Source: Halobaculum sp. XH14
GTDB taxonomy: Archaea; Halobacteriota; Halobacteria; Halobacteriales; Haloferacaceae
Length of the DNA stretch: 64,000 bases
Direction of reading: 5' to 3'
Assembly (NCBI RefSeq): GCF_032116555.1
Contig: NZ_CP134950.1
Coordinates: forward strand, 62,001-126,000
Shown: one piece after another, positions 1 through 64,000 of the stretch
How the letters are laid out: every line of letters begins with the position of its first letter
Position numbering within the stretch: the first letter of the stretch is position 1
Program-made: the position numbers and the translations under genes
Notes under the pieces: model-generated
Database searches by the model: none
What the model saw: the letters and a program-made list of their open reading frames with translations, nothing else
Told to the model about the DNA's origin: nothing

Positions 1-1
1 A

Positions 2-595
2 GGAGCGACGACAGCAGAACTTCAGATCCTCTTCAAATCCGGCGGGTCCTACGATACTGGTGAATACGAATTGGTGGCCGTCAAGGGCGAATCTACCGAC
101 TCGATGGCGATCGAACTCCGTCCGGAGATCAACGTTGTTGATGTCGAACCGGAACTTGACGAAGACGACCGGAACAGTACCGGCCGGCTATTCGTCACGG
201 TCGAGAATACGGGCTCTGGACCAACGTGGGTCTACAACATCGGGTTCCGAAACGCCCCCTATGCGAACGCCCCAGATGTAATTGAGGGCAATGGTGTCGT
301 TGATACGAAGTTTGAACGTCCTCAGGACCCCCAAGAAGAGTTCCTTCAGCCCAATGAGGAACAGAGATTCCTGAAAGGACGAGGGGTGCTGATCATCAGC
401 GATGACGATGCAGTTTCGTGTGAGGGAGGCACTGTCGAGATAACCATTGTCGTCCAAACCCCACACGAGGATATTGAACAGCCGATTCGCGCTGGCCTAT
501 CTGGTGGGTACCATATCGATGACCAGGCCGCCATTCAGCATCCCTGCAAGAACATCGACATTGTGCTACTGAGTGGAGGTGGTGACGATGCGTAG
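2..595 (+). CDS. Secreted/surface beta-rich protein, 5'-truncated by the window edge
   Basis: The reading frame is open from the first bases, so the true start lies outside the window; internal TTG and ATG codons are not needed as starts. The visible 197 residues are acidic and rich in alternating hydrophobic residues. A stretch resembling FVTVENTGSG looks like a CARDB/immunoglobulin-like beta-sandwich. Two cysteines near the C-terminus could form a disulfide. It overlaps the next gene by 8 bp and so belongs to the same operon as the mating-channel genes. It is probably an extracytoplasmic component of the conjugation machinery. The family is not recognised. Confidence 0.6.
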   Translation, partial: GATTAELQILFKSGGSYDTGEYELVAVKGESTDSMAIELRPEINVVDVEPELDEDDRNSTGRLFVTVENTGSGPTWVYNIGFRNAPYANAPDVIEGNGVVDTKFERPQDPQEEFLQPNEEQRFLKGRGVLIISDDDAVSCEGGTVEITIVVQTPHEDIEQPIRAGLSGGYHIDDQAAIQHPCKNIDIVLLSGGGDDA

Positions 596-1946
596 TGTTC
601 GTCGACGAATGCTCTCCGCCGTCGCGGAACTCGTCGGGATCCTTGCTCTCGGATCAGTTCCGGTAGCTGCACAGAGTAACGGAGGGGTCGGTGGTGCCCT
701 CGGTGATATCATTATCGGGGCGATCCAGGAATTGCTCCGAATTCTGTTTAGCCCCATCCGGACTGTTATCGAGAATCACGGCGATGCGGTTCTGCGAACT
801 GTCGTAGGAACCCCGCATCCCGATTCTGTGTTCAGCGCTCCCTCGAACGGTGCCTGGCCCAGAATCTACGATTTCTATTGGGAGACGATGATCCCGCTCA
901 CCCTCACGCTGTATGGACTCTCTATCGGAATTGTGATTTTCCTCGAGTCGACGAGCCACCTGTTCAACGGCTACCACCGCTCAAAGCTCAAGAAGCGGGC
1001 CTTCTCAGGCCTGCTTGGTATCCTGTCATGGTGGTGGATCACAGCTCTCTCACTCCGATTTATGGACGCTTTGGCGGGATTCCTTGTGCCCTCCGTCTCG
1101 AATATCACGCTCTTCCAGACCTTGTCATTCTCGACGATGGGGGTCCTCGGCATAATCGTCGCCCTGTCGGCGAACTTCATCCTGTTCGTCCTCATCGGTC
1201 TGATCTATCTCGCTCGCCACCTCGCACTCTACCTGTTCGTCTTTCTGATGCCACTGCTCATTGTCTTCTGGATCCCTGGAGTCGGTCCCTTCACCTTGGT
1301 TTCGAAGTTCATGAAGAAGCTGGCCGGCTTCTACGTGCCGTTCTTGTTTATGACGGTTCCAGTAGCCATTCTGTTCCGCCTTGGTGACATCCTCGGGACG
1401 AGTTTCGGTGTCTCTGCCGGCGGGTTCGGAGCGTGGCTGACGGCACTCATCATCCCGCTGGCTGCGGTAGCGTCGCCGTTCATACTCTTCTGGCAGGCGG
1501 GAGCCCTGTTCTTCGTCGCCGATCGGGCGGCACGACACGTTTCCGCACAGAAGGCCCGGGGAAGGCTGTCGAGAGGCCGGGAACGGGTACAGTCGGCGAA
1601 GCAGGGCGGGAAGAACTTCGTGCGAGGAATGCGCGACGAGCCAGCCGTCAAGAGTGGCGGGCAGTACGTGTTGGGCTCCGGTGACTCTAGAGCGCACGCT
1701 ACCGGACAGCGGCTCAACACGACCGGGTCCCGTCTTCGCGACGCGATTACGGACGGCGTCGAAGACAGTGACCGAGGCGGTTCCGGTGGCGACGGTGATG
1801 GCTCTACCGCCAGTGCCGGCTCTCGTGAGGATGACGGCGACAACGAAGGAAGTGGAGGGACCGAGCGAGACGACGCTCTCCGCGATCCCCCGTCCCAGAG
1901 ACAGGAGCGGGAGTCGAGAGACGATCCGCCTCGATACATTCAGTAA
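588..1946 (+). CDS. VirB6/TrbL-like polytopic membrane protein of the conjugation channel
   Basis: The 452-residue protein begins at the ATG that overlaps the previous stop; a GTG at 573 is possible but less likely. Residues 1-25 form a signal peptide ending near AAQS. Six or more hydrophobic segments follow between about residues 95 and 315, including a Trp-rich one (LSWWWITAL). The last 110 residues are a hydrophilic Gly/Ser/Asp/Arg tail. This arrangement, just before PrgI/VirB3-like and VirB4 genes, matches the inner-membrane VirB6/TrbL component of type IV secretion systems. The assignment rests on topology and context, not on a sequence motif. Confidence 0.65.
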   Translation: MRSVRRRMLSAVAELVGILALGSVPVAAQSNGGVGGALGDIIIGAIQELLRILFSPIRTVIENHGDAVLRTVVGTPHPDSVFSAPSNGAWPRIYDFYWETMIPLTLTLYGLSIGIVIFLESTSHLFNGYHRSKLKKRAFSGLLGILSWWWITALSLRFMDALAGFLVPSVSNITLFQTLSFSTMGVLGIIVALSANFILFVLIGLIYLARHLALYLFVFLMPLLIVFWIPGVGPFTLVSKFMKKLAGFYVPFLFMTVPVAILFRLGDILGTSFGVSAGGFGAWLTALIIPLAAVASPFILFWQAGALFFVADRAARHVSAQKARGRLSRGRERVQSAKQGGKNFVRGMRDEPAVKSGGQYVLGSGDSRAHATGQRLNTTGSRLRDAITDGVEDSDRGGSGGDGDGSTASAGSREDDGDNEGSGGTERDDALRDPPSQRQERESRDDPPRYIQ

Positions 1947-1949
1947 ACC

Positions 1950-2963
1950 ATGAGCTCAGCAACTGACCCCGAAAAACGAATTCCGAAGTCGCTCGGTACC
2001 GACACCCAATTCCTTGGGAAGTACTCGTTGACGGACCTCGCTGTCGCAGGAGTTCCCGGCGTACTGGTAGTCCTGGTGACGCAAGTCGTTATCCCACCGT
2101 CGCTCACCGTCCGTGGCATTCGGGTGTCTGCCCTCACAATCCCATTCGCAGCGATTGCGATCGCCTTTGGTGGGCTGTTCGTCTATCTCACGCCCGGCTA
2201 CACCAACAGTCTCGACTGGCTCGGCCTGTTCGTGAACTTCCACCGTAGCGAGACGGAGATTGCCCACGAGGAGGCGAAGGAATACACCCACGTCGAGCGC
2301 GTCTACCCGCGACACGACGCCATCGAGCGGACGGATCGAGCACTCGTCGGGGCGGTGCAGGTGTCGCCGCCGACGATGGCGCTCGCCACCGACGAGGAGT
2401 GGGGCCAGAAGACAGAAGCCTTCCAGGACTTCGTCAATACGACGGTCGAGTTCCCGATCCAGATCTATTCTACGACGCAGTCGTTCCCCGCCGACGAGTA
2501 CGTCGGGCGGTACGAAGACCGGTTGAGCGACCCGGACGTCAAATTCAACGAGAAACTCCAGGCACTCATCGAACACTACATCGACTGGTACGACCGGGAG
2601 CTGGCGCAGCGCCAAATGACCATTCGCGACCACTACGTCTTGATCCCGGTACGGTCCGAGGAGGTCCGGTACGAACGGGCCAGCATCCTCGAAAAGCTCG
2701 CTGGGATCCCCGTACTGGGAATCCCTATCCAGATTGTTACGGCGCCGCCGGAGGAGGAAGAACGAGCTGCGATACTAGAGGAATTGGACGAGCGGCGCCG
2801 GCGGGTCGAGCGCGGCCTCCGTGGTATCGAGGGATGTGACACGCGCCCCGTCGATGCGGCCGAACTCACCCGCCTCATCGCGGAATACTGGACCGGCACA
2901 GAAATCGAGTACGGCGACCCTGAACAGGTGCTCCGCACGTCCCCCGTCATCACCAAATCATGA
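1950..2963 (+). CDS. PrgI/VirB3-like membrane protein
   Basis: The protein has 337 residues. The N-terminus (FLGKYSLTDLAVAGVPG) followed by two membrane helices at about residues 28-52 and 58-82 is typical of PrgI/VirB3 proteins that partner VirB4. The remaining 250 residues are soluble and acidic and resemble the N-terminal non-ATPase part of VirB4/TraC proteins, so the protein may be a split-off VirB4 N-domain fused to PrgI. It starts 3 bp after the VirB6-like gene and overlaps the VirB4 start by 4 bp (ATGA), which suggests translational coupling and a 1:1 complex at the membrane. Confidence 0.75.
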   Translation: MSSATDPEKRIPKSLGTDTQFLGKYSLTDLAVAGVPGVLVVLVTQVVIPPSLTVRGIRVSALTIPFAAIAIAFGGLFVYLTPGYTNSLDWLGLFVNFHRSETEIAHEEAKEYTHVERVYPRHDAIERTDRALVGAVQVSPPTMALATDEEWGQKTEAFQDFVNTTVEFPIQIYSTTQSFPADEYVGRYEDRLSDPDVKFNEKLQALIEHYIDWYDRELAQRQMTIRDHYVLIPVRSEEVRYERASILEKLAGIPVLGIPIQIVTAPPEEEERAAILEELDERRRRVERGLRGIEGCDTRPVDAAELTRLIAEYWTGTEIEYGDPEQVLRTSPVITKS

Positions 2964-5047
2964 TTCGAGACAAACTTCCCTTCATCGGCTCGGATAGTTC
3001 GGAAACTGACGACGAGACGACGGCAGACGAGGCACCCGATGACCAGAGAACGGACGATGCCGAACCACAGCTTACCGTGGACTACGAAGCCGACGGTGAG
3101 GCGGTCGACGGCATCCCCGAGATCCACCAGACCGTCGTCTCACCGTCGAGTATCGAGCGGACGCCCAGCGCCCTCCGGACTGACAACCAGTGGGCACAGA
3201 GTCTGTGGGTTGGCGAGTACCCCGATGCGCCGATGGATGGCTTCCTCGAAAAGCTGTACGCGGCCGCCGAAACCCAGCAGACGGATGTCAGCATTCACAT
3301 CGATCCTCGTGACACGCGAGAGACGCTGGATTCGCTGGAGAACAAGATCGAGGACCTCGAAGCAGATTATGAGTATCTGACCGAGAAGCACCGTGCGAGC
3401 GCGCGGGGCGTCGAAAAGGATCTCGAGGACCATCAGGAGATGTACGACGTCCTCCGGAACACGACGATGCAGGCGTTTGACGTCTCGATGTACCTCACGG
3501 TCCGGGGGAACGATCGCGAGAACATCGATACCGAGTCGGTGTCGACGACGGCCCGACAGGCCCCCGCGAATCTGACGCCGGTGACGCCCCGGTGGTCCCA
3601 GCTGAAGACCTTCACGTCGGCGAGCCCGATCGCTCTCGATCAGTTCAACGAGACGCTCGACAGCAAGACGCCGATGCTCGGCGGGGCTGTCGGCGCGATG
3701 TTTCCCTTTGTTTCCGGTGCGTTTGCGGAACCCGGCATCGAGTACGGGACGTACGCGCTGAATTCGAGCCCACTCATCCTCGACCGCTTCAAGCGGCAAA
3801 CCGGCTACTGTATGATGGTTATCGGCCGGCTCGGCGCGGGCAAATCCTTCGCGACGAAGCTCCGGCTCGTCCGGCGGGCGATGTTCGACGAGGATACGGT
3901 CGTTATTATGCTCGACCCGATGCGGGGGTTCGCCGGCGTCAACGAGGCGCTCGATGGCGAGCGCATCACGGTCGGTGGCCGGCGAGGGCTGAACCCGCTG
4001 GAGATCAAGCCGACGCCCGACCACGTCCTGCAGGAGGTCGACGACATCGACCCGTGGGGCGAGCAGATCAACTGGGTGATGACCTTCTTCGCGACGTTCT
4101 TCGAGCACGTCGCGGACCACCCGCTCGGCGAGCGCAACCAGACGCTCCGGCGGGCCGTCCAGGAAACCTACGAGAAGCGCGGGATCACGCGCGACCCGGA
4201 GACACACACCCGGGACTCGCCCACCATCCACGACGTCATCACGGTCCTCGAGGAGATGGTCGAAGACCCCGAGGAGTACGGGTACGTCACTGAGGGCGAG
4301 CAGGAAGCCGTCCAGTCCGATGCCCAGTCGCTGCTGAAGGACCTCCGCCCCTCATTCCGTGAGGGCGGTGAACTCGAGAACCTTGCTCGCCCCTCCGAGT
4401 TCGACCTCGACTCGAAGGTCATCTACCTCGATCTCCACCAGGAGGAGGGCACCCGTGGCCGAGCGGAGACCAGCCTGATGATGCAGGTGCTGTTCAACAG
4501 CGTCTACGAGCGGGTCAAGCAGACCGACAAGCGCGTCGTCTTCTGTATCGACGAGGCGCACTACCTGATGAACGACGCCGTCTCGCTGGACTTCCTGGAG
4601 ACGGCCGTCCGGCACAGCCGCCACTTCGATCTGAGCCTCGAATTCATCACGCAAACGGGGGGTGAATTCGCGCTGACGCCGGAGGCGCGAACCATCGCGA
4701 ACCTCTGTTCGCTGACTGTCCTCCACCGCGTCAACGAAGAGAAAGAGAAGATCGCCAAGTGGTTCGACCTCAGTGAGCGGCAGGTGAACTGGGTCACCTC
4801 CGCGAAGGCCGGCGAGGACGAGGACGGCTACTCGGAGGCGCTCGTCGGCATCGACCAGGAGGGCTGGTTCCCGCTCCGAATTCGAGCCAGCGACTACGAG
4901 GCTCACGTCATCGACGGCGGCGCTGCGGACGTGGCCGAGCTTGAGCCCGAATCGCGCGCCAGCGTGACGAGTCCGGATAGCCGATCCGCCGGCACGCGTG
5001 CCGATGGCGGTGATCCAACCAGCACTTCCTCTCAGGAGGATGACTGA
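2960..5047 (+). CDS. virB4: VirB4/TraC-family conjugation ATPase
   Basis: The protein has 695 residues. An acidic N-terminal tail (1-50) precedes a coiled-coil-prone region (about 115-165). The P-loop ATPase core has Walker A GRLGAGKS at about residues 289-296 and Walker B VVFCIDEAH at about 524-532, followed by a HerA/VirB4-like RHSRHFDLSLEFITQ segment. The family powers pilus or channel assembly and substrate transfer at the cytoplasmic face of the membrane. It overlaps both neighbours by a few bases, so it lies in the middle of a tightly coupled operon. No key residue appears to be missing. Confidence 0.92.
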   Translation: MIRDKLPFIGSDSSETDDETTADEAPDDQRTDDAEPQLTVDYEADGEAVDGIPEIHQTVVSPSSIERTPSALRTDNQWAQSLWVGEYPDAPMDGFLEKLYAAAETQQTDVSIHIDPRDTRETLDSLENKIEDLEADYEYLTEKHRASARGVEKDLEDHQEMYDVLRNTTMQAFDVSMYLTVRGNDRENIDTESVSTTARQAPANLTPVTPRWSQLKTFTSASPIALDQFNETLDSKTPMLGGAVGAMFPFVSGAFAEPGIEYGTYALNSSPLILDRFKRQTGYCMMVIGRLGAGKSFATKLRLVRRAMFDEDTVVIMLDPMRGFAGVNEALDGERITVGGRRGLNPLEIKPTPDHVLQEVDDIDPWGEQINWVMTFFATFFEHVADHPLGERNQTLRRAVQETYEKRGITRDPETHTRDSPTIHDVITVLEEMVEDPEEYGYVTEGEQEAVQSDAQSLLKDLRPSFREGGELENLARPSEFDLDSKVIYLDLHQEEGTRGRAETSLMMQVLFNSVYERVKQTDKRVVFCIDEAHYLMNDAVSLDFLETAVRHSRHFDLSLEFITQTGGEFALTPEARTIANLCSLTVLHRVNEEKEKIAKWFDLSERQVNWVTSAKAGEDEDGYSEALVGIDQEGWFPLRIRASDYEAHVIDGGAADVAELEPESRASVTSPDSRSAGTRADGGDPTSTSSQEDD

Positions 5048-8000
5048 ACAGAACCCGTCAGAACCCTCGGCTGCGAACAGCGGTGACGAGTACATCCGGA
5101 TCACTCCCTCCCGAAGCGACCTCGCGCCCGAGACCGTCGTCCGTCAGCTGGCCGGCCTCCACGGCCTTGCCGCCGGCAACGACGGACTATTCCCTAATAT
5201 CGGTCCCTTCGGCGACGCGCCACCAGTGTTCGAGTTCCTTGCAGTGAGTGAGGGGGCAGACGAGCCGGTGGAGTTCTATTACGGGGTCGACCGCCGGTTG
5301 GATGCCTTCGAGGAACGCCTCCGGACGCTGTATCCTGCGACCGTCACGTTCGAGCGGGTCACCCTTGACTTGGAAGCGAAGCTACTCCCGTCGACAACAG
5401 ACCCGCCTCATGACCACAGTGCCGGGGGAGACAATGGCCACGAAATGAACCCCCGGACAGCTGAGGAATCCTCCGGAGACTCGCAACCGGACTCCGAGCC
5501 CGCGACCCTCTTTAATTCGACCGGCCATGGCCCGGTCGGTGACGGCGGAAACATGCTGTCGGAGAGCTCTACGTCGCAGGATGATGACGAGATCCCGTTC
5601 AAGGCCGATTCGAGTGACGAGTCCACAGTGACTGGTCTGGCCGACTCCGAACTCGATGACGAACACCAGCCGGCTGATACACCATCGAACGTCGACGAGA
5701 CGACCGCGCTCGGAATCACTTGGCACGGGCAGGCTACCCGGCGCGAGGACTGGATGACGACATTACCCCAATTCACGAATACGGAAGACGACGATGACGA
5801 CCACGCCCGGGCCCCGCTCGCGTCACTCATCGATCAGCTGACCCGCGCCGAACACCCGATCGCGTTCCAGGTGCTCTTCCAGCGGAAGCCGGACTGGACA
5901 CACGAGGCACGGGAACGCCAGCGGAAGCTCCGTGAAGGCGAAGACCGGGTCGTCGACTGGTTCTTCGGAGAACTCCTCGGAAACACGGAGAACGAACCAC
6001 AGAGTCCGTCGAACACCGGACGACAGCGTCGGTATCTCGACATCGGTGGGCGGGAACGAGTCGAGGCCATCGACGAGAAGGAGCCACAGCACACGTTCAC
6101 GGTGAATATGCGGGCGCTTTCGCTCGTGACTTCCAACCGACAGCGCGAGCGCGTCGACCACCGCCTCGACGATATTGGGTCCGTGTTCGACCACCTGAAC
6201 GGGGCCCACTATCGGCTCCAACCGAAGCGCGTCCGCCGCGGGCTCCGAAAGGGTCGGCGGGCTAAGAAACACGCCGACCGCGTCTCCAACGCCGGCCTGA
6301 CGACCAAAAGCGACTGGCGGAAGACCCGCCCCGATCTCGTCCTCGGGCCGGGTGAGTTGGCGAACTTCGTGGTCGTCCCGCCGGCGACCGAGCTCACGAC
6401 CGAGGGCGGGCGGGGGTCCGACGCCGAACCCGAGAGCCGGACGCCCCTACCGCTCCCGGCGCAGGACCACATGGATGCGTTCACGAACTCCGGAATGGCG
6501 ATCGGCCGCGGTCTCGGGGAGGACGGCACGCCGACGCCGGAGCCGATGCGGATTCCGCCGCATCTCCTCCCGTTCCACGTCGGCCGGTTCGCGAAGAGCG
6601 GCGCCGGCAAATCAGTCGCGCTGATCAACGACGCGCTCTCCCTGTACGACCAGACCACTGGCCCCGTGTTCCTGATCGACTCCAAGGGCGGGAACCTCCC
6701 CGAGAACTATATGCGGGCTCACGCGAAGCGCTTCGGCACCGACGACCTCGAGGAGAACGTCCTCCACTTCTCGGTGCCCGACATCCTGCCTGGCTTCGCG
6801 TTCTTCGACATCACGCCGGCGCTGGAGGATGGGGTCCGTCGCGTCGACGCGATCCAGGACAAGGCCGACCACTACGAGGAACTCATCAAGCTCGTGATGG
6901 GGCCAGAGCGCTACGAGGACGCCATCGCCTCGCCGACGCTCATCAAGTACCTCATCAAGGCGATGTACGACGAGGAGTACGGCCTCGAGAACGGGCACTT
7001 CCGGCAGGACGTGGACTACTTCACGCACGACCAGCTCGAACACGCAGTCACGCAGTTCCACGCCGCCGGCCCACCAGAACCGACACCCGAGGATGCGCCG
7101 CAGGCGAGTGACCCGCAGGTCGCGGAGAAACTGGAGCGACATCTGCGCTCAAACCCGGCGACGTTCTCGAACGTCGTGAGCGGCATCAGTAACCGGATGG
7201 ACTACATCACGCAGGACGCCCACCTCCGGCGAATCTTCAACAACACCGAGTCGCAGTTCGACTTCCGCGACCTCCTCGACGAGAACAAAGTGGTCATCTT
7301 CGATCTCGGCGATCTCCGCGACGAGGCCGCTCGCGTGATGACCGGCGTCATTCTGACGCAACTCTACGACGCTGTCAAGCGTCGCGACGGGGACGAGCTG
7401 GCCCGCAAGCCGGACGACTACGTGGCGAACCTGCTCATCGACGAGGCGTCGTCCGTCGTCGTCTCGGATACGCTGACGACGCTGCTCGAAAAGGGGCGGG
7501 AGTTCCGGCTGTCCATCGAACTCGTGACGCAGTTCCCCGAACAGATGAAGGAAGCCGGCAACCGCGAGGTCTACCTGAACGTCCTGAACAACATCGGCAG
7601 TCCGCTCGTCGGGAAGATCGCCGTCGACGCCGACATCGCCGAGGCACTCGCACACGAGGCGATGGATCCCGTCGAGTTCAAGAATCGGATCAGTTCACTC
7701 CCGCGTGGTGAGTGGATCGCCCAGCTCCCGAGTCCTGAGTTCGGCGAAACCGGCCCTGACCCGTTCAGTATCGAACCCCTCTCAATTCCGCCCGGGCATC
7801 CCGATGGCGAGCAGCCACTGACCGGGGTGCAGGAAGAGCGGTTCCAAGACGCCCTGGAGGCTGTTCACGAGCATACCCGCGAGGAGTACGGTGTGGTCGG
7901 CGGGACGACCGTGGAGAGCCGTGACGCAGCGACTGACGTCGCTCTGGAAAACGCCGATGACCTGCCGTTGGAAGTCGCGATGGCCCGTGCGATCCGCTCC

Positions 8001-9407
8001 GTCCAGCTGTCGAACGATGTCCGTGAGACGAACGGCTGGGTGTCCGTCGAGGACGTCGACGAGGAACTACTCTCACGGATTGAGGAAGGCACCATCGAAG
8101 CACAGGGCTACGAGACGCTACCGGATGTGAGAAAGGCATCCTCGCTCATCGAGGTCGATCTCCCGGACGGGGCATCGTCGGTGCAGTGTCGGCTCACAGA
8201 CGAGGGTGAGCAGGCAGCAACGCCCGACACGTCGACGTCACCGACCGGCGGGGGCGAGCACCACGATGCAGTCCTCGAAACGGTCGAGCAGGCGCTCGCA
8301 GCGGCGGGATTCTCCGTGGAGGTCCTCGATCAGAACGGGGAGTCCCGCCCCGACGCCATCGCGACGTATTCGGACCTTGACTGGGAGCTCCAGGTCGAAG
8401 TCGAAACCACCACGCACGTCCGGCCGTCAAAGGTCCTCACGAACCTCCGGAAAGCCCAGGAACAGAAGCGAATCCCGCTATTCGTCGTCGCAGACCACGA
8501 CGATCAACCAGCCGCCGAGATCGCCGACAGGCTCGCGAAGATCCTCAGCGAGCCGCGAAATCAGCTCTCATCCGGGGAGACGCGGCTGTATACAATGAAT
8601 CACAACGTCACATTCAACGGCGGTGCGCGAGCCGCGGATGGGGTGACGGCCGTCCGACCGGCGACTGGCGGCAGTCGCCACACCCGCTGGTTCGAGCGGG
8701 ATGGGGCGTTCGTCCTCGAGGATAGTGCCGGGGACCAGCACGCCCAGGTCGACTCCTTCGACGCCGTGTCGAAAGATCAGTTCCCGGCGACGTACAGCTA
8801 CGACGCCGAGAGCGAGACATACACCGTCTTCAGGCCGGGAGAACTCCCCGAGTCCTACGAGTCCCGTGAGGCGTTCGAAGCGGAGTGGGTGCCTGTCAAG
8901 CGCCCGTTCGTGCCCAGTACCGACCTGCCCGTTCCGGACTACACGGAGCGCTCCTATGTGATCGCGACCATCGAGGGCGACCAGCCGCTCGAAATCCACG
9001 CGCCAACAACAGAGACGTCCACCGGAGTTCCGGCACTCGTAGATGCGGTCCAGGACGGACTCCATCCAGCAGGTGTGACCCCGACTGACTCGACCGATCC
9101 GGATTCCGATACGGAGGAGAATGACGAAGCGGACCCGTACGGCATTCAGGCATTCGTCCGGGGCCAACTCACCGAATCCGACGACGGGGTCGTCGCGGTC
9201 GCTGATGTCTACGATGCATACGAGCAGTATGCTGCGGCCGGAGAATATGACGTGAAGCCGAAAAACCGATTCACACAGGCGTTGCGCGACCACGCTCAGT
9301 TCGAGCGTGACAAGAAGTGGTTAGACGGACAGACGCGGCGCTGTTACGTCGGGATCGAGCTGCGTGACGACGGCGATGAGGAGGAATCGAGCGATGCCAG
9401 TGCGTAG
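5040..9407 (+). CDS. virD4: VirD4/TraG-like coupling ATPase with long C-terminal extension
   Basis: The start is the ATG at 5040, which overlaps the virB4 stop; a GTG at 4998 is an alternative. The length is 1455 residues, about twice a usual VirD4. Walker A (SGAGKS) lies near residue 520 and Walker B (LLIDEASS) near 800, followed by a TraG-like EQMKEAGNREVYLNVLNNIGS region. No N-terminal membrane helix is evident. After the ATPase, residues about 1074-1155 have a PD-(D/E)XK-like pattern (RPDAIATY, then WELQVEVET). Residues about 1366-1443 resemble the winged-helix C-terminus of phage/plasmid primases. The family links substrate DNA to the mating channel; the extensions suggest extra DNA-binding or processing roles. 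Confidence 0.85.
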   Translation: MTEQNPSEPSAANSGDEYIRITPSRSDLAPETVVRQLAGLHGLAAGNDGLFPNIGPFGDAPPVFEFLAVSEGADEPVEFYYGVDRRLDAFEERLRTLYPATVTFERVTLDLEAKLLPSTTDPPHDHSAGGDNGHEMNPRTAEESSGDSQPDSEPATLFNSTGHGPVGDGGNMLSESSTSQDDDEIPFKADSSDESTVTGLADSELDDEHQPADTPSNVDETTALGITWHGQATRREDWMTTLPQFTNTEDDDDDHARAPLASLIDQLTRAEHPIAFQVLFQRKPDWTHEARERQRKLREGEDRVVDWFFGELLGNTENEPQSPSNTGRQRRYLDIGGRERVEAIDEKEPQHTFTVNMRALSLVTSNRQRERVDHRLDDIGSVFDHLNGAHYRLQPKRVRRGLRKGRRAKKHADRVSNAGLTTKSDWRKTRPDLVLGPGELANFVVVPPATELTTEGGRGSDAEPESRTPLPLPAQDHMDAFTNSGMAIGRGLGEDGTPTPEPMRIPPHLLPFHVGRFAKSGAGKSVALINDALSLYDQTTGPVFLIDSKGGNLPENYMRAHAKRFGTDDLEENVLHFSVPDILPGFAFFDITPALEDGVRRVDAIQDKADHYEELIKLVMGPERYEDAIASPTLIKYLIKAMYDEEYGLENGHFRQDVDYFTHDQLEHAVTQFHAAGPPEPTPEDAPQASDPQVAEKLERHLRSNPATFSNVVSGISNRMDYITQDAHLRRIFNNTESQFDFRDLLDENKVVIFDLGDLRDEAARVMTGVILTQLYDAVKRRDGDELARKPDDYVANLLIDEASSVVVSDTLTTLLEKGREFRLSIELVTQFPEQMKEAGNREVYLNVLNNIGSPLVGKIAVDADIAEALAHEAMDPVEFKNRISSLPRGEWIAQLPSPEFGETGPDPFSIEPLSIPPGHPDGEQPLTGVQEERFQDALEAVHEHTREEYGVVGGTTVESRDAATDVALENADDLPLEVAMARAIRSVQLSNDVRETNGWVSVEDVDEELLSRIEEGTIEAQGYETLPDVRKASSLIEVDLPDGASSVQCRLTDEGEQAATPDTSTSPTGGGEHHDAVLETVEQALAAAGFSVEVLDQNGESRPDAIATYSDLDWELQVEVETTTHVRPSKVLTNLRKAQEQKRIPLFVVADHDDQPAAEIADRLAKILSEPRNQLSSGETRLYTMNHNVTFNGGARAADGVTAVRPATGGSRHTRWFERDGAFVLEDSAGDQHAQVDSFDAVSKDQFPATYSYDAESETYTVFRPGELPESYESREAFEAEWVPVKRPFVPSTDLPVPDYTERSYVIATIEGDQPLEIHAPTTETSTGVPALVDAVQDGLHPAGVTPTDSTDPDSDTEENDEADPYGIQAFVRGQLTESDDGVVAVADVYDAYEQYAAAGEYDVKPKNRFTQALRDHAQFERDKKWLDGQTRRCYVGIELRDDGDEEESSDASA

Positions 9408-9446
9408 TCGTTTCACTCCCACTCAGAAGGTGCAGGAGCACACGAG

Positions 9447-11471
9447 ATGACGCTCTCCGAATCAGCCATCCACAATCACTACCGTCGCGCCAAGCCCGTC
9501 TACGAGGCGCTGGCGACCGTCAAAGACTATCCTACGATTGGACTGAACGACTTTGTCGGGTGGTACATCAAGCGCGACCACGACGACGTCGAGGCGATCA
9601 AGGCCGGGTATCCGCAGCGCGGGCGGGTTGCCCGCCTGGATAGTGACTACGGCGAGATTCACAACCGCCTCGAACGGACCCTCTATGCGGTCACCACCTA
9701 CAAGACACCAACCGCCTTCCAGCGGTGGGAACCCTGTCGCTACGACGAGTCTGAGGGGACGACCGTCTGGCAGGATGAGCCTCCCACCCCTGGGTATGCC
9801 GACCTCCGGGCGGTCCCCGCCTGGGGCGACATCGACCTCGCCGACGACATCAAACCGCACCGTGGCGACCTCGATGCCGAGACGCAGTCGCTCGTCGAGC
9901 GTACGCTCGACGCCTACATCGAGGAGTATGCGACGCTCTACGGCACGCGGGACGCGGTGTATGCGTTGGACTCCGTCGGGGGTGCGTACGTCTTCGGGGC
10001 CCCAGAGGCCACGCTCCCGATTGCGGACCACTTCAGCGACGATCCGGATGCGCTCGAACGGGTGTTTGATGAGTTCCTCGACCGCTCGAACGCGTGGCTC
10101 CAGGAGGGAGAAGCCCGCGTGAACGAGGGCGTCGACGGCGCCGGCGACGTAATTCAGCCCGACTGGGTGAACAACAAGAATCGGCAGTACAAGCCGCCGC
10201 TGTCGGTTCACGCCGATCATGATGCCGTCGTCACGCCCCTCGCGACCGACGACGTCCGCTACGAACTCCGTCCGTTCGAGGCCGTCGACGATGCACTCAT
10301 CGAGCAGGCGGTCAGCTGGGCCGACGAGTTCACACGGGTTGAGCACACGGACTGCGTCGACTCACTGATCGCGACGCTCTGGCCGGATCTGTACGAGGAC
10401 CACGACGGGTGGCGGGCAACGCTTGAGGCGTGGGTCGAGGCGGAGCGCGAGCGGGAACGGGAGCGACAGCGACAGCGTGAGGCAGCGCTCCAACGACGCG
10501 AAGAGCGCCTGGCAGAACTCGACGGTGCCCTCGAAGGCCGACCTATTACGCCGTTCAAAGAGGACGTCTACGAGGCCGTTGAGAACGTCGATATCACCGA
10601 GATCGCCCGCCACTACGCGAGCGATGCCTACGATACGGATCCGAACCAGCCACGTCCCCAGTTCGACCCGTGCTGGCGTCACAGCGAGAGCGGGCAGTCC
10701 TGTTTCGTCGACGAGCAGGCCAACACCTTCGGCGATTCGAAGGTGAACGCCGGTGGCGGGCCGGCGAAACTGATAGCGCTCGCGACGGGGATTCTCTCCG
10801 ACGCCGATACAGACCTTGACGGGGAGGACTATTGGGTTGCCGTCGACGAACTGCGGAGCGCCGGCTTCGACATTCCAGTGTGGGTTCCAGAGGCCGGGGC
10901 AGACCGCGTCGACGGTGGGACCTACGACCAGATGCCCTTCTGGGCCGTTCGGAAAGCGGCTGTCGCACTCGATATTTGTCCCGAAGACGCGTTCGTCGAT
11001 CGCGAGGGAGAGGATGGGACCTACGAGGGATTCCCCGGGTACGAAACCTACAACGAAACGCTGGAAGCCATCGAAGAAGCGGGCCTGAACCACGGCCGAG
11101 AGCCAGTCACTCCCGAGGAGGACACAGCTGACGATGAATCGAAGTCACCCGCCGAATCTCCTCCGAGCGACGAGCGACCCGGTGACCTGGACCGGGCTCA
11201 TCTTCGCGAAAAGAACCGGCTGTTGACAGCGAAGGTCGAGCGTCTCGAGTCTGAACTGGAGGAGAGATCGGAGCGAATCGAGGATCTGGAAGCGGAGGTT
11301 GACCAGCTCCGAACGGAGCTCGCGACCGTCCGCTCCGAGCGTGACCGATTGGAGGCTGCTCTCGAAGAACGCGAATTCGAGCAGGAGGGAAGCGAAGAGA
11401 GAAAAACGGATGAAATCGATGAAAAATCATCCATTGACAAGGTGAGACAGCTTGTTTCATTTGACCGGTAG
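9447..11471 (+). CDS. Archaeo-eukaryotic-type primase-like protein
   Basis: The protein has 674 residues. The N-terminal half has features of the AEP primase fold: an acidic pair in WGDIDLADD (about 126-134), a turn at SVGGAYVFG (about 176-184) and a basic/His strand KNRQYKPPLSVHADHD (about 243-258). Residues about 400-450 resemble a DnaG-like zinc domain that has lost most of its cysteines (PCWRHSESGQSCF, then GGGPAKLIA). A coiled coil covers about 586-650. It lies 39 bp after the coupling ATPase on the same strand. It probably primes DNA synthesis in plasmid replication or after transfer. Assignment is from visible motifs only. Confidence 0.7.
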   Translation: MTLSESAIHNHYRRAKPVYEALATVKDYPTIGLNDFVGWYIKRDHDDVEAIKAGYPQRGRVARLDSDYGEIHNRLERTLYAVTTYKTPTAFQRWEPCRYDESEGTTVWQDEPPTPGYADLRAVPAWGDIDLADDIKPHRGDLDAETQSLVERTLDAYIEEYATLYGTRDAVYALDSVGGAYVFGAPEATLPIADHFSDDPDALERVFDEFLDRSNAWLQEGEARVNEGVDGAGDVIQPDWVNNKNRQYKPPLSVHADHDAVVTPLATDDVRYELRPFEAVDDALIEQAVSWADEFTRVEHTDCVDSLIATLWPDLYEDHDGWRATLEAWVEAERERERERQRQREAALQRREERLAELDGALEGRPITPFKEDVYEAVENVDITEIARHYASDAYDTDPNQPRPQFDPCWRHSESGQSCFVDEQANTFGDSKVNAGGGPAKLIALATGILSDADTDLDGEDYWVAVDELRSAGFDIPVWVPEAGADRVDGGTYDQMPFWAVRKAAVALDICPEDAFVDREGEDGTYEGFPGYETYNETLEAIEEAGLNHGREPVTPEEDTADDESKSPAESPPSDERPGDLDRAHLREKNRLLTAKVERLESELEERSERIEDLEAEVDQLRTELATVRSERDRLEAALEEREFEQEGSEERKTDEIDEKSSIDKVRQLVSFDR

Positions 11472-11484
11472 AAGAGAAAGAGCA

Positions 11485-12183
11485 CTATTTGCATGATGCG
11501 CGAACCGTGTATTCGGTCCGGAGTCCGTCTTCAGTATCGAAGTTCGCGAACACTGTTCCTCGTGGGAGGTTAATAAGCCGTCCAACATTGTAGAGGTCCA
11601 TACCTGAGGGGACAGCGTTGACCGCGAACATAATGGCTGCAGTTGCCGATATGAGACCGTCCGTCATCCACATCAAGCCACCACAGATCAGGCTTAGACA
11701 GACGAAAGGAGCGGCCAACATGAGGATATTTTCCCAGCGCTGGATGCCTTGAGTGTAGGCAACGACACTCGGGCTAGGAACACCGTAGAACGATGTCCAT
11801 TCGAATGAAGGATTGAGACCACGGAAGTAGCCAGTCACGTAATGAATCCCCTCATGAATTGCGATAATCGCAATAGATGAGGCGATTATCCAGCCACACA
11901 ATCCGCACAGTACTAGCGCGATATACGCGAACGGATGGTTCGACAGTCCGCTCTGTCCGAGAGCCTCCGCCCAACCTGTTAGCACCATCGTTCCCGAATC
12001 CAACGGTTGTTTGATTAGAGCCACTACAGGCGGAATAAGTAGAATAGCGATGCCGAGCCCCCAGCGCTCGTCACTCGTGTAGATTTTCGGTGGACTATAG
12101 CCTGTAGGAGGCCATCCATCTGGGTTCGACTCGTCCACCCCGGTTGTCGATATCGTTGCAATCACACTAGAACGACCTCCCAT
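11485..12183 (-). CDS. Membrane-embedded zincin-like peptidase (DUF3267-like)
   Basis: The protein has 232 residues starting at the ATG at 12183; a TTG 21 bp upstream is less likely. Four or five hydrophobic segments are visible. The second pair encloses HEGIH (an HExxH zinc-protease motif) followed by YVTGYFRGLNPSF, as in DUF3267 and site-2-protease-like membrane metallopeptidases. A late PSGMDLYNVGRL segment resembles the family's third metal-ligand region. It overlaps the upstream small membrane protein by 17 bp, so the two are probably co-transcribed and may act together. The substrate is unknown. Confidence 0.65.
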   Translation of the reverse strand: MGGRSSVIATISTTGVDESNPDGWPPTGYSPPKIYTSDERWGLGIAILLIPPVVALIKQPLDSGTMVLTGWAEALGQSGLSNHPFAYIALVLCGLCGWIIASSIAIIAIHEGIHYVTGYFRGLNPSFEWTSFYGVPSPSVVAYTQGIQRWENILMLAAPFVCLSLICGGLMWMTDGLISATAAIMFAVNAVPSGMDLYNVGRLINLPRGTVFANFDTEDGLRTEYTVRASCK

Positions 12184-12472
12184 AATTAACCGTCCAAGAG
12201 GCAAGAATCCACAAACCGAGGACGATGTTTATTAGGAAAATTAGAACGTTCCATCCTGTAATTGGTGGAATCCACAACGGTAGAAGTGTTTCAATATAGA
12301 CTTCTACGACGACCGGAAGCATCTCCGTTCGCTGAGGTACACTACTGAAGACATCCAACCAGACGAGAAGAAGCTGGCCGGCTGTTGTGATGCCACCAGC
12401 AATCCCATATGCGTAGAGTGCCTGTCGGCTGAATAGACTGCCCAAGAAATAATTGACCGTTCGGGTTCTCAT
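12167..12472 (-). CDS. Small two-helix membrane protein
   Basis: The start at 12472 is chosen because GGAGGGA lies just upstream as a ribosome-binding site; a longer frame reaching 12568 has no such signal. The 101-residue product has hydrophobic segments at about residues 20-40 and 68-90 and ends in a short basic tail. Its 3' end overlaps the start of the zincin-like membrane peptidase, which suggests a partner or substrate of that enzyme. The family is not recognised. Confidence 0.55.
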   Translation of the reverse strand: MRTRTVNYFLGSLFSRQALYAYGIAGGITTAGQLLLVWLDVFSSVPQRTEMLPVVVEVYIETLLPLWIPPITGWNVLIFLINIVLGLWILASWTVNYGRSF

Positions 12473-12686
12473 AGTTCCCTCCACATAGCCTCGAGTGTTT
12501 TGACGCCGGTCGGCCAAGCAGTCGTGTTCCTGAACATCGACATCGCAAGAGAAGTGTGGGAGAAACATATAAATGGGGGAAGTTTAAACTGAATTATGAT
12601 TTGCAGAGGGGTCTGCATATTTACGTTTCCGACGGTAGGTTCCTTGCATAGTGGCCTGCACAACCCCCTGCCCAAGTTCATAACAC

Positions 12687-12956
12687 ATGAGCGATCAATT
12701 AGACGAGTTTCAAACCGAATACGACCGGGCTGATCAAGATACAAAACGAGCGATTGGTGAATATCTATATCGACGCCCAGCACAGTGGGTCGCCAAGCAA
12801 GAGATCGCTGAGGTGTTCGAGATCGACCCGAGTGTTGCTGGTCGGCATATTGATGACTTCTATGAAGATGGATTCGTGGTCACAAGCACGGACAGAAACA
12901 CGCTCAATGGGACGGTCGAGGTGCCGGAGGGATTCGATATTGGTTACGAGAATTAG
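12687..12956 (+). CDS. Small winged-helix protein
   Basis: The 89-residue protein is acidic and has a helix-turn-helix pattern at residues 30-62 (WVAKQEIAEVFEIDPSVAGRHIDDFYEDGFV), consistent with a winged-helix DNA-binding domain that forms most of the protein. It is divergent from the two membrane-protein genes on its left, with about 215 bp between them containing AT-rich promoter-like sequence. A membrane protein follows 17 bp downstream, so the two are probably an operon and the regulator may control it. Confidence 0.6.
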   Translation: MSDQLDEFQTEYDRADQDTKRAIGEYLYRRPAQWVAKQEIAEVFEIDPSVAGRHIDDFYEDGFVVTSTDRNTLNGTVEVPEGFDIGYEN

Positions 12957-12973
12957 TTCCGCAGCAGCTTTGG

Positions 12974-13285
12974 ATGGCAGGTAGCGAACTGCGCCCTCTA
13001 TTTACTTTAGAATCGCTTGGTGGGGCCTACGTGCCGACGTTACTGTTTGGTGTATTGGTCTTGATGGGGTTCATAACCGGTCTCTTCGCCGTACTCGTGG
13101 CCTATCTCCCAACAGACTCAGCACTAGGCGTGACAGTTACGGATTTGGTTTTTCTATCGGGGATTATTACAGTCATGGCATCAGTATTTCTACTTCTGGT
13201 GCCCTTTGCCAGATTGCTCGAAGTTGCCCTCGTGAAGGCTTGGAACTGGGGGGTAGTTCTGGCGAAAAATGAAAGTCAGGATTAA
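12974..13285 (+). CDS. Small membrane protein
   Basis: The 103-residue protein has two clear hydrophobic stretches at about residues 18-45 (LLFGVLVLMGFITGLFAVLVAYL) and 55-80 (VFLSGIITVMASVFLLLVPF), with an acidic tail. It follows the small winged-helix gene by 17 bp. The family is not recognised and no catalytic motif is seen. Confidence 0.55.
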   Translation: MAGSELRPLFTLESLGGAYVPTLLFGVLVLMGFITGLFAVLVAYLPTDSALGVTVTDLVFLSGIITVMASVFLLLVPFARLLEVALVKAWNWGVVLAKNESQD

Positions 13286-13674
13286 TGGGGATCAGAGTTC
13301 CCAGACACCAGAGTCAAGATCCACATGACACCAGCCAAGGGACAGACTCATTCTGCACTACGAAACCACCTGACGGCAGCACTAGACAGCACTTGGCAGA
13401 CCAGTATGTTTCCAGTCAGCAGATCGAACCTGTGTCAGGTACTACCGTCTTGCGATTTTACGGAGAATTTAGCCACTAGACAGCAGGAAAATCAACCGAT
13501 ATATGGTGGGGGTGGCCGCCCAAAGTTGCGTTCGCGGCCACCTGGGCCGAGGTGCCAGGCCGCAGGCCAAGCGAGAGTAGGCTGCCACCCAGACGATGGC
13601 GTTGGGGCGTGGAGGGTGAGGGAGCAGGTCGACATCGTGCCTAAGAATTGATGACTGTGGTGACTGTTTTTTCT
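13286..13674. other. Gene-poor stretch with a GC-rich foldable segment
   Basis: No convincing gene is present; the open frames on both strands lack acidic haloarchaeal composition. A GC-rich segment at 13510-13590 can form an outer stem GGGTGGC/GCCACCC (13510-13516 with 13584-13590). A competing perfect 9 bp hairpin is possible, GGTGGCCGC/GCGGCCACC (13511-13519 with 13534-13542). It could be a structured RNA or a remnant; no known RNA family is recognised. Confidence 0.3.
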
Positions 13675-13696
13675 GCCCCGGAATGGGGTGCGGGGC
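13675..13696 (+). promoter_or_regulatory. Leader hairpin element H1
   Basis: A T-run (13667-13672) is followed by stem GCCCC/GGGGC (13675-13679 with 13692-13696) enclosing loop GGAATGGGGTGC. It lies 25 bp before the ATG of the next gene. A second C-tract at 13710-13713 could compete for the G-tracts. It is a member of the dispersed hairpin family of this window. Confidence 0.65.
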
Positions 13697-13721
13697 GGTT
13701 CCTGTGCTGCCCCTGATTCAT

Positions 13722-14012
13722 ATGCCTGGTCCGGATAGATACGACGATACGGCAGACGATCACGAACGGTTTGAGGCGGAATTGCTCGCTCAGGATCGGG
13801 ATGCGCGGTCACCATCGACGTCAGATCTCGACGACGAGACTGCCCGACAGCTGGTTCGAAAGCTACTCGATGCCGGAACGGTCACACCGATCGTCGACCA
13901 GCGGCTCCTCGTTCACGAGCCCAGCGACACAGCGTTCGAATCGATGCAGCAGCTCGCCGTCTTCCACACGGGCTGGACGGCCGCCCACGACGCCGGCGAG
14001 GCGGACGAATGA
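13722..14012 (+). CDS. Hypothetical small acidic protein
   Basis: The start is placed at the ATG at 13722 (MPGPDRYDD), which lies just after leader hairpin H1; a longer frame from 13683 would run through that hairpin. The 96 residues are mostly helical and acidic (DLDDETARQLVRKLLDAGTV). It overlaps the next zinc-ribbon gene by 4 bp (ATGA). The family is not recognised; small proteins of this sort are common on haloarchaeal plasmids. Confidence 0.6.
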   Translation: MPGPDRYDDTADDHERFEAELLAQDRDARSPSTSDLDDETARQLVRKLLDAGTVTPIVDQRLLVHEPSDTAFESMQQLAVFHTGWTAAHDAGEADE

Positions 14013-14338
14013 GGCAGCAGACGCTGGCCGGCTGTGCCTTCTGTGAGGCGCCACCCGGGACAGAGACCGGGATTTCCTACACGTGGGGGAAAGAAGAGCG
14101 GGTCAGCCACCCGATTTGTGTCGACTGTGCGATTCAGGAGACAGCAAATCCCGACGAGTGTGATCACTACGCCTGTGATAGCTGTGGCCTCGTCGTCGAC
14201 GCGCTCGCAGCGCTTGCACGGTTTCGGATCGAACTCGGCCATCTCGAAGGCCCGATACAGGTCTGTGCACGGTGTAGTCCAGGCGGGCCGGCAACGTACT
14301 GGACGCGCGACCTCGACGCGCACATCGTCACGAATTGA
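14009..14338 (+). CDS. Multi-CxxC zinc-ribbon protein
   Basis: The 109-residue protein has four CxxC knuckles (CAFC, CVDC, CDSC, CARC), enough to bind two zinc ions in treble-clef or ribbon folds. It starts at an ATG overlapping the previous stop, so it is translationally coupled. The composition suggests a small nucleic-acid-binding or protein-binding adaptor. I cannot assign a specific family or function. Confidence 0.65.
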   Translation: MRQQTLAGCAFCEAPPGTETGISYTWGKEERVSHPICVDCAIQETANPDECDHYACDSCGLVVDALAALARFRIELGHLEGPIQVCARCSPGGPATYWTRDLDAHIVTN

Positions 14339-14486
14339 GGTGCTTGGCGGTCGTCCACACGAGTGGAACGGCCCCACGGCGGTAGATCCACAGCTGCCCG
14401 TGGCTACACCATCCTACGCCCCAACAGCGCTGTTTGTGTCGCTGTCCGGTCGCTCCGCTATCTTCAACAGACGGGCGCTCCTCGGG

Positions 14487-14843
14487 ATGACTATGGACTG
14501 CCCCGCGTGCGGGTCCCCAGTCACCCTCAAGGTCGGACCGGACCGGCCGCTTTCGACGTCGTTGTCCGACGCCGTCCTTGCAGCCGAAGAGGACGAGCAT
14601 ATCGAAGTGACCCGAGACTGTTGGGACTGTGGCTGGCACGAAACGCGGGCGCTTCGCGTCACATCGATCGACACGACCGCCGGCGACGAGACTGCCGTCG
14701 AGCGAGCCGCGTTCATCGACGAGATTACCGATGAGCTCGCGGCGATCGGGAGTGTGGATACGCTCGAGGAGACGCTGGCTGCGATCCGCCGGCAACGAGC
14801 AACGAACCCGGCGACGACCGATACGGACGACCCCACGGAGTGA
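14487..14843 (+). CDS. Zinc-ribbon protein with helical tail
   Basis: The start is the ATG at 14487 (MTMDCPACGS), with a second ATG two codons later; the frame is open further upstream but that part is Arg-rich and atypical. The 118-residue protein has CPAC (near residue 5) and CWDC (near 50) knuckles that together can form one zinc ribbon, then an acidic helical tail (DEITDELAAIGS). It lies 6 bp before the next gene in the same direction. Function is unknown. Confidence 0.6.
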   Translation: MTMDCPACGSPVTLKVGPDRPLSTSLSDAVLAAEEDEHIEVTRDCWDCGWHETRALRVTSIDTTAGDETAVERAAFIDEITDELAAIGSVDTLEETLAAIRRQRATNPATTDTDDPTE

Positions 14844-14849
14844 CCCGAC

Positions 14850-15179
14850 ATGCCTGATGCTGAGCCCTGCTATAACGTTCGTGAGCAAACCGGGAATCCC
14901 GAGCACGCATCGGTCGACGATGTGGTCGACCTCGTGATCCATCGGGCGCAGAACCCGCGAACCGAGCACGAGGATGCGCATTTCGATACGGCAGTCGCGG
15001 CTCTCGTCGACAGATACGGAACGGAGTCGGTCCGGACCGTCATCCACTGCATCCTCGTCGACGACGAGCCGTTCCGGACCGCCACGAACGGTCTTGAGAT
15101 GCGTAACATCGACGGCGTTCGGATCGGGACGGCAGCCAGCTGGTTCCTCGAGGAGCTGAACGCACAGGCCGACAGCTGA
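14850..15179 (+). CDS. Hypothetical acidic protein
   Basis: The 109-residue protein is predicted mainly helical (ASVDDVVDLVIHRAQNP; TAASWFLEELNAQ). It has one region, ESVRTVIHCILVDDEPF, that could form a buried core. It follows the zinc-ribbon gene by 6 bp and is probably in the same operon. The family is not recognised. Confidence 0.55.
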   Translation: MPDAEPCYNVREQTGNPEHASVDDVVDLVIHRAQNPRTEHEDAHFDTAVAALVDRYGTESVRTVIHCILVDDEPFRTATNGLEMRNIDGVRIGTAASWFLEELNAQADS

Positions 15180-15263
15180 GGGGCCGTTTGAAAGCCCGCG
15201 ATGAGGGGCCTTCTATCCCCCATTTTTAACCCCTCTTCGCCCTACGTCCCCGTCGAGACTATA

Positions 15264-15524
15264 ATGGCGCCCTCCACTCCGAAAGGCTCAGATCCATCCC
15301 CCGATCTACTCGTTGAACTCGTCGAGATACTGGACGCCCACGGGTTGGCAGGTGATTCGTATCAGCTCCACGACGCCGTCGACGTCGACGCACTCGAACA
15401 GCTTCTTGCATCCTCGACCGGCGATGTCGAGATCCGGCTCACCGTTGAGGGGGTCCAACTCGTCATCACCCACGACGGCGTTGACGTCCTTCTTGACGAG
15501 TCGAACGGGGCACCGGACCAATAG
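15264..15524 (+). CDS. HalOD1 output-domain protein
   Basis: The start is the ATG at 15264, after an AT-rich stretch (CATTTTTAACCCC) that could hold the promoter; an upstream ATG at 15201 is less likely. The 86-residue protein matches the HalOD1 pattern: DLLVELVEILDAHGLAG, then VDVDALEQLL, then EIRLTVEGVQLVITHDGVDVLL. HalOD1 is a small alpha/beta domain common in haloarchaea, standing alone or attached to signalling proteins, with no established biochemical activity. Confidence 0.7.
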   Translation: MAPSTPKGSDPSPDLLVELVEILDAHGLAGDSYQLHDAVDVDALEQLLASSTGDVEIRLTVEGVQLVITHDGVDVLLDESNGAPDQ

Positions 15525-16056
15525 CACGATCGGAGTCTCCCACAACGACCCTCCCTGAAAGCCCTCGGCCGCTCGGCATCCCGCGACCACCGCTGCGCTC
15601 CTCGTGCCTGCGGTGCTTGCGGAGTCGGGGGACGACCGAGGCGGCCTCGCCCTTTCTGAGTCCGCCAGGGCAGTAGCTGGATCGCCGAGTGTCGCGGCCG
15701 GCTGGTCAAGGTGTGTATGTGACGGCCCGCACCGCTCGCCGCGTTCCGCCCTCCGCGTCGCTCGCGACCGACCATTCCGGGCTGCCTGCCTGCAGTAGCG
15801 GGCGGGCTGCCGGGCTAAAATGAATCTGGTCTCGACGCCAGCGGGTATCCCCGTCGGTTGCGCCCCTCGCGGGCTTTCGCGTTCCAGCGCTTTGTGCCGC
15901 CTGCGCTGTCGCGCGCCACACCGCGGCGCGCGTTCTCGGCGACAGTCGCGCTGGACACGGACCCGCAGTCCGGGCCGGACACGAGCGGGCATACTCCGCT
16001 GGCTGCTCGCTCCGGGCGGGTCGGCGCGCGGTGCTGGTTGGGGCCACCTCATGCAG

Positions 16057-16112
16057 GCGCGCTCTCGCTCGCGCCCGGGAGGGCGCTCGCGAAGGCGCGA
16101 GCGAGAGCGCGC
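16057..16112. repeat. Large perfect inverted repeat (19 bp arms)
   Basis: Arms at 16057-16075 and 16094-16112 are perfectly complementary (GCGCGCTCTCGCTCGCGCC and its reverse complement) with an 18 nt loop. No T-run follows, so it is not a simple terminator. Candidates are a structured leader of the OB-fold gene, an origin-of-transfer hairpin or a protein-binding site. Confidence 0.7.
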
Positions 16113-16146
16113 AGTCGGTGCTATCGGTCGTCGACGTCGTCGGAAA

Positions 16147-16170
16147 ACCGCGATGTAGTAGCATCGCGGT
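16147..16170 (+). promoter_or_regulatory. Perfect 9 bp leader hairpin before the OB-fold gene
   Basis: ACCGCGATG (16147-16155) pairs with CATCGCGGT (16162-16170) around loop TAGTAG, 36 bp before the start codon at 16207. It could act in the mRNA leader or bind the encoded ssDNA-binding protein as autoregulation. The second idea is inference. Confidence 0.5.
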
Positions 16171-16206
16171 GGCGGCGCGCGAGCGCCTTCGGATCAGTGA
16201 GATCCA

Positions 16207-17067
16207 ATGTCTAGTAAGAACTCGAGTCGCAAGGTCGTTACGGTCGATGAACAGGCATTCGAACGAACCGAAGACGCGGGCGTCGACGAGGACGGCTTCG
16301 AGGTCGTCGACGACCGGCCGGAGTTCCGGGCGACGGTCCAGCAAGAAACGCAGGCGAAGGTGGATTCCAACCACCCCGACGGCATCGTCCAGGACTTCTC
16401 GCACCTGCCCCTCGCGCAGGAAGAGAAGATTCGCGCCCGGGAGGCCGAACTGGAGCACATCAGCGCCCAGGCGGAACTCGGCACCCAAGAGGGCCGGGCG
16501 AAGCGAACCCGCGAAGTCGTCACCGAACAGCGGCAGCGCACGCGGGCGGAACGTACCCCGGATCGAACGGATCCGCGCGAGCGCCTCTCCCGGATGGAAC
16601 TGGCGAAGGTGAACCAGGAAGCAGACCGGATCGCACAGCGGCTTCGGACGGACCACAGTCGGGCGGCCGTCTCCCGGGTGCTTGCAAGACGGGTCGCACG
16701 GGGTCAGGACATCACCGAAGCGGTGTTCGCGACGATGGACGAACTGAAGGCGGCCCCCGGCGCGATCTGCCCGATCGAGGACGTCCCGGACGTGCAGACC
16801 GACGAGGTGAGCATCGAGGGGACCGTGATCGAACTTTGGGAGCCCAGCTCCCCAAAGATCGAACAAGTCGGCCTCATCGCAGACGAAACCGGGCGCACGA
16901 AGTTCACCAGCTGGGTGAAGTCCGATCCTCGGATTGTCCGTGAAGGAGAGAAAGTGCGGATGCGTGCAGTCAAGAAGAATTGGCATCAGGGGCGCTGTTC
17001 CTTGGCCGTGACCTACGACAGTATGATTGTCTTCCCAGAGCGCGACGACCGCTGGTGGGAAGAGTAG
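16207..17067 (+). CDS. OB-fold ssDNA-binding protein (RPA-like)
   Basis: The 286-residue protein is highly charged. The N-terminal 170 residues are helical and Arg/Glu-rich. The C-terminal 100 residues have the archaeal RPA-type OB-fold pattern: EVSIEGTVIELWEPSSPKIEQVGLIADETGRTKFTSW, then VREGEKVRMRAVKKNWHQGRCSLAV. The family coats ssDNA in replication, repair and transfer. It follows two strong hairpins and is followed by a terminator hairpin, so it is probably a single-gene transcript. On this element it could coat DNA during transfer or plasmid replication. Confidence 0.8.
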   Translation: MSSKNSSRKVVTVDEQAFERTEDAGVDEDGFEVVDDRPEFRATVQQETQAKVDSNHPDGIVQDFSHLPLAQEEKIRAREAELEHISAQAELGTQEGRAKRTREVVTEQRQRTRAERTPDRTDPRERLSRMELAKVNQEADRIAQRLRTDHSRAAVSRVLARRVARGQDITEAVFATMDELKAAPGAICPIEDVPDVQTDEVSIEGTVIELWEPSSPKIEQVGLIADETGRTKFTSWVKSDPRIVREGEKVRMRAVKKNWHQGRCSLAVTYDSMIVFPERDDRWWEE

Positions 17068-17092
17068 GGGCAACGCCCCTCCTTTTTCTGGT
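17067..17092 (+). terminator. Hairpin terminator after the OB-fold gene
   Basis: AGGGGC-AAC-GCCCCT directly after the stop codon is followed by CCTTTTT, a hairpin plus T-run arrangement consistent with transcription termination. Confidence 0.6.
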
Positions 17093-17276
17093 GAGTGCCA
17101 GACCGGCCCAAGCCCCGCCGCCCCACCCACCGCTCCGTGCTCGCTCCCTGCGGTCGCTGCGCGCGCAGCCACAACCTCGGGTACGGGTCCAACATTTATC
17201 AGTAAAACCAGGGGGAATCGGTGCGCGAATCAGCGTGTCGTTTCACGCCAAAATGGATGTGGGCGCGTTCCCGACA

Positions 17277-17810
17277 TTACAGTTCCGGTTGTGCAAGCAT
17301 TCCCTCAAGCTCGCATTGGACGAACGCGTTCAGGATTACCTCCCGCGCTCGGTCGTCTTGGACTTCGCCCAGCACGTGCTGGTTGCGGGGGAAGTCCAAG
17401 AGTTCGAAGACCTCGGGGAAGGTGTCCTCCATCCCGGTGATCTCAGCGAAACGGTCGAACTGGAAGCATTTCAGCGTGATGTCGTCCTGATTGGTCTGTT
17501 CGATGGGGACGAACCGTACGGCCGGGACGAGGATGTGGCCGAGGAGAACGCGGTCCAGTTTTTTCTTGTGAAGGACGCCGTACCCGCCACGCGAGGACAG
17601 ATCCACGAGGTTGTTGATGGCTCCGCGACCTGACCGGTTCGAGGCGTCGATCTCCTCGCTGTCGAGCGATTCGTCTGTTCCGTAGTCTAGGGGGCCGATC
17701 CCGTCATTCAACAATTCGTCGATAACCGTATCCGAAACGCCGGGGTTCGCTCGGCTGGTGACGATCATCGGTTCCGTGCTGCCGGCGACGGCGGGGTGTT
17801 CGACGGACAT
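17277..17810 (-). CDS. Hypothetical protein
   Basis: The 177-residue frame on the minus strand starts at 17810, next to an AT-rich divergent promoter region shared with the gene at 17998. It is acidic (PLDYGTDESLDSEEIDASN) and ends in a hydrophobic/acidic segment. The overlapping + strand frame is less acidic and lacks a promoter. A central HKKKLDRVLLGHILVPAVRFVPIEQ segment may be a core strand-helix region. The family is not recognised; its place at the edge of a defence-like cluster may be meaningful. Confidence 0.5.
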   Translation of the reverse strand: MSVEHPAVAGSTEPMIVTSRANPGVSDTVIDELLNDGIGPLDYGTDESLDSEEIDASNRSGRGAINNLVDLSSRGGYGVLHKKKLDRVLLGHILVPAVRFVPIEQTNQDDITLKCFQFDRFAEITGMEDTFPEVFELLDFPRNQHVLGEVQDDRAREVILNAFVQCELEGMLAQPEL

Positions 17811-17814
17811 CGCG

Positions 17815-17997
17815 TTCTGCCCTAACTATCCCTTTAATATTAATTCTTGCGGTAGAAGGGTCTAAAGTCCGTTCTAAGGTGTTCTCAATTTTTTAACTAC
17901 TCAAAACACCTTATAACGTGCTGAAGTCGTAGATAATTCGGAAATAGGGTTCAGGATATACCATATTTTTATGGGATACGGGGTGTTCTAGCCGTAT
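17815..17997. promoter_or_regulatory. AT-rich divergent promoter region
   Basis: This AT-rich stretch separates divergent genes. CATATTTTTATGG (about 17960-17972) lies about 30 bp before the ATG at 17998 and is a good haloarchaeal TATA box for a leaderless transcript. CTTTAATATTAAT (about 17830-17842) sits similarly before the minus-strand gene. Confidence 0.55.
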
Positions 17998-18627
17998 ATG
18001 CCGGTAGAACTTAGCTGGGAAGGGCTCCACGACCGGATCGCACGCCACGGCCTGTATTGGATGAACAGCGGCCATCCATCCCTGGACCGGGACGCCGTCC
18101 GGGAAGCCTGGGCCGACACGAGCACCATCACCATCTCCGACTGGGGAATCAAGGAGAACACTGGCCGCACACTCACTGAACCAGAGTTCCGCAACGACGA
18201 CGGAACCCTCAACCGCGACGCCGTCCGCAACATCCTGATCGAGAGCAGCTTCACCGACGACGAGGGGAACCCAGAGACGCGTCGCGCCGGACAGGTGGCC
18301 GGCGTCCTACTCCGGTTCTGTAACGACATGACGGAAGGAACGCCGGTCCTCGTCAACCTTCCCGAAGATACGTTCGGTGCCTGCGTTGTCACTGGCGACT
18401 GGGAGCTCGACGAAGACCACCCCGTGAGGGAAGAAGATGAACACCACATCTACGCCCGCCGCGTCAGCTGGCTACGCCACGACCGCAGCATCGCTCAGTT
18501 CGACCGAGACATCCTGCCGGAAAGCCTTCACAACATCCCCGACCTGACGAACGCCCAGATACGGGGGGACCGCCTCGACGACCTCGTCGACATCGCGCAG
18601 GTCACGGACTTCCTTGCGGCGGACTGA
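17998..18627 (+). CDS. PUA/EVE-like protein, possible modified-DNA sensor
   Basis: The protein has 209 residues. The central part (AGQVAGVLLRFCNDMTEGTPVLVNLPEDTFGACVVTGDWELDE, about 98-140) followed by HHIYARRVSWLRHD has the layout of PUA/EVE-like or MrcB-N-like domains, in which a short path of strands ends in an aromatic YxRxVxW. Such domains read modified bases or nucleotides and are often attached to type IV restriction enzymes. Here it stands alone, near an Mrr-like gene. The domain call is by eye and moderately weak. Confidence 0.45.
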   Translation: MPVELSWEGLHDRIARHGLYWMNSGHPSLDRDAVREAWADTSTITISDWGIKENTGRTLTEPEFRNDDGTLNRDAVRNILIESSFTDDEGNPETRRAGQVAGVLLRFCNDMTEGTPVLVNLPEDTFGACVVTGDWELDEDHPVREEDEHHIYARRVSWLRHDRSIAQFDRDILPESLHNIPDLTNAQIRGDRLDDLVDIAQVTDFLAAD

Positions 18628-18663
18628 GCAGCGTCGACTTCGCCCTCGATTGGATGGCGTGAT

Positions 18664-19104
18664 TTACCCAAGCACGCCGCGACCGTCATGCCTGTAGGCC
18701 GCCATCTCCTCGAAGTTGCCCTCGTTGACGTTGAATTTGTTCGGTGACCCGGCAGTCGCGTACTGGTCTAGGGCGTCGTCCGGCAGCGCGTACCAGGTAA
18801 TCCGGGTGGCCGCTGCGGCGAGGTCGTCCTCGTGGGTCTCGACAAAGGTCTCGAAGGCGTCCTTCGTCTCGAGGACGAACAGGTGAATGAGTTGTCGGTC
18901 ATCCGCCGAGACGAGGTCATTTCGTGTCTGCTTCAACACGCCCGCAAAACCCTCGCCGGCGTGGTGGTACCAAACCCGGCAATCGTCACCGACAGCGTAG
19001 GTGTTCGCACGCGAACGGACATCGTCGTAATCGACAGGTTGGTCGGTGATGGCATCGACGAACTGTTCGTGCCGATCCGGTCCTACAATCTGGTCCAATC
19101 CCAT
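18664..19104 (-). CDS. Hypothetical protein in defence-like cluster
   Basis: The 146-residue acidic protein contains CRVWYHHAGEGFAGVLKQTRNDLVS and LIHLFVLETKDAFETFVETHE, a mixed alpha/beta pattern. I recognise no family. It is convergent with the PUA/EVE-like gene and lies downstream of a region with four GCTAGT repeats that probably holds its promoter. Confidence 0.5.
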   Translation of the reverse strand: MGLDQIVGPDRHEQFVDAITDQPVDYDDVRSRANTYAVGDDCRVWYHHAGEGFAGVLKQTRNDLVSADDRQLIHLFVLETKDAFETFVETHEDDLAAAATRITWYALPDDALDQYATAGSPNKFNVNEGNFEEMAAYRHDGRGVLG

Positions 19105-19173
19105 CGTTTCGGTTAGGGATGCATTCTTCGGGATTGTAAGTGCGAGCCTCGCTGCAACAGATGTTTTCTTCCG

Positions 19174-19259
19174 GCTAGTACGGTATGATGATCATTCCAT
19201 CCTCCGGCTAGTACTGGCTTCTCCGATGACGCTAGTAGAGACAGTATCATTGGCTAGTG
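19174..19259. repeat. Four GCTAGT repeats in a promoter region
   Basis: GCTAGT occurs at 19174, 19207, 19231 and 19253; the first two are parts of an identical CCGGCTAGTAC. They lie upstream of the minus-strand gene starting at 19104. They could be operator half-sites; chance is not excluded. Confidence 0.35.
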
Positions 19260-19320
19260 CAAAATGTTCGTTCTGTTTGATACGCGCTGAACTAGCTGTG
19301 GAATAGGCGTACGAGCCGGT

Positions 19321-20475
19321 TTAGACGCCGCGCGGCGGAGTCCACCCATCATCATTGTAGAACGGGGACCCGTTGTTCCACCGGGCTTTCGTCCAAATCC
19401 GGTTCACCGGCTCCCGAAGCAGTTCTGGCGCAGAATTGTCGAAGCTGGATACCTCGACGGCTGGCGGCGCGTAGCTGTCCGTTCCGAATCCACCGCCGCC
19501 CATCGGGCTGTTCCCTTTGGAACTCTGCAGCTGGACATCCTTCACGTCCTGGACCGTCACGTAGAGATAGACCGGTGGGCTGACCTCCAGCGTCTTTAGA
19601 CAGCGGAGCGCACCTTTGAGGGTACGGGCGAGATCAACCTCCATGTGCTCGCCGGAGAGCACGACCTCGCCGGTCCGTGAATCCTGCATAAAGGGGGAGG
19701 TCCCTGCTGCTTCGAACCGGCCATGCTCGTCGAGCCGCGTGTAGCCCGGCTGCTCTTGGGAGGTGTCCCCCATGTATGAGAGCCTGTCACTTACAGAGTA
19801 GACGGCATCACCAATCTGAACCTGATCTACCCCTTTGTCCTTACCGTATATTGGTGGCAGCGGCAACTCTGAAGGGGTGTCAACGTAGCGGACTGTATCG
19901 TGGCCGTTCGGGAGCAAGTGCAGGGTGAGAACCGGTCCATCGGCGAGCGGGATGTCGAGCTGGTCGCGAGTGGCGATATTCTGGATGCAGTCCTCGTGAT
20001 AGTCGTCGATCTGCTGCTTCCCGTCGAGATAAGAGGCCCGTGGATCAACACCGAGATGGGAGGCTGCGAGTTCTGGTTCACTGCCCATGAGGAAGTTTCG
20101 GACGGTTTCGCGGTGCCAGATCTTGAGTTCCCAACCATATTCCTCGCGGTGGTCGTCAACTAAGTCATCAACAACCGCTCCACCGATTTTTTGATTGGTC
20201 ATAAAGACGAAGACATCGTAGTCCCGGTCGTGGGCTGCAGCCTTGTCTGCGTCTTTTTTTAGCTTGGACTTAGTGCGCGACTTCTTCCGCGTGGTGTAAT
20301 GAGCAATCCCGTCACGCCCACCGCGCGAAATTAAGGCATCTTTGCCGCCGTCTCCTCCGCTCCCCGTCGCTGTGGGCTTCACATCGTGGCCATCGGCTCG
20401 AAGAATGTCAGAGCAGAGTTGCTCCCAGTCATCAGCGTCAATATCGCGAATAGCATTTTCAACCTGCTCTTTCAT
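19321..20475 (-). CDS. Mrr-like restriction-endonuclease-fold protein
   Basis: The protein has 384 residues. Residues 12-75 follow the Mrr pattern: DDWEQLCSDILRADGHDVKPTATGSGGDGGKDA, then HYTTRKK. The Asp in GGKDA is in place, but the usual (E/Q)xK pair is replaced by TxK, so catalysis is uncertain. A later FVFMTNQKIGG segment fits the end of the fold. The C-terminal 250 residues are unassigned and include a Gly-rich patch (MGGGGFG). The fold occurs in type IV restriction and other defence proteins. The gene is divergent from the kinase-like gene at 20663. Confidence 0.55.
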   Translation of the reverse strand: MKEQVENAIRDIDADDWEQLCSDILRADGHDVKPTATGSGGDGGKDALISRGGRDGIAHYTTRKKSRTKSKLKKDADKAAAHDRDYDVFVFMTNQKIGGAVVDDLVDDHREEYGWELKIWHRETVRNFLMGSEPELAASHLGVDPRASYLDGKQQIDDYHEDCIQNIATRDQLDIPLADGPVLTLHLLPNGHDTVRYVDTPSELPLPPIYGKDKGVDQVQIGDAVYSVSDRLSYMGDTSQEQPGYTRLDEHGRFEAAGTSPFMQDSRTGEVVLSGEHMEVDLARTLKGALRCLKTLEVSPPVYLYVTVQDVKDVQLQSSKGNSPMGGGGFGTDSYAPPAVEVSSFDNSAPELLREPVNRIWTKARWNNGSPFYNDDGWTPPRGV

Positions 20476-20662
20476 CGAACGGTGATATTGGAGTGACTAC
20501 TAAAGGCCTGTCGGGGTGCTAAGCTTCTATTCTGTACCAATCGTTTGTTGCCAGAATAGGTCCACTCCACCCCAGATGACCGTAGCTTGCCACGTATTTT
20601 GGATGGTGGTGGGAATCCCGGGTAGATGGAAATTTCTGGGTTCTGGAATACGTACCGTAGAT

Positions 20663-21098
20663 ATGTCCGACCGGGCGTTACTGCTGGTGAAGCCGGACGC
20701 CGTGGAGCGCGATCTTACCGGGGAGGTTCTGCACAGAGTGGAAGAGGCCGGCCTCTCCATCGAGCAGCTGCGGACGACGACCCCGAGCCGAGCACTGGTC
20801 GAGAAGCACTACGAGGAGCATCAGGAGGAGGATTTCTACCAGTCGCTCGTGGGATACATCGCGGAAAGCCGGGTACACGCCGCCATCGTGTCCGGCGAGA
20901 ACTCCGCGTCACGGCTACGTAGTGTGGCTGGGGAGACAGAGCCAGCCCGCGGACGAGGGCACGATCCGCGGCGACCTGGGTGACGATTCCTACGAAGCCA
21001 CCGACCAGGAAGACCGAGCGTTACGCAACCTGGTACATGCGTCGGAGCCAGGCGACGCCGAGGAAGAACTCCAGCTGTGGTTCCCGGAACAGGTCTAA
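20663..21098 (+). pseudogene. ndk: Nucleoside diphosphate kinase with a frameshift
   Basis: From the ATG at 20663 the frame reads MSDRALLLVKPDAVERDLTGEV and continues like NDK to GETEPA near 20949. It then leaves the family. Removing one C in the run at about 20949-20951 restores DEGTIRGDLGDDSYEATDQ, the His-containing LVHASEP active-site region and a natural stop at 21096-21098. The C-terminal half is therefore present in the +1 frame. NDK makes NTPs from NDPs. The cause may be a true mutation, a sequencing error or, less likely, recoding. Host cells normally carry a chromosomal copy elsewhere. Confidence 0.7.
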
Positions 21099-22897
21099 AG
21101 CGGCCAGCCAACGGTCGAAGCTTCAATCAGGAGCCGGATAACGAGAACACCGCCCCCGGCGACTACACACCCAACCATGTACCGGTGGTCGAAATAGTCT
21201 TTTCTGGAGTGATACCGCTGGATGCCGATTAATCCGATTAGAGACGCTACGCCTACTGCAGCCTGCATACTGACAACCGCGTAGCCAACGAGGGACCAGA
21301 TGGCTAAACCGGCCCACGTAACCATCAGTAATCGGAATATCAAATCCAACCTGTCCTGCGCCCATCGCTCTTTCTTCTTGGCCATGCAGATGTAGGAATT
21401 CTTCCGTCCTTCTAACTCCTCGAAATCGAATATTTGCTCGCTAAACCGGCGGATTTCGGCTTCGTACATCTCATAGTCCTTTTCGACTTCCTGCCGCAGT
21501 TCGGACAGATCCTTGATGCGGTCCTGAATTAACGGGAAATAGAATCCGATCAGTACGGCGACGATGAACAGGCTGAACGGTGGGACGTAGGTCACGTTGT
21601 TCCAGCGGAGTACGAGAAAGAGATTCGCGATGATCGTCCCGATGAGGGTGAACAACAACGTTTGGATCTGTCGAGAGAGCTGTGTGGCTGCATCGGAGAC
21701 GCGGCTGGTCAGCCCGGTCATGAAGGAATGAATCTGCTGGACTGCGTCGCTCAAATCGTCGAAGTTCTCCTCGATCGCATCGACCTGGAGGTCCTCGTAA
21801 TAGTCTCGCACCGCCTCAACGTGGTCCGGCAAGTCAAGCAGATCGTCGCAGGTGTTGGCTATCGCGAGCCGCCAGAAGTCCCGGAACGCTGCTTTATCCT
21901 CGTGTTCTGCGTATATATCATATGCAGAAACGAGCCTATCGATCTCGGCTGATTCGTACTCACGACTTACTTCGTGCGGGTTCACCTGTTTCGCAAAGGT
22001 TGTCGGCTCGGAGGTGATGGTGAATTCTATCAGCCCGTTCAAGGATTCGACGGCCGAGGAAAACACTCCGAAGATACTGTATACCAGTACAGGGCGGAAC
22101 CCGGGGATTACGCCCCGGATCGGGATGACCGCGGCAGGAGGAACGGGGGACAGGTCGTCGTGCCAAACGGTTCCCGCCCGAGCACGCTGCATAGCTTCCT
22201 GATACCGGTCACGGCTATCAGCAAGTTCCTCGCCCTCCAGTTCGTCTATCTCCGCTAACGTGGTGACCACAGATGCGTCAAGAACGGTGGGTCCACTGCT
22301 TTCAAAGACGAATACTGGCAGTTTTTCGAACGCGAAGAATGCATCTACCACCTCGTTGATCGGCTGGTTCTCTACCCATCGACCCAGTGCTGACGGGTCT
22401 GGCCAGAGAAACACGTCGATCTCGTCCTGGAGGACGTTCGGAAAGGTCGAAACCAGCTCTGCTTCGATGGCTGGTTTATCGACGATGCCGGTGAGCGTGA
22501 CGCTGTGGCCATCATCGGTGTGCAGGTCATTGACCAGTGTATGGACGAATCCTGCTGCTTGCTCGATATCGGAGTCGCGGTATCTGTTGAATCCCTCTTC
22601 CGCTCGGTCATGGTCGGTGGATAGATCCAAGTCTGCGAGTTCTTCGAACCCATCACTGTGGGTTACGACGCCGGTCCCGCTTTTCCCGAAGAGCCGGATC
22701 GTTGGGCTGTCACATCGAAGTTCGAAGTCCCGGAACCAATCGGGGTGGCTGTGGACGGCTTCGATCACCCCGAAGAGACCATCCCTGGTTAGGTCCGCTG
22801 CCGTGGCAGTAAACCAGATGTCGCCGAGAGAAGTTTCTACCTCACCCTCGGACTCCAGAGAGCGGACCTGCCGCAGAACTCCAGCGACTTCAGACAT
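21095..22897 (-). CDS. Large membrane protein, second gene of an uncharacterised two-gene cassette
   Basis: The protein has 600 residues. The N-terminal 400 residues are soluble and alpha/beta (e.g. SVTLTGIVDKPAIEAELVSTF; LPVFVFESSGPTVLDASVVTTLAEIDEL). A helical pair of membrane segments lies at about 415-432 and 440-460. A charged coiled-coil segment (about 465-515) follows, then three further hydrophobic segments to the end. It starts 6 bp after the upstream gene at 22904, so they form an operon. A soluble sensor-like part plus membrane helices joined to a second protein resembles many anti-phage systems. The family is not recognised. Confidence 0.6.
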   Translation of the reverse strand: MSEVAGVLRQVRSLESEGEVETSLGDIWFTATAADLTRDGLFGVIEAVHSHPDWFRDFELRCDSPTIRLFGKSGTGVVTHSDGFEELADLDLSTDHDRAEEGFNRYRDSDIEQAAGFVHTLVNDLHTDDGHSVTLTGIVDKPAIEAELVSTFPNVLQDEIDVFLWPDPSALGRWVENQPINEVVDAFFAFEKLPVFVFESSGPTVLDASVVTTLAEIDELEGEELADSRDRYQEAMQRARAGTVWHDDLSPVPPAAVIPIRGVIPGFRPVLVYSIFGVFSSAVESLNGLIEFTITSEPTTFAKQVNPHEVSREYESAEIDRLVSAYDIYAEHEDKAAFRDFWRLAIANTCDDLLDLPDHVEAVRDYYEDLQVDAIEENFDDLSDAVQQIHSFMTGLTSRVSDAATQLSRQIQTLLFTLIGTIIANLFLVLRWNNVTYVPPFSLFIVAVLIGFYFPLIQDRIKDLSELRQEVEKDYEMYEAEIRRFSEQIFDFEELEGRKNSYICMAKKKERWAQDRLDLIFRLLMVTWAGLAIWSLVGYAVVSMQAAVGVASLIGLIGIQRYHSRKDYFDHRYMVGCVVAGGGVLVIRLLIEASTVGWPL

Positions 22898-22903
22898 ACC
22901 CGG

Positions 22904-23869
22904 TCAGAAGAGGTCGCTGGGACGAGGCAGGTCGTCGATTTCATCGAACAGGCTCCGCTTGTTTCTCCCGGACCCGACGGTCATCTGTGGCTCTGTCCCT
23001 GATAGAACGACGTAGTACGTATTACCTTCCTTCGCCAGCTGAACGTTATCCTGCTGCTGGAATTCGCTCAGCGGTAGCTGGAATGACGTGTTCGCGATCT
23101 CAACAGAGACTGTCGCCTCCTGCCCGATGTCATCATCGAACTCCTCTGACGCATAGTCAACAAAGTCATCTAATGAGTCGAACGCGCCATCCTCTCCATC
23201 CAACCGCTGTCCGATGGAGTCTTCAACGAACTCGTCGGGATGCTTCTGCTCCTCGAGTCGAAGGAATCTCCACCAGTATTTCGCGTAGTGTTGGCTCCCA
23301 TACCGTTGATAGACGTGGGCCCGTGTTATGTCCGATTCATCCTCAAACTCGTCATAGAAGGGATAGATGATGCTCTTGTCCGTCTCTTCCCGGATGATAC
23401 GTTCATGCTCGACGAACACTTCCTCGGTGTCGATCTCATGAGCGTCGGGTAGGAACGGTGTCTTGATTACTGCGACGAACTCCCGATCATATTCCTCGAA
23501 CGGAGCAACAATAATCAGGTCCGAGCGAGATTGAATCTCCGTAATATACCAGTCTGCGATGCGTTCGCTGCAGGTTTCGATATCTCCATCGTTCCTGACC
23601 GCTTCAAGCACGTCGATAACTGACTCACCGTCTTCGGTCCTTTCAACTTCAGCCTCGGCGCTAAACCGGTGGTTACGGGCGCTCTTCGTCTCCCCATATT
23701 TCTTGTCAAGTGCTGTACCAATCAGTTCTTCGCAGATGCGGGAGGCCTCAGCGCCTGCGTCATCGGTAAGATCCTCGCTGTCGAGGACGCCTACCGTCGA
23801 AGGATCGGGGTTATCGTCATCCTCCGTTTTGACGCAGCTATAAACGCCGATACCCGTTACCTCAACCAT
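22904..23869 (-). CDS. NdpA/KwaB-like protein, first gene of the two-gene cassette
   Basis: The 321-residue acidic protein has the segment WYITEIQSRSDLIIVAPFE followed by EFVAVIKTPFL, which resembles the central region of NdpA-type nucleoid-associated proteins and DUF4868/KwaB of the Kiwa system. The resemblance is by eye and weak. The rest, including a YWWRFLRLEEQ helix, is not assigned. A TATA-like TATAATACATA lies about 26 bp upstream of its ATG, predicting a leaderless transcript. It would act in the cytoplasm with the membrane protein encoded next to it. Confidence 0.5.
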   Translation of the reverse strand: MVEVTGIGVYSCVKTEDDDNPDPSTVGVLDSEDLTDDAGAEASRICEELIGTALDKKYGETKSARNHRFSAEAEVERTEDGESVIDVLEAVRNDGDIETCSERIADWYITEIQSRSDLIIVAPFEEYDREFVAVIKTPFLPDAHEIDTEEVFVEHERIIREETDKSIIYPFYDEFEDESDITRAHVYQRYGSQHYAKYWWRFLRLEEQKHPDEFVEDSIGQRLDGEDGAFDSLDDFVDYASEEFDDDIGQEATVSVEIANTSFQLPLSEFQQQDNVQLAKEGNTYYVVLSGTEPQMTVGSGRNKRSLFDEIDDLPRPSDLF

Positions 23870-23885
23870 AGCGCAATTTCTTAGG

Positions 23886-23900
23886 AATATGTATTATACC
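23886..23900 (-). promoter_or_regulatory. TATA-box region for the two-gene cassette
   Basis: On the minus strand GGTATAATACATATT lies about 20-30 bp before the start codon at 23869, the spacing expected for a leaderless archaeal transcript. Confidence 0.5.
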
Positions 23901-23985
23901 TTGTGCGAACGTTCGGGGCACAGCATCGTATATCAATCTTCCCCGCCCCCAGTCAGGCACTTCAGTCCTGCGTAGAGTCTATTAT

Positions 23986-24004
23986 CCCCTCAATGGGTGA
24001 GGGG
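23986..24004 (+). promoter_or_regulatory. Leader hairpin element H2, before tfb
   Basis: CCCCTC (23986-23991) pairs with GAGGGG (23999-24004) around loop AATGGGT. It lies 40 bp before the TFB start codon. The loop matches the dispersed hairpin family although the stem sequence differs. Confidence 0.55.
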
Positions 24005-24044
24005 CTCGCCGTATCGGCGGTTTTCCCAAACAGCGGTGAGAACA

Positions 24045-24965
24045 ATGGCAACCAGAGACATCTACGAGACTGGATTCGACGAAGACGCCCAGACAGACTC
24101 GAATACCAACCAATGTCCCGAGTGCGATGGATACGTCATCACGAACGTCAAGGAAACGGTCTGCGAGGACTGTGGCCTCGTCATCGAAGAGCAACGTCTC
24201 GATCACGGGCCGGAGTGGCGAGCGTACGATGAGGACGAGCGGGAACGGACGGGTGCTCCGCTGACGGCAGCGCGGCACGACCGAGGCCTCTCGACCGAGA
24301 TCGGCCACGGAACCGATGCACACGGGAATGAACTCTCTGGGCAGAAACGCCGGCGGCTGGCCCGGATGCGACGTGAACAGACCCGTGGTCGCTGGCAGTC
24401 CAAAGCGGAACGGAATCTGGCACACGGGTTGGGCGAGGTGCGCCGGCTAGCGAGTGCGCTCGAGCTCTCCGAGTCGCTTCGCGACCAGGCGTGCCAGCTC
24501 TTCCGGAGCGCCCAGAACGAGGATCTGCTTCGTGGCAGATCCATCGAAGCCATCGGCGCAGCGAGCATCTATGGTGCCTGCCGGTGTAACCAACACCCGC
24601 TCCTCCTCGAGGATGTCGTCGACGCCGCCCGAGTCGAGTCCACTCGTGTCACCAACGCCTACCGAATACTGAATCGCGAATTGGAGCTGCCGACACCACC
24701 AATGCGCCCGACGTCGTTCATTCCGCGCCTGATCTCGGAGCTGGAGTTGGACCACGACATTCGCCGACGCGCGAACGAACTCGCAGAACGCGCCGAGGGG
24801 ACAGCTCTCATGAACGGCTGTCAGCCATCAGGCATCGCGGCCGCCTGCGTCTATCTGGCCGCCCAGCAGCAGGGCGCGTGGATCACCCAATCCACCGTTG
24901 CGTCGGCAGCGGAGGTGTCAGTCGTGACGCTTCGTAGCCGGCGGGACGAACTCCAAGCGATCTGA
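24045..24965 (+). CDS. tfb: Transcription initiation factor IIB (TFB)
   Basis: The start is the ATG at 24045 (MATRDIYETG); the upstream extension would run through leader hairpin H2. The 306-residue protein has an N-terminal zinc ribbon (CPEC about residue 24, CEDCG about 43). A B-finger/linker region (GPEWRAYDEDERERTGAP) and two cyclin repeats (about 110-200 and 205-300) follow. TFB recruits RNA polymerase to TBP-bound promoters. Haloarchaea carry several TFBs that direct different gene sets, so a plasmid-borne copy may favour the element's own promoters. Confidence 0.95.
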   Translation: MATRDIYETGFDEDAQTDSNTNQCPECDGYVITNVKETVCEDCGLVIEEQRLDHGPEWRAYDEDERERTGAPLTAARHDRGLSTEIGHGTDAHGNELSGQKRRRLARMRREQTRGRWQSKAERNLAHGLGEVRRLASALELSESLRDQACQLFRSAQNEDLLRGRSIEAIGAASIYGACRCNQHPLLLEDVVDAARVESTRVTNAYRILNRELELPTPPMRPTSFIPRLISELELDHDIRRRANELAERAEGTALMNGCQPSGIAAACVYLAAQQQGAWITQSTVASAAEVSVVTLRSRRDELQAI

Positions 24966-25018
24966 GGCGCATCCGGTAGAGGAGTACCTACATACAGCCG
25001 GAGAGTCTACTACGGCGT

Positions 25019-25123
25019 ATGGACCTCGAAGAGACCCTCGAGTATCTGTCTGCAGAGCTCGATATCGAGCGTAGTGAACACGTTCGCGAGGTCGGTCAAG
25101 CAGTCGCCGAGCTCCGAGACTGA
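25019..25123 (+). CDS. Small 34-residue protein
   Basis: The frame MDLEETLEYLSAELDIERSE ends RD-stop after 34 residues. It is acidic with a regular amphipathic helical pattern, as real haloarchaeal small proteins are. It follows tfb by 53 bp and precedes the zinc-ribbon gene. It could be a TFB-linked small protein; function unknown. Confidence 0.4.
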   Translation: MDLEETLEYLSAELDIERSEHVREVGQAVAELRD

Positions 25124-25228
25124 CTTCGTCTCAGGCAACCAAGTTTATCTCGTCGTCACCGAATCCGTCCCCGCAGTTCCTCACCCTTGAGTTTACATAC
25201 AAAACCGAAGGAAACGCGGAGCGAGTCG

Positions 25229-26098
25229 ATGACTGACCGCAACTCGGACCGAGACGCGTTCCAACCAGTCGGGGAAGGGGCTCTGGTGCCGGATCCAGCG
25301 CTGGATCAGCCAGCGGACGGCCAGCCAACCCGTCAGCGCGAAGCCTCACATTCGGGTGGGTATCCGGACGGAACAACCGACACAGACCGAGCCTGTGTCT
25401 CCTGTGGCGCATCGATCCCGACGTCGCAGCGAAAATGCCGGTTCTGTCTCGAACACGAACTCGAGACCGCGTCAGCGTCGGAAGCTGCGAGTTCCGAGCA
25501 GACACTCCGTGGTGTGATCCAGTTCCTCGTCGAATCAGGGACGTTCTACGGCGCCGTGGCAAAGGGAGCAGCCGCAGCGACACTTCTCACGTCAGGTCCC
25601 GACGAACCCATCGACGACTGTACGCTCATCTACGATCTCGACGACGAGCCCGCACCCCAGCTAACCGAACGCTGGCCTACGCTCCCCGCTGCTACCGAAG
25701 TGTCCTCAGCGGCTGGCGACGCGTTGCTAACAACGGCCTGTGAGCGGACACCGTGGGATGAGTGGAGCGATCGTCCTCAGACGGAGATCCCACGCGTCTA
25801 TGACGAGCGTGGCCAGGGAATCCGTGATAAGTCGTCGCTCGGGCACATTCTCAACGGCGGCGACCAGTTGTGGATCGTTCCAGCAATCGCTGTTGAAACA
25901 GTACCCCAGAAAACTAAATCCACCAGTACCGGAACCGAAATTCCGACCGTGACAGCCCTGGAGTGCCAGCACTGTACGAGTGAAACAGAACATCGGTTCA
26001 GTACACGCGAGTCGCTCCCTGACGAGACCTGGACCGGCCAGCCAATCTGGGAGTGCCAAGTGTGCGGCACAGGTCGCTACGGACCTGCTCCCGATTAG
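25229..26098 (+). CDS. Two-zinc-ribbon protein
   Basis: The start is the ATG at 25229 (MTDRNSDRDAF); an in-frame TTG/GTG region upstream is less acidic. The 289-residue protein has an N-terminal ribbon (CVSCG...CRFC, about residues 55-72), a disordered stretch, a middle alpha/beta domain ending LGHILNGGDQLWIVPA, and a C-terminal ribbon (CQHC about 246, CQVC about 277). The middle domain ends like those of the 31838 gene (DRVLEEVEDSQTLWIVPA), so the two share a small domain. Its function is unknown. Confidence 0.65.
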   Translation: MTDRNSDRDAFQPVGEGALVPDPALDQPADGQPTRQREASHSGGYPDGTTDTDRACVSCGASIPTSQRKCRFCLEHELETASASEAASSEQTLRGVIQFLVESGTFYGAVAKGAAAATLLTSGPDEPIDDCTLIYDLDDEPAPQLTERWPTLPAATEVSSAAGDALLTTACERTPWDEWSDRPQTEIPRVYDERGQGIRDKSSLGHILNGGDQLWIVPAIAVETVPQKTKSTSTGTEIPTVTALECQHCTSETEHRFSTRESLPDETWTGQPIWECQVCGTGRYGPAPD

Positions 26099-26117
26099 TG
26101 CGGGAAGACGCTCGCCG

Positions 26118-26160
26118 GTTAACCAACAAATCCCTGTGGAGATGGCTTCCGTTGGTTAAC
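26118..26160. repeat. Inverted repeat IR1 (GTTAACCAAC-N23-GTTGGTTAAC)
   Basis: Arms at 26118-26127 and 26151-26160 are perfectly complementary. It lies 75 bp before the start at 26235. It is one of six such elements whose spacers differ. Confidence 0.85.
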
Positions 26161-26234
26161 ACGGTGAGTACCCTCAAGTCCGACCACAGTCACGTGGAGT
26201 GTCTATCCGCGCCGGCGAGTGGTGAGGCGCTTCG

Positions 26235-26423
26235 ATGAATCAGCAAGTCGAACAGGGCTACCGGATGCATCGTGTACTCAGCAATCTCAGCCGGCTCGAC
26301 GTCGACCGGTTGGACGATACGGATCGAGAGCGAGTCGAGACCGCGAGAGACCTCCTGGAAGAAGTGAGTCTCCTCACGCGACCAGAGGACGGAAGCGGGC
26401 CAGACGCCCCAACAGACTCCTAA
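26235..26423 (+). CDS. Small acidic helical protein
   Basis: The 62-residue product (MNQQVEQGYRMHRVLSNLSR start) is predicted as two or three helices and is strongly acidic. The inverted repeat IR1 lies 75 bp upstream, so it is a candidate target of the same control as the other IR-preceded genes. The family is not recognised. Confidence 0.5.
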   Translation: MNQQVEQGYRMHRVLSNLSRLDVDRLDDTDRERVETARDLLEEVSLLTRPEDGSGPDAPTDS

Positions 26424-26470
26424 CCCGGCGTCGCCGTCCACGCTAGGGGCACCTCCAGAGTCGGTTTATT

Positions 26471-26493
26471 GTCCCCCAAGAGGAGTGCGGGGC
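26471..26493 (+). promoter_or_regulatory. Leader hairpin element H3
   Basis: CCCC (26474-26477) can pair with GGGG (26489-26492) around a loop ending AGAGGAGTGC. A further CCCC at 26496-26499 could compete. It lies 19 bp before the ATG at 26512. Confidence 0.5.
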
Positions 26494-26511
26494 TTCCCCG
26501 CGAGTCCAGAC

Positions 26512-26892
26512 ATGGCGACACTGCAAGCCGCGACGACGTCCACCGGCGCAATCGTATCGGATCCTCAGGCAGTCCGTGAACTCTGTGAGAGCTACTGCTT
26601 CGGGACGCTCAACTGGGAGGTCACCGACAAGGGCGAACTCACCATCTGGGGATATGATGACTTCGAAGTGTACGAGGCGCGCGAGAACGGCCTCCCGGAC
26701 TACGAGGGCGGCATCGTGACCCACGAATTCTTGCGAGAACTCGCCGACCACCTCGAAGTAGACGAGAAGCTCGACATCCAGACAGCCGGGTTCACAAAAT
26801 GTCGCTTCCCGGTGCTAGCGAAGCGGTACGTCGTTCGCGACGGCGAAGTCCTCCACGCGGACCTCAGTTCCCCCAACCCGATCGACGAGTAG
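26512..26892 (+). CDS. Hypothetical haloarchaeal plasmid protein
   Basis: The start is the ATG at 26512 (MATLQAATTS), just after leader hairpin H3. The 126-residue protein is alpha/beta: a helix VRELCESYCFG, strands TLNWEVTDKGELTIWGYDDFEVYE and a C-terminal VLAKRYVVRDGEVLHADLS. It is a single-gene unit between two leader hairpins. No motif reveals a function. Confidence 0.6.
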   Translation: MATLQAATTSTGAIVSDPQAVRELCESYCFGTLNWEVTDKGELTIWGYDDFEVYEARENGLPDYEGGIVTHEFLRELADHLEVDEKLDIQTAGFTKCRFPVLAKRYVVRDGEVLHADLSSPNPIDE

Positions 26893-26903
26893 AGTTGTTC
26901 ATT

Positions 26904-26923
26904 CCCCGGGAGGGGTGCGGGGC
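26904..26923 (+). promoter_or_regulatory. Leader hairpin element H4
   Basis: CCCC (26904-26907) pairs with GGGG (26919-26922) around a loop GGGAGGGGTGC; the inner GGGG offers an alternative partner. It lies 38 bp before the ATG at 26962. Confidence 0.55.
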
Positions 26924-26961
26924 GATCCAGTCGTGGGTCGCCCTGCGAGGTGATTGTTCAA

Positions 26962-27624
26962 ATGGGCCACCGCGCACTCGTTGCGTACGAACGAACCGAC
27001 GGACAGTACACGCTCCACTACTCTCATTGGGGTGCTGCGAACCTGAAGCTCAAGCACCGAATCTCGGCTAAGTCGCCGTTCGGTGGCGAGGATACCGACT
27101 CGAAGTGGGCGAAGCAGCTGCTGGCGGAACTGGCCGATGGCCTCGAGGCAGATGCGGTCGACGGCTACCTCGCTGACGAGGACCGACCGTCGACGGTCGT
27201 CGAGCCGAAGCCCCGCGCCACCGCGCTCACCCTCGACGAGATCGTCGCTGACCATCTCGACTACCTCCACCACGAGGCGTTCTTCGTGGTGTCGACGACG
27301 TTCGAGGTGACCGCCTACCGGACGCTGTGGTTCGGCCTGCAGTACGACTCGGAGACAGTCGAACAGGGAGAGACGGTCGGGAACGGCGCGCTCGCGACGG
27401 TGCGCTGGTACGACGGCGAGCCGGTCGGCGACGGCCACCTACAGGGACAGTTCGCGGCCCTCAAAGACGTCGTCGGCGACATGCTCGACAAGGGCGTCTT
27501 CACGCCGTCGACGGCGAGACAGTACCTAAAACGGAAGCTGGCCGAGCGGGTCGGAGACCGACAGGAGCTTCGCATTCCGACCGGGGAATCACCCTTCGAG
27601 AAGGCGAGCCTCGGCAAGACGTAA
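26962..27624 (+). CDS. DUF6735-family protein
   Basis: The ATG at 26962 begins MGHRALVAYERTDGQYTLHYSHWGA, the characteristic opening of DUF6735 proteins of haloarchaea; a GTG at 26950 would add only four residues. The 220-residue protein has an N-terminal strand-rich half and a helical C-terminal half (FAALKDVVGDMLDKGVFTPSTARQYLKRKLAERVG). The family has no established function. It is preceded by leader hairpin H4. Confidence 0.75.
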   Translation: MGHRALVAYERTDGQYTLHYSHWGAANLKLKHRISAKSPFGGEDTDSKWAKQLLAELADGLEADAVDGYLADEDRPSTVVEPKPRATALTLDEIVADHLDYLHHEAFFVVSTTFEVTAYRTLWFGLQYDSETVEQGETVGNGALATVRWYDGEPVGDGHLQGQFAALKDVVGDMLDKGVFTPSTARQYLKRKLAERVGDRQELRIPTGESPFEKASLGKT

Positions 27625-27661
27625 CACCAATCCCTTAGTGGATACCGGGAAACTCCCCAGT

Positions 27662-27946
27662 ATGTCAAATCAACCTAAAGGCGACATTCGTGTTTGGCTT
27701 GTCGAACGGACGTACTCCGATGATGAACAGAACCTGATTATCCTCACCTACGCAACACCCGATGGCGAACAGTACTATCGGAAGGAACGAGCACTAACCT
27801 CATTCACCGACGTCCGAGATACGACGGCAGCAGTCGACGCTGAACCCGACAATCTCGGCACGGTCAATGACTCCGACCTCCAAGAACAATACGCGGCCGA
27901 AGCGCAGCGAATGGAGGAGGTCCACGACCCGGACGACGTGATCTGA
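27662..27946 (+). CDS. Small hypothetical protein
   Basis: The ATG at 27662 starts MSNQPKGDIRVWLVERTYSD. The 94-residue protein has strands (LIILTYATPDGEQYYRKERALTSF) and an acidic helical tail. The upstream extension to 27638 is unlikely. It lies 38 bp after the DUF6735 gene and 62 bp before the HTH regulator. Function is unknown. Confidence 0.55.
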   Translation: MSNQPKGDIRVWLVERTYSDDEQNLIILTYATPDGEQYYRKERALTSFTDVRDTTAAVDAEPDNLGTVNDSDLQEQYAAEAQRMEEVHDPDDVI

Positions 27947-28008
27947 GGTCCACTGGTCGACAACGCTGCAGGCCATGGGTTATGTCGTAGTAGGCCGTAC
28001 ACGAGGAT

Positions 28009-28758
28009 ATGCGCGAACTCGTCTTCGCCCTCGAATACGAGCCCGGCTGCAACAGGGTGGCGGACGCCCTCGCCGACCACCCCGACGCTCGCGTTCGCTC
28101 GCTCTCGCTGCACGCCACTGCCGAGCAGCTCTGGCGGGTCGACCACGCCACCGGAACTCCTGAGGCGCTCGACGCCATCGAGGACGCCTTTCTCAACGGC
28201 GATTACTACGCTGACTGTCTCGCCACCGAGGACTGCAACGCCACACAGACCACCCGCGTCCTCGACCGCACGGACGACGCGCTCATCCTCTACTCAGATT
28301 GGGAGCGCACCCCTACCTGCGCCTCAGTCCCCCACATCGCTCGCGACCACCTCGGCGACGGCGTGCTGTTCGAGACTCGTCACGAGGGTCGCCACTACAC
28401 GTGGCGGCTCATCCACTCCGGCAATGGCGACGTGGCGGCGTTCTTCGACGCGCTAGAGGTCGCCGTCGGGGAGTGTGCACAAATGGAGATGCTCCGCACA
28501 GCGGACACGACGACAGCAGCTGGGGGACGCGACGGGACACCGAGCGGCCTCCCGCCAGCCCAGGAGGCCGCGCTTCAGGCCGCGGTCGAACACGGCTACT
28601 ACGAGTCACCCCGCGAGGTCGACGTCGGCGAACTCGCCGAGCATCTCGACGTGCCGCGGTCAACACTCACCTACCGACTCCGTCGGGCGGAAGAACATTT
28701 GGCGAAGCAACACGTCGCCGGCGAGCGGGTCACGGAAGAACGGCTGGCATCGCGCTAA
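28009..28758 (+). CDS. HTH_10 (Bat-like) transcription regulator
   Basis: The 249-residue protein has an N-terminal sensor-like region (residues 1-160) and a C-terminal HTH_10 domain: LPPAQEAALQAAVEHGYYESPREVDVGELAEHLDVPRSTLTYRLRRAEEHL (about 182-232), the classic bacterio-opsin-activator type. It ends 60 bp before the metal ATPase gene on the same strand, so it is the likely regulator of that pump. The Cys residues at about 66, 74 and 105 could sense metal; this is inference. Confidence 0.85.
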   Translation: MRELVFALEYEPGCNRVADALADHPDARVRSLSLHATAEQLWRVDHATGTPEALDAIEDAFLNGDYYADCLATEDCNATQTTRVLDRTDDALILYSDWERTPTCASVPHIARDHLGDGVLFETRHEGRHYTWRLIHSGNGDVAAFFDALEVAVGECAQMEMLRTADTTTAAGGRDGTPSGLPPAQEAALQAAVEHGYYESPREVDVGELAEHLDVPRSTLTYRLRRAEEHLAKQHVAGERVTEERLASR

Positions 28759-28767
28759 CGCACGGGT

Positions 28768-28781
28768 TTGGAATATTCCAA
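28768..28781. promoter_or_regulatory. 14 bp palindrome before the metal-pump gene
   Basis: TTGGAATATTCCAA is a perfect palindrome 37 bp before the start codon at 28819. Its AT-rich centre overlaps the expected TATA position, so a bound regulator could block or direct transcription. Confidence 0.5.
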
Positions 28782-28818
28782 CAAAGACATATCGAACTCC
28801 CGCTCCTACCGTAAGGTG

Positions 28819-31185
28819 ATGGCAGAGAACCCGGATGCGGATACAACGGGGCCAGCGAGCGGCGGCGGGCAGCGACGGGAGCTGACCGCCCGCCTCACCG
28901 TCCCCGAGATGGACTGTCCCTCGTGTGCCCAAAAGGTCGACAAGAGCCTCCAGCGCGTCGACGGTGTCGTCGACGCCACGCTCCAACCGACAACCGGGAC
29001 AGCCAGCGTCACCTACGATTCCGACCGCACGACCGAGGCGGAGGTTGTTCAGGCAATCGAGAACGCAGGCTACGAGGTCGTCAACGGTGGACACAACACC
29101 GAAGAGACATCGGAAGGCGGGATGGAGATTGCTCCCCCGTCAGAGGTGTGGACGAGCCCGCGAGCGAAGAAGACGTGGATTGGAGCGGCGTTCCTCACCG
29201 TCGGGCTCCTCTTCGAGTTCCTCCTCGCAGGACAGAACATCGCCATCGCAAGTGTCCTCAACTACCCGCTTCACATTGCGGACGTACTCTTCCTCGTGGC
29301 AACCGTCGCCAGCGGCGTCCCGGTCGTCCGTAGCGGGTACTACTCCGCGAAGAACCGAAGCCTCGACATCGACCTACTGATGGGGACGGCGATCATCGCG
29401 GCGACCGGTATAGGCTACTTCGTCGAGGCCGCTACGCTGGCCGTCCTATTCAGCATCGCCGAGCTCCTCGAGGACTACGCGATGGACAGGGCACGGGACT
29501 CCCTGCGCGAGCTGATGGAACTCTCACCCGACGAGGCGACCGTCCTTCGCGATGGTGAGGAAGTGACCGTTCCCGCCGAGGAGGTCGACGTTGGCGAGGC
29601 CGTCGTCGTCCGCCCCGGCGACAAGATTCCGCTCGACGGAACGGTTATCGAAGGCGAGAGTGCAGTCGACCAGTCGCCGATAACGGGCGAGAGCGTCCCC
29701 GTCGACAAGACTGCCGGCGACGAGGTCTACGCCGGCGCGATCAACGAAGAGGGGTACCTCGAGGTAGAGGTCACCTCGACCGCTGGCGATTCGACGCTCT
29801 CGCGCATCATCGAGATGGTCCAGGGCGCACAGGCGAAGAAGACCGAGTCCGAGCAGTTCGTCGACCGCTTCTCCGGCTACTACACACCCCTCGTCGTCGT
29901 GCTGGCAATCCTGACCGCCGCTATCCCGCCGCTGGTTATCGCCGACCCCATCTCGGTCGACCTAGCCGGATACGGGTTCACCTTCGCGAGCGACTGGCAG
30001 ACGTGGTTCATCCGGGGGCTCACTCTGCTGGTGATCGCCTGCCCGTGTGCGTTCGTCATCTCCACACCCGTCTCGGTGGTGTCGGGCATCACCAGCGCCG
30101 CGAAGAACGGCGTCCTGATCAAGGGCGGCAACTACCTCGAAGCGATGGGCGAAGTGGATGCCGTCGCGCTCGACAAGACGGGGACGCTCACGAAGGGCGA
30201 ACTCGCCGTCACCGACGTGGTCCCGGTCGGTGACACCACGGAGGACGATCTGCTCCGTCGCGCCGCCGGGCTGGAGCGTCGCAGTGAACACCCCATCGCT
30301 GCGGCGATTCTCACCCGTGCTGAGGAGGCGGGCGTGGGCGACCTGCCCGACCCGAGTGGCTTCGAGAGCCTCACCGGAAAGGGCATCAGCGGGGAGATTG
30401 ATGGCGAGACGTACTACGCGGGCAAGCCCGCGCTCTTCGAGGAGCTGGGCTTCGACCTCGCTCGAGCACGCCGCGAGACGGACGGCGGCGTCGTGGCGGA
30501 AGAGGCGGCCGAGGCCGACGACGGGGCGTTCGCCGAGAATGCACTCACCGCGCTGGAGCGGGAGGGCAAGACGGTCGTTATCGTCGGGACGGAGTCGGAA
30601 CTGCTGGGTGCGATCGCCATCGCCGACGAGGTGCGCCCGGCCTCGAAGTGGGCCGTCGAACGCCTGCACGAGCTGGGCGTCGAGCGCGTGGTGATGCTCA
30701 CCGGCGACAACGAGGGCACCGCCCGCGCCATCGCCGAGCAGGTCGGTGTCGATGAGTATCGCGCAGAACTCCTGCCCGACGAGAAGGTCGACGCTGTCGA
30801 GGAGTTACAGGCGGAGTACGGTGAGGTCGCGATGGTCGGTGACGGCATCAACGACGCGCCCGCGCTCGCCACCGCGGAGGTCGGCATCGCGATGGGCGCG
30901 GCCGGCACCGACACCGCTCTTGAGACGGCCGATATTGCGTTGATGGGCGACGACGTCGGGAAACTCCCGTATCTGTACGATCTGTCGCATACGGCCAACG
31001 GCGTGATCCGGCAGAACATCTGGGCGAGTCTCGGCGTGAAGTTCCTGCTCGCGCTGGGCGTGCCACTGGGGCTGGTCAGCGTTGCGTTGGCGGTCGTTGT
31101 CGGTGATATGGGGATGAGCCTCGGTGTCACTGGGAACGCGATGCGATTGTCGCGAATCGAGCCCGACCGGTTCTCCGACACCTGA
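28819..31185 (+). CDS. P1B-type heavy-metal ATPase (Zn/Cd/Pb type)
   Basis: The start is the ATG at 28819 (MAENPDADT), giving 788 residues. In order: an HMA domain with CPSC near residue 32; membrane helices; TGES actuator; CPC in the sixth helix (about 407); DKTGT phosphorylation site (about 451); GDGIND (about 674). The last helices contain a Lys and a DMG in VVGDMGMSLGVTGNAMRL, the P1B-2 signature for Zn2+/Cd2+/Pb2+ export. It exports metal from the cytoplasm using ATP. The HTH_10 gene just upstream is its probable regulator. Confidence 0.93.
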   Translation: MAENPDADTTGPASGGGQRRELTARLTVPEMDCPSCAQKVDKSLQRVDGVVDATLQPTTGTASVTYDSDRTTEAEVVQAIENAGYEVVNGGHNTEETSEGGMEIAPPSEVWTSPRAKKTWIGAAFLTVGLLFEFLLAGQNIAIASVLNYPLHIADVLFLVATVASGVPVVRSGYYSAKNRSLDIDLLMGTAIIAATGIGYFVEAATLAVLFSIAELLEDYAMDRARDSLRELMELSPDEATVLRDGEEVTVPAEEVDVGEAVVVRPGDKIPLDGTVIEGESAVDQSPITGESVPVDKTAGDEVYAGAINEEGYLEVEVTSTAGDSTLSRIIEMVQGAQAKKTESEQFVDRFSGYYTPLVVVLAILTAAIPPLVIADPISVDLAGYGFTFASDWQTWFIRGLTLLVIACPCAFVISTPVSVVSGITSAAKNGVLIKGGNYLEAMGEVDAVALDKTGTLTKGELAVTDVVPVGDTTEDDLLRRAAGLERRSEHPIAAAILTRAEEAGVGDLPDPSGFESLTGKGISGEIDGETYYAGKPALFEELGFDLARARRETDGGVVAEEAAEADDGAFAENALTALEREGKTVVIVGTESELLGAIAIADEVRPASKWAVERLHELGVERVVMLTGDNEGTARAIAEQVGVDEYRAELLPDEKVDAVEELQAEYGEVAMVGDGINDAPALATAEVGIAMGAAGTDTALETADIALMGDDVGKLPYLYDLSHTANGVIRQNIWASLGVKFLLALGVPLGLVSVALAVVVGDMGMSLGVTGNAMRLSRIEPDRFSDT

Positions 31186-31307
31186 CTCTGCACGCGGAAA
31201 GTGCGGTCAGGACGCTCCTCTTTCGCGACTTTCCTTCGCTATATCGAGACAATTTGCAGTTTGTCTGGGGCAGTAGAGACTGAGCCCCTCCGTAGGCTCG
31301 TGATTGG

Positions 31308-31730
31308 ATGCCCGAGAAACCAGACGACGACCCATTCCACGATTGCGAGTTCGGTCCCGACGCAGTCCTCGGGACCCGCACCTTCCACGATGTCCTGTTC
31401 ACCGACGACACGGAGACACCGGTGAACGTGCTGACCGGCGAGACGCCCGCACATTCGCAAGCAACCGTCGAGGAAGCGAAGGCGTTCGCTGCGAGTATCG
31501 ATACGGACACACCACAAATCGCGCTCCCGGCCTCTGTCGAGACGCAGATCGAAACCCAGAGCAAACCCTACACCTCGGCTGCGTTCTTCCACTTCAAGGC
31601 GACCGGGTCGCTCGAACTGCACCGTGCCTACCACGCCGCCTACGACTCCGACGCGTTTAGCGTCGACTTCGAGGCCGACTACGAGTCGGGCGACCTGACG
31701 ATCACCGTCGAGCAGACAGGCGATTCCTGA
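31308..31730 (+). CDS. Hypothetical protein
   Basis: The 140-residue acidic protein contains HDCEFGPDAVLGTRTFHDVLFTDD, a long helix-breaking middle and a C-terminal hydrophobic/acidic strand pair (FSVDFEADYESGDLTITVEQ). No family is recognised. It is 122 bp downstream of the ATPase gene and is probably transcribed from its own promoter. Confidence 0.55.
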   Translation: MPEKPDDDPFHDCEFGPDAVLGTRTFHDVLFTDDTETPVNVLTGETPAHSQATVEEAKAFAASIDTDTPQIALPASVETQIETQSKPYTSAAFFHFKATGSLELHRAYHAAYDSDAFSVDFEADYESGDLTITVEQTGDS

Positions 31731-31758
31731 ACGCGATCTCGCGAAGCGAGTTTTTCGA

Positions 31759-31781
31759 GCGCCGGCGATGGGTGCCGGCGC
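31759..31781 (+). promoter_or_regulatory. Leader hairpin element H5
   Basis: After a T-run (31751-31755), GCGCCGGC (31759-31766) pairs with GCCGGCGC (31774-31781) around GATGGGT. It lies 56 bp before the ATG at 31838. The stem differs from the CCCC-type copies but the loop is kept. Confidence 0.65.
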
Positions 31782-31837
31782 ACCGAACAGACAGTGTCGA
31801 GCAGCGCCCGGTGAGTCGGCGTTCCGAGGTGAACCAG

Positions 31838-32338
31838 ATGCATATGGTCATCTACGCGTTAGTCGAGGCACCGACACAGCACGACGCCCTGGTCGAAGGA
31901 AAAGCAGTCTTCGACCGTCTCGTCGGCGCGAATCCCCACGGCTGCGCCGTGTTTGATTACTACTGCACCTTCGACGAAGAGGATACCACGGTAGCTGGGA
32001 AGGCTCGCTGGGGAGACCTACCGACTGCAGCACCCATCAATTCAGAGGAGGGCGGTGAACTGCTCGATCGAGCCTGGAACGCCACAAAGGAAGAGTTCCA
32101 GCGGAATCTCGACCGCGTGAAGGAGGCGCTCGACGAGCTCAGCGACGAGGCGATCATGCGCGACGAGGACCTCGCCCGCCACGCCTTCCACCAGGTCGGC
32201 GCGTACGACGGGCCCTCCATCCCGATGTACGACCAGCACGCGATGGGGATTCGCCACCGCGATCAGCTCGATCGTGTCCTCGAGGAAGTCGAGGACAGCC
32301 AGACGCTCTGGATCGTCCCCGCAGACGTTCACTTCTGA
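31838..32338 (+). CDS. Hypothetical protein sharing a C-terminal domain with the 25229 protein
   Basis: The ATG at 31838 (MHMVIYALVEAPTQHDALVEG) is chosen; the upstream frame overlaps hairpin H5. The 166-residue protein has an N-terminal ferredoxin-like strand-helix start, a YYCTFDEEDT strand and a long acidic helical middle. Its end, HAMGIRHRDQLDRVLEEVEDSQTLWIVPA, resembles the internal segment of the zinc-ribbon protein at 25229. Function unknown. Confidence 0.6.
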   Translation: MHMVIYALVEAPTQHDALVEGKAVFDRLVGANPHGCAVFDYYCTFDEEDTTVAGKARWGDLPTAAPINSEEGGELLDRAWNATKEEFQRNLDRVKEALDELSDEAIMRDEDLARHAFHQVGAYDGPSIPMYDQHAMGIRHRDQLDRVLEEVEDSQTLWIVPADVHF

Positions 32339-32344
32339 TTGACA

Positions 32345-32710
32345 ATGCCCAGAATCACCAACTGGTCCCGGGAGAGTCGTACGCCAACACTTGCGTATCG
32401 TAACACCGAGACCGGTGCCCGAGCCGTGCTACACCGGGCTCCGGACTCCTATCGATACAAGTGGCGGGGAGCGATCCTCGTCGACGGCTATCCGGTCTGG
32501 TCGCGAGGCTTCGAGACGAAGGAGGCGACAACGTTCCGGGATGCGCTTCGAGAGCGGCCAGCGCCCGAACTGAACTGTTCGGAGTGTCCGAACAACGACG
32601 TCCTCGTCGGCGAGAAGGCAGCAGACGGGGCGAAGGTCCAGCGCTGGTACAACTGCCCGGACTGTGGGTACGAAGCCCCCTCACGTATCGTCTACGGCCC
32701 TGAACGCTGA
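32345..32710 (+). CDS. Zinc-ribbon protein
   Basis: The ATG at 32345 begins MPRITNWSRESRTPTLAYRN. The 121-residue protein has a strand-rich N-terminal domain (ARAVLHRAPDSYRYKWRGAILVDGYPV) and a C-terminal zinc ribbon (CSEC ... CPDCG, about 76-105). It follows the previous gene by 6 bp, so both are probably in one transcript. It resembles small haloarchaeal plasmid proteins of unknown role. Confidence 0.6.
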   Translation: MPRITNWSRESRTPTLAYRNTETGARAVLHRAPDSYRYKWRGAILVDGYPVWSRGFETKEATTFRDALRERPAPELNCSECPNNDVLVGEKAADGAKVQRWYNCPDCGYEAPSRIVYGPER

Positions 32711-32754
32711 AAACGGACGCACGTAGGGTGTTTTTCGGCCGGGGCGGAGAGAGT

Positions 32755-32773
32755 GACCCGGTCGAACCGGGTC
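32755..32773 (+). promoter_or_regulatory. Variant leader hairpin element H6
   Basis: A T-run (32731-32735) is followed by GACCCGG (32755-32761) pairing with CCGGGTC (32767-32773) around TCGAA, 9 bp before the ATG at 32783. The layout matches the hairpin family, but the loop does not, so it may be a different type. Confidence 0.4.
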
Positions 32774-32782
32774 GGCCCAACA

Positions 32783-33178
32783 ATGAGTCTTGAAGTACTC
32801 GACCGACACAGCGAGGCACTGTTCGAGTTCCTCTGGTGCCCCGTCTGCGGTCAGGAATTGTTCACCCACATTCCCTTCGAGGGAGTGTTCTGCAAGAACT
32901 GCAATACGCAGGTCGTCCTCCGAGAGTCCCAAGAAAACCGTGGCTACGAGGAGGCTGTGCTCGCGTGCTTCGACACCGACTCGACGTGGAACCTTCACGT
33001 CGACGAGAAGCTCCGTCGCGACCTGCCTGACGGCTCGGCACGGGTGAAAATCCTCGGCGCACCGGGGGCCTACAAAGTCGACTGGTGGAGTCCAGCACCT
33101 GGGGAGGATTGGGAGCCGGTCAAGCGCGGAGAGTTCGACGATGTCGAGGAGCCTAAGGAGGTCTCCCACCTAGCGTAA
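32783..33178 (+). CDS. Zinc-ribbon protein (DUF7567-like)
   Basis: The ATG at 32783 starts MSLEVLDRHSEALFEFLWCPVCGQE. The 131-residue protein carries CPVC (about 19-22) and CKNC (about 40-43), a zinc ribbon. A strand-rich acidic half follows (STWNLHVDEKLRRDLPDG; KVDWWSPAPGEDWEPV). The family assignment is from memory of similar haloarchaeal proteins and is moderate. No function is established. Confidence 0.6.
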   Translation: MSLEVLDRHSEALFEFLWCPVCGQELFTHIPFEGVFCKNCNTQVVLRESQENRGYEEAVLACFDTDSTWNLHVDEKLRRDLPDGSARVKILGAPGAYKVDWWSPAPGEDWEPVKRGEFDDVEEPKEVSHLA

Positions 33179-33244
33179 CGAGAAAATTTTCGTTGTGAGA
33201 TTGAGAGGACCACTTATCGGAGTAGAGGGTGTAAGTGGGAGTGT

Positions 33245-33565
33245 ATGCCTGAAGAAGTCCTGTTCAAATCCGAGAGTGCCCAGAACCGAGACGAAATCGC
33301 GTCGTACCTTCGGAACGTCGCCGAAAAGCTCGAGCAAGGAGATTCCATCACCCTGAGGGCGGGGGAAGAGTCCGTCACGATGGACCCCCCGGGACGTCCG
33401 ACATTCGAAGTCAAAGCCGAACGGGAAGGGCCGGCCGATGGCCCCGGTGAGCTAAGCATCGAATTCGAACTCGAATGGGATGAGAACAGTAAGAGTGCTG
33501 AGGGGGCTCAGATAGTCTCGAGATCGAATAAACACAGGAAGACCAACGCAACCGGCTACGACTGA
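33245..33565 (+). CDS. amphi-Trp domain protein
   Basis: The 106-residue protein opens MPEEVLFKSESAQNRDEIASYLRNVAEKL and continues FEVKAEREGPADGPGELSIEFELEW, the full signature of the amphi-Trp domain. This small alpha/beta domain is common in haloarchaea; its role is not established. Its last 10 bases overlap the end of the convergent stress-protein gene. A CACTTATC element about 30 bp upstream may be its TATA box. Confidence 0.8.
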   Translation: MPEEVLFKSESAQNRDEIASYLRNVAEKLEQGDSITLRAGEESVTMDPPGRPTFEVKAEREGPADGPGELSIEFELEWDENSKSAEGAQIVSRSNKHRKTNATGYD

Positions 33566-34425
33566 TCGTGGACGGTGATAACCGGCACAGGTGCTGATCG
33601 GACCGTCTTTTCCGCGACACTCCCGAGAAGAACTCGATCGACGCCACGGCGGCCACTAGCCCCCATCACGACGGCATGGACCTCATTCGTTTCAATATGT
33701 TCACGGATCATTTCCGCAGGCGACCCATGTTCGACGTACGTTTGGACGGATGCCAGATCGTGTTCATCGGCTTTCGTGGCCACCTCCTCGACAGCCTCTA
33801 CTGCCGGTCGCTCGAGTTCGTCATCTGAAAGCACAGAGCGCACGTCAGGGCCCAGCGATGTAACATCCACGACAGAAAGGATGTGGACAGTGGCGTCAAG
33901 CGCCGCCGCAAGTGTCAGCCCATGCTTGGCGGCAGCAGTCGAAGCAGGACTCCCATCGGTCGGGATAAGAATATTCTCGTACGGGAATGCTAGCTGCTCA
34001 TCAGATTGCATTCGAGCGGTCAGAACGGGGACATCGGACAAGCGCACCACTTTCTCCGTGACGCTTCCAAGGAGATAGCGTGAGATGCCGGTCCGGCCGT
34101 GGGTGGGCAAGACGATTAGGTCGTGGTCGTATCGCTCGGCGTAGTCGACAATTGTTGGTGCTGGGCTGCCCTGAACGACGTCGGTGTCGTGCTCGACACC
34201 GAGAGTTTCGAGCGTCTCCGCGACATCCGCGACGATCGTCTCTCCCTCCTGTTCCAGTGCATCAACGACGGTCCCGTCGACAACAGTGACGCTGTCCTGA
34301 GTCGTATCGGCAACGAACAGCAGCTGAATCGTCGTCCCGGTCCACTGCGCGAGCTCGGCCGCATGATGGACGATTTTGGCTGCGTGTTCGCTGCCGTCAA
34401 CTGGGAGGAGAATCGAATCGTACAT
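33556..34425 (-). CDS. Universal stress protein with two UspA domains
   Basis: The 289-residue protein has two tandem UspA domains. The first (1-140) opens YDSILLPVDGSEHAAKIVHHA and carries THGRTGISRYLLGSV. The second (about 150-289) opens FPYENILIPTDGSPAS and carries GASGRRGVDRVLLGSV. Both retain the G-2x-G-9x-G(S/T) ATP-binding pattern. Such proteins bind ATP and modulate stress survival; the exact partner is unknown. It is on the opposite strand from its neighbours and has its own promoter. Confidence 0.93.
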   Translation of the reverse strand: MYDSILLPVDGSEHAAKIVHHAAELAQWTGTTIQLLFVADTTQDSVTVVDGTVVDALEQEGETIVADVAETLETLGVEHDTDVVQGSPAPTIVDYAERYDHDLIVLPTHGRTGISRYLLGSVTEKVVRLSDVPVLTARMQSDEQLAFPYENILIPTDGSPASTAAAKHGLTLAAALDATVHILSVVDVTSLGPDVRSVLSDDELERPAVEAVEEVATKADEHDLASVQTYVEHGSPAEMIREHIETNEVHAVVMGASGRRGVDRVLLGSVAEKTVRSAPVPVITVHDQS

Positions 34426-34742
34426 GTCACTACCGGCCGCTACGGTGAACAGTCACAAAGGAGTTCCCACGGCACGTACCTTACCGGTGACCGACAGACA
34501 TCACCTGCATTCGGCAACAGAGCGGCGAGAATCGTTCTACGATGTAGTCCCCACTGGGGACCCATACACAGTTGATTCAGTGACGAGTGGGCTCTCCAAT
34601 CTCGAACTGCCGACTTCGTCACGTCTCCAGCAACACCAATGGAGCTCCGGACTCTCTCGACGTGTTCATCGTACGCCCTATCATCGCCGTAGCGAGAAAG
34701 GGACAAGATCCTAACGGGTGCCGTGAAGGCGCCTGTTTATTC
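34426..34742. other. Intergenic region without a recognised gene
   Basis: About 320 bp between divergent genes. Frames here are not acidic and have no start signals. It holds the promoter of the stress protein and a T-rich segment (TGTTTATTCTG) just before hairpin H7. Nothing else was recognised. Confidence 0.4.
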
Positions 34743-34767
34743 TGCGCCGGCGATGGGTGCCGGCGCA
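34743..34767 (+). promoter_or_regulatory. Leader hairpin element H7
   Basis: TGCGCCGGC (34743-34751) pairs perfectly with GCCGGCGCA (34759-34767) around GATGGGT. A third copy of the arm, GCGCCGGC at 34771-34778, could compete. The ATG follows at 34787. The loop and layout match H5. Confidence 0.65.
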
Positions 34768-34786
34768 CACGCGCCGGCGAGTACCG

Positions 34787-35356
34787 ATGTCGACACGGAG
34801 CCAACTCCGATTCGTCCAACGAGTCGAACAGCCCGGTGAGACGGATGGCGGCGCCGACCGCGTCGCGCAGGTGTATCGGCATTCGGATGGCTACCCGGGG
34901 AGCGTCCTCCGGGACCTCGCACAGCTGAAAGAGCTGCTCGATGCGACCCGTGCCGAGCGCGGACCGGGCTACACGGCCGCGACGTTCGTGTTCCTCGACA
35001 AGCTCTCGACGGTCGGCCTCTATCTGGATGGCGACCCAGAGCGAACGATCGACGCAGCCCAGCCCGCTGACCTCCTCGAGCCGGCCAACATGGAGCATCT
35101 CGACCAGCCGCTGTTCCTGCTGGGCCACGGTATCGAGGCTCCTGCTGACGGCATTCACGGCGACGAGGAGTACCTCTATGTGGTGGAGCTCCCGACGGAG
35201 AACCCGTTCGACGAGCCCGCCGAGTGGACCGTCAAGGTGAGCGGTCACTCTGCATTCCCCCGCTGGGACGGGCCGACTGACGAGGCTTTCGAACGGGCAA
35301 CCTGGCAATTCCGCGGCCCGCTCGAGGACGCACTCACCGACCTCGTCACCGAATAG
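34787..35356 (+). CDS. Hypothetical haloarchaeal plasmid protein
   Basis: The ATG at 34787 begins MSTRSQLRFVQRVEQPGETDGGADRVAQVYRHSDGYPG. The 189-residue protein is alpha/beta; HSDGYPGSVLRDLAQL and ERGPGYTAATFVFLDKLS look conserved-core-like, and the C-terminus ends in a helix. It belongs to a small group of haloarchaeal proteins seen near mobile elements, by impression only. It is preceded by hairpin H7. Confidence 0.6.
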   Translation: MSTRSQLRFVQRVEQPGETDGGADRVAQVYRHSDGYPGSVLRDLAQLKELLDATRAERGPGYTAATFVFLDKLSTVGLYLDGDPERTIDAAQPADLLEPANMEHLDQPLFLLGHGIEAPADGIHGDEEYLYVVELPTENPFDEPAEWTVKVSGHSAFPRWDGPTDEAFERATWQFRGPLEDALTDLVTE

Positions 35357-35370
35357 GAACTTCGTAAACC

Positions 35371-35390
35371 TAAATACAGAAACGTATTTA
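35371..35390. promoter_or_regulatory. TATA box inside an inverted repeat, HTH/NTase operon
   Basis: TAAATAC (35371-35377) and GTATTTA (35384-35390) are perfect inverted repeats around AGAAAC; the right arm overlaps the TATA-like GTATTTATA. It lies about 30 bp before the ATG at 35418, a leaderless promoter arrangement, and is a probable autoregulatory operator. Confidence 0.6.
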
Positions 35391-35417
35391 TACGAGTGGG
35401 TGTTAGAGTATACACAG

Positions 35418-36368
35418 ATGATTTCGAAGGCCGGACTCGCTGTGATCGACGCCCTGAGTACCGGTCGCGAGGCGACACCAGGAGCCCTCGCAACAGAAAC
35501 CGGGTATTCACAGCCACACATCTACGAGGTGCTCGATGACTTGCTGGACGCGGGGCTCGTGGTCGAACGCCGTGGCCCCAACAACCAGCGGCACGTCCGT
35601 GTCGCCGACCACCCGGTCATTGAAGCGTACCGGACGCTGCAGTCGGAACTCAGCCACGTTGATTGGGCTGCCCTCCTCTCGCCTGCCACCCTCCAGGTGT
35701 GCTGGTTTCTCGACGAGCCCCGCCGCGTCTCCGCGATTGCAGCACGACTCGAGATTACGCGACAAGGCGTTCACAAAGCGCTGTCACCGCTCAAAAATCG
35801 GGCGATGCTGTCCCCGTCCGGCCCCGAGTATGCGGTGAGCGAGGACCTCGCACCGCTGCTGGCGTTCGCGCAGGCCGTCGTGACCCACGAGCACCGAACG
35901 CGAGCCCGAAAGCTCGCGCCGAGCGCAACTGTCGAATGGTGCGACCCGAAGCGTGCGCTCGTCCGCGTGCAGACCGCCGAGGATACAGACGCACTACTGG
36001 ACGCCCCTGAGTGGCAGGTGTCCGGACTCGGTCGCTTCGAGGAGTACGGCCTGCAGTTCTTCCTTGCAGGTGAGCCCGCGTTCTGGTATGCACCCGACGA
36101 GGAACTCACGCCCACCGACGTGGTGTGTCACACGCTCGTCCTCGATAGCGGCTCCCGCCGCGTTAGTTATGCAATGCTGTTGATCGAAAAGCTGGACATC
36201 GACCAGGAGACGCTCACAGACACTGCAACGTGGTACGATCTGGAATCTACGATCGCGGCGATGTACCAGGCACTGCAGGGAGGGGTTGAGGACGCGGATG
36301 AGTTCCCTGTCGTCCTTCCAAGTGAAACAGAATTTATGGCGCTCAAAGAGCAGTACGGGGTCGTATGA
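35418..36368 (+). CDS. Winged-helix regulator, antitoxin-like partner of the nucleotidyltransferase
   Basis: The ATG at 35418 fits the upstream TATA box at leaderless spacing; a GTG at 35400 is possible. The 316-residue protein has two winged helices: residues 10-60 (ATPGALATETGYSQPHIYEVLDDLLDAGLVVERRG) and about 95-130 (RVSAIAARLEITRQGVHKALSPLKNRAML). The C-terminal half is alpha/beta. It overlaps the nucleotidyltransferase gene by 4 bp. Pairs of this kind resemble AbiE-type toxin-antitoxin systems, in which the HTH protein represses the operon and neutralises the toxin. Confidence 0.75.
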   Translation: MISKAGLAVIDALSTGREATPGALATETGYSQPHIYEVLDDLLDAGLVVERRGPNNQRHVRVADHPVIEAYRTLQSELSHVDWAALLSPATLQVCWFLDEPRRVSAIAARLEITRQGVHKALSPLKNRAMLSPSGPEYAVSEDLAPLLAFAQAVVTHEHRTRARKLAPSATVEWCDPKRALVRVQTAEDTDALLDAPEWQVSGLGRFEEYGLQFFLAGEPAFWYAPDEELTPTDVVCHTLVLDSGSRRVSYAMLLIEKLDIDQETLTDTATWYDLESTIAAMYQALQGGVEDADEFPVVLPSETEFMALKEQYGVV

Positions 36369-37234
36369 CTGTATTCACGGGTGGCGAGGCGATCAAAGAG
36401 TTCCTCGAGGAGTTCGATAGCTGGCTGTCGGAGTCCGCGACGGTGTATCTCCTTGGCGGATCGGCGATGACGGTCCGAGGATTGAAAGATCAAACCGAAG
36501 ATATCGATCTCGCAGTGGGTGTAGTGTCCGAATTCGAGCACGTCTACCAGACGCTCACGTCGCAGGGATTCACGGTTGTCGACGAACCAACGGAGTCGTT
36601 CGAAGGCGTCGGAAAAACCGTCGAACTGCATTACGAAGATCGCGGGTTTCGGATCGACCTCTTCGAACGGCAGATCGTCGGGAAAGTCTGGATCACCGAC
36701 CGGATGCACGACCGGGCCGAAGAGTTCTGGACCGGGCGTTACGTAACTGCGTTCATTCTCTCGGATGAGGATATGTTCCTGCTGAAAGCAGTCTCCGGCG
36801 GGGACCTCGCGAGTGGCCGGCGCCGCGACATCGAGGATATGCGGAAATACGCCCAGCGTGGGCTGGACTACGAATCGATTCTGACCGAGATCGACGAACA
36901 GCGACCATTCAACACCGGATCCACGGAAGCACAGCAGATCCGTGATCGTTCGCATCCGCTGTTCACGGTCGAGATGGCGGTGAATTCGCTCTCGGGACTG
37001 CCGAACACATTCACCTCCCGTATCGAAGCATTTGCGACAGAGTTCGAGATCGAATACACTGTTCTGGGAGCAGTCGACGACGGCATCGACACCGTCGACG
37101 CCATCCGGGAGCGAGTCCTTGCGAATGTGCGAGCGTTGTCGGACGACCAGGAAGATGCCGTCAACGACGCGATAGACCGACTCGTTGCAAAGAAGGTTCT
37201 CAAGCGCGACGGGGATACGATTCAGCTTCGGTAA
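36365..37234 (+). CDS. Nucleotidyltransferase, toxin-like (DUF6036/AbiEii-like)
   Basis: The 289-residue protein has the nucleotidyltransferase pattern GGSAMTVRGLKDQTEDIDLAV (about residues 31-51): GG-S followed by a DxD pair. A further strand (FRIDLFERQIVG) supplies the third acidic residue. A helical C-terminal region contains a winged-helix-like stretch (DAIRERVLANVRALSDDQEDAVNDAIDRLVAKKVLKRDGD). Such enzymes transfer nucleotides to protein or tRNA. It overlaps the HTH gene and shares its promoter. Confidence 0.78.
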   Translation: MTVFTGGEAIKEFLEEFDSWLSESATVYLLGGSAMTVRGLKDQTEDIDLAVGVVSEFEHVYQTLTSQGFTVVDEPTESFEGVGKTVELHYEDRGFRIDLFERQIVGKVWITDRMHDRAEEFWTGRYVTAFILSDEDMFLLKAVSGGDLASGRRRDIEDMRKYAQRGLDYESILTEIDEQRPFNTGSTEAQQIRDRSHPLFTVEMAVNSLSGLPNTFTSRIEAFATEFEIEYTVLGAVDDGIDTVDAIRERVLANVRALSDDQEDAVNDAIDRLVAKKVLKRDGDTIQLR

Positions 37235-37266
37235 GACGACACGCCGACTCCGGAGTGTATTTTCCC

Positions 37267-37287
37267 GTCCCACAAGGGGTGCGGGAC
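37267..37287 (+). promoter_or_regulatory. Leader hairpin element H8
   Basis: GTCCC (37267-37271) pairs with GGGAC (37283-37287) around ACAAGGGGTGC. The G-C to A-T change in the stem is compensated on both arms compared with H1. A T-run lies just before it and the ATG at 37311 is 23 bp downstream. A further GTCCC lies at 37297-37301. Confidence 0.65.
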
Positions 37288-37310
37288 GGCACGACCGTCC
37301 CGGGTCATCG

Positions 37311-37757
37311 ATGAGTTCTGCAAGCGACAGCGAAAACGCACCTGATCACTGGTGGCTGTATCGCCGAACAGACGACGAGCACTTCGTCTTCGCATACGAG
37401 TTCTCGAAGTCCGTCCTCTGCCACGTTCAGCGACCCTCGGACTGGCTGGTCCGGGTCGACCGGGCTGATGGGACGATCCTCTTCAGCCAGCACGACCTCC
37501 AGTCGCGAGCAGCGGCGTTCGACCTCGCCGAGAGCGTCATGGAGCTCTGTACGATGCTTCATCGGGAGGTCGTCACGGAGCGGAGCCAAGCGCGAAAGCC
37601 GATGTACGTCGGTCCCCGACCAGCGGGGGGTGCAAACGCGAGGACTTGGGGGACTGGCCATAGTCCAGACACCGCCCATCGTCCATCCGATTCCCGTCCA
37701 CGGCATCCACCGGGGCGACCGAAAGAATTCGGACGGCGATGGAGTGGCTACCGATGA
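37311..37757 (+). CDS. Hypothetical protein
   Basis: The ATG at 37311 (MSSASDSENAPDHWWLYRRTDDEHFVF) follows hairpin H8. The 148-residue product has a strand-rich N-terminal 95 residues (LCHVQRPSDWLVRVDRADGTILFSQHDL) and a Pro/Arg-rich disordered tail that is less acidic than its neighbours. It overlaps the DUF6166 gene by 4 bp. The family is not recognised. Confidence 0.55.
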   Translation: MSSASDSENAPDHWWLYRRTDDEHFVFAYEFSKSVLCHVQRPSDWLVRVDRADGTILFSQHDLQSRAAAFDLAESVMELCTMLHREVVTERSQARKPMYVGPRPAGGANARTWGTGHSPDTAHRPSDSRPRHPPGRPKEFGRRWSGYR

Positions 37758-38308
37758 CTGCCGGCCGAGCATACCGAGGTGAGCGCTGTATGGGCGGACA
37801 GCTGGTGTACACGCCCGATGGCGATGTGCTGGACAAGCACCTCCACGTCCTGCGGCGCGCCCCTGGTGGATTCGACTGGGGGCCGGAGGCCGACGAGGCA
37901 CGCATCGATCAGCTCGCGATAGCACTGCTGGCCGATTCAGCGACGAAGAACATCGCGCTCGACCACTACAAGGAGTTCGCTCAGTACCTGCGTGAAGAGC
38001 TCGCGGGTGACGAGTGGCGACTCCCAACTAGCGACATTTCGTCAGATACCTGGTCGCGAGCCATCCACGTCGCCGATGAGATGCCGTCACCGGAGGACGT
38101 CGACATCACGGCGGTCGATTTCGACGGGATAACCTTCGCGGTCGAGCGAGCGCTCTGCGAGAAGCACGACATCAGCGTCCACCAGAGCGTCGACAATCGC
38201 CGCGAGAAACTGGTGGCCGCTCGCCAGGCAGTCCAATCAGAAACCACCGACTCGGAGGAGTCACGGAGCGACACTGACGGCTTCGAGTTCCCCGCAGCTA
38301 GCCAGTAG
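37754..38308 (+). CDS. DUF6166-family protein
   Basis: The ATG at 37754 overlaps the previous stop (ATGA). The 184-residue protein has the DUF6166 hallmarks: AYRGERCMGGQLVYTPDGDVLDKHLHVLRRAPGGFDWGPEADEARIDQLAIALLAD, then HYKEFAQYLREEL. The family has no known function and is common on haloarchaeal elements. A second, more complete copy follows at 38387. The C-terminus is acidic and disordered. Confidence 0.75.
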   Translation: MTAGRAYRGERCMGGQLVYTPDGDVLDKHLHVLRRAPGGFDWGPEADEARIDQLAIALLADSATKNIALDHYKEFAQYLREELAGDEWRLPTSDISSDTWSRAIHVADEMPSPEDVDITAVDFDGITFAVERALCEKHDISVHQSVDNRREKLVAARQAVQSETTDSEESRSDTDGFEFPAASQ

Positions 38309-38341
38309 GGACGGTGAGGGCGTTTCCGGTTCTGTTTGTAG

Positions 38342-38366
38342 AACCCCCGAGAGGGGTGCGGGGGTT
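38342..38366 (+). promoter_or_regulatory. Leader hairpin element H9
   Basis: AACCCCC (38342-38348) pairs with GGGGGTT (38360-38366) around GAGAGGGGTGC. Both ends of the extended stem change together compared with other copies. The ATG at 38387 lies 20 bp downstream. Confidence 0.65.
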
Positions 38367-38386
38367 ACCACTCCCGCGACGTACCG

Positions 38387-39073
38387 ATGAACGGGAACGC
38401 ACGACGCCCCACGTCGAACGTAGTCCAGACAGAAGCGCTCGCTAACCGTCGCGACGACTCCGTCGAATACGTCGGCTTTCGCGTTGACGGCCACGCCGTC
38501 GTTCTGAATCTCTCCGAACACCAGTGTCTCACTCCTGATCGAAGTCTCGATCTGGTCAACCACAGCCCGACAGGCTTCGAGTGGGGATATGCTGGAAGCG
38601 GGCCCGCACAGCTCGCTTGTGGGCTCCTCCTCGACTACTACGACGACGCCCGGATCGCCCGAGAACACTACATCGGGTTCCGAAATCGCGTGATCAGCCA
38701 GCTCAAGTGTGATGGGGCCGCGGCGTGCTGGCACCTCACCGGCGAAGAAATCGACGCGGCGATGGCGACGATCACCGACGACGTCGTCGCCCTTCCCGAC
38801 GGCGGGCAGCTGTCACCGTCACTCCCCGAGAACTGGCGAACGGTCACTCGCCCCGACCGGCGAGTCTTCCAGCGGGCTGATCACGACCACTACATCGTGC
38901 TCGGGGAGGGAACCGACGGCTGGCTGGCCGTCCTCTGCAGTCAGGGCGATCGCGCCTATCCGGCACCCCTGGCAAGCCGGACGGTTTCGGACGATGCCGA
39001 TGTCGAGCGGGCCATCCGTGCCCTCGTCGACGAGAGCAACGACCTCATCGAGCCACCGGAGGGGGAGTACTGA
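38387..39073 (+). CDS. DUF6166-family protein, second copy
   Basis: The 228-residue protein contains the core pattern NHSPTGFEWGYAGSGPAQLACGLLLDYY and HYIGFRNRVISQL, closer to the family consensus than the 37754 copy, plus a C-terminal extension of strands (FQRADHDHYIVLGEGTDGWLAVLCSQG). It follows hairpin H9. Its last base overlaps the start of a tiny frame, giving a compact cluster. Function unknown. Confidence 0.75.
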   Translation: MNGNARRPTSNVVQTEALANRRDDSVEYVGFRVDGHAVVLNLSEHQCLTPDRSLDLVNHSPTGFEWGYAGSGPAQLACGLLLDYYDDARIAREHYIGFRNRVISQLKCDGAAACWHLTGEEIDAAMATITDDVVALPDGGQLSPSLPENWRTVTRPDRRVFQRADHDHYIVLGEGTDGWLAVLCSQGDRAYPAPLASRTVSDDADVERAIRALVDESNDLIEPPEGEY

Positions 39074-39204
39074 TGGAGAGGCTTCGACTGTCGCGAGCCA
39101 CCCACCAGCTGCTCGAACGCGGGGTCGAGGCACTCGAGAAAATCGGTCGCGAACTGGAACGGTACAACGATCGGCAAGAGCAGACTGACGGCACTGACTC
39201 GTGA
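39073..39204 (+). CDS. Tiny 43-residue helical protein
   Basis: The ATG at 39073 overlaps the previous stop (TGATG). The product MERLRLSRATHQLLERGVEA continues as one amphipathic helix for most of its length. Its stop overlaps the GTG start of the next gene, so it is embedded in a translationally coupled chain, which supports it being real. Function unknown. Confidence 0.5.
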   Translation: MERLRLSRATHQLLERGVEALEKIGRELERYNDRQEQTDGTDS

Positions 39205-39866
39205 CTCAGACACGTTCTCCCGGCCAGCGGCGGAGTACCGGGTTCCAGTACACGCGCACTCCCGAGGGGTGCTCGTGTCCCATTCATCGCGACGGCCAGC
39301 CGGTCACGGCGCCGCTCGGGTTGCGGTTCGCAGAGCGCGTCCATATCGAATCGATCCCGCGGCACGTCGCCGGCGCGATCTACGAAGCCCATCATTCCTA
39401 TATGGACAGTGTTCCCCGGACGAACCTCGTTCATCACGGGCTCTGTTACCAGGACCAGCTACTGGGTGCGATTACGTGGCGCTATCCGCTGATTCGCTCG
39501 CTGGAGTACGACGGGACGCGATACGAGGGTGACGAGATCGTCGAGGCAGCACGGATCTGCATCGGCGTCGACTTCCCGAACCTCGCCTCTGCTGCCCTCG
39601 CCCGGTCGATGGAACGGTTCGTGCGTCGGCACGGCCGGCGGCGAGGCGTTCGCCTTCTGCTGACGTTCGTGCGAGCTGACTTCGATGGCTCGATGATCAA
39701 AGCGCTCAGAGACAAGGGCTGGCACTATGCCGGAAAAACGGAGCCCGGACAGGCAGGTAACCGACCCGACAAGCAAATCCGAGAGCGGCCAAAGTGGCGG
39801 TTCCTCTGTGAAGTTCCTGATGAGTCTGAGCGGGAACAGTCCTCACTCGGACGGTGGGCTCCGTGA
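39201..39866 (+). CDS. Mom-like GNAT-fold protein, possible DNA-modification enzyme
   Basis: The GTG start at 39201 overlaps the previous stop. The 221-residue protein has the layout of Mom proteins: IYEAHHSYMDSVPRTNLVHHGLCYQDQLLGAITWRYPL, then EAARICIGVDFPNLASAALARSM, then LLLTFVRADFDGSMIKALRDKGWHYAGKT. Phage Mu Mom adds a methylcarbamoyl group to adenine and blocks restriction. Here the assignment is by eye and needs a profile search. Near a DUF6610 gene and ArdC it would fit an anti-restriction set. Confidence 0.55.
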   Translation: MTQTRSPGQRRSTGFQYTRTPEGCSCPIHRDGQPVTAPLGLRFAERVHIESIPRHVAGAIYEAHHSYMDSVPRTNLVHHGLCYQDQLLGAITWRYPLIRSLEYDGTRYEGDEIVEAARICIGVDFPNLASAALARSMERFVRRHGRRRGVRLLLTFVRADFDGSMIKALRDKGWHYAGKTEPGQAGNRPDKQIRERPKWRFLCEVPDESEREQSSLGRWAP

Positions 39867-40405
39867 CTACGAATGCTCGTCTCGATGAGTTCACAGCAGA
39901 GGAAAACTCGGACAACCAGCCGGAGCGCGATCCATGTGTAGTCGAGCGACTGTTGGACCCGATATCACCGGCCCAGGGGCTGCGACTCATCTCCGGCCAG
40001 GGTGACCCGGTGTACCTCCAAAACAGGGGAACTGAACGCTACCTGTTCCGGGATGCCCACGAGCGGTGGTTCATCCTCCAGCCCTCGGCCAAGGAGTCGG
40101 TCGACGACTTCGTTCGCTGGGTGTATCTCCCCGACGGCAAACCCGCCGAGATCGCCCAGACTGCGATCCGTCAACGGACGGTTCGCGGCTACCGGTACGT
40201 TCAGCGAAGCGGAGCTCCCGAGCCGGTTGGGACGACGGTGACAGCGATGTACGTCAGTGAGCCCTGGCCCGACGATGTCTACGAGTGTGGATCCTGCGGA
40301 GCCGAGTTCGAGTCGCCCCGTGCTCACGCCCTTCACTGCTGGGAGGACCATCCCTGGGTTCCGAACCCGGAGCAGGTTCGGCTACGCCGCTCCAGCACCG
40401 AGTAA
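39863..40405 (+). CDS. C2H2 zinc-finger protein
   Basis: The start is the GTG at 39863 overlapping the previous stop; GTG at 39854 is an alternative. The 180-residue protein has a strand-rich middle (LRLISGQGDPVYLQNRGTERYLFRDAHERWFILQ) and a C-terminal finger CGSCGAEFESPRAHALHCWEDH (about 142-163) of C2H2 type. It closes the coupled chain from 38387. It may bind DNA or RNA; function unknown. Confidence 0.6.
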   Translation: MTTNARLDEFTAEENSDNQPERDPCVVERLLDPISPAQGLRLISGQGDPVYLQNRGTERYLFRDAHERWFILQPSAKESVDDFVRWVYLPDGKPAEIAQTAIRQRTVRGYRYVQRSGAPEPVGTTVTAMYVSEPWPDDVYECGSCGAEFESPRAHALHCWEDHPWVPNPEQVRLRRSSTE

Positions 40406-40438
40406 CGACAGTGCGACAGTTTCCCGACGGTGGGTCGA

Positions 40439-40479
40439 TTAACCAACAGACAGCCCCTTCCTAGGTCAGTGTTGGTTAA
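40439..40479. repeat. Inverted repeat IR2 (TTAACCAACA-N21-TGTTGGTTAA)
   Basis: Arms at 40439-40448 and 40470-40479 are exactly complementary. It lies just before hairpin H10 and the gene at 40572. Confidence 0.88.
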
Positions 40480-40494
40480 CGTGGTGTTGTTGTT

Positions 40495-40520
40495 GCGCCC
40501 GGCAGAGGGGCGCAGGGCGC
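40495..40520 (+). promoter_or_regulatory. Leader hairpin element H10
   Basis: GCGCCC (40495-40500) can pair with GGGCGC at 40508-40513 or with an identical GGGCGC at 40515-40520. Two equal partners make alternative foldings possible. It follows IR2 by 15 bp. Confidence 0.55.
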
Positions 40521-40571
40521 GAGACGATGCAGGCAGCCGTCGATGAGCGTTCCTGCGTCGGGGTGACTACG

Positions 40572-41732
40572 ATGAAAGACCCAGAGTCGAGAACCATCTT
40601 CGCTGGCGTCGATGGACGTACCGACACCGAACTACCCGAGTGGTATCGTCAGCGTCACGGCGGCAAAGACACCGTGAGCTTCGCTGAGGCGATCCGCGAC
40701 CTCCCGCAGGCCGTCGAGTCAACCGTGGCCTACAAGAATCCGTACACCGACGAGTGGGTCGAGACGGAGCGGTTCAACGCGCTCGTCGAGCCGAGTCGCG
40801 CTCGAGAGCAGGCCCGTGAGGAGGACGCCGAAACGGATTCCTTGTTCCATATTCCGACCGACTCGTACTCGATCATCAACCCGGTCGACGTCTACGGCCC
40901 TCTGGAGGAGGTCCTTCGGGAGGAGACTATCGACGGAACGCCGCTGGGTGACGTGATGTTCGGCGAGATTCGTCGCTACCGGGGCGGCGGCGAGGTCCAT
41001 ATGGACATCATGTTCGACGGCCTCGAGGTGCGCCTCCCCGGCCGGTCGGACCCGATCACGATGGGCGTCACGTCGGGCTACGACTTCTTCGGCGAGCACG
41101 CCGTCTACGTGGAGGGATTCGCCCAGGACGGGTACTGCTCGAATACAATGCGCTCGCTCACCGACAAGGAGGTCATCAAGCACGTCGGCGACGTGCGGAA
41201 TTTCCGAACCTGGTGGGAAGAGATTCTCGCACAGGTCGAACTCGTGGCTGACGACCTCTTCGAGTTCATCCGTGACGCCCAGGACATCGAACTCGACTTC
41301 TCGGAGCTCCCGTTCACCGTCACGGAGTTCTACAGTCTGCTGGGCTTCCCGGACTACCTGGCCGAGCGCGCTGCGAGCGATGCCGAGGCCAACGCGGCCT
41401 CACCCGTCGAGATCGATATGTGGACGCTCCATTCCGGCGCGACGTACGCGCTCACTCACTTCTTCCAGGGCAAGGAGGGTGCGTCGCTGGACGGCTACGT
41501 CCGCACGGCCAACGACATCCTGTTCAACCCTGAGGGTACCATCGAGCGGGTTGAACGCGCCTACGAGGAGCAGCTGGAGGCGGACGGCGACGACGGGTCG
41601 CAGGCGTCGCTCGCCGGTGAGCGGGCACTCGCGAGCATCGAGCGCGTCAGCGACGATCTACAGGAGAAGGTCAATCAGTTCGAGGAGCGTGAGGACGCAC
41701 TCCGTGAGCGGTTCCAGGACGCGATGGCCTGA
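40572..41732 (+). CDS. DUF932-like plasmid protein
   Basis: The ATG at 40572 (MKDPESRTIFAGVDGRTDTELPEWY) is chosen; the ATG at 40527 lies only 6 bp after hairpin H10. The 386-residue protein has the phage/plasmid DUF932-like pattern: FHIPTDSYSIINPVDVYGPLEEVL, then GGGEVHMDIMFDG. A middle part YDFFGEHAVYVEGFAQDGYCSNTMRS and a helical C-terminus follow. DUF932 genes occur on many mobile elements without a defined role. The call is by impression. Confidence 0.6.
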   Translation: MKDPESRTIFAGVDGRTDTELPEWYRQRHGGKDTVSFAEAIRDLPQAVESTVAYKNPYTDEWVETERFNALVEPSRAREQAREEDAETDSLFHIPTDSYSIINPVDVYGPLEEVLREETIDGTPLGDVMFGEIRRYRGGGEVHMDIMFDGLEVRLPGRSDPITMGVTSGYDFFGEHAVYVEGFAQDGYCSNTMRSLTDKEVIKHVGDVRNFRTWWEEILAQVELVADDLFEFIRDAQDIELDFSELPFTVTEFYSLLGFPDYLAERAASDAEANAASPVEIDMWTLHSGATYALTHFFQGKEGASLDGYVRTANDILFNPEGTIERVERAYEEQLEADGDDGSQASLAGERALASIERVSDDLQEKVNQFEEREDALRERFQDAMA

Positions 41733-41768
41733 CGCCGTGACGGTGACGTAGTCGTCTGTTCTGTCTTT

Positions 41769-41790
41769 CTCCCCCTTCAGGGGTGGAGGG
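41769..41790 (+). promoter_or_regulatory. Leader hairpin element H11
   Basis: CCC (41773-41775) pairs with GGG around TTCAGGGG, and CTCC (41769-41772) can pair with GGAG (41785-41788). The ATG at 41799 follows by 10 bp. It is a short, less regular member. Confidence 0.45.
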
Positions 41791-41798
41791 CGATAGAG

Positions 41799-42020
41799 AT
41801 GGAGAAATCAGCGGACAACAGCGGGGCTGACGACGAATTCCCACCCGAGAAGCGCCTCGAAGCACCGAACTACCGACTGGTCAAGGCCGGGATCGCGACG
41901 ATCCCCGATATGGAGACACTCCGTGAGTGTGTCGCCTACGAAAACGCCCACCAGAATCGGACGCAGATTCTGCGTCGGCTCCAGTGGAAGGCCGAAAAGC
42001 TGCGTGAGGATGAGGAGTAG
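41799..42020 (+). CDS. Small hypothetical protein
   Basis: The 73-residue protein starts at the ATG at 41799 after hairpin H11. It is helical, with a C-terminal basic/acidic helix (RTQILRRLQWKAEKLREDEE) and a patch APNYRLVKAGIATIPDMETLRECVAYENAH. The inverted repeat IR3 lies 10 bp after its stop. The family is not recognised. Confidence 0.55.
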   Translation: MEKSADNSGADDEFPPEKRLEAPNYRLVKAGIATIPDMETLRECVAYENAHQNRTQILRRLQWKAEKLREDEE

Positions 42021-42029
42021 CGATCATTC

Positions 42030-42071
42030 TTAACCAACAATCGGAGTCAGCCAACACCTCGTGTTGGTTAA
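42030..42071. repeat. Inverted repeat IR3 (TTAACCAACA-N22-TGTTGGTTAA)
   Basis: Arms at 42030-42039 and 42062-42071 are exactly complementary. It lies before hairpin H12 and the DUF6610 gene. The spacer also contains CCAACA. Confidence 0.88.
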
Positions 42072-42095
42072 CGGTGAGAGTACTCCGTTTTTCGG

Positions 42096-42116
42096 GCCCC
42101 TGAATGGGTGCGGGGC
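42096..42116 (+). promoter_or_regulatory. Leader hairpin element H12
   Basis: After a T-run (42088-42092), GCCCC (42096-42100) pairs with GGGGC (42112-42116) around TGAATGGGTGC. A C-tract ACCCCCC at 42124-42130 could compete. The ATG at 42145 lies 28 bp downstream. Confidence 0.68.
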
Positions 42117-42144
42117 GACCAGCACCCCCCTCGCGAGTTCAGTC

Positions 42145-43146
42145 ATGTCCTTCGATTTGAGTCCAGACTCCAGCACGGCTAGCGACATCGATGCCGCCAG
42201 ACAAGCGGACCATGTGGCGTTCCTCCATCGAGTTCCATTCGTCGCTGATGCGTTGGCCCTCGGATTTCTTCCCGGGTTTCGAGAAGACTGTGGGTATCAG
42301 TCAGACCAGTACCTAAACCTCGAGATTCCTGTGGGGATGCTCGATAACGACTTCCGCAATCCCGACCTGGAACGCTTCGTCGATCGATTCTTCGAGCACG
42401 AGCCACAGGTCGGTGTCATCGGCGACATCTTCGAACCAGATGCCGTCGACGCCCACGTCGCTGCCGCTCGCGAAATCCGAGCGAGCTACCCCGAGGCCGA
42501 GCTCATCGTCGTTCCGAAGTCGCGGGCGGTGATCGACGCGATACCCAATACCCTCGTCCTCGGGTATTCACGGGGATACGCCGACCGCCTGGCCCACGAG
42601 TTCTCCGACCCAGCCGATTGGAGAGGGCGACGCGTCCACATCCTCGGCGGGAGTCCGCCCAAGCAGCTCAACGCCATTCGACAGCTGACCAGACCGACTC
42701 TCACGGACGAGCCACCAGCCGACATCGTCGGCGTCGACTGGAACGGGCTGCATCGCGGCGCACAGTTCGGCGAGTTCTGGACGGCCGACGGCTGGGACGA
42801 CAGCGGTCGCGACGCCGACCACGTCACTGTCCGAAAGACGGTGCGTCACAGCCTCGCCCGGGTCCGCGAGTTCTGGCAGCAACACGGAGTCTGGCCTGAA
42901 TCGACACCGCAAGACGAGGGGCTGACCGTCGAGTACGAGGGTCCGAGTCCTGCCGATCTCGAGGACGCCGCCTGTACCGAGTGCGGGACGAACGTCTGGC
43001 GAACTCGCCGCGGCCCGTACGTCGCCGAATACGATACCGGCGCAATCTGTGGATACTGCAGTTACGAGTGCTACTTCAGCCACCGTCATCGAAACAACCT
43101 GGAGGAGATCGCCGGTGAGCAGAGCGTCTACCTCCCGCCGGCGTGA
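42145..43146 (+). CDS. DUF6610-family protein, possible TGT/DpdA-like fold
   Basis: The ATG at 42145 (MSFDLSPDS) follows hairpin H12. The 333-residue protein has a barrel-like succession of strands and helices: GVIGDIFEPDAVDAHVAAA, ELIVVPKSRAVIDAI, RVHILGGSPPKQLNAIRQL, DIVGVDWNGLHRGAQFGEF. The ILGGSPPK/DWNG sequence reminds me of queuine tRNA-ribosyltransferase-like barrels, which include DNA base-exchange enzymes (DpdA). This is inference. A C-terminal zinc ribbon (CTEC ... CGYC, about 277-300) follows. Confidence 0.55.
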   Translation: MSFDLSPDSSTASDIDAARQADHVAFLHRVPFVADALALGFLPGFREDCGYQSDQYLNLEIPVGMLDNDFRNPDLERFVDRFFEHEPQVGVIGDIFEPDAVDAHVAAAREIRASYPEAELIVVPKSRAVIDAIPNTLVLGYSRGYADRLAHEFSDPADWRGRRVHILGGSPPKQLNAIRQLTRPTLTDEPPADIVGVDWNGLHRGAQFGEFWTADGWDDSGRDADHVTVRKTVRHSLARVREFWQQHGVWPESTPQDEGLTVEYEGPSPADLEDAACTECGTNVWRTRRGPYVAEYDTGAICGYCSYECYFSHRHRNNLEEIAGEQSVYLPPA

Positions 43147-43166
43147 CTTTGCGACCTGTTTTTCGT

Positions 43167-43187
43167 GCCCCCCGAGAGGGCGAGGGC
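43167..43187 (+). promoter_or_regulatory. Leader hairpin element H13
   Basis: After a T-run (43159-43163), GCCC (43167-43170) pairs with GGGC (43184-43187) around a loop with GAGAGGG. It lies 30 bp before the GTG start at 43218. It is a degenerate member. Confidence 0.5.
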
Positions 43188-43217
43188 TCCTTCGAAAGCT
43201 CTCAGAGGTGACTTCCA

Positions 43218-43580
43218 GTGAGTCAACAACAGAGTCCCGACAACGTCTCGATCGACGACATCCCAGTCGATATCGCAAACACGCAATCAGAGAAGATCAA
43301 TCCCGCCGATGTCCCCGACGAGATAGAGTCTATCACCCGTGGGCTCGCCGGTGAGCAGCCGCCGACGAATCCCATAGTGGTTCTCAAAGCGGCTCGCTGG
43401 TGGTATCTACACGGCAAGGGCGGGTCGGATCCCGCCTTCCAGTGGGCTATCGAGTGGGCACGTCACCTTGCGACCGACACGCCTAGCGACGTCGAGCAGT
43501 TCGACGAGTTCCTCGAGTACCTTGTTTCCCTTGACTTCGCGCAGAATCGGCAGACACTTCGAGGAAGAGCAAACGACTGA
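43218..43580 (+). CDS. Hypothetical acidic protein with GTG start
   Basis: The GTG at 43218 begins MSQQQSPDNVSIDDIPVDIANTQ; no ATG is in a better position. The 120-residue protein is helical in its second half (AARWWYLHGKGGSDPAFQWAIEWARHLATD; EFLEYLVSLDFAQNR). It is preceded by hairpin H13 and followed by a convergent gene. No family is recognised. Confidence 0.55.
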   Translation: MSQQQSPDNVSIDDIPVDIANTQSEKINPADVPDEIESITRGLAGEQPPTNPIVVLKAARWWYLHGKGGSDPAFQWAIEWARHLATDTPSDVEQFDEFLEYLVSLDFAQNRQTLRGRAND

Positions 43581-43610
43581 TTCACCAGATACGTCAAGAG
43601 ATTCGGATTG

Positions 43611-44069
43611 CTATTCCTCCAGATCGTCAGCAGTAACAAGTCCATCAGGCGTTTCCGCCGGCGTGTAACTCTGATCCTCGCCCATTTTATTCTCCTCAGA
43701 GAGTGAATTCTCGAAGTAGCTCCCGTACTCTGCCTCCATATCGGGAGCGAGTTTAGTAAGGCGTTCATGGGCTTTCTGATATGCTCGGCGGCTGGCTTCG
43801 TCATCAGACAGATCTTCTGGTGCCTCGAAATCCTTTGCCGAGTCCCACACGATCTGCCATCTATCCCCCGTATGGTCGACCGCGATCAATCCACGATTCG
43901 GGAGATTCAGTAATAACTGAATTACGACCGGGCTGTCGTTCGTGTAGTATCCACGCACCGCGACAACCTGCTCGAACATATCATGCTCCGCCAAACTATT
44001 GACAATCTCACCAGAAAGCGGTTGGTCTGGGAGCGATTCAAGTACTCGTGAATCATCAGTTTCGGTCAT
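43611..44069 (-). CDS. Hypothetical protein
   Basis: The 152-residue acidic protein has an N-terminal helical part (GEIVNSLAEHDMFEQVVAVRG) that looks like a winged-helix-type arrangement, with strands RGLIAVDHTGDRWQIVWD and a long acidic helix. Local GC content is lower than in the surrounding genes, as in the next gene, so the pair may have arrived together. The two genes are on the same strand, 34 bp apart. No family is recognised. Confidence 0.5.
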   Translation of the reverse strand: MTETDDSRVLESLPDQPLSGEIVNSLAEHDMFEQVVAVRGYYTNDSPVVIQLLLNLPNRGLIAVDHTGDRWQIVWDSAKDFEAPEDLSDDEASRRAYQKAHERLTKLAPDMEAEYGSYFENSLSEENKMGEDQSYTPAETPDGLVTADDLEE

Positions 44070-44103
44070 CTGATGGGATGTTACCTCCCCCAGTATTTAA
44101 CAG

Positions 44104-45003
44104 TCAATCCCAACGCACGAATTTCCCGTCATCATTCCGAACGAGCGGTCCGAGTGGATCAGGCCGATCACTTGATAGATACTCAGCGAATTCCTCCTGA
44201 AATCCAGGTGGTGGAGACTCCCATAGCCCGATTGCGTACTCAATCAGTTCATCCTCTGCTGCGAAATCTCGATTCGTCTCCGTGGTAACACCATAGAACG
44301 CTGCGCTCGCCATCTCTCGCATCAGTAGAATTGGCTGCCAGCAATACATACAGCTGTGGTAGTCTGGGCCGATTAGAATCCCTCGTTCCTGGTGTTGTTG
44401 ACAGACAGTAGTATCGAGTCGCCCAATATTTCGGAGGTCAATGTCGAACGGGGGTTCGTCCTCAACGGTCACCACGAAATAGCCACCATAGATAGCTGAA
44501 TCGGCCTTTGAGTCGTCACGGTACAGAAACGCCGAGTTGAGCATCCGCTCCTTGTATCGGCCCGTATGCGTATGGCCACAGAAGTAGGCACGACCGGGAA
44601 AATGGTCAATCATTCCCGTCTCTTCCCAATGAGTGACGAGTATTCCGTCGCTCGATACCGCTTCCGGGTCTTGGGTGAACTGTTGCCCGCCAACCGTGAC
44701 GACGTCGTCCGAGGGGATATGCGTCCCAACGCTCAGATCGTATTCAAGCTCGCCGTAGTAATCTCGATTGCCATAGACGTAGAGAAGCCCGTTTTCAGCG
44801 CGGTTAGCGAGGGTTTCAAGATATGGCTCTACAGCTTGGAGCTGTTCAACACCGGCATCTTCCCCTTCGTTATGAGCATTTGTGAAGTCTCCCACGTGAA
44901 TGATGAAGTCGAAACGTTCATCTTCCGTTTCAGCAGCTACCCGTCTCAGAGCTTCTGTATTTCCGTGATTATCCCCCATTACGAGGAACTGTTGTGTCGA
45001 CAT
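44104..45003 (-). CDS. Calcineurin-like metallophosphoesterase
   Basis: The 299-residue protein has the phosphoesterase motifs in order: GDNHG (residues 9-13), HVGDF (about 36-40), YGNRD (about 77-81), a His in THWEE and GHTHTGR (about 140-147). These coordinate two metal ions. Such enzymes cleave phosphomonoesters or diesters, including nucleotides. The C-terminal 130 residues contain CQQHQ and CMYCWQP, which could bind zinc. With the gene downstream at 43611 it forms a lower-GC pair. The substrate is unknown. Confidence 0.85.
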   Translation of the reverse strand: MSTQQFLVMGDNHGNTEALRRVAAETEDERFDFIIHVGDFTNAHNEGEDAGVEQLQAVEPYLETLANRAENGLLYVYGNRDYYGELEYDLSVGTHIPSDDVVTVGGQQFTQDPEAVSSDGILVTHWEETGMIDHFPGRAYFCGHTHTGRYKERMLNSAFLYRDDSKADSAIYGGYFVVTVEDEPPFDIDLRNIGRLDTTVCQQHQERGILIGPDYHSCMYCWQPILLMREMASAAFYGVTTETNRDFAAEDELIEYAIGLWESPPPGFQEEFAEYLSSDRPDPLGPLVRNDDGKFVRWD

Positions 45004-45147
45004 AGCATTCGATTTGATTCTTGAGTATATGACTGCGGTGTTGTGAAATCACGCTCAACACCAGAACAACGGCTACGTCTCCATCTCTAATCGAATCCCT
45101 GCTAGCTATTCAGTCGCCCCATTGAGCAACCGCCGATGTGTTTTTTG

Positions 45148-45167
45148 GCCCCCGAAGGGTGCGGGGC
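45148..45167 (+). promoter_or_regulatory. Leader hairpin element H14
   Basis: After a T-run (45141-45146), GCCCC (45148-45152) pairs with GGGGC (45163-45167) around CGAAGGGTGC. It lies 38 bp before the ATG at 45206. Confidence 0.65.
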
Positions 45168-45205
45168 GCTCATCCGGACGTGAGCGTCGCCTGAATTGAG
45201 TGATA

Positions 45206-46132
45206 ATGTTATCGAGTGCCAATTCGCGGGTTAGCTTCGGTGATTCGGATACCCGACACGATCAGATGCATAGTACCATCGAACAGTGGATCGACGACCT
45301 CGTCGCCGGCGTCGACGACGCGCAGGCCAGCGCGGAGTTCCAGGAGTGGCTTGACGTCCAGAGTCGCTTTCACGACTATTCCTACCGGAACACGCTCCTC
45401 ATCAAGCGGCAGTGTCCCGAGGCGAGCCGGGTGGCGGGCTACCGGACGTGGCAGGAGGAGTTCGATCGCCACGTCACGGAGGGTGAGTCGGCCATCTGGA
45501 TCTGGGCACCGATCATCACCAAGCAGTGCCCGGAGTGCGAGAACTCCCCGAGCTACCACGAGGACAGCGACTGTGAGTACGATGAGACCCCGCCCGAGGA
45601 GTGGTCCGAGGGCCTGGTCGGGTTCAAGCCCGCGCCGGTGTTCGATGTCTCCCAGACCGAGGGCGAGCCGCTTCCTGATCTCGACACGGAAGCGACCGGG
45701 GACACCGGCGACCTCGTCGAGCAGTTGACTGCCGCCGCTGATGACCTCGGCGTGACGGTGCGGATCGTTCCAGCCGAGGAGTGGACCCACGGCGAGGCGA
45801 AGGGCATCTGCGAGCAGCTGAGCCTCGTCGACGTCCAGCCGCTCGTCGAGGTGCGTGATCGGGAGAACGAGGCCGACCTCGCGCGGACGCTAATTCACGA
45901 GTACGCCCACGCTCTGCTCCACTTCGACATCGACGACGACACCGAGCGAGCGAAACGCGAAGTCGAGGCCGAGGCCGTCGCGTACGTCGTCGGGCGGTAC
46001 TGTGGACTGGATACTAGCGGGTCGGCGTTCTACCTCGCTGCGTGGGAGTCGGACGATTCCGAGGTCGTTCGCGACCGACTCGGGCGGATCAGTCGGACGG
46101 CAGAGGAACTCATCGACGTTCTCGAAGGCTGA
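45206..46132 (+). CDS. ArdC-like antirestriction protein with zincin domain
   Basis: The ATG at 45206 follows hairpin H14; a GTG at 45200 is possible. The 308-residue protein has the ArdC N-terminal ssDNA-binding pattern (FHDYSYRNTLLIKRQCPEASRVAGYRTWQEE, then GESAIWIWAPI). A C-terminal metallopeptidase follows, with HEYAH (about residues 232-236) and a downstream EVEAEAVAYVVGRYCG helix giving the third ligand. ArdC proteins protect incoming plasmid DNA from restriction during conjugation, which fits the transfer genes at the left of the window. A cysteine-rich insert (CPEC...CEYD) lies between the domains. Confidence 0.82.
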   Translation: MLSSANSRVSFGDSDTRHDQMHSTIEQWIDDLVAGVDDAQASAEFQEWLDVQSRFHDYSYRNTLLIKRQCPEASRVAGYRTWQEEFDRHVTEGESAIWIWAPIITKQCPECENSPSYHEDSDCEYDETPPEEWSEGLVGFKPAPVFDVSQTEGEPLPDLDTEATGDTGDLVEQLTAAADDLGVTVRIVPAEEWTHGEAKGICEQLSLVDVQPLVEVRDRENEADLARTLIHEYAHALLHFDIDDDTERAKREVEAEAVAYVVGRYCGLDTSGSAFYLAAWESDDSEVVRDRLGRISRTAEELIDVLEG

Positions 46133-46150
46133 GCAGCTGACTTCGCGGGT

Positions 46151-46190
46151 TTAACCAACAGATTCGTCGGTCACTCACTTTGTTGGTTAA
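46151..46190. repeat. Inverted repeat IR4 (TTAACCAACA-N20-TGTTGGTTAA)
   Basis: Arms at 46151-46160 and 46181-46190 are exactly complementary. The right arm runs directly into the T-run of hairpin H15. Confidence 0.88.
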
Positions 46191-46198
46191 GTTTTTCA

Positions 46199-46222
46199 GC
46201 GCCCGCCGAAGGGCGGAGGCGC
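46199..46222 (+). promoter_or_regulatory. Leader hairpin element H15
   Basis: GCGCC (46199-46203) pairs with GGCGC (46218-46222); an inner CGCC/GGCG pair around GAA is also possible. It follows IR4 by 8 bp and lies 20 bp before the ATG at 46243. Confidence 0.58.
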
Positions 46223-46242
46223 ATCTCACCCTCCGTCAAACC

Positions 46243-47058
46243 ATGACTGATCGATATCTCACGGCAGTTCTCGAGGAAGCCGAGCGCGTCGCAGAGCAGC
46301 ACAATCAAGTCGCGCAATCGGCGGACAACCAGGCCCACGAGTACCTCCGATACGCTGTCCTCCGACTCCTCGAAGGCGAGACCGGAGAACGACCTCACGC
46401 CTTGCAACTCGACGGGGTAACCGTCGGATACGGGAGCGACGAAGCGATGTTCGACAGCTGGAGTGACGCCGTCGAGTGGTGGGACCATATTCCGCCGCAA
46501 GAAGGGTGCACTCGGTTCCGCATTTTCTATCCTGCCGAGTACGAGACGGTTCCTCGAACCATCGTCGACGCGATGGGAGCACTCGGCGCATGGCGCGTCT
46601 GGTCCGGTGACGCTGCCGCCTGCGGGTCCTATGACCACCGAGACCGTCGCGAAGTCCACTACCTGTGGCGAGAGGGGCATCCGATCGAAGCCCGGCTGGT
46701 TGACCGGCTGCAGAGCCCTGACGCCGCTACGCCTGACGGGGGCCAGACAGGAGATATGCGTGATCGGATGGTCGTCGCAGAGTCTTCTTCTCAAAGCGAC
46801 GATCTCGATCCCCGAACGAGGCGAGCCGTCACCGAGGAAATGTCGATTTCGTTGCTCGAAAAAGGCGGTCGGTATGAGGTGCGATCCGGGTCGGGAAACC
46901 GATACGAAGTCGACGTCGTCAGTGAGTCGTGTTCCTGTCCCGACTGGCAGCAGCGAGCACCCGATGGAGGATGCAAGCATCTGCGGAGAGTCGATCTCGA
47001 GATCAAGCGCGGCAGTGTTCCACGGCCCGACGGGCGACTCCCAAAGACATCGATTTGA
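46243..47058 (+). CDS. SWIM zinc-finger protein
   Basis: The ATG at 46243 (MTDRYLTAVLEEAERVAEQ) follows IR4 and H15. The 271-residue protein has a helical N-terminus, an alpha/beta middle (HALQLDGVTVGYGSDEAMFDSWSDAVEWWDHI) and a C-terminal SWIM finger CSCPDWQQRAPDGGCKH (about 226-242) with CxC...CxH ligands. SWIM fingers bind DNA or protein. It may be a fusion of an unknown domain with SWIM. Confidence 0.75.
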   Translation: MTDRYLTAVLEEAERVAEQHNQVAQSADNQAHEYLRYAVLRLLEGETGERPHALQLDGVTVGYGSDEAMFDSWSDAVEWWDHIPPQEGCTRFRIFYPAEYETVPRTIVDAMGALGAWRVWSGDAAACGSYDHRDRREVHYLWREGHPIEARLVDRLQSPDAATPDGGQTGDMRDRMVVAESSSQSDDLDPRTRRAVTEEMSISLLEKGGRYEVRSGSGNRYEVDVVSESCSCPDWQQRAPDGGCKHLRRVDLEIKRGSVPRPDGRLPKTSI

Positions 47059-47201
47059 GGCCTTTTCGCCGAGGGACCGTTTTTTCGGAGCATATCGTCT
47101 ACCTCGGAACGTCGTCTACTCCCGTCGCTGCAATCCACTTGTTCGGTTCGTTCTCCAGGATGTCCCCAATGTAGAAGGACACGTACGACATTAGTCGAGC
47201 T

Positions 47202-47969
47202 ATGGAATTCTTCACGGCGGCCGACGTTCTCAGCCACAGAACGGCCGCGACACCAGATGAGCCCGTAACTGTCGATCTGGATGACTCGATTCAGAATGCC
47301 TTGACGCTCATGCTGGAACACGATTTTGACCAGCTCCCAGTGGTGAGCGATGATGGTGTTGAGGGTACAGTCACGTACAAATCGGTCGCAAAATACGTGA
47401 AGTCAATGGACGATCCGCGGGTCGAGGAGACCTCCGTCAAAATCGCCCTGAATACGAATCCCGAGTTCGTGGACCGAGACCACGATATTTTCGAGTTGTT
47501 CGATACGCTTGCCGAGGATGACTATGTCCTGATTGGCGACCAAGATGGCCTGGACGGGATCCTGACCCGCTACGATATCCTCTATTTCCTCGAACATCAG
47601 GTCGAACCGTTCCTCCAGATTGGCGAGATCGAGGAAAGTCTCCGCCACCTGTTCCGTGCATCCTTTGATGACCTAGACCAGGCTATCGACGAGACGTTCG
47701 CCGATCGCGCTGAGCATGACGAGAGCTATGAGACGCCTGATTGCCCCGAAGACTTCTCGTTCGATGACTATCGGATGTTCATAATGCGAAACCTCGATCA
47801 CCTGCCACCACGCCTCTCACAGGAACGCGATATGGTCGAAAGCCTGCTTGAAGATATTCGCGAGACGCGGAACGCGCTTCTCCATTTCCGGGCCGAAGCC
47901 GATGAGGTTGATCGGGACCAGCTAGATATGGCCCATGGGTACTTCACTGGCATTGCAAGTACCGTGTAG
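47202..47969 (+). CDS. CBS-domain protein with HEPN-like tail
   Basis: The 255-residue protein has two CBS repeats in residues about 1-130 (DEPVTVDLDDSIQNALTLMLEHDFDQLPVVSDDGVEGTVTY; NPEFVDRDHDIFELFDTLAEDDYVLIGD), which usually bind adenine nucleotides. The C-terminal half is helical and ends in RETRNALLHFRAEAD, matching the R-N-x3-H signature of HEPN ribonucleases (about 220-235). A nucleotide-sensing module joined to a possible RNase would fit a defence or stress role. The HEPN call is by motif only. Confidence 0.6.
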   Translation: MEFFTAADVLSHRTAATPDEPVTVDLDDSIQNALTLMLEHDFDQLPVVSDDGVEGTVTYKSVAKYVKSMDDPRVEETSVKIALNTNPEFVDRDHDIFELFDTLAEDDYVLIGDQDGLDGILTRYDILYFLEHQVEPFLQIGEIEESLRHLFRASFDDLDQAIDETFADRAEHDESYETPDCPEDFSFDDYRMFIMRNLDHLPPRLSQERDMVESLLEDIRETRNALLHFRAEADEVDRDQLDMAHGYFTGIASTV

Positions 47970-48067
47970 GGCACCACCAAGTCCACCGAACTTCACCGGT
48001 ACTCTCAATCACTGACAGAGATTAAATATCGAGTCTACAATGGGCAATTGTAGAGGTAGCTCTCGTT

Positions 48068-49567
48068 ATGGATTGGCCGTATTTAACGCAGACGTCCGGA
48101 CCTTCGCCCGATGCGAGCGAAAACCAGTATTTCACGATCGAGGGCAACGTCCGGAACCACTATGTGGACTTCCCGAACCATCTCGTCGACGCGTTCTTCT
48201 CGAAGGTACTGCACGAAGTGCCCGAAGCCTATCCGAATGATCCCGAGAACCAGTACAAGACGGCGCTCGAAGTCACAGAGCGATATAATGAGGCACTTGA
48301 TGAGATGGGGCTGGACTTCCTCCAGCTCCGAATTGTTGACCGGTCCTCATCACGCCCCCAGCCGTACTATGGGCTCCAAATCCATGGACTGGATAGCTCC
48401 AAGTTCGATGCCTTTCTCGACTCGTTCGCAGAGACAGACGAAGCGACGCTAGAGGAGAAATACCACTATCTCCACGGCTCAAAATACCCGGTCTCGGAAG
48501 TGGCCAGCAAATCGCAATCGGATTCAATTGCGTCGAGAAAGCAGGTGCAGGAGGCTGTCAAAGCGCGAGTTGAATCGGAGAAGGACTCGATCACAAAGAC
48601 GACGGAGACGTTGCTCTCCAAGATCGACGAATGGCGTGACGAACTCCAAACGTACTGGCGGCGGACGACGTGGCAACGGTTCAATACCTTCCCCGCAGTG
48701 CATCTCTACCTGCTGGAGATGGAAAGCATCATCACCAATATCGATGTGCTTGCAGACCGCGGTTCGATCCCGCCGTGCTACCGAGAACTACGGAAGCTCT
48801 TGGAGAATTTGAGCTGGTCGGTGTTCGACGATCTCCTGTTCATCAACGCAGAGTACGCTACCATCTACGATGACTCCTCAGTACCGGCGCATACCCCGCC
48901 ACGTCCATTCTTGTCCGCTAATCAGCAATGGTATGACTGGGTTAGAGGTCGACAGACTCCGAGTTTTGAGACACAGCGCAGTCAGCTCCGGGACCGTCTC
49001 TACGACCACAGTACCCGGTCACGACTCAGCTACGACGACAAGTACGGCATCACCAAGGGTACCATCACCGAAGTGCTCAAGACGAACCTCTCCTACCCGC
49101 TCTACATCGCGCTGGCAGGACTCGAAGTAGAGACCACCGAGTCGGTCGAATCGTTCGTGACTCCTGTCAACCCTGCCCATCTCAAGCCTGGCGTTCGCCG
49201 CACGATACAGAATGTCGTCCGATCACTGAAAGAGGGGCGACGGCTTGGCCAGCTTGACGAGGAGTTCATCGATACTCTCACCGACGAACTACTTGACATC
49301 AAAGCCAACTACCTCGTACCGCCGTTCCCATCCAACAATCACGTCATCGGTTACTTGGATTCGCTCTGGCACCACGAGCTTCCCTCCCGCCTCGATGACT
49401 TCTACGGCGAGTACAGCTTTTTCATTCACTCATATCCGTCTTCGTGGCAGATCCACCCTCACTCTTCCATCCTCGAGTTCAAGATTCTCGCTCACGAGAT
49501 TGATCGATTCAGCCACGCGGTTTCTACCCTCATCGAACAGTATCTCACAACGTACCATCGGAATTGA
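48068..49567 (+). CDS. Uncharacterised 499-residue helical protein
   Basis: The ATG at 48068 begins MDWPYLTQTSGPSPDASENQYF. The protein is mostly helical, with a coiled-coil-like region SRKQVQEAVKARVESEKDSITKTTETLLSK (about 158-187) and a Trp/Tyr-rich middle. No membrane segment or catalytic motif is evident. It stands alone between the CBS and IR5-linked genes, has lower GC than its neighbours and is therefore a candidate recent acquisition, perhaps a defence gene. The family is not recognised. Confidence 0.6.
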   Translation: MDWPYLTQTSGPSPDASENQYFTIEGNVRNHYVDFPNHLVDAFFSKVLHEVPEAYPNDPENQYKTALEVTERYNEALDEMGLDFLQLRIVDRSSSRPQPYYGLQIHGLDSSKFDAFLDSFAETDEATLEEKYHYLHGSKYPVSEVASKSQSDSIASRKQVQEAVKARVESEKDSITKTTETLLSKIDEWRDELQTYWRRTTWQRFNTFPAVHLYLLEMESIITNIDVLADRGSIPPCYRELRKLLENLSWSVFDDLLFINAEYATIYDDSSVPAHTPPRPFLSANQQWYDWVRGRQTPSFETQRSQLRDRLYDHSTRSRLSYDDKYGITKGTITEVLKTNLSYPLYIALAGLEVETTESVESFVTPVNPAHLKPGVRRTIQNVVRSLKEGRRLGQLDEEFIDTLTDELLDIKANYLVPPFPSNNHVIGYLDSLWHHELPSRLDDFYGEYSFFIHSYPSSWQIHPHSSILEFKILAHEIDRFSHAVSTLIEQYLTTYHRN

Positions 49568-49580
49568 GGGAGGCCGGTGA

Positions 49581-49621
49581 TTAACCAACAATCTATGGCT
49601 CTGGCGAGTTGTGTTGGTTAA
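49581..49621. repeat. Inverted repeat IR5 (TTAACCAACA-N21-TGTTGGTTAA)
   Basis: Arms at 49581-49590 and 49612-49621 are exactly complementary. It ends 14 bp before the ATG at 49636, close enough to overlap the promoter or leader. Confidence 0.88.
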
Positions 49622-49635
49622 TACGAAGGGTCCCA

Positions 49636-49956
49636 ATGTCCTACGAGCCACCGACGCCGCCGGCAGACCTTCCGGCGGACATCGTCGACACCCTCAACGA
49701 ATACTCCTCAGACCAACTCCGCCACGTATCACGCTATGCGGAAGCGTTGGCCGAGTACAAAGAGCGAACGGACCGTCTCGAGTCGGACAACGACGACGAG
49801 GACGAAGAGCGCCCACCCGATCTCCCGGACGACGTCCTTACCAAGGCAACGATCACGATCAAGGAAATCAACGATAACCGCTACTACTACTGGCAGTGGC
49901 GAGAGGGCGAAACGGTAACCTCCAAATACAAAGGTCCAGTCAAGCCGGGCGACTGA
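49636..49956 (+). CDS. DUF6788-like small protein
   Basis: The ATG at 49636 (MSYEPPTPPADLPADIVDTLNEYS) follows IR5. The 106-residue protein has an N-terminal helix, an acidic linker and a C-terminal strand pair NRYYYWQWREGETVTSKYKGPV, which resembles DUF6788 and similar small domains (YYYxxWREGxxVxSKYxGP). Such proteins occur on phages and plasmids. A role as a DNA-binding accessory protein is possible but not shown. Confidence 0.6.
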   Translation: MSYEPPTPPADLPADIVDTLNEYSSDQLRHVSRYAEALAEYKERTDRLESDNDDEDEERPPDLPDDVLTKATITIKEINDNRYYYWQWREGETVTSKYKGPVKPGD

Positions 49957-50033
49957 ACCGATCGGGGCCACCCGCCCGATAGCAATGTGTTCGCTCACTA
50001 AGACGAAATCAAATCAGGGAATCACACCCTACG

Positions 50034-50195
50034 TTACGCAGAGCGCCGGTTTGACCGCGCAGAGCGGACGTCGGCACCGTCGCGGAGTTTGTCCGGACAG
50101 TACGGACACACCCGTGGCGTATCGACATTATCCGGGGTAAACACACGAGCATACTGTGCAGTAACGAAGGACCCGCAGTTCTGGCATTCGGGCAT
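50034..50195 (-). CDS. Small zinc-ribbon protein (DUF7563-like)
   Basis: The minus-strand frame from the ATG at 50195 reads MPECQNCGSFVTAQYARVFT, then PRVCPYCPDKLRDGADVRSA and ends after 53 residues. Two CxxC pairs form a zinc ribbon. The pattern matches a widespread haloarchaeal small-protein family in which this opening is nearly invariant. The function is not established. It is a single gene between convergent and divergent neighbours. Confidence 0.72.
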   Translation of the reverse strand: MPECQNCGSFVTAQYARVFTPDNVDTPRVCPYCPDKLRDGADVRSARSNRRSA

Positions 50196-50438
50196 ACTAC
50201 GGACGCTATACTATACTGATATAGGCTTTCTGACCGAACGGGCCGTCTGAGCAACGAAGCACTCGTGAACTAGGACAGCACCAGTGATGCCCTGCTGCAC
50301 AATACCCGACTGCGTCCGAAATGACGGAATGAGAGACTTCCGTCTGTATCCATGAGCCTCAGAAGGCGGCGATCGACTCCGTTCGCAGTAGCGGGACAGA
50401 CCACAGCCGTGGCGACGGGACGAAGTGAAGAAGGAGTG

Positions 50439-50849
50439 TCAGCGCTCGGGTCGCGGGGCAGTCTCGTACCGTTTGATGTCGTCGGTCTTCTCGACCCGGT
50501 CGTAGATTTCTCGAAGCGTGTCTTGTGCGCGGAGGAGCTTGTGGTCCTCGAGGAACTGCCGGCCGCTCTCACTGATCCCGTAGAACTTGTACGGGAGGTC
50601 GTTCTGCCGGCGGTCCTCGGGCAAGAGCACCTCCTCGACGACGCCGGCGTCGACGAGCTGCTGGAGGTGCTGGCGAATCGTCGTCTGGCTCTTGCTCGGG
50701 TTGACGTAGTCGAGTTCCTTCAGCGTCGGTAGTTCCGACGGATGCCCGAGGATGTCCTGGAGGAGCGCGAACCGCGTCTCCTGGGTGACGACGTTGAGTC
50801 GCTCCCGTACGGAATCGAGATCGCTTGGCGGCTGATCGGAGGTACTCAT
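50439..50849 (-). CDS. Winged-helix regulator (ArsR/MarR-like)
   Basis: The ATG at 50849 begins MSTSDQPPSDLDSVRERLNVVTQETRFALLQDILGHPSELPTLKELDYVNP. A longer frame is possible, but its extension is Arg/His-rich. The 136-residue protein is a winged helix (TLKELDYVNPSKSQTTIRQHLQQLVDAGVVEEVLLPED, about 42-80) with an acidic C-terminal helix. It is divergent from the gene at 50971, so it probably controls that gene or the nearby replication region. Confidence 0.78.
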   Translation of the reverse strand: MSTSDQPPSDLDSVRERLNVVTQETRFALLQDILGHPSELPTLKELDYVNPSKSQTTIRQHLQQLVDAGVVEEVLLPEDRRQNDLPYKFYGISESGRQFLEDHKLLRAQDTLREIYDRVEKTDDIKRYETAPRPER

Positions 50850-50970
50850 TACTTCGTTGTTCGGGTGGTGCGTGCAAAAGCGTTTCGCCCTAATACGAAT
50901 CGGGTAGGAGCGAATCGGTCTATGATGAGGTCGCCACATTAAAGCACGCTATCCGAGTATGCACGGGTAG

Positions 50971-51546
50971 ATGAGTGAGGATCCAGTCACTGTTGATGAA
51001 CTCGCTGCGAAGGCCGAGGAGTATCTTCACGAGACCTCACTCACGCCGGCGGAGTACGAAGCGCTGAAACAGAGTGTTGCGGAGCTCACGCCGATCTTCT
51101 CGGCTGAGCATTCGTACTTTGTCCTCGGCAGCTATGGTCAACCCGAGATTCGCCGTCTCCAACTCGTGAAAGATCGCCTCAATCGGCGGGCCGGCGCGTA
51201 TGCATTTTTGATGGTCGACATCAGAAGTGAGTGGACGAATACCTATCTCAAGTTCCGTCTGCTCGCTGATTATACGGATACGATCGTCGGTGTCGCCGAA
51301 CACGCCCAGGGAGGATTTCTGGTCGAACAGGGGTATTTCACGGCCCTGGAGGAATATTTCGCGAAAACGCACGTATTCAAGCGCGAATACGAACCACTCG
51401 ACCTGGAGGACGTTGAGACCGGAGTGACGAGTGAGAATCCGTATAGTGGTATGCAGACGGCGATTTTTGAGATGTTGGACGATGGCGGTCGGTTATGCCG
51501 GTGGACTACTGAAGACGAGCTCGTCGAGTGTGTTGCCACCCTCTGA
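50971..51546 (+). CDS. Uncharacterised Rossmann-like protein
   Basis: The 191-residue protein has a helical N-terminus (DELAAKAEEYLHETSLTPAEYEALKQS) and an alpha/beta core: SYFVLGSYGQPEIRRLQLVKDRLNRRAGAYAFLMVDI, then FRLLADYTDTIVGVAEHAQGGFLVEQGYF. The core looks Rossmann-like and could bind a nucleotide, but no family is certain. It is divergent from the winged-helix regulator and lies next to the origin repeats. Confidence 0.55.
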   Translation: MSEDPVTVDELAAKAEEYLHETSLTPAEYEALKQSVAELTPIFSAEHSYFVLGSYGQPEIRRLQLVKDRLNRRAGAYAFLMVDIRSEWTNTYLKFRLLADYTDTIVGVAEHAQGGFLVEQGYFTALEEYFAKTHVFKREYEPLDLEDVETGVTSENPYSGMQTAIFEMLDDGGRLCRWTTEDELVECVATL

Positions 51547-52156
51547 GCGGACACCTGTGACCTGACGTTCGCTGGCGAAGTCGGCTGGTATTCGATAGCC
51601 CAGTACCCGATTGGCGATGGCTGCAGAATGTCGTGGACGAAAGGGGTCCCCCCGGAGTGTGAATGGGACCCGTCAGTCCGACACCCCTCGGTGTGAATGG
51701 GCAGCCACCCTCCTCAACACGGCGTTCCATTTCGTCATTGGAAGACGAGGCAAAGCGGTGCCAGCGAAACGGTTTGGCGGATATCCCACCCCCACACCCC
51801 TCAGTGTGAATGGTCCCACCACGTGGGGCACCACGATTAAGCTGCTCCTAATAGCGGAACCCGACCAGCGCGGACGCCCCTCCGCCTCCGCGCTGGCGCG
51901 TCGGCTTCGGCACAAGTGCCTTGCCTTTAAACAGGATACTACTCGGAGGACTGTTTAGACTCGTGTGTATTAAAATTATCTATTACTGCGGTGCGACACA
52001 CTAGCCAACCACTGCAAACAGCCAATTTTACCGTATTACCCGCTCTACGGGTTGTTTCAACCTCACGAGACTGCTAACGGCTCTCCAACGACACCAGCGT
52101 CATCTAAACAGCTGCCATCCCCTATGCCATACCATTCACACCGAGGGGTGGGGGTG
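51547..52156. other. oriC-like: Probable replication origin, left repeat cluster
   Basis: This gene-free region downstream of orc1/cdc6 holds four copies of a repeat with the core CCATTCACACYGAGGGG. Three are on the + strand as CCCCTCNGTGTGAATGG-like units (51648-51666, 51681-51701, 51793-51813) and one is in reverse (52132-52156). An AT-rich stretch at about 51950-52035 (TATTAAAATTATCTATT) could be the DNA-unwinding element. The G-tract resembles haloarchaeal origin recognition boxes, which bind Orc1/Cdc6. Confidence 0.7.
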
Positions 52157-53425
52157 TCACCATCCCATCAACGTCTGGAGCTCCGGTGTCGAATTGATCA
52201 GCCCAGTTCGAGTGCTCTCGACGTCACCCTGGAGTGAGTACGATCTGAACTTTCCTTGATCGCCGCCTTCCTTCTTCTTGGATTCGAGAACGCCAGTCGT
52301 CACGTGTTTGTTCAGGAGTTCAAGTGCGCGATTGTACCCCTTCGGCTCCACTTCAACATCTCTTGCGACTGTTTGGTACACCTCGTGGATCTCGGACGTA
52401 CGGAACCACTCCTTCTCCGGGTTGTTCCGATCAAGTCGTGTGAGTGCAAAGAGGAGTAACTTCCCGGACAACGGCGTCCCTTTCACCATTTCCATAAAGA
52501 GTTCGACCTCGACGAGTTCGTCGGCCTCGTGGACGTGCTCAGCGGTCACGATGTCGTCTCCTTCCTCGTCGGCAATTTCACCCGCATTGCGGAACAATCG
52601 AACTGCGCGTCGAGCGTCTCCGTGTTCTTCAGCTGCGAGTTCGGCTGTTGTTGGTATCACTTCGTCATCGAGGACTCCGTCGTAAAACGCGTCGCGGCGA
52701 TTCTCGAGGATCGCGATAAGCTGATCTTCTTCGTACGGCGTGAACGTTCGGTGTTCCGGTTGGAGTGTGGATTGCACCCGGGACTCGATTTCGCCTTTGA
52801 ATTCGATGTCGTTTGAAATCCCGATCGTGAGGACTGGGAAATCCACGTCGTCTTTCGATTGTGTCCGTGAAAGCGTGTAGAGTACTTCGTTGACCTCGCC
52901 GTGCTTGTCGATTTCGTCGATAATGACGACGAGCCCACCCGAGAATTCCCGCTGAACGACGGGCCACAACTTCTGATCCCGGTAGTGTTCTGCTGAAAGG
53001 CCCTGATAGGGAACTTCAAGCGGGTTTTCCGCTTTGGCGTTCACCTGTTCTGCAATCTTTCGGAAGGTGGAGGTATACGTAGAAATCGGGTCCGGGTTAA
53101 TGTAGGCTGTAACGATGGGCGAATCCGTCCCGTCCGTTGCTGCTTCGAGGCGCTCACAGACGTGCCTTGCAACTAGTGTCTTCCCTGTCCCGGTTTCACC
53201 CCACTCTAGAACGTTGTCCGGAACGCTGTTCGTCCGCATTTTCCGGAGATTCTTCGCCAAGAACGTGATGTGGTCGTCACGGCCGACGATCCGGTTGGCG
53301 TCTGGTACGTTATCGATTTCGAGCAGCCACGGTTTTTCAAAAATATTCGATTCGTCTTCTTCGTTGTCCTCGTCGACATTCAAGATCTCGTCGACGGTCG
53401 TTTGCGTGGATTCGTTGTTTGGCAT
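52157..53425 (-). CDS. orc1/cdc6: Orc1/Cdc6 replication initiator
   Basis: The 422-residue AAA+ protein has Walker A WGETGTGKT (about residues 75-83), Walker B VVIIDEIDK and a sensor-like DFPVLTIGISND. A C-terminal winged helix follows (GTPLSGKLLLFALTRL; EIHEVYQTVARDVEVEPKGYNRALELLNKHV). Orc1/Cdc6 binds origin recognition boxes and loads MCM. The repeats on both sides match the expected binding sites, so this gene and its flanks form the replicon's initiation module. Confidence 0.93.
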   Translation of the reverse strand: MPNNESTQTTVDEILNVDEDNEEDESNIFEKPWLLEIDNVPDANRIVGRDDHITFLAKNLRKMRTNSVPDNVLEWGETGTGKTLVARHVCERLEAATDGTDSPIVTAYINPDPISTYTSTFRKIAEQVNAKAENPLEVPYQGLSAEHYRDQKLWPVVQREFSGGLVVIIDEIDKHGEVNEVLYTLSRTQSKDDVDFPVLTIGISNDIEFKGEIESRVQSTLQPEHRTFTPYEEDQLIAILENRRDAFYDGVLDDEVIPTTAELAAEEHGDARRAVRLFRNAGEIADEEGDDIVTAEHVHEADELVEVELFMEMVKGTPLSGKLLLFALTRLDRNNPEKEWFRTSEIHEVYQTVARDVEVEPKGYNRALELLNKHVTTGVLESKKKEGGDQGKFRSYSLQGDVESTRTGLINSTPELQTLMGW

Positions 53426-53752
53426 AGCCGGACCAATTCATCCCATTCACATATAGGTTGTCCACCCACGGTGTGATTGATTTCAAATCCCATTCACACT
53501 GAGGGGGGTGTAACTGATCCAGGGTACTCCCCCCTCAGTGTGAATGGATTCGGCTTAGAGAAAGAGATTCACAATATGAATACATATCACTCCACCATTC
53601 ACACTCCGGGGGGTGTCGACGTTGTCGCCCACTTGTGGTTTTTTCTCACCGAAGACGATCTCCGTCCATTGACCCATGTATCTCATGGGTCCATCTATCG
53701 ATAAAACCGAAATATGGTGGTAAAGAGCCGCTATCGGCATCTCAGAACAAGG
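53426..53752. other. oriC-like: Probable replication origin, right repeat cluster and orc1 promoter
   Basis: Full repeats CCATTCACAC(T)(G/C)NGGGGGGTGT lie at 53489-53511 and 53595-53616 in one orientation and at 53528-53547 in the other. The first and last of these three face each other around 53512-53527. Degenerate copies lie at about 53442 and 53462. AT-rich DNA at about 53568-53590 and 53695-53720 could unwind. Repeats also overlap the orc1/cdc6 promoter, so autoregulation is likely. Confidence 0.7.
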
Positions 53753-55918
53753 TCATCCATTCCAGGTCATTGTAAAATCGGTCAACTCTACCTCTCGTGT
53801 CTCGGCGAGACTCCGTCGAATATCCGTCTGATCCCAACCCAAGGGCGAGAGGACGCTTTCGACAGCGCGGACGAGTTGTGTCTCGTAATACGATGGATCG
53901 TATGTTTCGACCTCTTCGTGGGCGAGTACGACGCGTTCCCGTGAGGATTTCTCGTCATCAACCACGACGTACTCAATATCTTGCCCGGGATGGACAGCGA
54001 GGTCCTGGTCGCGAGCCCGTTTCAGCGCTGCGACGTTCTGTGTGTTCTGGGTATAGCCGTCGAGTGGTTTGGAGACACGATTCCGTTCGACGAGTCGCTC
54101 CACCGCTACCTCACCGGCATGGAGTTTCGAGACTGCACGGTCGAGACAGCTGAGGACTGCCTCTGGTGACTGCGTCGTATCGAGGCGATCGAGGCATTCT
54201 CGCTGGACGTCCTCAATAAATGGTGGCGTCGACCGCTGGCGGGCTTCGATGCCTCTGATCTTGAACTCGTCCTCATCGACGACCTTTCCGAAATACTTCG
54301 TTAGTGCGCCGGCGTCGCTCTCGCGTTGTGGGACGAACGCCACCCAGTCATAGTGCGATTCATACTCGAGGCGGATGTCGACTGCTTCGGTGATCTCGGT
54401 CGCGAGGGCCTCGAGGGACTCGCGGTCCTCGTCGTCGACGTCGGGGTTTGGGGTCACCCAGATGGAGTCGACGATGCCGTGGACGACACGCCAGCCGCCG
54501 GCTTCGAGGCGTTGCTTCGCCGTCAACAAAATCTCGCGCGCGAACGCATTGATTGCCTCGTGGCACTCGATGCGCCCGTATTTGGCGTTGTTAAAGCCTT
54601 GGTACCCAAAGCAGGCGACGAGGATCCACTTCAGCGCCCCCGACCGCCCTTCGAGTTCGTCGAGGCGCTCCTCATCAGGCTCGTCACGCTCTTGTTCGCG
54701 ACGGATGGCGGCTTTGATCTCGTCGCGCGCATCGATGATCGGCTGGAGGACGTCGACGAGGTAGCCCCGGTCGTCACAGATCGAGTACCCGAGTCCGGGG
54801 ACGTCCTCGCGGTCGCGATGGCACTCGCAGCGAATCACGTCCGGCGAGACGTTGTGCGTGCAGATGATGTTCGGATACAACGAGGAGAAATCGAGTTCGT
54901 GGACATCCTCGTGGAGTCCGACCTCAGGTGCGAAGATGAACCCACCACGATCGGCATCGTGGAGCACCCCTGTTGATTTGAATTTCTCGTGGCGCCAGGA
55001 GTGCCACGGGACGAGGACGCCGCGTTCGTGGGCTTCACAGATCTGGATGGCTGTGAGGATGTTGCCGATCGACGCCCAGGCTGCCTCCTGTATCGGCTTG
55101 CGCGACCGCGAGACCAGGTCGAGGACGCCGTCGATGTTGGTCTCGCCAAAGAAGAACGTGTTCGATCGGTCGATGATTGCTCTTCCGGGCACGTTGTAGC
55201 GCGCCGGCGAGTGCCCGACGCGGCCGTAGCTCGCGTAGGTCGAGCGGCTCGCGAGCTGCTGGAAATCGCCCTCTGGGGTCCGGCTCAACGAGAAATTGTC
55301 GGCGCCATTGCTGGCAGCCATCTCGTACAGGGTCGGGACGATCTCGCTCGTCGAGCAGACGAGGACGTCCGGATCGTGGTCGTCAAGCGCAGCTTGGACT
55401 GTCGTCAGGATATCTGCTGGCGGGCCCGTGACCGTCTCGCCGCCGACGGCAAGTTCGGTATACGCATCGCCTGTTGTCTCTGTGAGTGGGACGTCGAGTC
55501 GCAGCGTCGAGAGATCGCTCGTTGGCGTCGGATCTACATCGTTCTCGAGACAGTACCGAAACTCCCGCGAGAGATCGACATTGAAGCAGGCGAGATCCCC
55601 CACAGGGTACTCGGACAGCTGGCGTGCCTGTCGAGCCAGCGAGGTGATCCGATCGATGTGGACAACGTCGACGGCGAGGACGTCCTCGTCGTCGCGACGG
55701 AAGCCTGGCCGCCGGGCGACGATATCGGTCGCGACGACGTCCGGGTGCCGTTCGTACACGCTGCGGAGTCTCGTGAGGTCGATCTCGTCATCTGGTGCGC
55801 GGGATGCGACGTAGAAGCGCGGCGAGTAGTCTTCGCGTTCGGTCGCGACGGCGCCGTCAGCCGTCGTCTCCCATTCGAGGACACGGCCATCATCAAGGAA
55901 ATCGAATGTGAATGGCAT
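53753..55918 (-). CDS. polB: Family B DNA polymerase (PolB), plasmid type
   Basis: The 721-residue protein has polymerase motif A VHELDFSSLYPNIICT (about 340-355), motif B WILVACFGYQGFNNAKYGRIE and motif C HGIVDSIWVTPNPD. Motif C has only the second Asp of the usual YGDTDS. The N-terminal half looks like an exonuclease fold but lacks the DIE-type triad (a region of about 140-200 reads TSDLSTLRLDVPL). It may therefore lack proofreading. It lies 3' to an operon with a RecA-like protein. The family includes haloarchaeal plasmid PolBs of uncertain function. Confidence 0.85.
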   Translation of the reverse strand: MPFTFDFLDDGRVLEWETTADGAVATEREDYSPRFYVASRAPDDEIDLTRLRSVYERHPDVVATDIVARRPGFRRDDEDVLAVDVVHIDRITSLARQARQLSEYPVGDLACFNVDLSREFRYCLENDVDPTPTSDLSTLRLDVPLTETTGDAYTELAVGGETVTGPPADILTTVQAALDDHDPDVLVCSTSEIVPTLYEMAASNGADNFSLSRTPEGDFQQLASRSTYASYGRVGHSPARYNVPGRAIIDRSNTFFFGETNIDGVLDLVSRSRKPIQEAAWASIGNILTAIQICEAHERGVLVPWHSWRHEKFKSTGVLHDADRGGFIFAPEVGLHEDVHELDFSSLYPNIICTHNVSPDVIRCECHRDREDVPGLGYSICDDRGYLVDVLQPIIDARDEIKAAIRREQERDEPDEERLDELEGRSGALKWILVACFGYQGFNNAKYGRIECHEAINAFAREILLTAKQRLEAGGWRVVHGIVDSIWVTPNPDVDDEDRESLEALATEITEAVDIRLEYESHYDWVAFVPQRESDAGALTKYFGKVVDEDEFKIRGIEARQRSTPPFIEDVQRECLDRLDTTQSPEAVLSCLDRAVSKLHAGEVAVERLVERNRVSKPLDGYTQNTQNVAALKRARDQDLAVHPGQDIEYVVVDDEKSSRERVVLAHEEVETYDPSYYETQLVRAVESVLSPLGWDQTDIRRSLAETREVELTDFTMTWNG

Positions 55919-56104
55919 TTTCTATCTATCGTCCTCCAGCATAGGCACGCCAACGTACGCTCACCCGATAATCGGCAGTGTGTTGCTTCCGGAGTTCAGG
56001 GAATCTGTGTGACACGGCTGCGAAGGGCGTGGAACGCGAATTTGGGGCTTTCCATCCATTTTCCACAAACACTTCCGGGGCGCTGATCCCCTTCTCCGTC
56101 CATC

Positions 56105-56145
56105 TTAACCAACAAAACCCACGCTTGCTACGGGATGTTGGTTAA
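56105..56145. repeat. Inverted repeat IR6 (TTAACCAACA-N21-TGTTGGTTAA)
   Basis: Arms at 56105-56114 and 56136-56145 are exactly complementary. It lies between the gene ending at 56188 and the polB start at 55918, so it precedes polB by about 187 bp. Confidence 0.88.
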
Positions 56146-56187
56146 GTCTACTAATTACGGTACTGAGGCGCTGTATTCGATACAAAT

Positions 56188-56565
56188 TCATTCGAGAACC
56201 TCGAGATCCTCGAGTCCCAGGGCATGGAGAGTATAGTGACCGGGACTATCTTCGATCAGCTGTTTGAATGTCAGCCGAAGTGTGTTCTCCTGCTCCATCC
56301 GATGTGCAGTTTTCAACACGATGCGATCAGGCGGCACGATCTCGTCAGGTGCATCGAGACGCACTGTCCGATGAAATTCGATATGTCGGACCTCATCTCC
56401 CTTCCGGGGGTCCTTTCTCTCTTCGTGTACGCTTCCGACGGAGGTCTCCCACGGATTCTGAAACGTCACACCGCCAGCCTCAACCGGACCGTCTCCGGTA
56501 AGGTGGATTCGAATTCGATCACCTGATTCCAAGTCGTTGATTCTCTGAAAACGATCCGTTGCCAT
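56188..56565 (-). CDS. Hypothetical protein in the RecA-like/PolB operon
   Basis: The 125-residue protein is strand-rich (DRIRIHLTGDGPVEAGGVTFQNPWETSVGSV; VRHIEFHRTVRLDAPDEIVPPDRIVLKTAHRME) and ends with a helix and acidic strand. No family is recognised, though a small beta-barrel is plausible. It lies 32 bp downstream of the 106-residue protein and upstream of polB on the same strand, so it probably belongs to their operon. Confidence 0.55.
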   Translation of the reverse strand: MATDRFQRINDLESGDRIRIHLTGDGPVEAGGVTFQNPWETSVGSVHEERKDPRKGDEVRHIEFHRTVRLDAPDEIVPPDRIVLKTAHRMEQENTLRLTFKQLIEDSPGHYTLHALGLEDLEVLE

Positions 56566-56597
56566 ACGAACGGTCTAGTACCCCGTACTAAAAACCA

Positions 56598-56918
56598 TCA
56601 GTACAATCCGTCCTCCGTTGTACCTGCCTCGGAGTGTTGTTGCCGATCGTCCGCCTCGTTGAGTGCGTTTTCGAGTTCAGCGAGGCGGTCTTCGTGTTCA
56701 TCGAGTCGGGCTTCCTGTTCGAGATCGATGCTGATCAGCGCCGGCAACAGCGGGTTTTGGTGGTTCAACAGGCCACTCGCGTCGGCGTGCTCGCGAGCGT
56801 ACTCGAACAGCTGGTCGAAGCGCGGTTGGTCGCGACGACGGAGCGCCCGACGGAAATCCGTCCATCGCTCCTCGATAGTTCGCAGCGCATCCCGATACGT
56901 CGGATTGGTGCGCCCCAT
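56598..56918 (-). CDS. Small helical protein next to the RecA-like gene
   Basis: The 106-residue protein is helical and charged (RDALRTIEERWTDFRRALRRRDQPRFDQLFEYAREHADASG; EQEARLDEHEDRLAELENALNEADDR), with a C-terminal coiled coil. It starts 2 bp after the RecA-like gene ends, implying co-translation and probable interaction. The family is common beside such genes on haloarchaeal plasmids, by impression. Its role may be to bridge the RecA-like protein and PolB. Confidence 0.65.
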   Translation of the reverse strand: MGRTNPTYRDALRTIEERWTDFRRALRRRDQPRFDQLFEYAREHADASGLLNHQNPLLPALISIDLEQEARLDEHEDRLAELENALNEADDRQQHSEAGTTEDGLY

Positions 56919-56920
56919 TA

Positions 56921-57865
56921 CTATCGCCCTCCAGCACTCGTCCAGGCATCGAGTAGTGGGTTCGCAGTGAGTGATGCGGTCGTTCCGTTGGCCGTCATCC
57001 CCGTTCCGACGCCGTCGGAGGTCGTGGTCGGGGTGGAGGGCGAGGCCGGTTCCAGCCCGACCTGTTCGGCACGTGCGCCGAGTACCTGACGCCAGTAGGT
57101 AAACGTCGTCTGGTAGTATGCCCCATCGTCGACGGGATAGACGAGCGTCTCGAACTCCTCACCCGTGAACCGTGGCCCCATCCGGGTCTGCTCGCACTCG
57201 AGACGGCGATCAGCGGCTGTCGCGACCGGCGCCGCGAACTCGTCCGCTTTGCTGCGAGTAACGAGCACCGGCACCTCGTACCCATCCGCGTAGGTCGCCA
57301 GTCGAGCGAGCGTTCGCGCTTGGAGTGTCCCGGCGTGGGCGTCTCCGAGCGTGTCGTCAGTGCGGTACTGCGCATCGACTGCCGGGGCGACGATGAGCGA
57401 CGGGGTGTGCGAGGACGCGTCCTCGTTGCGAGCCGTCGACTGTCGACTGCTCGTCCCGGTGTCTGCGGTAGATCTCCGGATAGATTGGTTCACCGCCGTC
57501 GGGAGATCGCAGACGGTGCCGTAGTGCTGGTAGGCGGTGAACCCGCGCGCGACGTGGATCCGGTTGAGCAACCGCTGGCTGGGGGCGATTTGGGCGAGCG
57601 TGGTCGTCGTCGCGTGGCCGTTCGCGTCGACCCAGAAGGCGGGCCCGTCGTGCAAAAGGAGATGGTCGAGCACGAGCGATTGCAAGATTGGGACGCCGCG
57701 GCCTCCCTCGACGTCGAGCAGCGTGATGCCGTCCTCAAGTGACGGCAACAGCATCTTCTCCGTGGTTGGGTCGGCTTGATCGGCAAGGGTTCGATTGCGG
57801 TTAGCGTCCCGGGTCGGTTGATCCACCGCTAATTGGTTTGATATCGATGTAGAGTGCTTGGGCAT
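56921..57865 (-). CDS. RecA/KaiC-like protein without a clear P-loop
   Basis: The 314-residue protein has the strand order of a RecA-like core: GITLLDVEGGRGVPILQSLVLDHLLLHDGPAFWVDANGHATT (about 47-88), then LLNRIHVARGFTAYQHY, SLIVAPAVDAQYR, YADGYEVPVLVTRSKAD. The usual GxxxxGKT P-loop is replaced by EGGRGVPIL, so ATP binding is doubtful. The C-terminus is disordered and Thr/Ser-rich. With a small partner and PolB it resembles ImuA-type mutasome arrangements of bacteria; this is inference. Confidence 0.6.
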   Translation of the reverse strand: MPKHSTSISNQLAVDQPTRDANRNRTLADQADPTTEKMLLPSLEDGITLLDVEGGRGVPILQSLVLDHLLLHDGPAFWVDANGHATTTTLAQIAPSQRLLNRIHVARGFTAYQHYGTVCDLPTAVNQSIRRSTADTGTSSRQSTARNEDASSHTPSLIVAPAVDAQYRTDDTLGDAHAGTLQARTLARLATYADGYEVPVLVTRSKADEFAAPVATAADRRLECEQTRMGPRFTGEEFETLVYPVDDGAYYQTTFTYWRQVLGARAEQVGLEPASPSTPTTTSDGVGTGMTANGTTASLTANPLLDAWTSAGGR

Positions 57866-57916
57866 ACTCGACTAGATGGCCATATTCCCGATAAGCTGCG
57901 GCGTGTCGCTTCCGCG

Positions 57917-57998
57917 TTTCCGGGAAGGTTTGGGACAAATTTAGAACCGGCTCCGTCACCGGATTTCTACTATGTTTCGTCTGTTTCTGGGAATGTTT
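57917..57998. repeat. Two direct copies of TTTCNGGGAANGTTT
   Basis: The copies lie at 57917-57931 and 57984-57998, 67 bp apart, upstream of the RecA-like/PolB operon start at 57865. They may be operator or replication-related sites. Chance cannot be excluded. Confidence 0.35.
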
Positions 57999-58143
57999 CC
58001 AGAACGGTCTTTCAACCCTCAAGTAGTGATCGACCTTTGGCTGTACTGAATACACAGCGCGCATCTCGAATATTGATGGATGAGATCAACATGTTCCGGT
58101 AATTCGACACATCTAACCATACTGGTATGTAATCAGTTATCAA

Positions 58144-58692
58144 ATGGAAATTTCGGTCGACGAAATCGTAACCGCGGCGGCCGCAATCCTCATCGCCTCC
58201 CTACTCCAGCCACTTCTCCCAAAGACCATTACTGATATCGACCCTCTCACTTTCCTGAACAACCCGTATCTCCGGGTCGTGCTGATCGCCATAATTGCGT
58301 TCGCTCTGCTCTGGTGGCTCCTGTCCTGGGCCCGGAACACGTTCGGTAACAGTGGTAGTAGTGGCCGGTCCGCCGCATTCGTCGCCACGGCTCGAGGGAA
58401 GCCTCGGCGCGATGTCTCCGAGTGGGAGGTCGATAAGTTCGGCGTGAAATGGCGAGTGCTGCACGGCCGCCAGCGCAGTCTTGGTGACGCCTACGCGTAT
58501 GCTGACTCACCGGTCTGTCCGGAGTGCGGTACCGATCTGATGACAGACACGAAATCGCGGCGATTCCGGGATGACAAGCCGATCTGGAAGTGTCCCGGCT
58601 GCGGGTTCACGCAGGGGCGGCCATCACGGTTCTTGTATGAGGAGTCGGATGCGGTAGAGCGCGAGGTCGAACGGGAAGCCCGTAGTTCGTGA
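58144..58692 (+). CDS. Membrane protein with cytoplasmic zinc ribbon
   Basis: The 182-residue protein has two hydrophobic segments (about 8-25 and 40-60, ending LLWWLLSWARNTF), a linker and a C-terminal zinc ribbon (CPECG ... CPGCGF, about 121-155). It lies 63 bp before the PD-(D/E)XK nuclease gene on the same strand and may be its membrane-bound partner. The family is not recognised. Confidence 0.6.
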   Translation: MEISVDEIVTAAAAILIASLLQPLLPKTITDIDPLTFLNNPYLRVVLIAIIAFALLWWLLSWARNTFGNSGSSGRSAAFVATARGKPRRDVSEWEVDKFGVKWRVLHGRQRSLGDAYAYADSPVCPECGTDLMTDTKSRRFRDDKPIWKCPGCGFTQGRPSRFLYEESDAVEREVEREARSS

Positions 58693-58761
58693 TCCTGTGA
58701 TACAACCGGTCTACTAGTTGATCCGGTATTTTATGACAGATCACGGCCCAACTACGTGGTA

Positions 58762-59988
58762 ATGAGACGGCGACAATCAGTTGACCATCTCTTCTCCGAC
58801 CAATCAATCCACGAGTACAGGCGGGAGCAAGAGACAGCGCTGAAGGACGAAATCAAGGGACTGTCCAACGACGAGCTGCAGGACAGCACCGACCTCCTGA
58901 CCCTGATATTCACGTCAAGATACATACCGTCCCCGATCCAGCTCAACGACTACGATTTGGAACAGGTCGGCGAGGTCGAGAAAGAGGTCCCGCGTGGCCA
59001 AGGCCTGCCCGGCCTCAATCAGCGCGGTCGGCCTACTAAAACGTACCAGCGGATCCGTGTGAAGCTGCCGTTCGACGGCGACAGCGACCTCCTGCAGATC
59101 AATCCTAGCTCCTCAAAGCTGAACAAACCGCGCTACAATGAATTGAACCGGAACGAGGTCGTCTACCACGTTGACTACACAATCGGGAATAAGGATGCGG
59201 AACAGGTCCAAGCCGAAATTCAGTCAGAGGTTGACGAATGGGTGGATAAGGTGGCGTGGTTCGTGGAACAGCTTGAGGATGATATCGCGGAGATGGAGGA
59301 GCAGCTGCGGCGAACCGCCCGCCGCTCGATTGAGGAACGGCGGGAGATCGTTGATACAAACCATGCGGTGATGGCCGAACTGGGTGTCGACACCGGTGAC
59401 ACCGCGGAACCTGGATATGTAGTGCCGGAGAAAAAGCGAGAGATTGAGCTACCGTCACCGGCTGCGGACAGTGATGACGAGGTGCTCCAGGACCGGACCT
59501 TTATCGAGGTCTTGGATCTGCTTGACGACTTAGGACGTGATCTGGAACGATCCGCCACGCCGGTCCGGGGTCTGGATGAGGAGTCGCTACGGGATATTTT
59601 CCTGATGGGGATTAATTCGCATTACTCCGGGTTCGCGACCGGAGAAACGTTCAACCGCGGTGGGAAGACGGATATCCTGCTCCGGTATGATAACGAGAAC
59701 CTGTTCATCGCGGAGTGCAAATTCTGGGATGGACCATCTGTGTATACGGACGCGGTTGACCAGCTCCTAAACAACCTGACTGTCCGGGATTCACACGCTG
59801 CACTCTTGATCTTCTCACGGCGCCAGGACTTCGGGACGGTTGAAGACCGGATACGGGAGGCGACGATGGCGCACGACCGGTACGTTTCTGAGGTGCCGGA
59901 GATTGCAGATCACGGCGTATATCGACTGGAGTCGGAGAGTGGGTATCCGGTCCGTGTCGCGGTGAAAGCATTCGATGTCCGGGAATAG
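58762..59988 (+). CDS. PD-(D/E)XK nuclease, probable defence gene
   Basis: The ATG at 58762 (MRRRQSVDHLF) is chosen; a GTG lies two codons upstream. The 408-residue protein has a strand-rich N-terminal half and a charged helix (about 140-185). The C-terminal nuclease core reads FNRGGKTDILLRYDNENLFIAECKFWDG (about 296-325), giving the Asp and E-x-K of a restriction-like active site. A sensor region in the first 250 residues is unassigned. It lies in the second defence cluster beside HEPN and CBASS-like genes. Confidence 0.75.
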   Translation: MRRRQSVDHLFSDQSIHEYRREQETALKDEIKGLSNDELQDSTDLLTLIFTSRYIPSPIQLNDYDLEQVGEVEKEVPRGQGLPGLNQRGRPTKTYQRIRVKLPFDGDSDLLQINPSSSKLNKPRYNELNRNEVVYHVDYTIGNKDAEQVQAEIQSEVDEWVDKVAWFVEQLEDDIAEMEEQLRRTARRSIEERREIVDTNHAVMAELGVDTGDTAEPGYVVPEKKREIELPSPAADSDDEVLQDRTFIEVLDLLDDLGRDLERSATPVRGLDEESLRDIFLMGINSHYSGFATGETFNRGGKTDILLRYDNENLFIAECKFWDGPSVYTDAVDQLLNNLTVRDSHAALLIFSRRQDFGTVEDRIREATMAHDRYVSEVPEIADHGVYRLESESGYPVRVAVKAFDVRE

Positions 59989-60237
59989 GCATAGTACGGC
60001 TGAGCCACTGGAGCACGAGCAATCGGGCCTCGGCGAGTTCAGTGCCTGATTGGTGGCGGCGTCACGGTCGCTGCATCGGCGACGTAGCTACCGAATCGAC
60101 GAGCGAGTACTCTCGATCCCGGATGGTACCTTCTGCCGTGAGGCGGTCTTCGAGATGCTTACGCTCGGTCTTATCCGAGTGTGCCTTCCGCTGAGAGAGC
60201 ATACGTACTATGCGAGGATGACCCGTCTGTTATCGGG
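59989..60237. other. Intergenic region between convergent genes
   Basis: About 250 bp without a convincing gene. A 63-residue frame on the + strand is Arg-rich at its start and has no promoter; its end looks like a fragment of a larger protein. Nothing else was recognised. Confidence 0.35.
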
Positions 60238-61638
60238 CTAGCACCCATCCTGTTCATCTGATTCCGTGTCCGATGGCCATGTTGGGCCCTCTGGGCGGGG
60301 GATCTCATCTACCAAATCCTTCTCGAACTGCGAAGCTCTCCAGGCTATCACGTTCTCCTTCCGCTGGACGTACTTTTCGTCGGTATCCAGCCACCGGGCA
60401 ATCTCCTCGTACCTGTGACCAGCACAGAGCAGCACCATCAACGCGAAATCGAAGCGATCGAGATTGCTCTCGTTTGCATCAGCATCAATCCGGTCGAGGA
60501 ACGCCTTTGAGGCATCACCGACGAACTCCATCAGTATCTCATACCGCTCTTCGTCATCAAATCCATCAAATGTGAATCCCTCCGTGATGTTGTTCCTAGG
60601 GTCACTCTCTTCGGTATCCCAGCGAATTTCTTCGAGGGTTGCTCTTTCACAGTCGTGAAGTCTCGATAGGCGCTCTGGATTCTCCTGTTCCCAGGTTGTG
60701 ATTGTGTCGGCTACTGCTTCAGATTGAGCGTGTTCGATATAGGGCTCACACCCTCGCTTCGCGATGACTGACTCGATGTTCTTTCCCGAGATCGTCAGTA
60801 GGACGGACGCACATCGATCAGTCTGTTCGAGGATCTGTGCGACTTCACGACGCGATTCGAGTTCGTCAAGGCCTGCACGTTTCTGCGCGTCGTGGACGAG
60901 GTTGTTTCTGCGTTCTTTGACCTCGACAAGCGATCCGTGGTCACCTCCGGTCAGTATTTGGATATCACAGAGTTTCTCTAATCGCTTCGCGTGCCCCATA
61001 CTCCGAACGTGCTCGGTGATGCTGTCGAGACGAGCTTCCTCGCGAAAGAGTTCGTTGAGGACCGTTTCTGTCGTCAGCTCTTCGATGAGTGCCGAGGCGA
61101 GGAGGAGATACGAAAAGAATGACCGCTCAACGTCGCTGTCGATCTCGTCGGTGGACCGGAGTTTTTCAGCGATTTCAGCACGCTGTTCGAGATAATACTC
61201 GAGGACGTTGTCTGCGTGCCCGACGAGAGAGTTTTGGCGTTCTACGTAGGCAACTTGGAGGAGTAATTCCTTCTCGAAAGGGGTGCTCTCACTCAGCTTC
61301 TGGCACTTCTGGAGCGAACTTGTGGGGAGATGGCGAGTCAAATAATCGATGTCGTCGTAGACGAGCGGCGTATTCGTCGGGCAATTGTCTACGATTGACT
61401 GAAAGTCGTCGTTGTCAGCGAGCTCGCTGAGTGCAGCACGTATCTCGTCGACACTAAGTTCCCGAACATCTTCTGACGCCTCTGAGTCTTCACCGACCGG
61501 AACAACGCGGTACGACGCATCTCCAACGATGACGACCGGCCCTTCCAGATCGAGAACCTGATATTCCCCGATAGGGCTCAGAGAGACTGTCTCTGCGTCT
61601 ATTTCGAACGATAAATCGAGATTAGTATCGTCGCCCAC
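60238..61638 (-). CDS. HEPN-domain protein
   Basis: The 466-residue protein has an acidic N-terminal domain (strands YQVLDLEGPVVIVGDASYRVVPVGE). A helical middle contains KERRNNLVHDAQKR (about 240-252), the R-N-x3-H active-site signature of HEPN ribonucleases. It ends in a helical C-terminus with an HTH-like MVLLCAGHRYEEIARWLDTDEKYVQRKENVIAW segment (about 400-435). HEPN proteins cleave RNA in many defence systems. It is transcribed in the same direction as the TIR-SAVED genes, with about 300 bp between them, so association is possible but not certain. Confidence 0.7.
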   Translation of the reverse strand: MGDDTNLDLSFEIDAETVSLSPIGEYQVLDLEGPVVIVGDASYRVVPVGEDSEASEDVRELSVDEIRAALSELADNDDFQSIVDNCPTNTPLVYDDIDYLTRHLPTSSLQKCQKLSESTPFEKELLLQVAYVERQNSLVGHADNVLEYYLEQRAEIAEKLRSTDEIDSDVERSFFSYLLLASALIEELTTETVLNELFREEARLDSITEHVRSMGHAKRLEKLCDIQILTGGDHGSLVEVKERRNNLVHDAQKRAGLDELESRREVAQILEQTDRCASVLLTISGKNIESVIAKRGCEPYIEHAQSEAVADTITTWEQENPERLSRLHDCERATLEEIRWDTEESDPRNNITEGFTFDGFDDEERYEILMEFVGDASKAFLDRIDADANESNLDRFDFALMVLLCAGHRYEEIARWLDTDEKYVQRKENVIAWRASQFEKDLVDEIPRPEGPTWPSDTESDEQDGC

Positions 61639-61660
61639 GCGTCAAAAACTGCAAAGGGCT

Positions 61661-61783
61661 CTATTCGACTTGGGCTTCGTACTCGTCCCAAAGCGTGTCG
61701 ATGTCCGTGCCGGTCTCCTCAGAGATATGGCGCAGCAACTGCGCCCTGTTCTCGAACCGACGGAGCTGGCCCTTTGCGCTCAT
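61661..61783 (-). CDS. Small helical protein
   Basis: The ATG at 61783 begins MSAKGQLRRFENRAQLLRHI and the frame ends EYEAQVE-stop after 40 residues. It is an amphipathic helical peptide. Its stop is 22 bp before the start of the HEPN gene, so it could be a partner of that protein (HEPN/MNT-type pairs often have a small antitoxin). This is inference. Confidence 0.45.
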   Translation of the reverse strand: MSAKGQLRRFENRAQLLRHISEETGTDIDTLWDEYEAQVE

Positions 61784-61936
61784 AGTAGGACATAATCGCT
61801 CCTGCAGTAATAAATCACGGGGGTGCATTCTCTCGGTCAACAAAACGAGACCTACCAGTTCTCTAATCACCTCGTAGACGACGCGCTGGTGCGAAATGAT
61901 CGAGTCGATGCCCTTCTGGCAATGGGCACTGATTTG

Positions 61937-63184
61937 CTATTGCTCTTCTGAGGCGGTGTCTGAGCCGTCTGAAAGTGACTGATTCTGTAATCGACCAGCA
62001 GGATAGTACCGACCCTCGTCTTTGCTGTAGAGGTAGGTCTGGATCGGTCTAAGAGTGTTTGAGTTTCGCCCGAAGAGAAAGGCGAGCCCCATCGGGCCAG
62101 CTATGAAGAGATGAATAGTCGATGTTTTTGATAGTTCTTTGATTGCGTCTCGTACCTTGGTACGGAAAACACCTGCAGCATGGGCTGCCTGTGCCGGGGA
62201 CAATTCCACACCAGGCCCATCTTCCGGTGTCAATCTGAGAATACCGTTGAAATCCGGAAGGTCGTTATGCATTTGGTCGATCTCCGGTTGCACATCGGCA
62301 GCGATGTTGACGAGCACCGCCAGCTCCGCTCCGTGATTCGGTTGTCGCTGGAGATCTCCTTCTAACCCGCTTTCCTCTTCGTCGATATCGAGTCTCCATT
62401 CTGTCATCCCGGCAGGACCGGTGGGTTGCATCCACGTTGCTTGGATACGACGTGTGGTTGGAAGACAGTAACCGGCCGCGAACGCAGCGGGAAGATGCGT
62501 TCGGCCACGGAATCGGAGGGTGCGGCCCGATGCGTTTTGAATGAGACTGTCCGTTACCGTAGTTAACGCCGGGAGTAGACGCTGGTTCCATACTTCTTGG
62601 GATGGTGGACCATGTTCGAACGATCTCGACCAGTCAATAGCAATCGCTGGATCGTTGTCGTGAGCGGGCGATTCGTAGGTATCAAGTGAACATTCGAGGG
62701 GCTCACCGTCCGGCAAATACCCATCTATCCGCTCGATGCGCTCTGATAAGACGGCCTGGACGATCTCTGTAGCTTTGTCAGACGTGGTCTCCTCTAGGGG
62801 GAGCATTTTCCAGGCGGAAAAGTCGTGGAGGATCGGTGCCTCGTTGAGTATCGATTTGGCTTCTCCAACGCTGATATCGGGACATGGCACAACGACCACG
62901 AAAAACTCGTCATCCTCGTCCCAGCGCTTGTTGAATCCCGGCAACTCGTCGTTGAGAATGATGTCGGAGTCGGCTACGCCCTCACTGACGAGCGCAATAC
63001 CACTGGCCGTTTCCGGGTTCTCCAACTGGTCGATAATCTCATCTCTGAGTGGCTCTGGCTTCAAATCGAAGATATCCCGCCAAATCGGCACCCCGTGTCG
63101 CTCGAGTTCCGTTTGCAGGAAGTTGGCGATGTCCGTCTGTTCGTGCTTATAGCTGAGAAATACACGGCCAGTTGGATCAGTCAT
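61937..63184 (-). CDS. TIR-SAVED effector (CBASS-like)
   Basis: The 415-residue protein has an N-terminal TIR domain (residues 6-130): VFLSYKHEQTDIANFLQTELERHGVPIWRD, with the NADase Glu in ILNDE at about residue 80. The C-terminal half matches SAVED: AAGVFRTKVRDAIKELSKTSTIHLFIAGPMGLAFLFGRNSNTLRPIQTYLY (about 325-375). TIR-SAVED proteins bind cyclic nucleotides made by CBASS CD-NTases, assemble and cleave NAD+, killing infected cells. It overlaps the upstream JAMM gene by 4 bp, so both are in one operon. The CD-NTase would lie beyond the right edge. Confidence 0.9.
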   Translation of the reverse strand: MTDPTGRVFLSYKHEQTDIANFLQTELERHGVPIWRDIFDLKPEPLRDEIIDQLENPETASGIALVSEGVADSDIILNDELPGFNKRWDEDDEFFVVVVPCPDISVGEAKSILNEAPILHDFSAWKMLPLEETTSDKATEIVQAVLSERIERIDGYLPDGEPLECSLDTYESPAHDNDPAIAIDWSRSFEHGPPSQEVWNQRLLPALTTVTDSLIQNASGRTLRFRGRTHLPAAFAAGYCLPTTRRIQATWMQPTGPAGMTEWRLDIDEEESGLEGDLQRQPNHGAELAVLVNIAADVQPEIDQMHNDLPDFNGILRLTPEDGPGVELSPAQAAHAAGVFRTKVRDAIKELSKTSTIHLFIAGPMGLAFLFGRNSNTLRPIQTYLYSKDEGRYYPAGRLQNQSLSDGSDTASEEQ

Positions 63185-64000
63185 ATATCGTCACCGACGT
63201 TGAGAGTTGTAGCTGCATCTGGGTTGTCAATCCGTTCTAACTGCTCGTATTCCTTACTATCATGGAATAGATAGGCGTTGATCGTGAATTGACCTTCTTC
63301 GTCCTGTCCAACGATGAAGAGGAGCGGATGCGGACAGTCGTAGCCGTCGTCGTTGGCGATGTCATTCATCGCAGTCCGATCGACCCGACTGAGATCGGGT
63401 GAAGCGCCGGGATGGTAGTGCCATTCACCGAGATAGTCGATGCCAATGCTCTCCCTGGCGTCTTTGAGCCACTCCTCGACTTTGTCGGTTCCGCGGAGGA
63501 ATCGAGTTGGTTCTTGAATGGAGTCCCGCGGTGGGTCGCGGGCATTCACCACCAGTGCTGGCCCATCGAGACGGTCGGTTCCAGCGAGAATACCGCCCGT
63601 TTCACAGGGGTGTTCTTCCCGACAGCGCTCATACATCGCTTCAAGACACGTGGCCGGAATCTGTACGGTGATTGGTGATTCCGGTGCTCGCCATATAGTT
63701 CCGTCCTGGAAGGGAGGTGTGGCCTGTGAAATGGTCGGCAGCTCGTCGCCACTACCGGTCTCGAGTACGGTGAAGTGATTCTCGCGCAGGCTCAATGCCG
63801 TCGCCTGATCGAGAAGTCGTGTCACTGTCCCTGCCCACGTCATCACCCGGTCCGTTCGGATAACTGATGCTGGGTGCCAGCAGCCGACTCGCTCGGGGAT
63901 GGCATCCTCGTCTTCGTCCCATTCGATCTGTTCTTGCAACCGCCATGGATCGAACGCTTCGTTGTAATCGCTGTACGGAAAGGTATGTGAGTAAGCTGTG
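63181..64000 (-). CDS. E1-like C-terminus fused to a JAMM/JAB protease (Cap2-Cap3-like), truncated by the window edge
   Basis: The frame is open through the right edge of the window, so the start lies outside; an internal TTG at 63939 is not needed. The JAMM motif is complete: Glu in PCETGGILAG and HYHPGASPDLSRVD (HxH-x7-S-x2-D). The preceding part (GCWHPASVIRTDRVMTWAGTVTRLLD) resembles the C-terminal end of E1/ThiF-like enzymes. Type II CBASS has E1-E2 (Cap2) and JAMM (Cap3) proteins that prime and release the CD-NTase. Here they seem fused. It lies upstream of the TIR-SAVED gene with ATGA overlap. Confidence 0.82.
   Translation of the reverse strand, partial: TAYSHTFPYSDYNEAFDPWRLQEQIEWDEDEDAIPERVGCWHPASVIRTDRVMTWAGTVTRLLDQATALSLRENHFTVLETGSGDELPTISQATPPFQDGTIWRAPESPITVQIPATCLEAMYERCREEHPCETGGILAGTDRLDGPALVVNARDPPRDSIQEPTRFLRGTDKVEEWLKDARESIGIDYLGEWHYHPGASPDLSRVDRTAMNDIANDDGYDCPHPLLFIVGQDEEGQFTINAYLFHDSKEYEQLERIDNPDAATTLNVGDDI

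Follow-up and report, generated by a model that had tools for sequence, protein, structure and literature searches.

A conserved two-gene unit of haloarchaea pairing a divergent NdpA-like protein with a membrane protein, a candidate antiviral system

The window analyzed here covers 64 kb of a 158,620-base plasmid contig from a haloarchaeal genome of 3.68 Mb. Two adjacent genes on its minus strand, together spanning 21095-23869 by open reading frame calls, are the subject of this report. Gene A (22904-23869, minus strand; 321 aa, ATG start) is the first gene of the pair and encodes a protein with a predicted, divergent NdpA/YejK (NA37) fold. Gene B (21095-22897, minus strand; 600 aa, ATG start) follows after 6 bp and encodes a protein with an alpha/beta N-terminal half (residues ~1-350, predicted to be cytoplasmic), a coiled-coil helix and approximately five transmembrane helices. 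These lengths, the shared strand and the gap reproduce those given by a first-pass annotation, which had proposed the two genes as a candidate anti-phage cassette. Upstream of A, a promoter-like stretch (23870-23905, minus strand) contains the motif TATAATA, read from the sequence at ~25-32 nt before the start codon, which would fit a leaderless haloarchaeal transcript. Neither A nor B obtained a family name from Pfam, NCBIfam or PADLOC, and the pair lies outside the coverage of all three.

An Mrr_cat restriction-endonuclease-like gene (19321-20475, minus strand) scores just above the Pfam Mrr_cat cut-off (21.8 bits against 21), in agreement with the Mrr-like neighbor of the first-pass annotation. 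We treat it as a neighbor of A-B rather than as a demonstrated member of the unit. It is the sole defense-type neighbor of the pair in the window, which weighs against the defense reading favored below. The PUA/EVE-like neighbor named by the same annotation was not recovered: the open reading frames at 18664-19104 (minus strand) and 17998-18627 (plus strand) have Pfam and NCBIfam matches at noise level at most. Abutting the stop codon of B is a frameshifted nucleoside diphosphate kinase copy (20666-21099, plus strand); an intact ndk copy is present on contig C1 of the same genome, and two other loci (L023 and L062) have degraded pieces of ndk close to the pair. A TFIIB-family gene (23997-24965, plus strand) begins next to A and is read in the opposite direction, away from it. 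L014 and L078 have similar TFB genes close to the pair, and this recurrence suggests that the spot may be a recurrent plasmid insertion site.

Relatives of A were found in 30 of 391 sampled Halobacteria and relatives of B in 35 of 391, mostly in the same genomes, so that the cassette of the first-pass annotation emerges as a conserved unit; among the near relatives sampled, the counts were 6/99 for A and 7/99 for B. Wherever both genes are whole, B lies downstream of A in the same orientation, and the two are separated by -11 to +9 bp. The first-pass annotation had held that homologs never adjacent in other genomes would count against its reading; intact copies in other genomes are adjacent. 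The non-paired cases are broken copies or contig ends: B is cut beside a transposase-like gene in L006 and L019, A is split around an inserted gene in L073 and L069, A and B lie apart on one plasmid in L058 and L153, B is fragmented in L152 and frameshifted in L061, and L067 meets a contig end. The divergence of A tracks that of B (Mantel r 0.98 over 28 pairs; 0 of 2000 permutations). Because intact A relatives are followed directly by B, and because the divergence of the two is correlated, the pairing is far beyond chance and A-B is a conserved two-gene unit.

The spread of the unit is patchy, with pairs on plasmids as well as on chromosome-sized contigs, and the flanking genes vary widely from locus to locus. 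Copies from different GTDB families share 95-99% identity in A, which fits horizontal transfer. Limited searches of viral contigs and phage records yielded no relative of the pair. Downstream of B, several relatives carry genes for an 862-aa PD-(D/E)XK protein (Pfam PDDEXK_1) and for a UvrD-type helicase of 953 aa (L016, 11181-16627, plus strand; L153, 9481-14927, plus strand), which possibly form a linked module. Separately, a 244-aa protein in L021 (9044-9778, minus strand) carries a B-like C-terminal membrane half that is almost identical to that of B in L070, together with a different N-terminus, and is probably a recombination remnant.

Two distant matches of B led to a sister subfamily, A'/B' (subfamily 2). 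Intact A'-B' pairs, their genes separated by -11 to +14 bp, occur in 11 loci; a truncated A' match in L173 and the weakest A' match, in L179, stand without B'. Profile comparison with hhalign linked B to B' (98.4%, E 4e-15) and A to A' (97.8%, E 1e-12, with the alignment extending over the full length), and both diverged subfamilies keep one layout. Four A' proteins were tested against the Pfam NA37 cut-off of 24.6 bits, of which those of L150 (40 bits) and L151 (33.1 bits) pass and those of L174 (23.9 bits) and L178 (14.9 bits) fail. BrxC and PglX genes (PADLOC 2035 and 2451 bits, respectively) flank the sister pair of L174.

This distribution bears on the possibility that the pair serves the upkeep or transfer of mobile elements, with A as an NdpA-type regulator and B as its membrane partner, together governing plasmid or ICE transfer, partition or the exclusion of other elements. 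NdpA relatives also regulate mobile elements, as NdpA2 controls transfer of the ICE PAPI-1 (PMC8565334); NdpA genes are common on plasmids, and several of the pairs are plasmid-borne, some of them near replication genes. However, chromosome-sized contigs also carry pairs, one pair lies within a BREX locus, and the genes that flank them differ widely among loci. We consider this explanation unlikely.

The AF2 model of A has a mean pLDDT of 63, with a better N-terminal part and poor quality beyond approximately residue 209. When residues 1-209 of the model were compared with the PDB, E. coli YejK (9be2) was the best match (Z 15.1, rmsd 3.1, 167 aligned residues; next match, 4.9), and Foldseek with the A model agreed on YejK (E 1.1e-4), which assigns this predicted part of A to the NdpA/YejK fold. 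By sequence, A of the window had no Pfam NA37 (PF04245) match at E 1, and one of 20 A relatives matched, at E 0.047. In hhalign, E. coli YejK taken as a single sequence scored an uninformative 0.2% against the A set and 12% (E 0.0024) against A and A' combined, and a sequence search of solved structures with the A and B profiles returned no match. We therefore call A a divergent NdpA-like protein and not a Pfam NA37 member, a designation that draws on the predicted fold and on a profile bridge through NA37-positive A' proteins, the NA37 score of A itself being below the cut-off.

The AF2 model of B (mean pLDDT 82.1) comprises an alpha/beta N-terminal half and about five membrane helices, with a long helix that extends into the membrane region. 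An N-in, C-out topology, which would leave the large N-terminal half cytoplasmic, agrees with the hydropathy and with the charges of the loops. The features described in the first-pass annotation, a large soluble part, a coiled coil and roughly five membrane helices, are thus seen in both the model (pLDDT 82) and the hydropathy profile, and the sensor-pore design it suggested is supported as a sensor-plus-membrane build. No convincing fold match to B was obtained in the PDB or BFVD. The best structural matches (top Z 13) reflect a long-helix resemblance within chance for helical bundles, and a CorA-like PADLOC match (E 0.006) was too weak to be accepted.

Across 21 relatives of B, two membrane-helix residues never vary, Asn425 (first helix) and Pro455 (second helix), and a third, Arg431 of the first helix, hardly does. 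Such conservation might be expected of a gated membrane part, as would be needed if the pair acted in abortive infection or in a toxin-antitoxin-like manner, with B a membrane pore or toxin that A restrains and releases on sensing foreign DNA. At least six copies are also broken by insertions or a frameshift (counting breaks in A and B alone), as costly genes often are. Set against this, plasmid genes are often broken anyway and no pore fold was found for B, and we regard such a mechanism as quite improbable.

A neighborhood survey for defense islands, as proposed in the first-pass annotation, was run in two ways. With PADLOC at E 1e-15, 170 + 341 families were counted near pairs and 116 + 11 in the controls, which were random stretches taken from the same contigs and matched to the loci; these figures are families rather than genes, from sets of unequal size of which one control set was reduced in sequences, and one control half is rich (116) because haloarchaeal plasmids carry much defense. 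In a BLAST count that used nine reference proteins, matches fell in 8 of 34 subfamily-1 loci and in 1 of 38 matched controls (Fisher p 0.011); as the references were drawn from subfamily-2 loci, only this subfamily-1 versus control comparison is fair, and it rests on eight loci. Defense genes are thus modestly more common near pairs than in matched controls. Neighbors of pairs include genes for type I restriction-modification, GmrSD, OLD-like proteins and helicases of the DISARM/BREX kind.

We favor the reading, at a probability of roughly 0.6, that A-B is a two-gene antiviral or anti-mobile-element unit formed by a membrane-anchored, NdpA-family DNA-binding pair. This reading is the best fit to two diverged subfamilies with one layout, the fold of a DNA-binding protein predicted beside a membrane protein, a patchy and apparently mobile spread, and defense-rich surroundings; the recurrence in bacteria of operons that join NA37 and membrane-protein genes also speaks for it. 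An antiviral function in particular is suggested by this context and by analogy with a validated YejK-domain unit of E. coli. In the proposed mechanism, A would bind DNA, as its NdpA/YejK relatives do, and B would contact A and hold it at the membrane. B would sense the entry of viral DNA or a disturbance of the membrane, whereupon A would bind the incoming DNA and block its replication or transcription. If this is true, the pair would represent a second, apparently independent means of capturing viral DNA at the membrane, one that uses the fold of a nucleoid protein. A conserved, unnamed haloarchaeal gene pair would gain a function, and NdpA-family proteins would enter archaeal immunity. A direct comparison would also become possible with Kiwa, which occurs in the same hosts and, in the case of the sister pair, at the same genomic place.

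Among known systems, NdpA/YejK shares its fold with the modeled residues 1-209 of A, and some A' proteins exceed the NA37 cut-off; E. coli yejK differs in standing alone between rplY and yejL, with no comparable membrane partner. Closer in layout are bacterial plasmid records from Acinetobacter, Pseudoalteromonas and Methylobacterium, in which an NA37 gene is followed within a few bases by a gene for a membrane protein. In A. baumannii, the two proteins are 348 and 401 aa with a 2 bp gap in L219, and 361 and 417 aa in L224, where the first gene is NA37-like by eye only; an NA37 gene with a membrane-protein gene is likewise present in Pseudoalteromonas (L223) and Methylobacterium (L220). The partners resemble B in having a soluble N-terminal half and C-terminal membrane helices, but are 399-450 aa in length, and those tested are unlike B in sequence (hhalign 0.3%). 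A DNA-level search for a relative of the Acinetobacter NA37 pair in E. coli was negative. In the DefensePredictor study, a unit with a YejK nucleoid-associated domain protected E. coli from phage (PMC13092281); the YejK domain is its point of likeness to A-B.

Kiwa is also present in haloarchaea, where it is separate from the A-B pair: KwaB (PF16162) was found in 26 of 391 Halobacteria. In most of 20 KwaB loci (L100-L119), a short membrane KwaA lies directly upstream, and in L101, L107, L110, L114 and L118 a typical KwaA was not shown by simple gene calling. KwaB with a short membrane KwaA is thus fairly common in haloarchaea, often beside BREX genes; Kiwa adjoins PglX in L112 and, judging by the sequence likeness of flanking genes, in several other loci. 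A recent survey of BREX mentions neither NdpA nor Kiwa (PMC12839542). Like A-B, Kiwa comprises two genes, for a membrane protein and a DNA-binding-type protein, and the BrxC-PglX place is common to Kiwa in related loci and to one sister pair (L174). The systems differ in gene order and partner size, KwaA, a protein of 3-4 membrane helices, being first with about 190-205 aa (~182-226 aa over all loci where it was recognized) and B being second and 600 aa with a ~350-aa soluble half; the first-pass remark that KwaA, at about 200 residues, is unlike B in size was correct. They also lack sequence similarity in either protein. A had no PF16162 match at E 1, and PF16162 is absent from its own genome. 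With hhalign, A or A' against KwaB gave 0.1-0.3%, A against 16 haloarchaeal KwaB proteins 0.2%, and B or B' against KwaA 0.3-0.4%. The label NdpA/KwaB-like in the first-pass annotation therefore holds for NdpA, by fold (9be2, Z 15.1), and fails for KwaB (no PF16162 match; hhalign 0.2%).

A reading of the pair as a diverged Kiwa, in which A would be a distant form of KwaB and B a larger protein that has taken the place of KwaA, would accord with the common logic of a membrane protein and a DNA-binding protein, with the occurrence of Kiwa and the sister pair at BrxC-PglX, and with the finding that KwaB binds DNA without cutting it (PMC12904381). Given the profile scores above and the differences in gene order and partner size, such descent is very improbable. 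A-B is not Kiwa on sequence grounds, and Kiwa is a fair functional analogy rather than a sequence relation. More broadly, and as a tentative proposal, NA37 nucleoid proteins of both archaea and bacteria might have been joined repeatedly to membrane proteins of unrelated origin, giving rise to a general class of antiviral systems that bind DNA at the membrane. The haloarchaeal pair would then be a branch of this class that has yet to be described, and Kiwa would have arrived at a similar solution in parallel.
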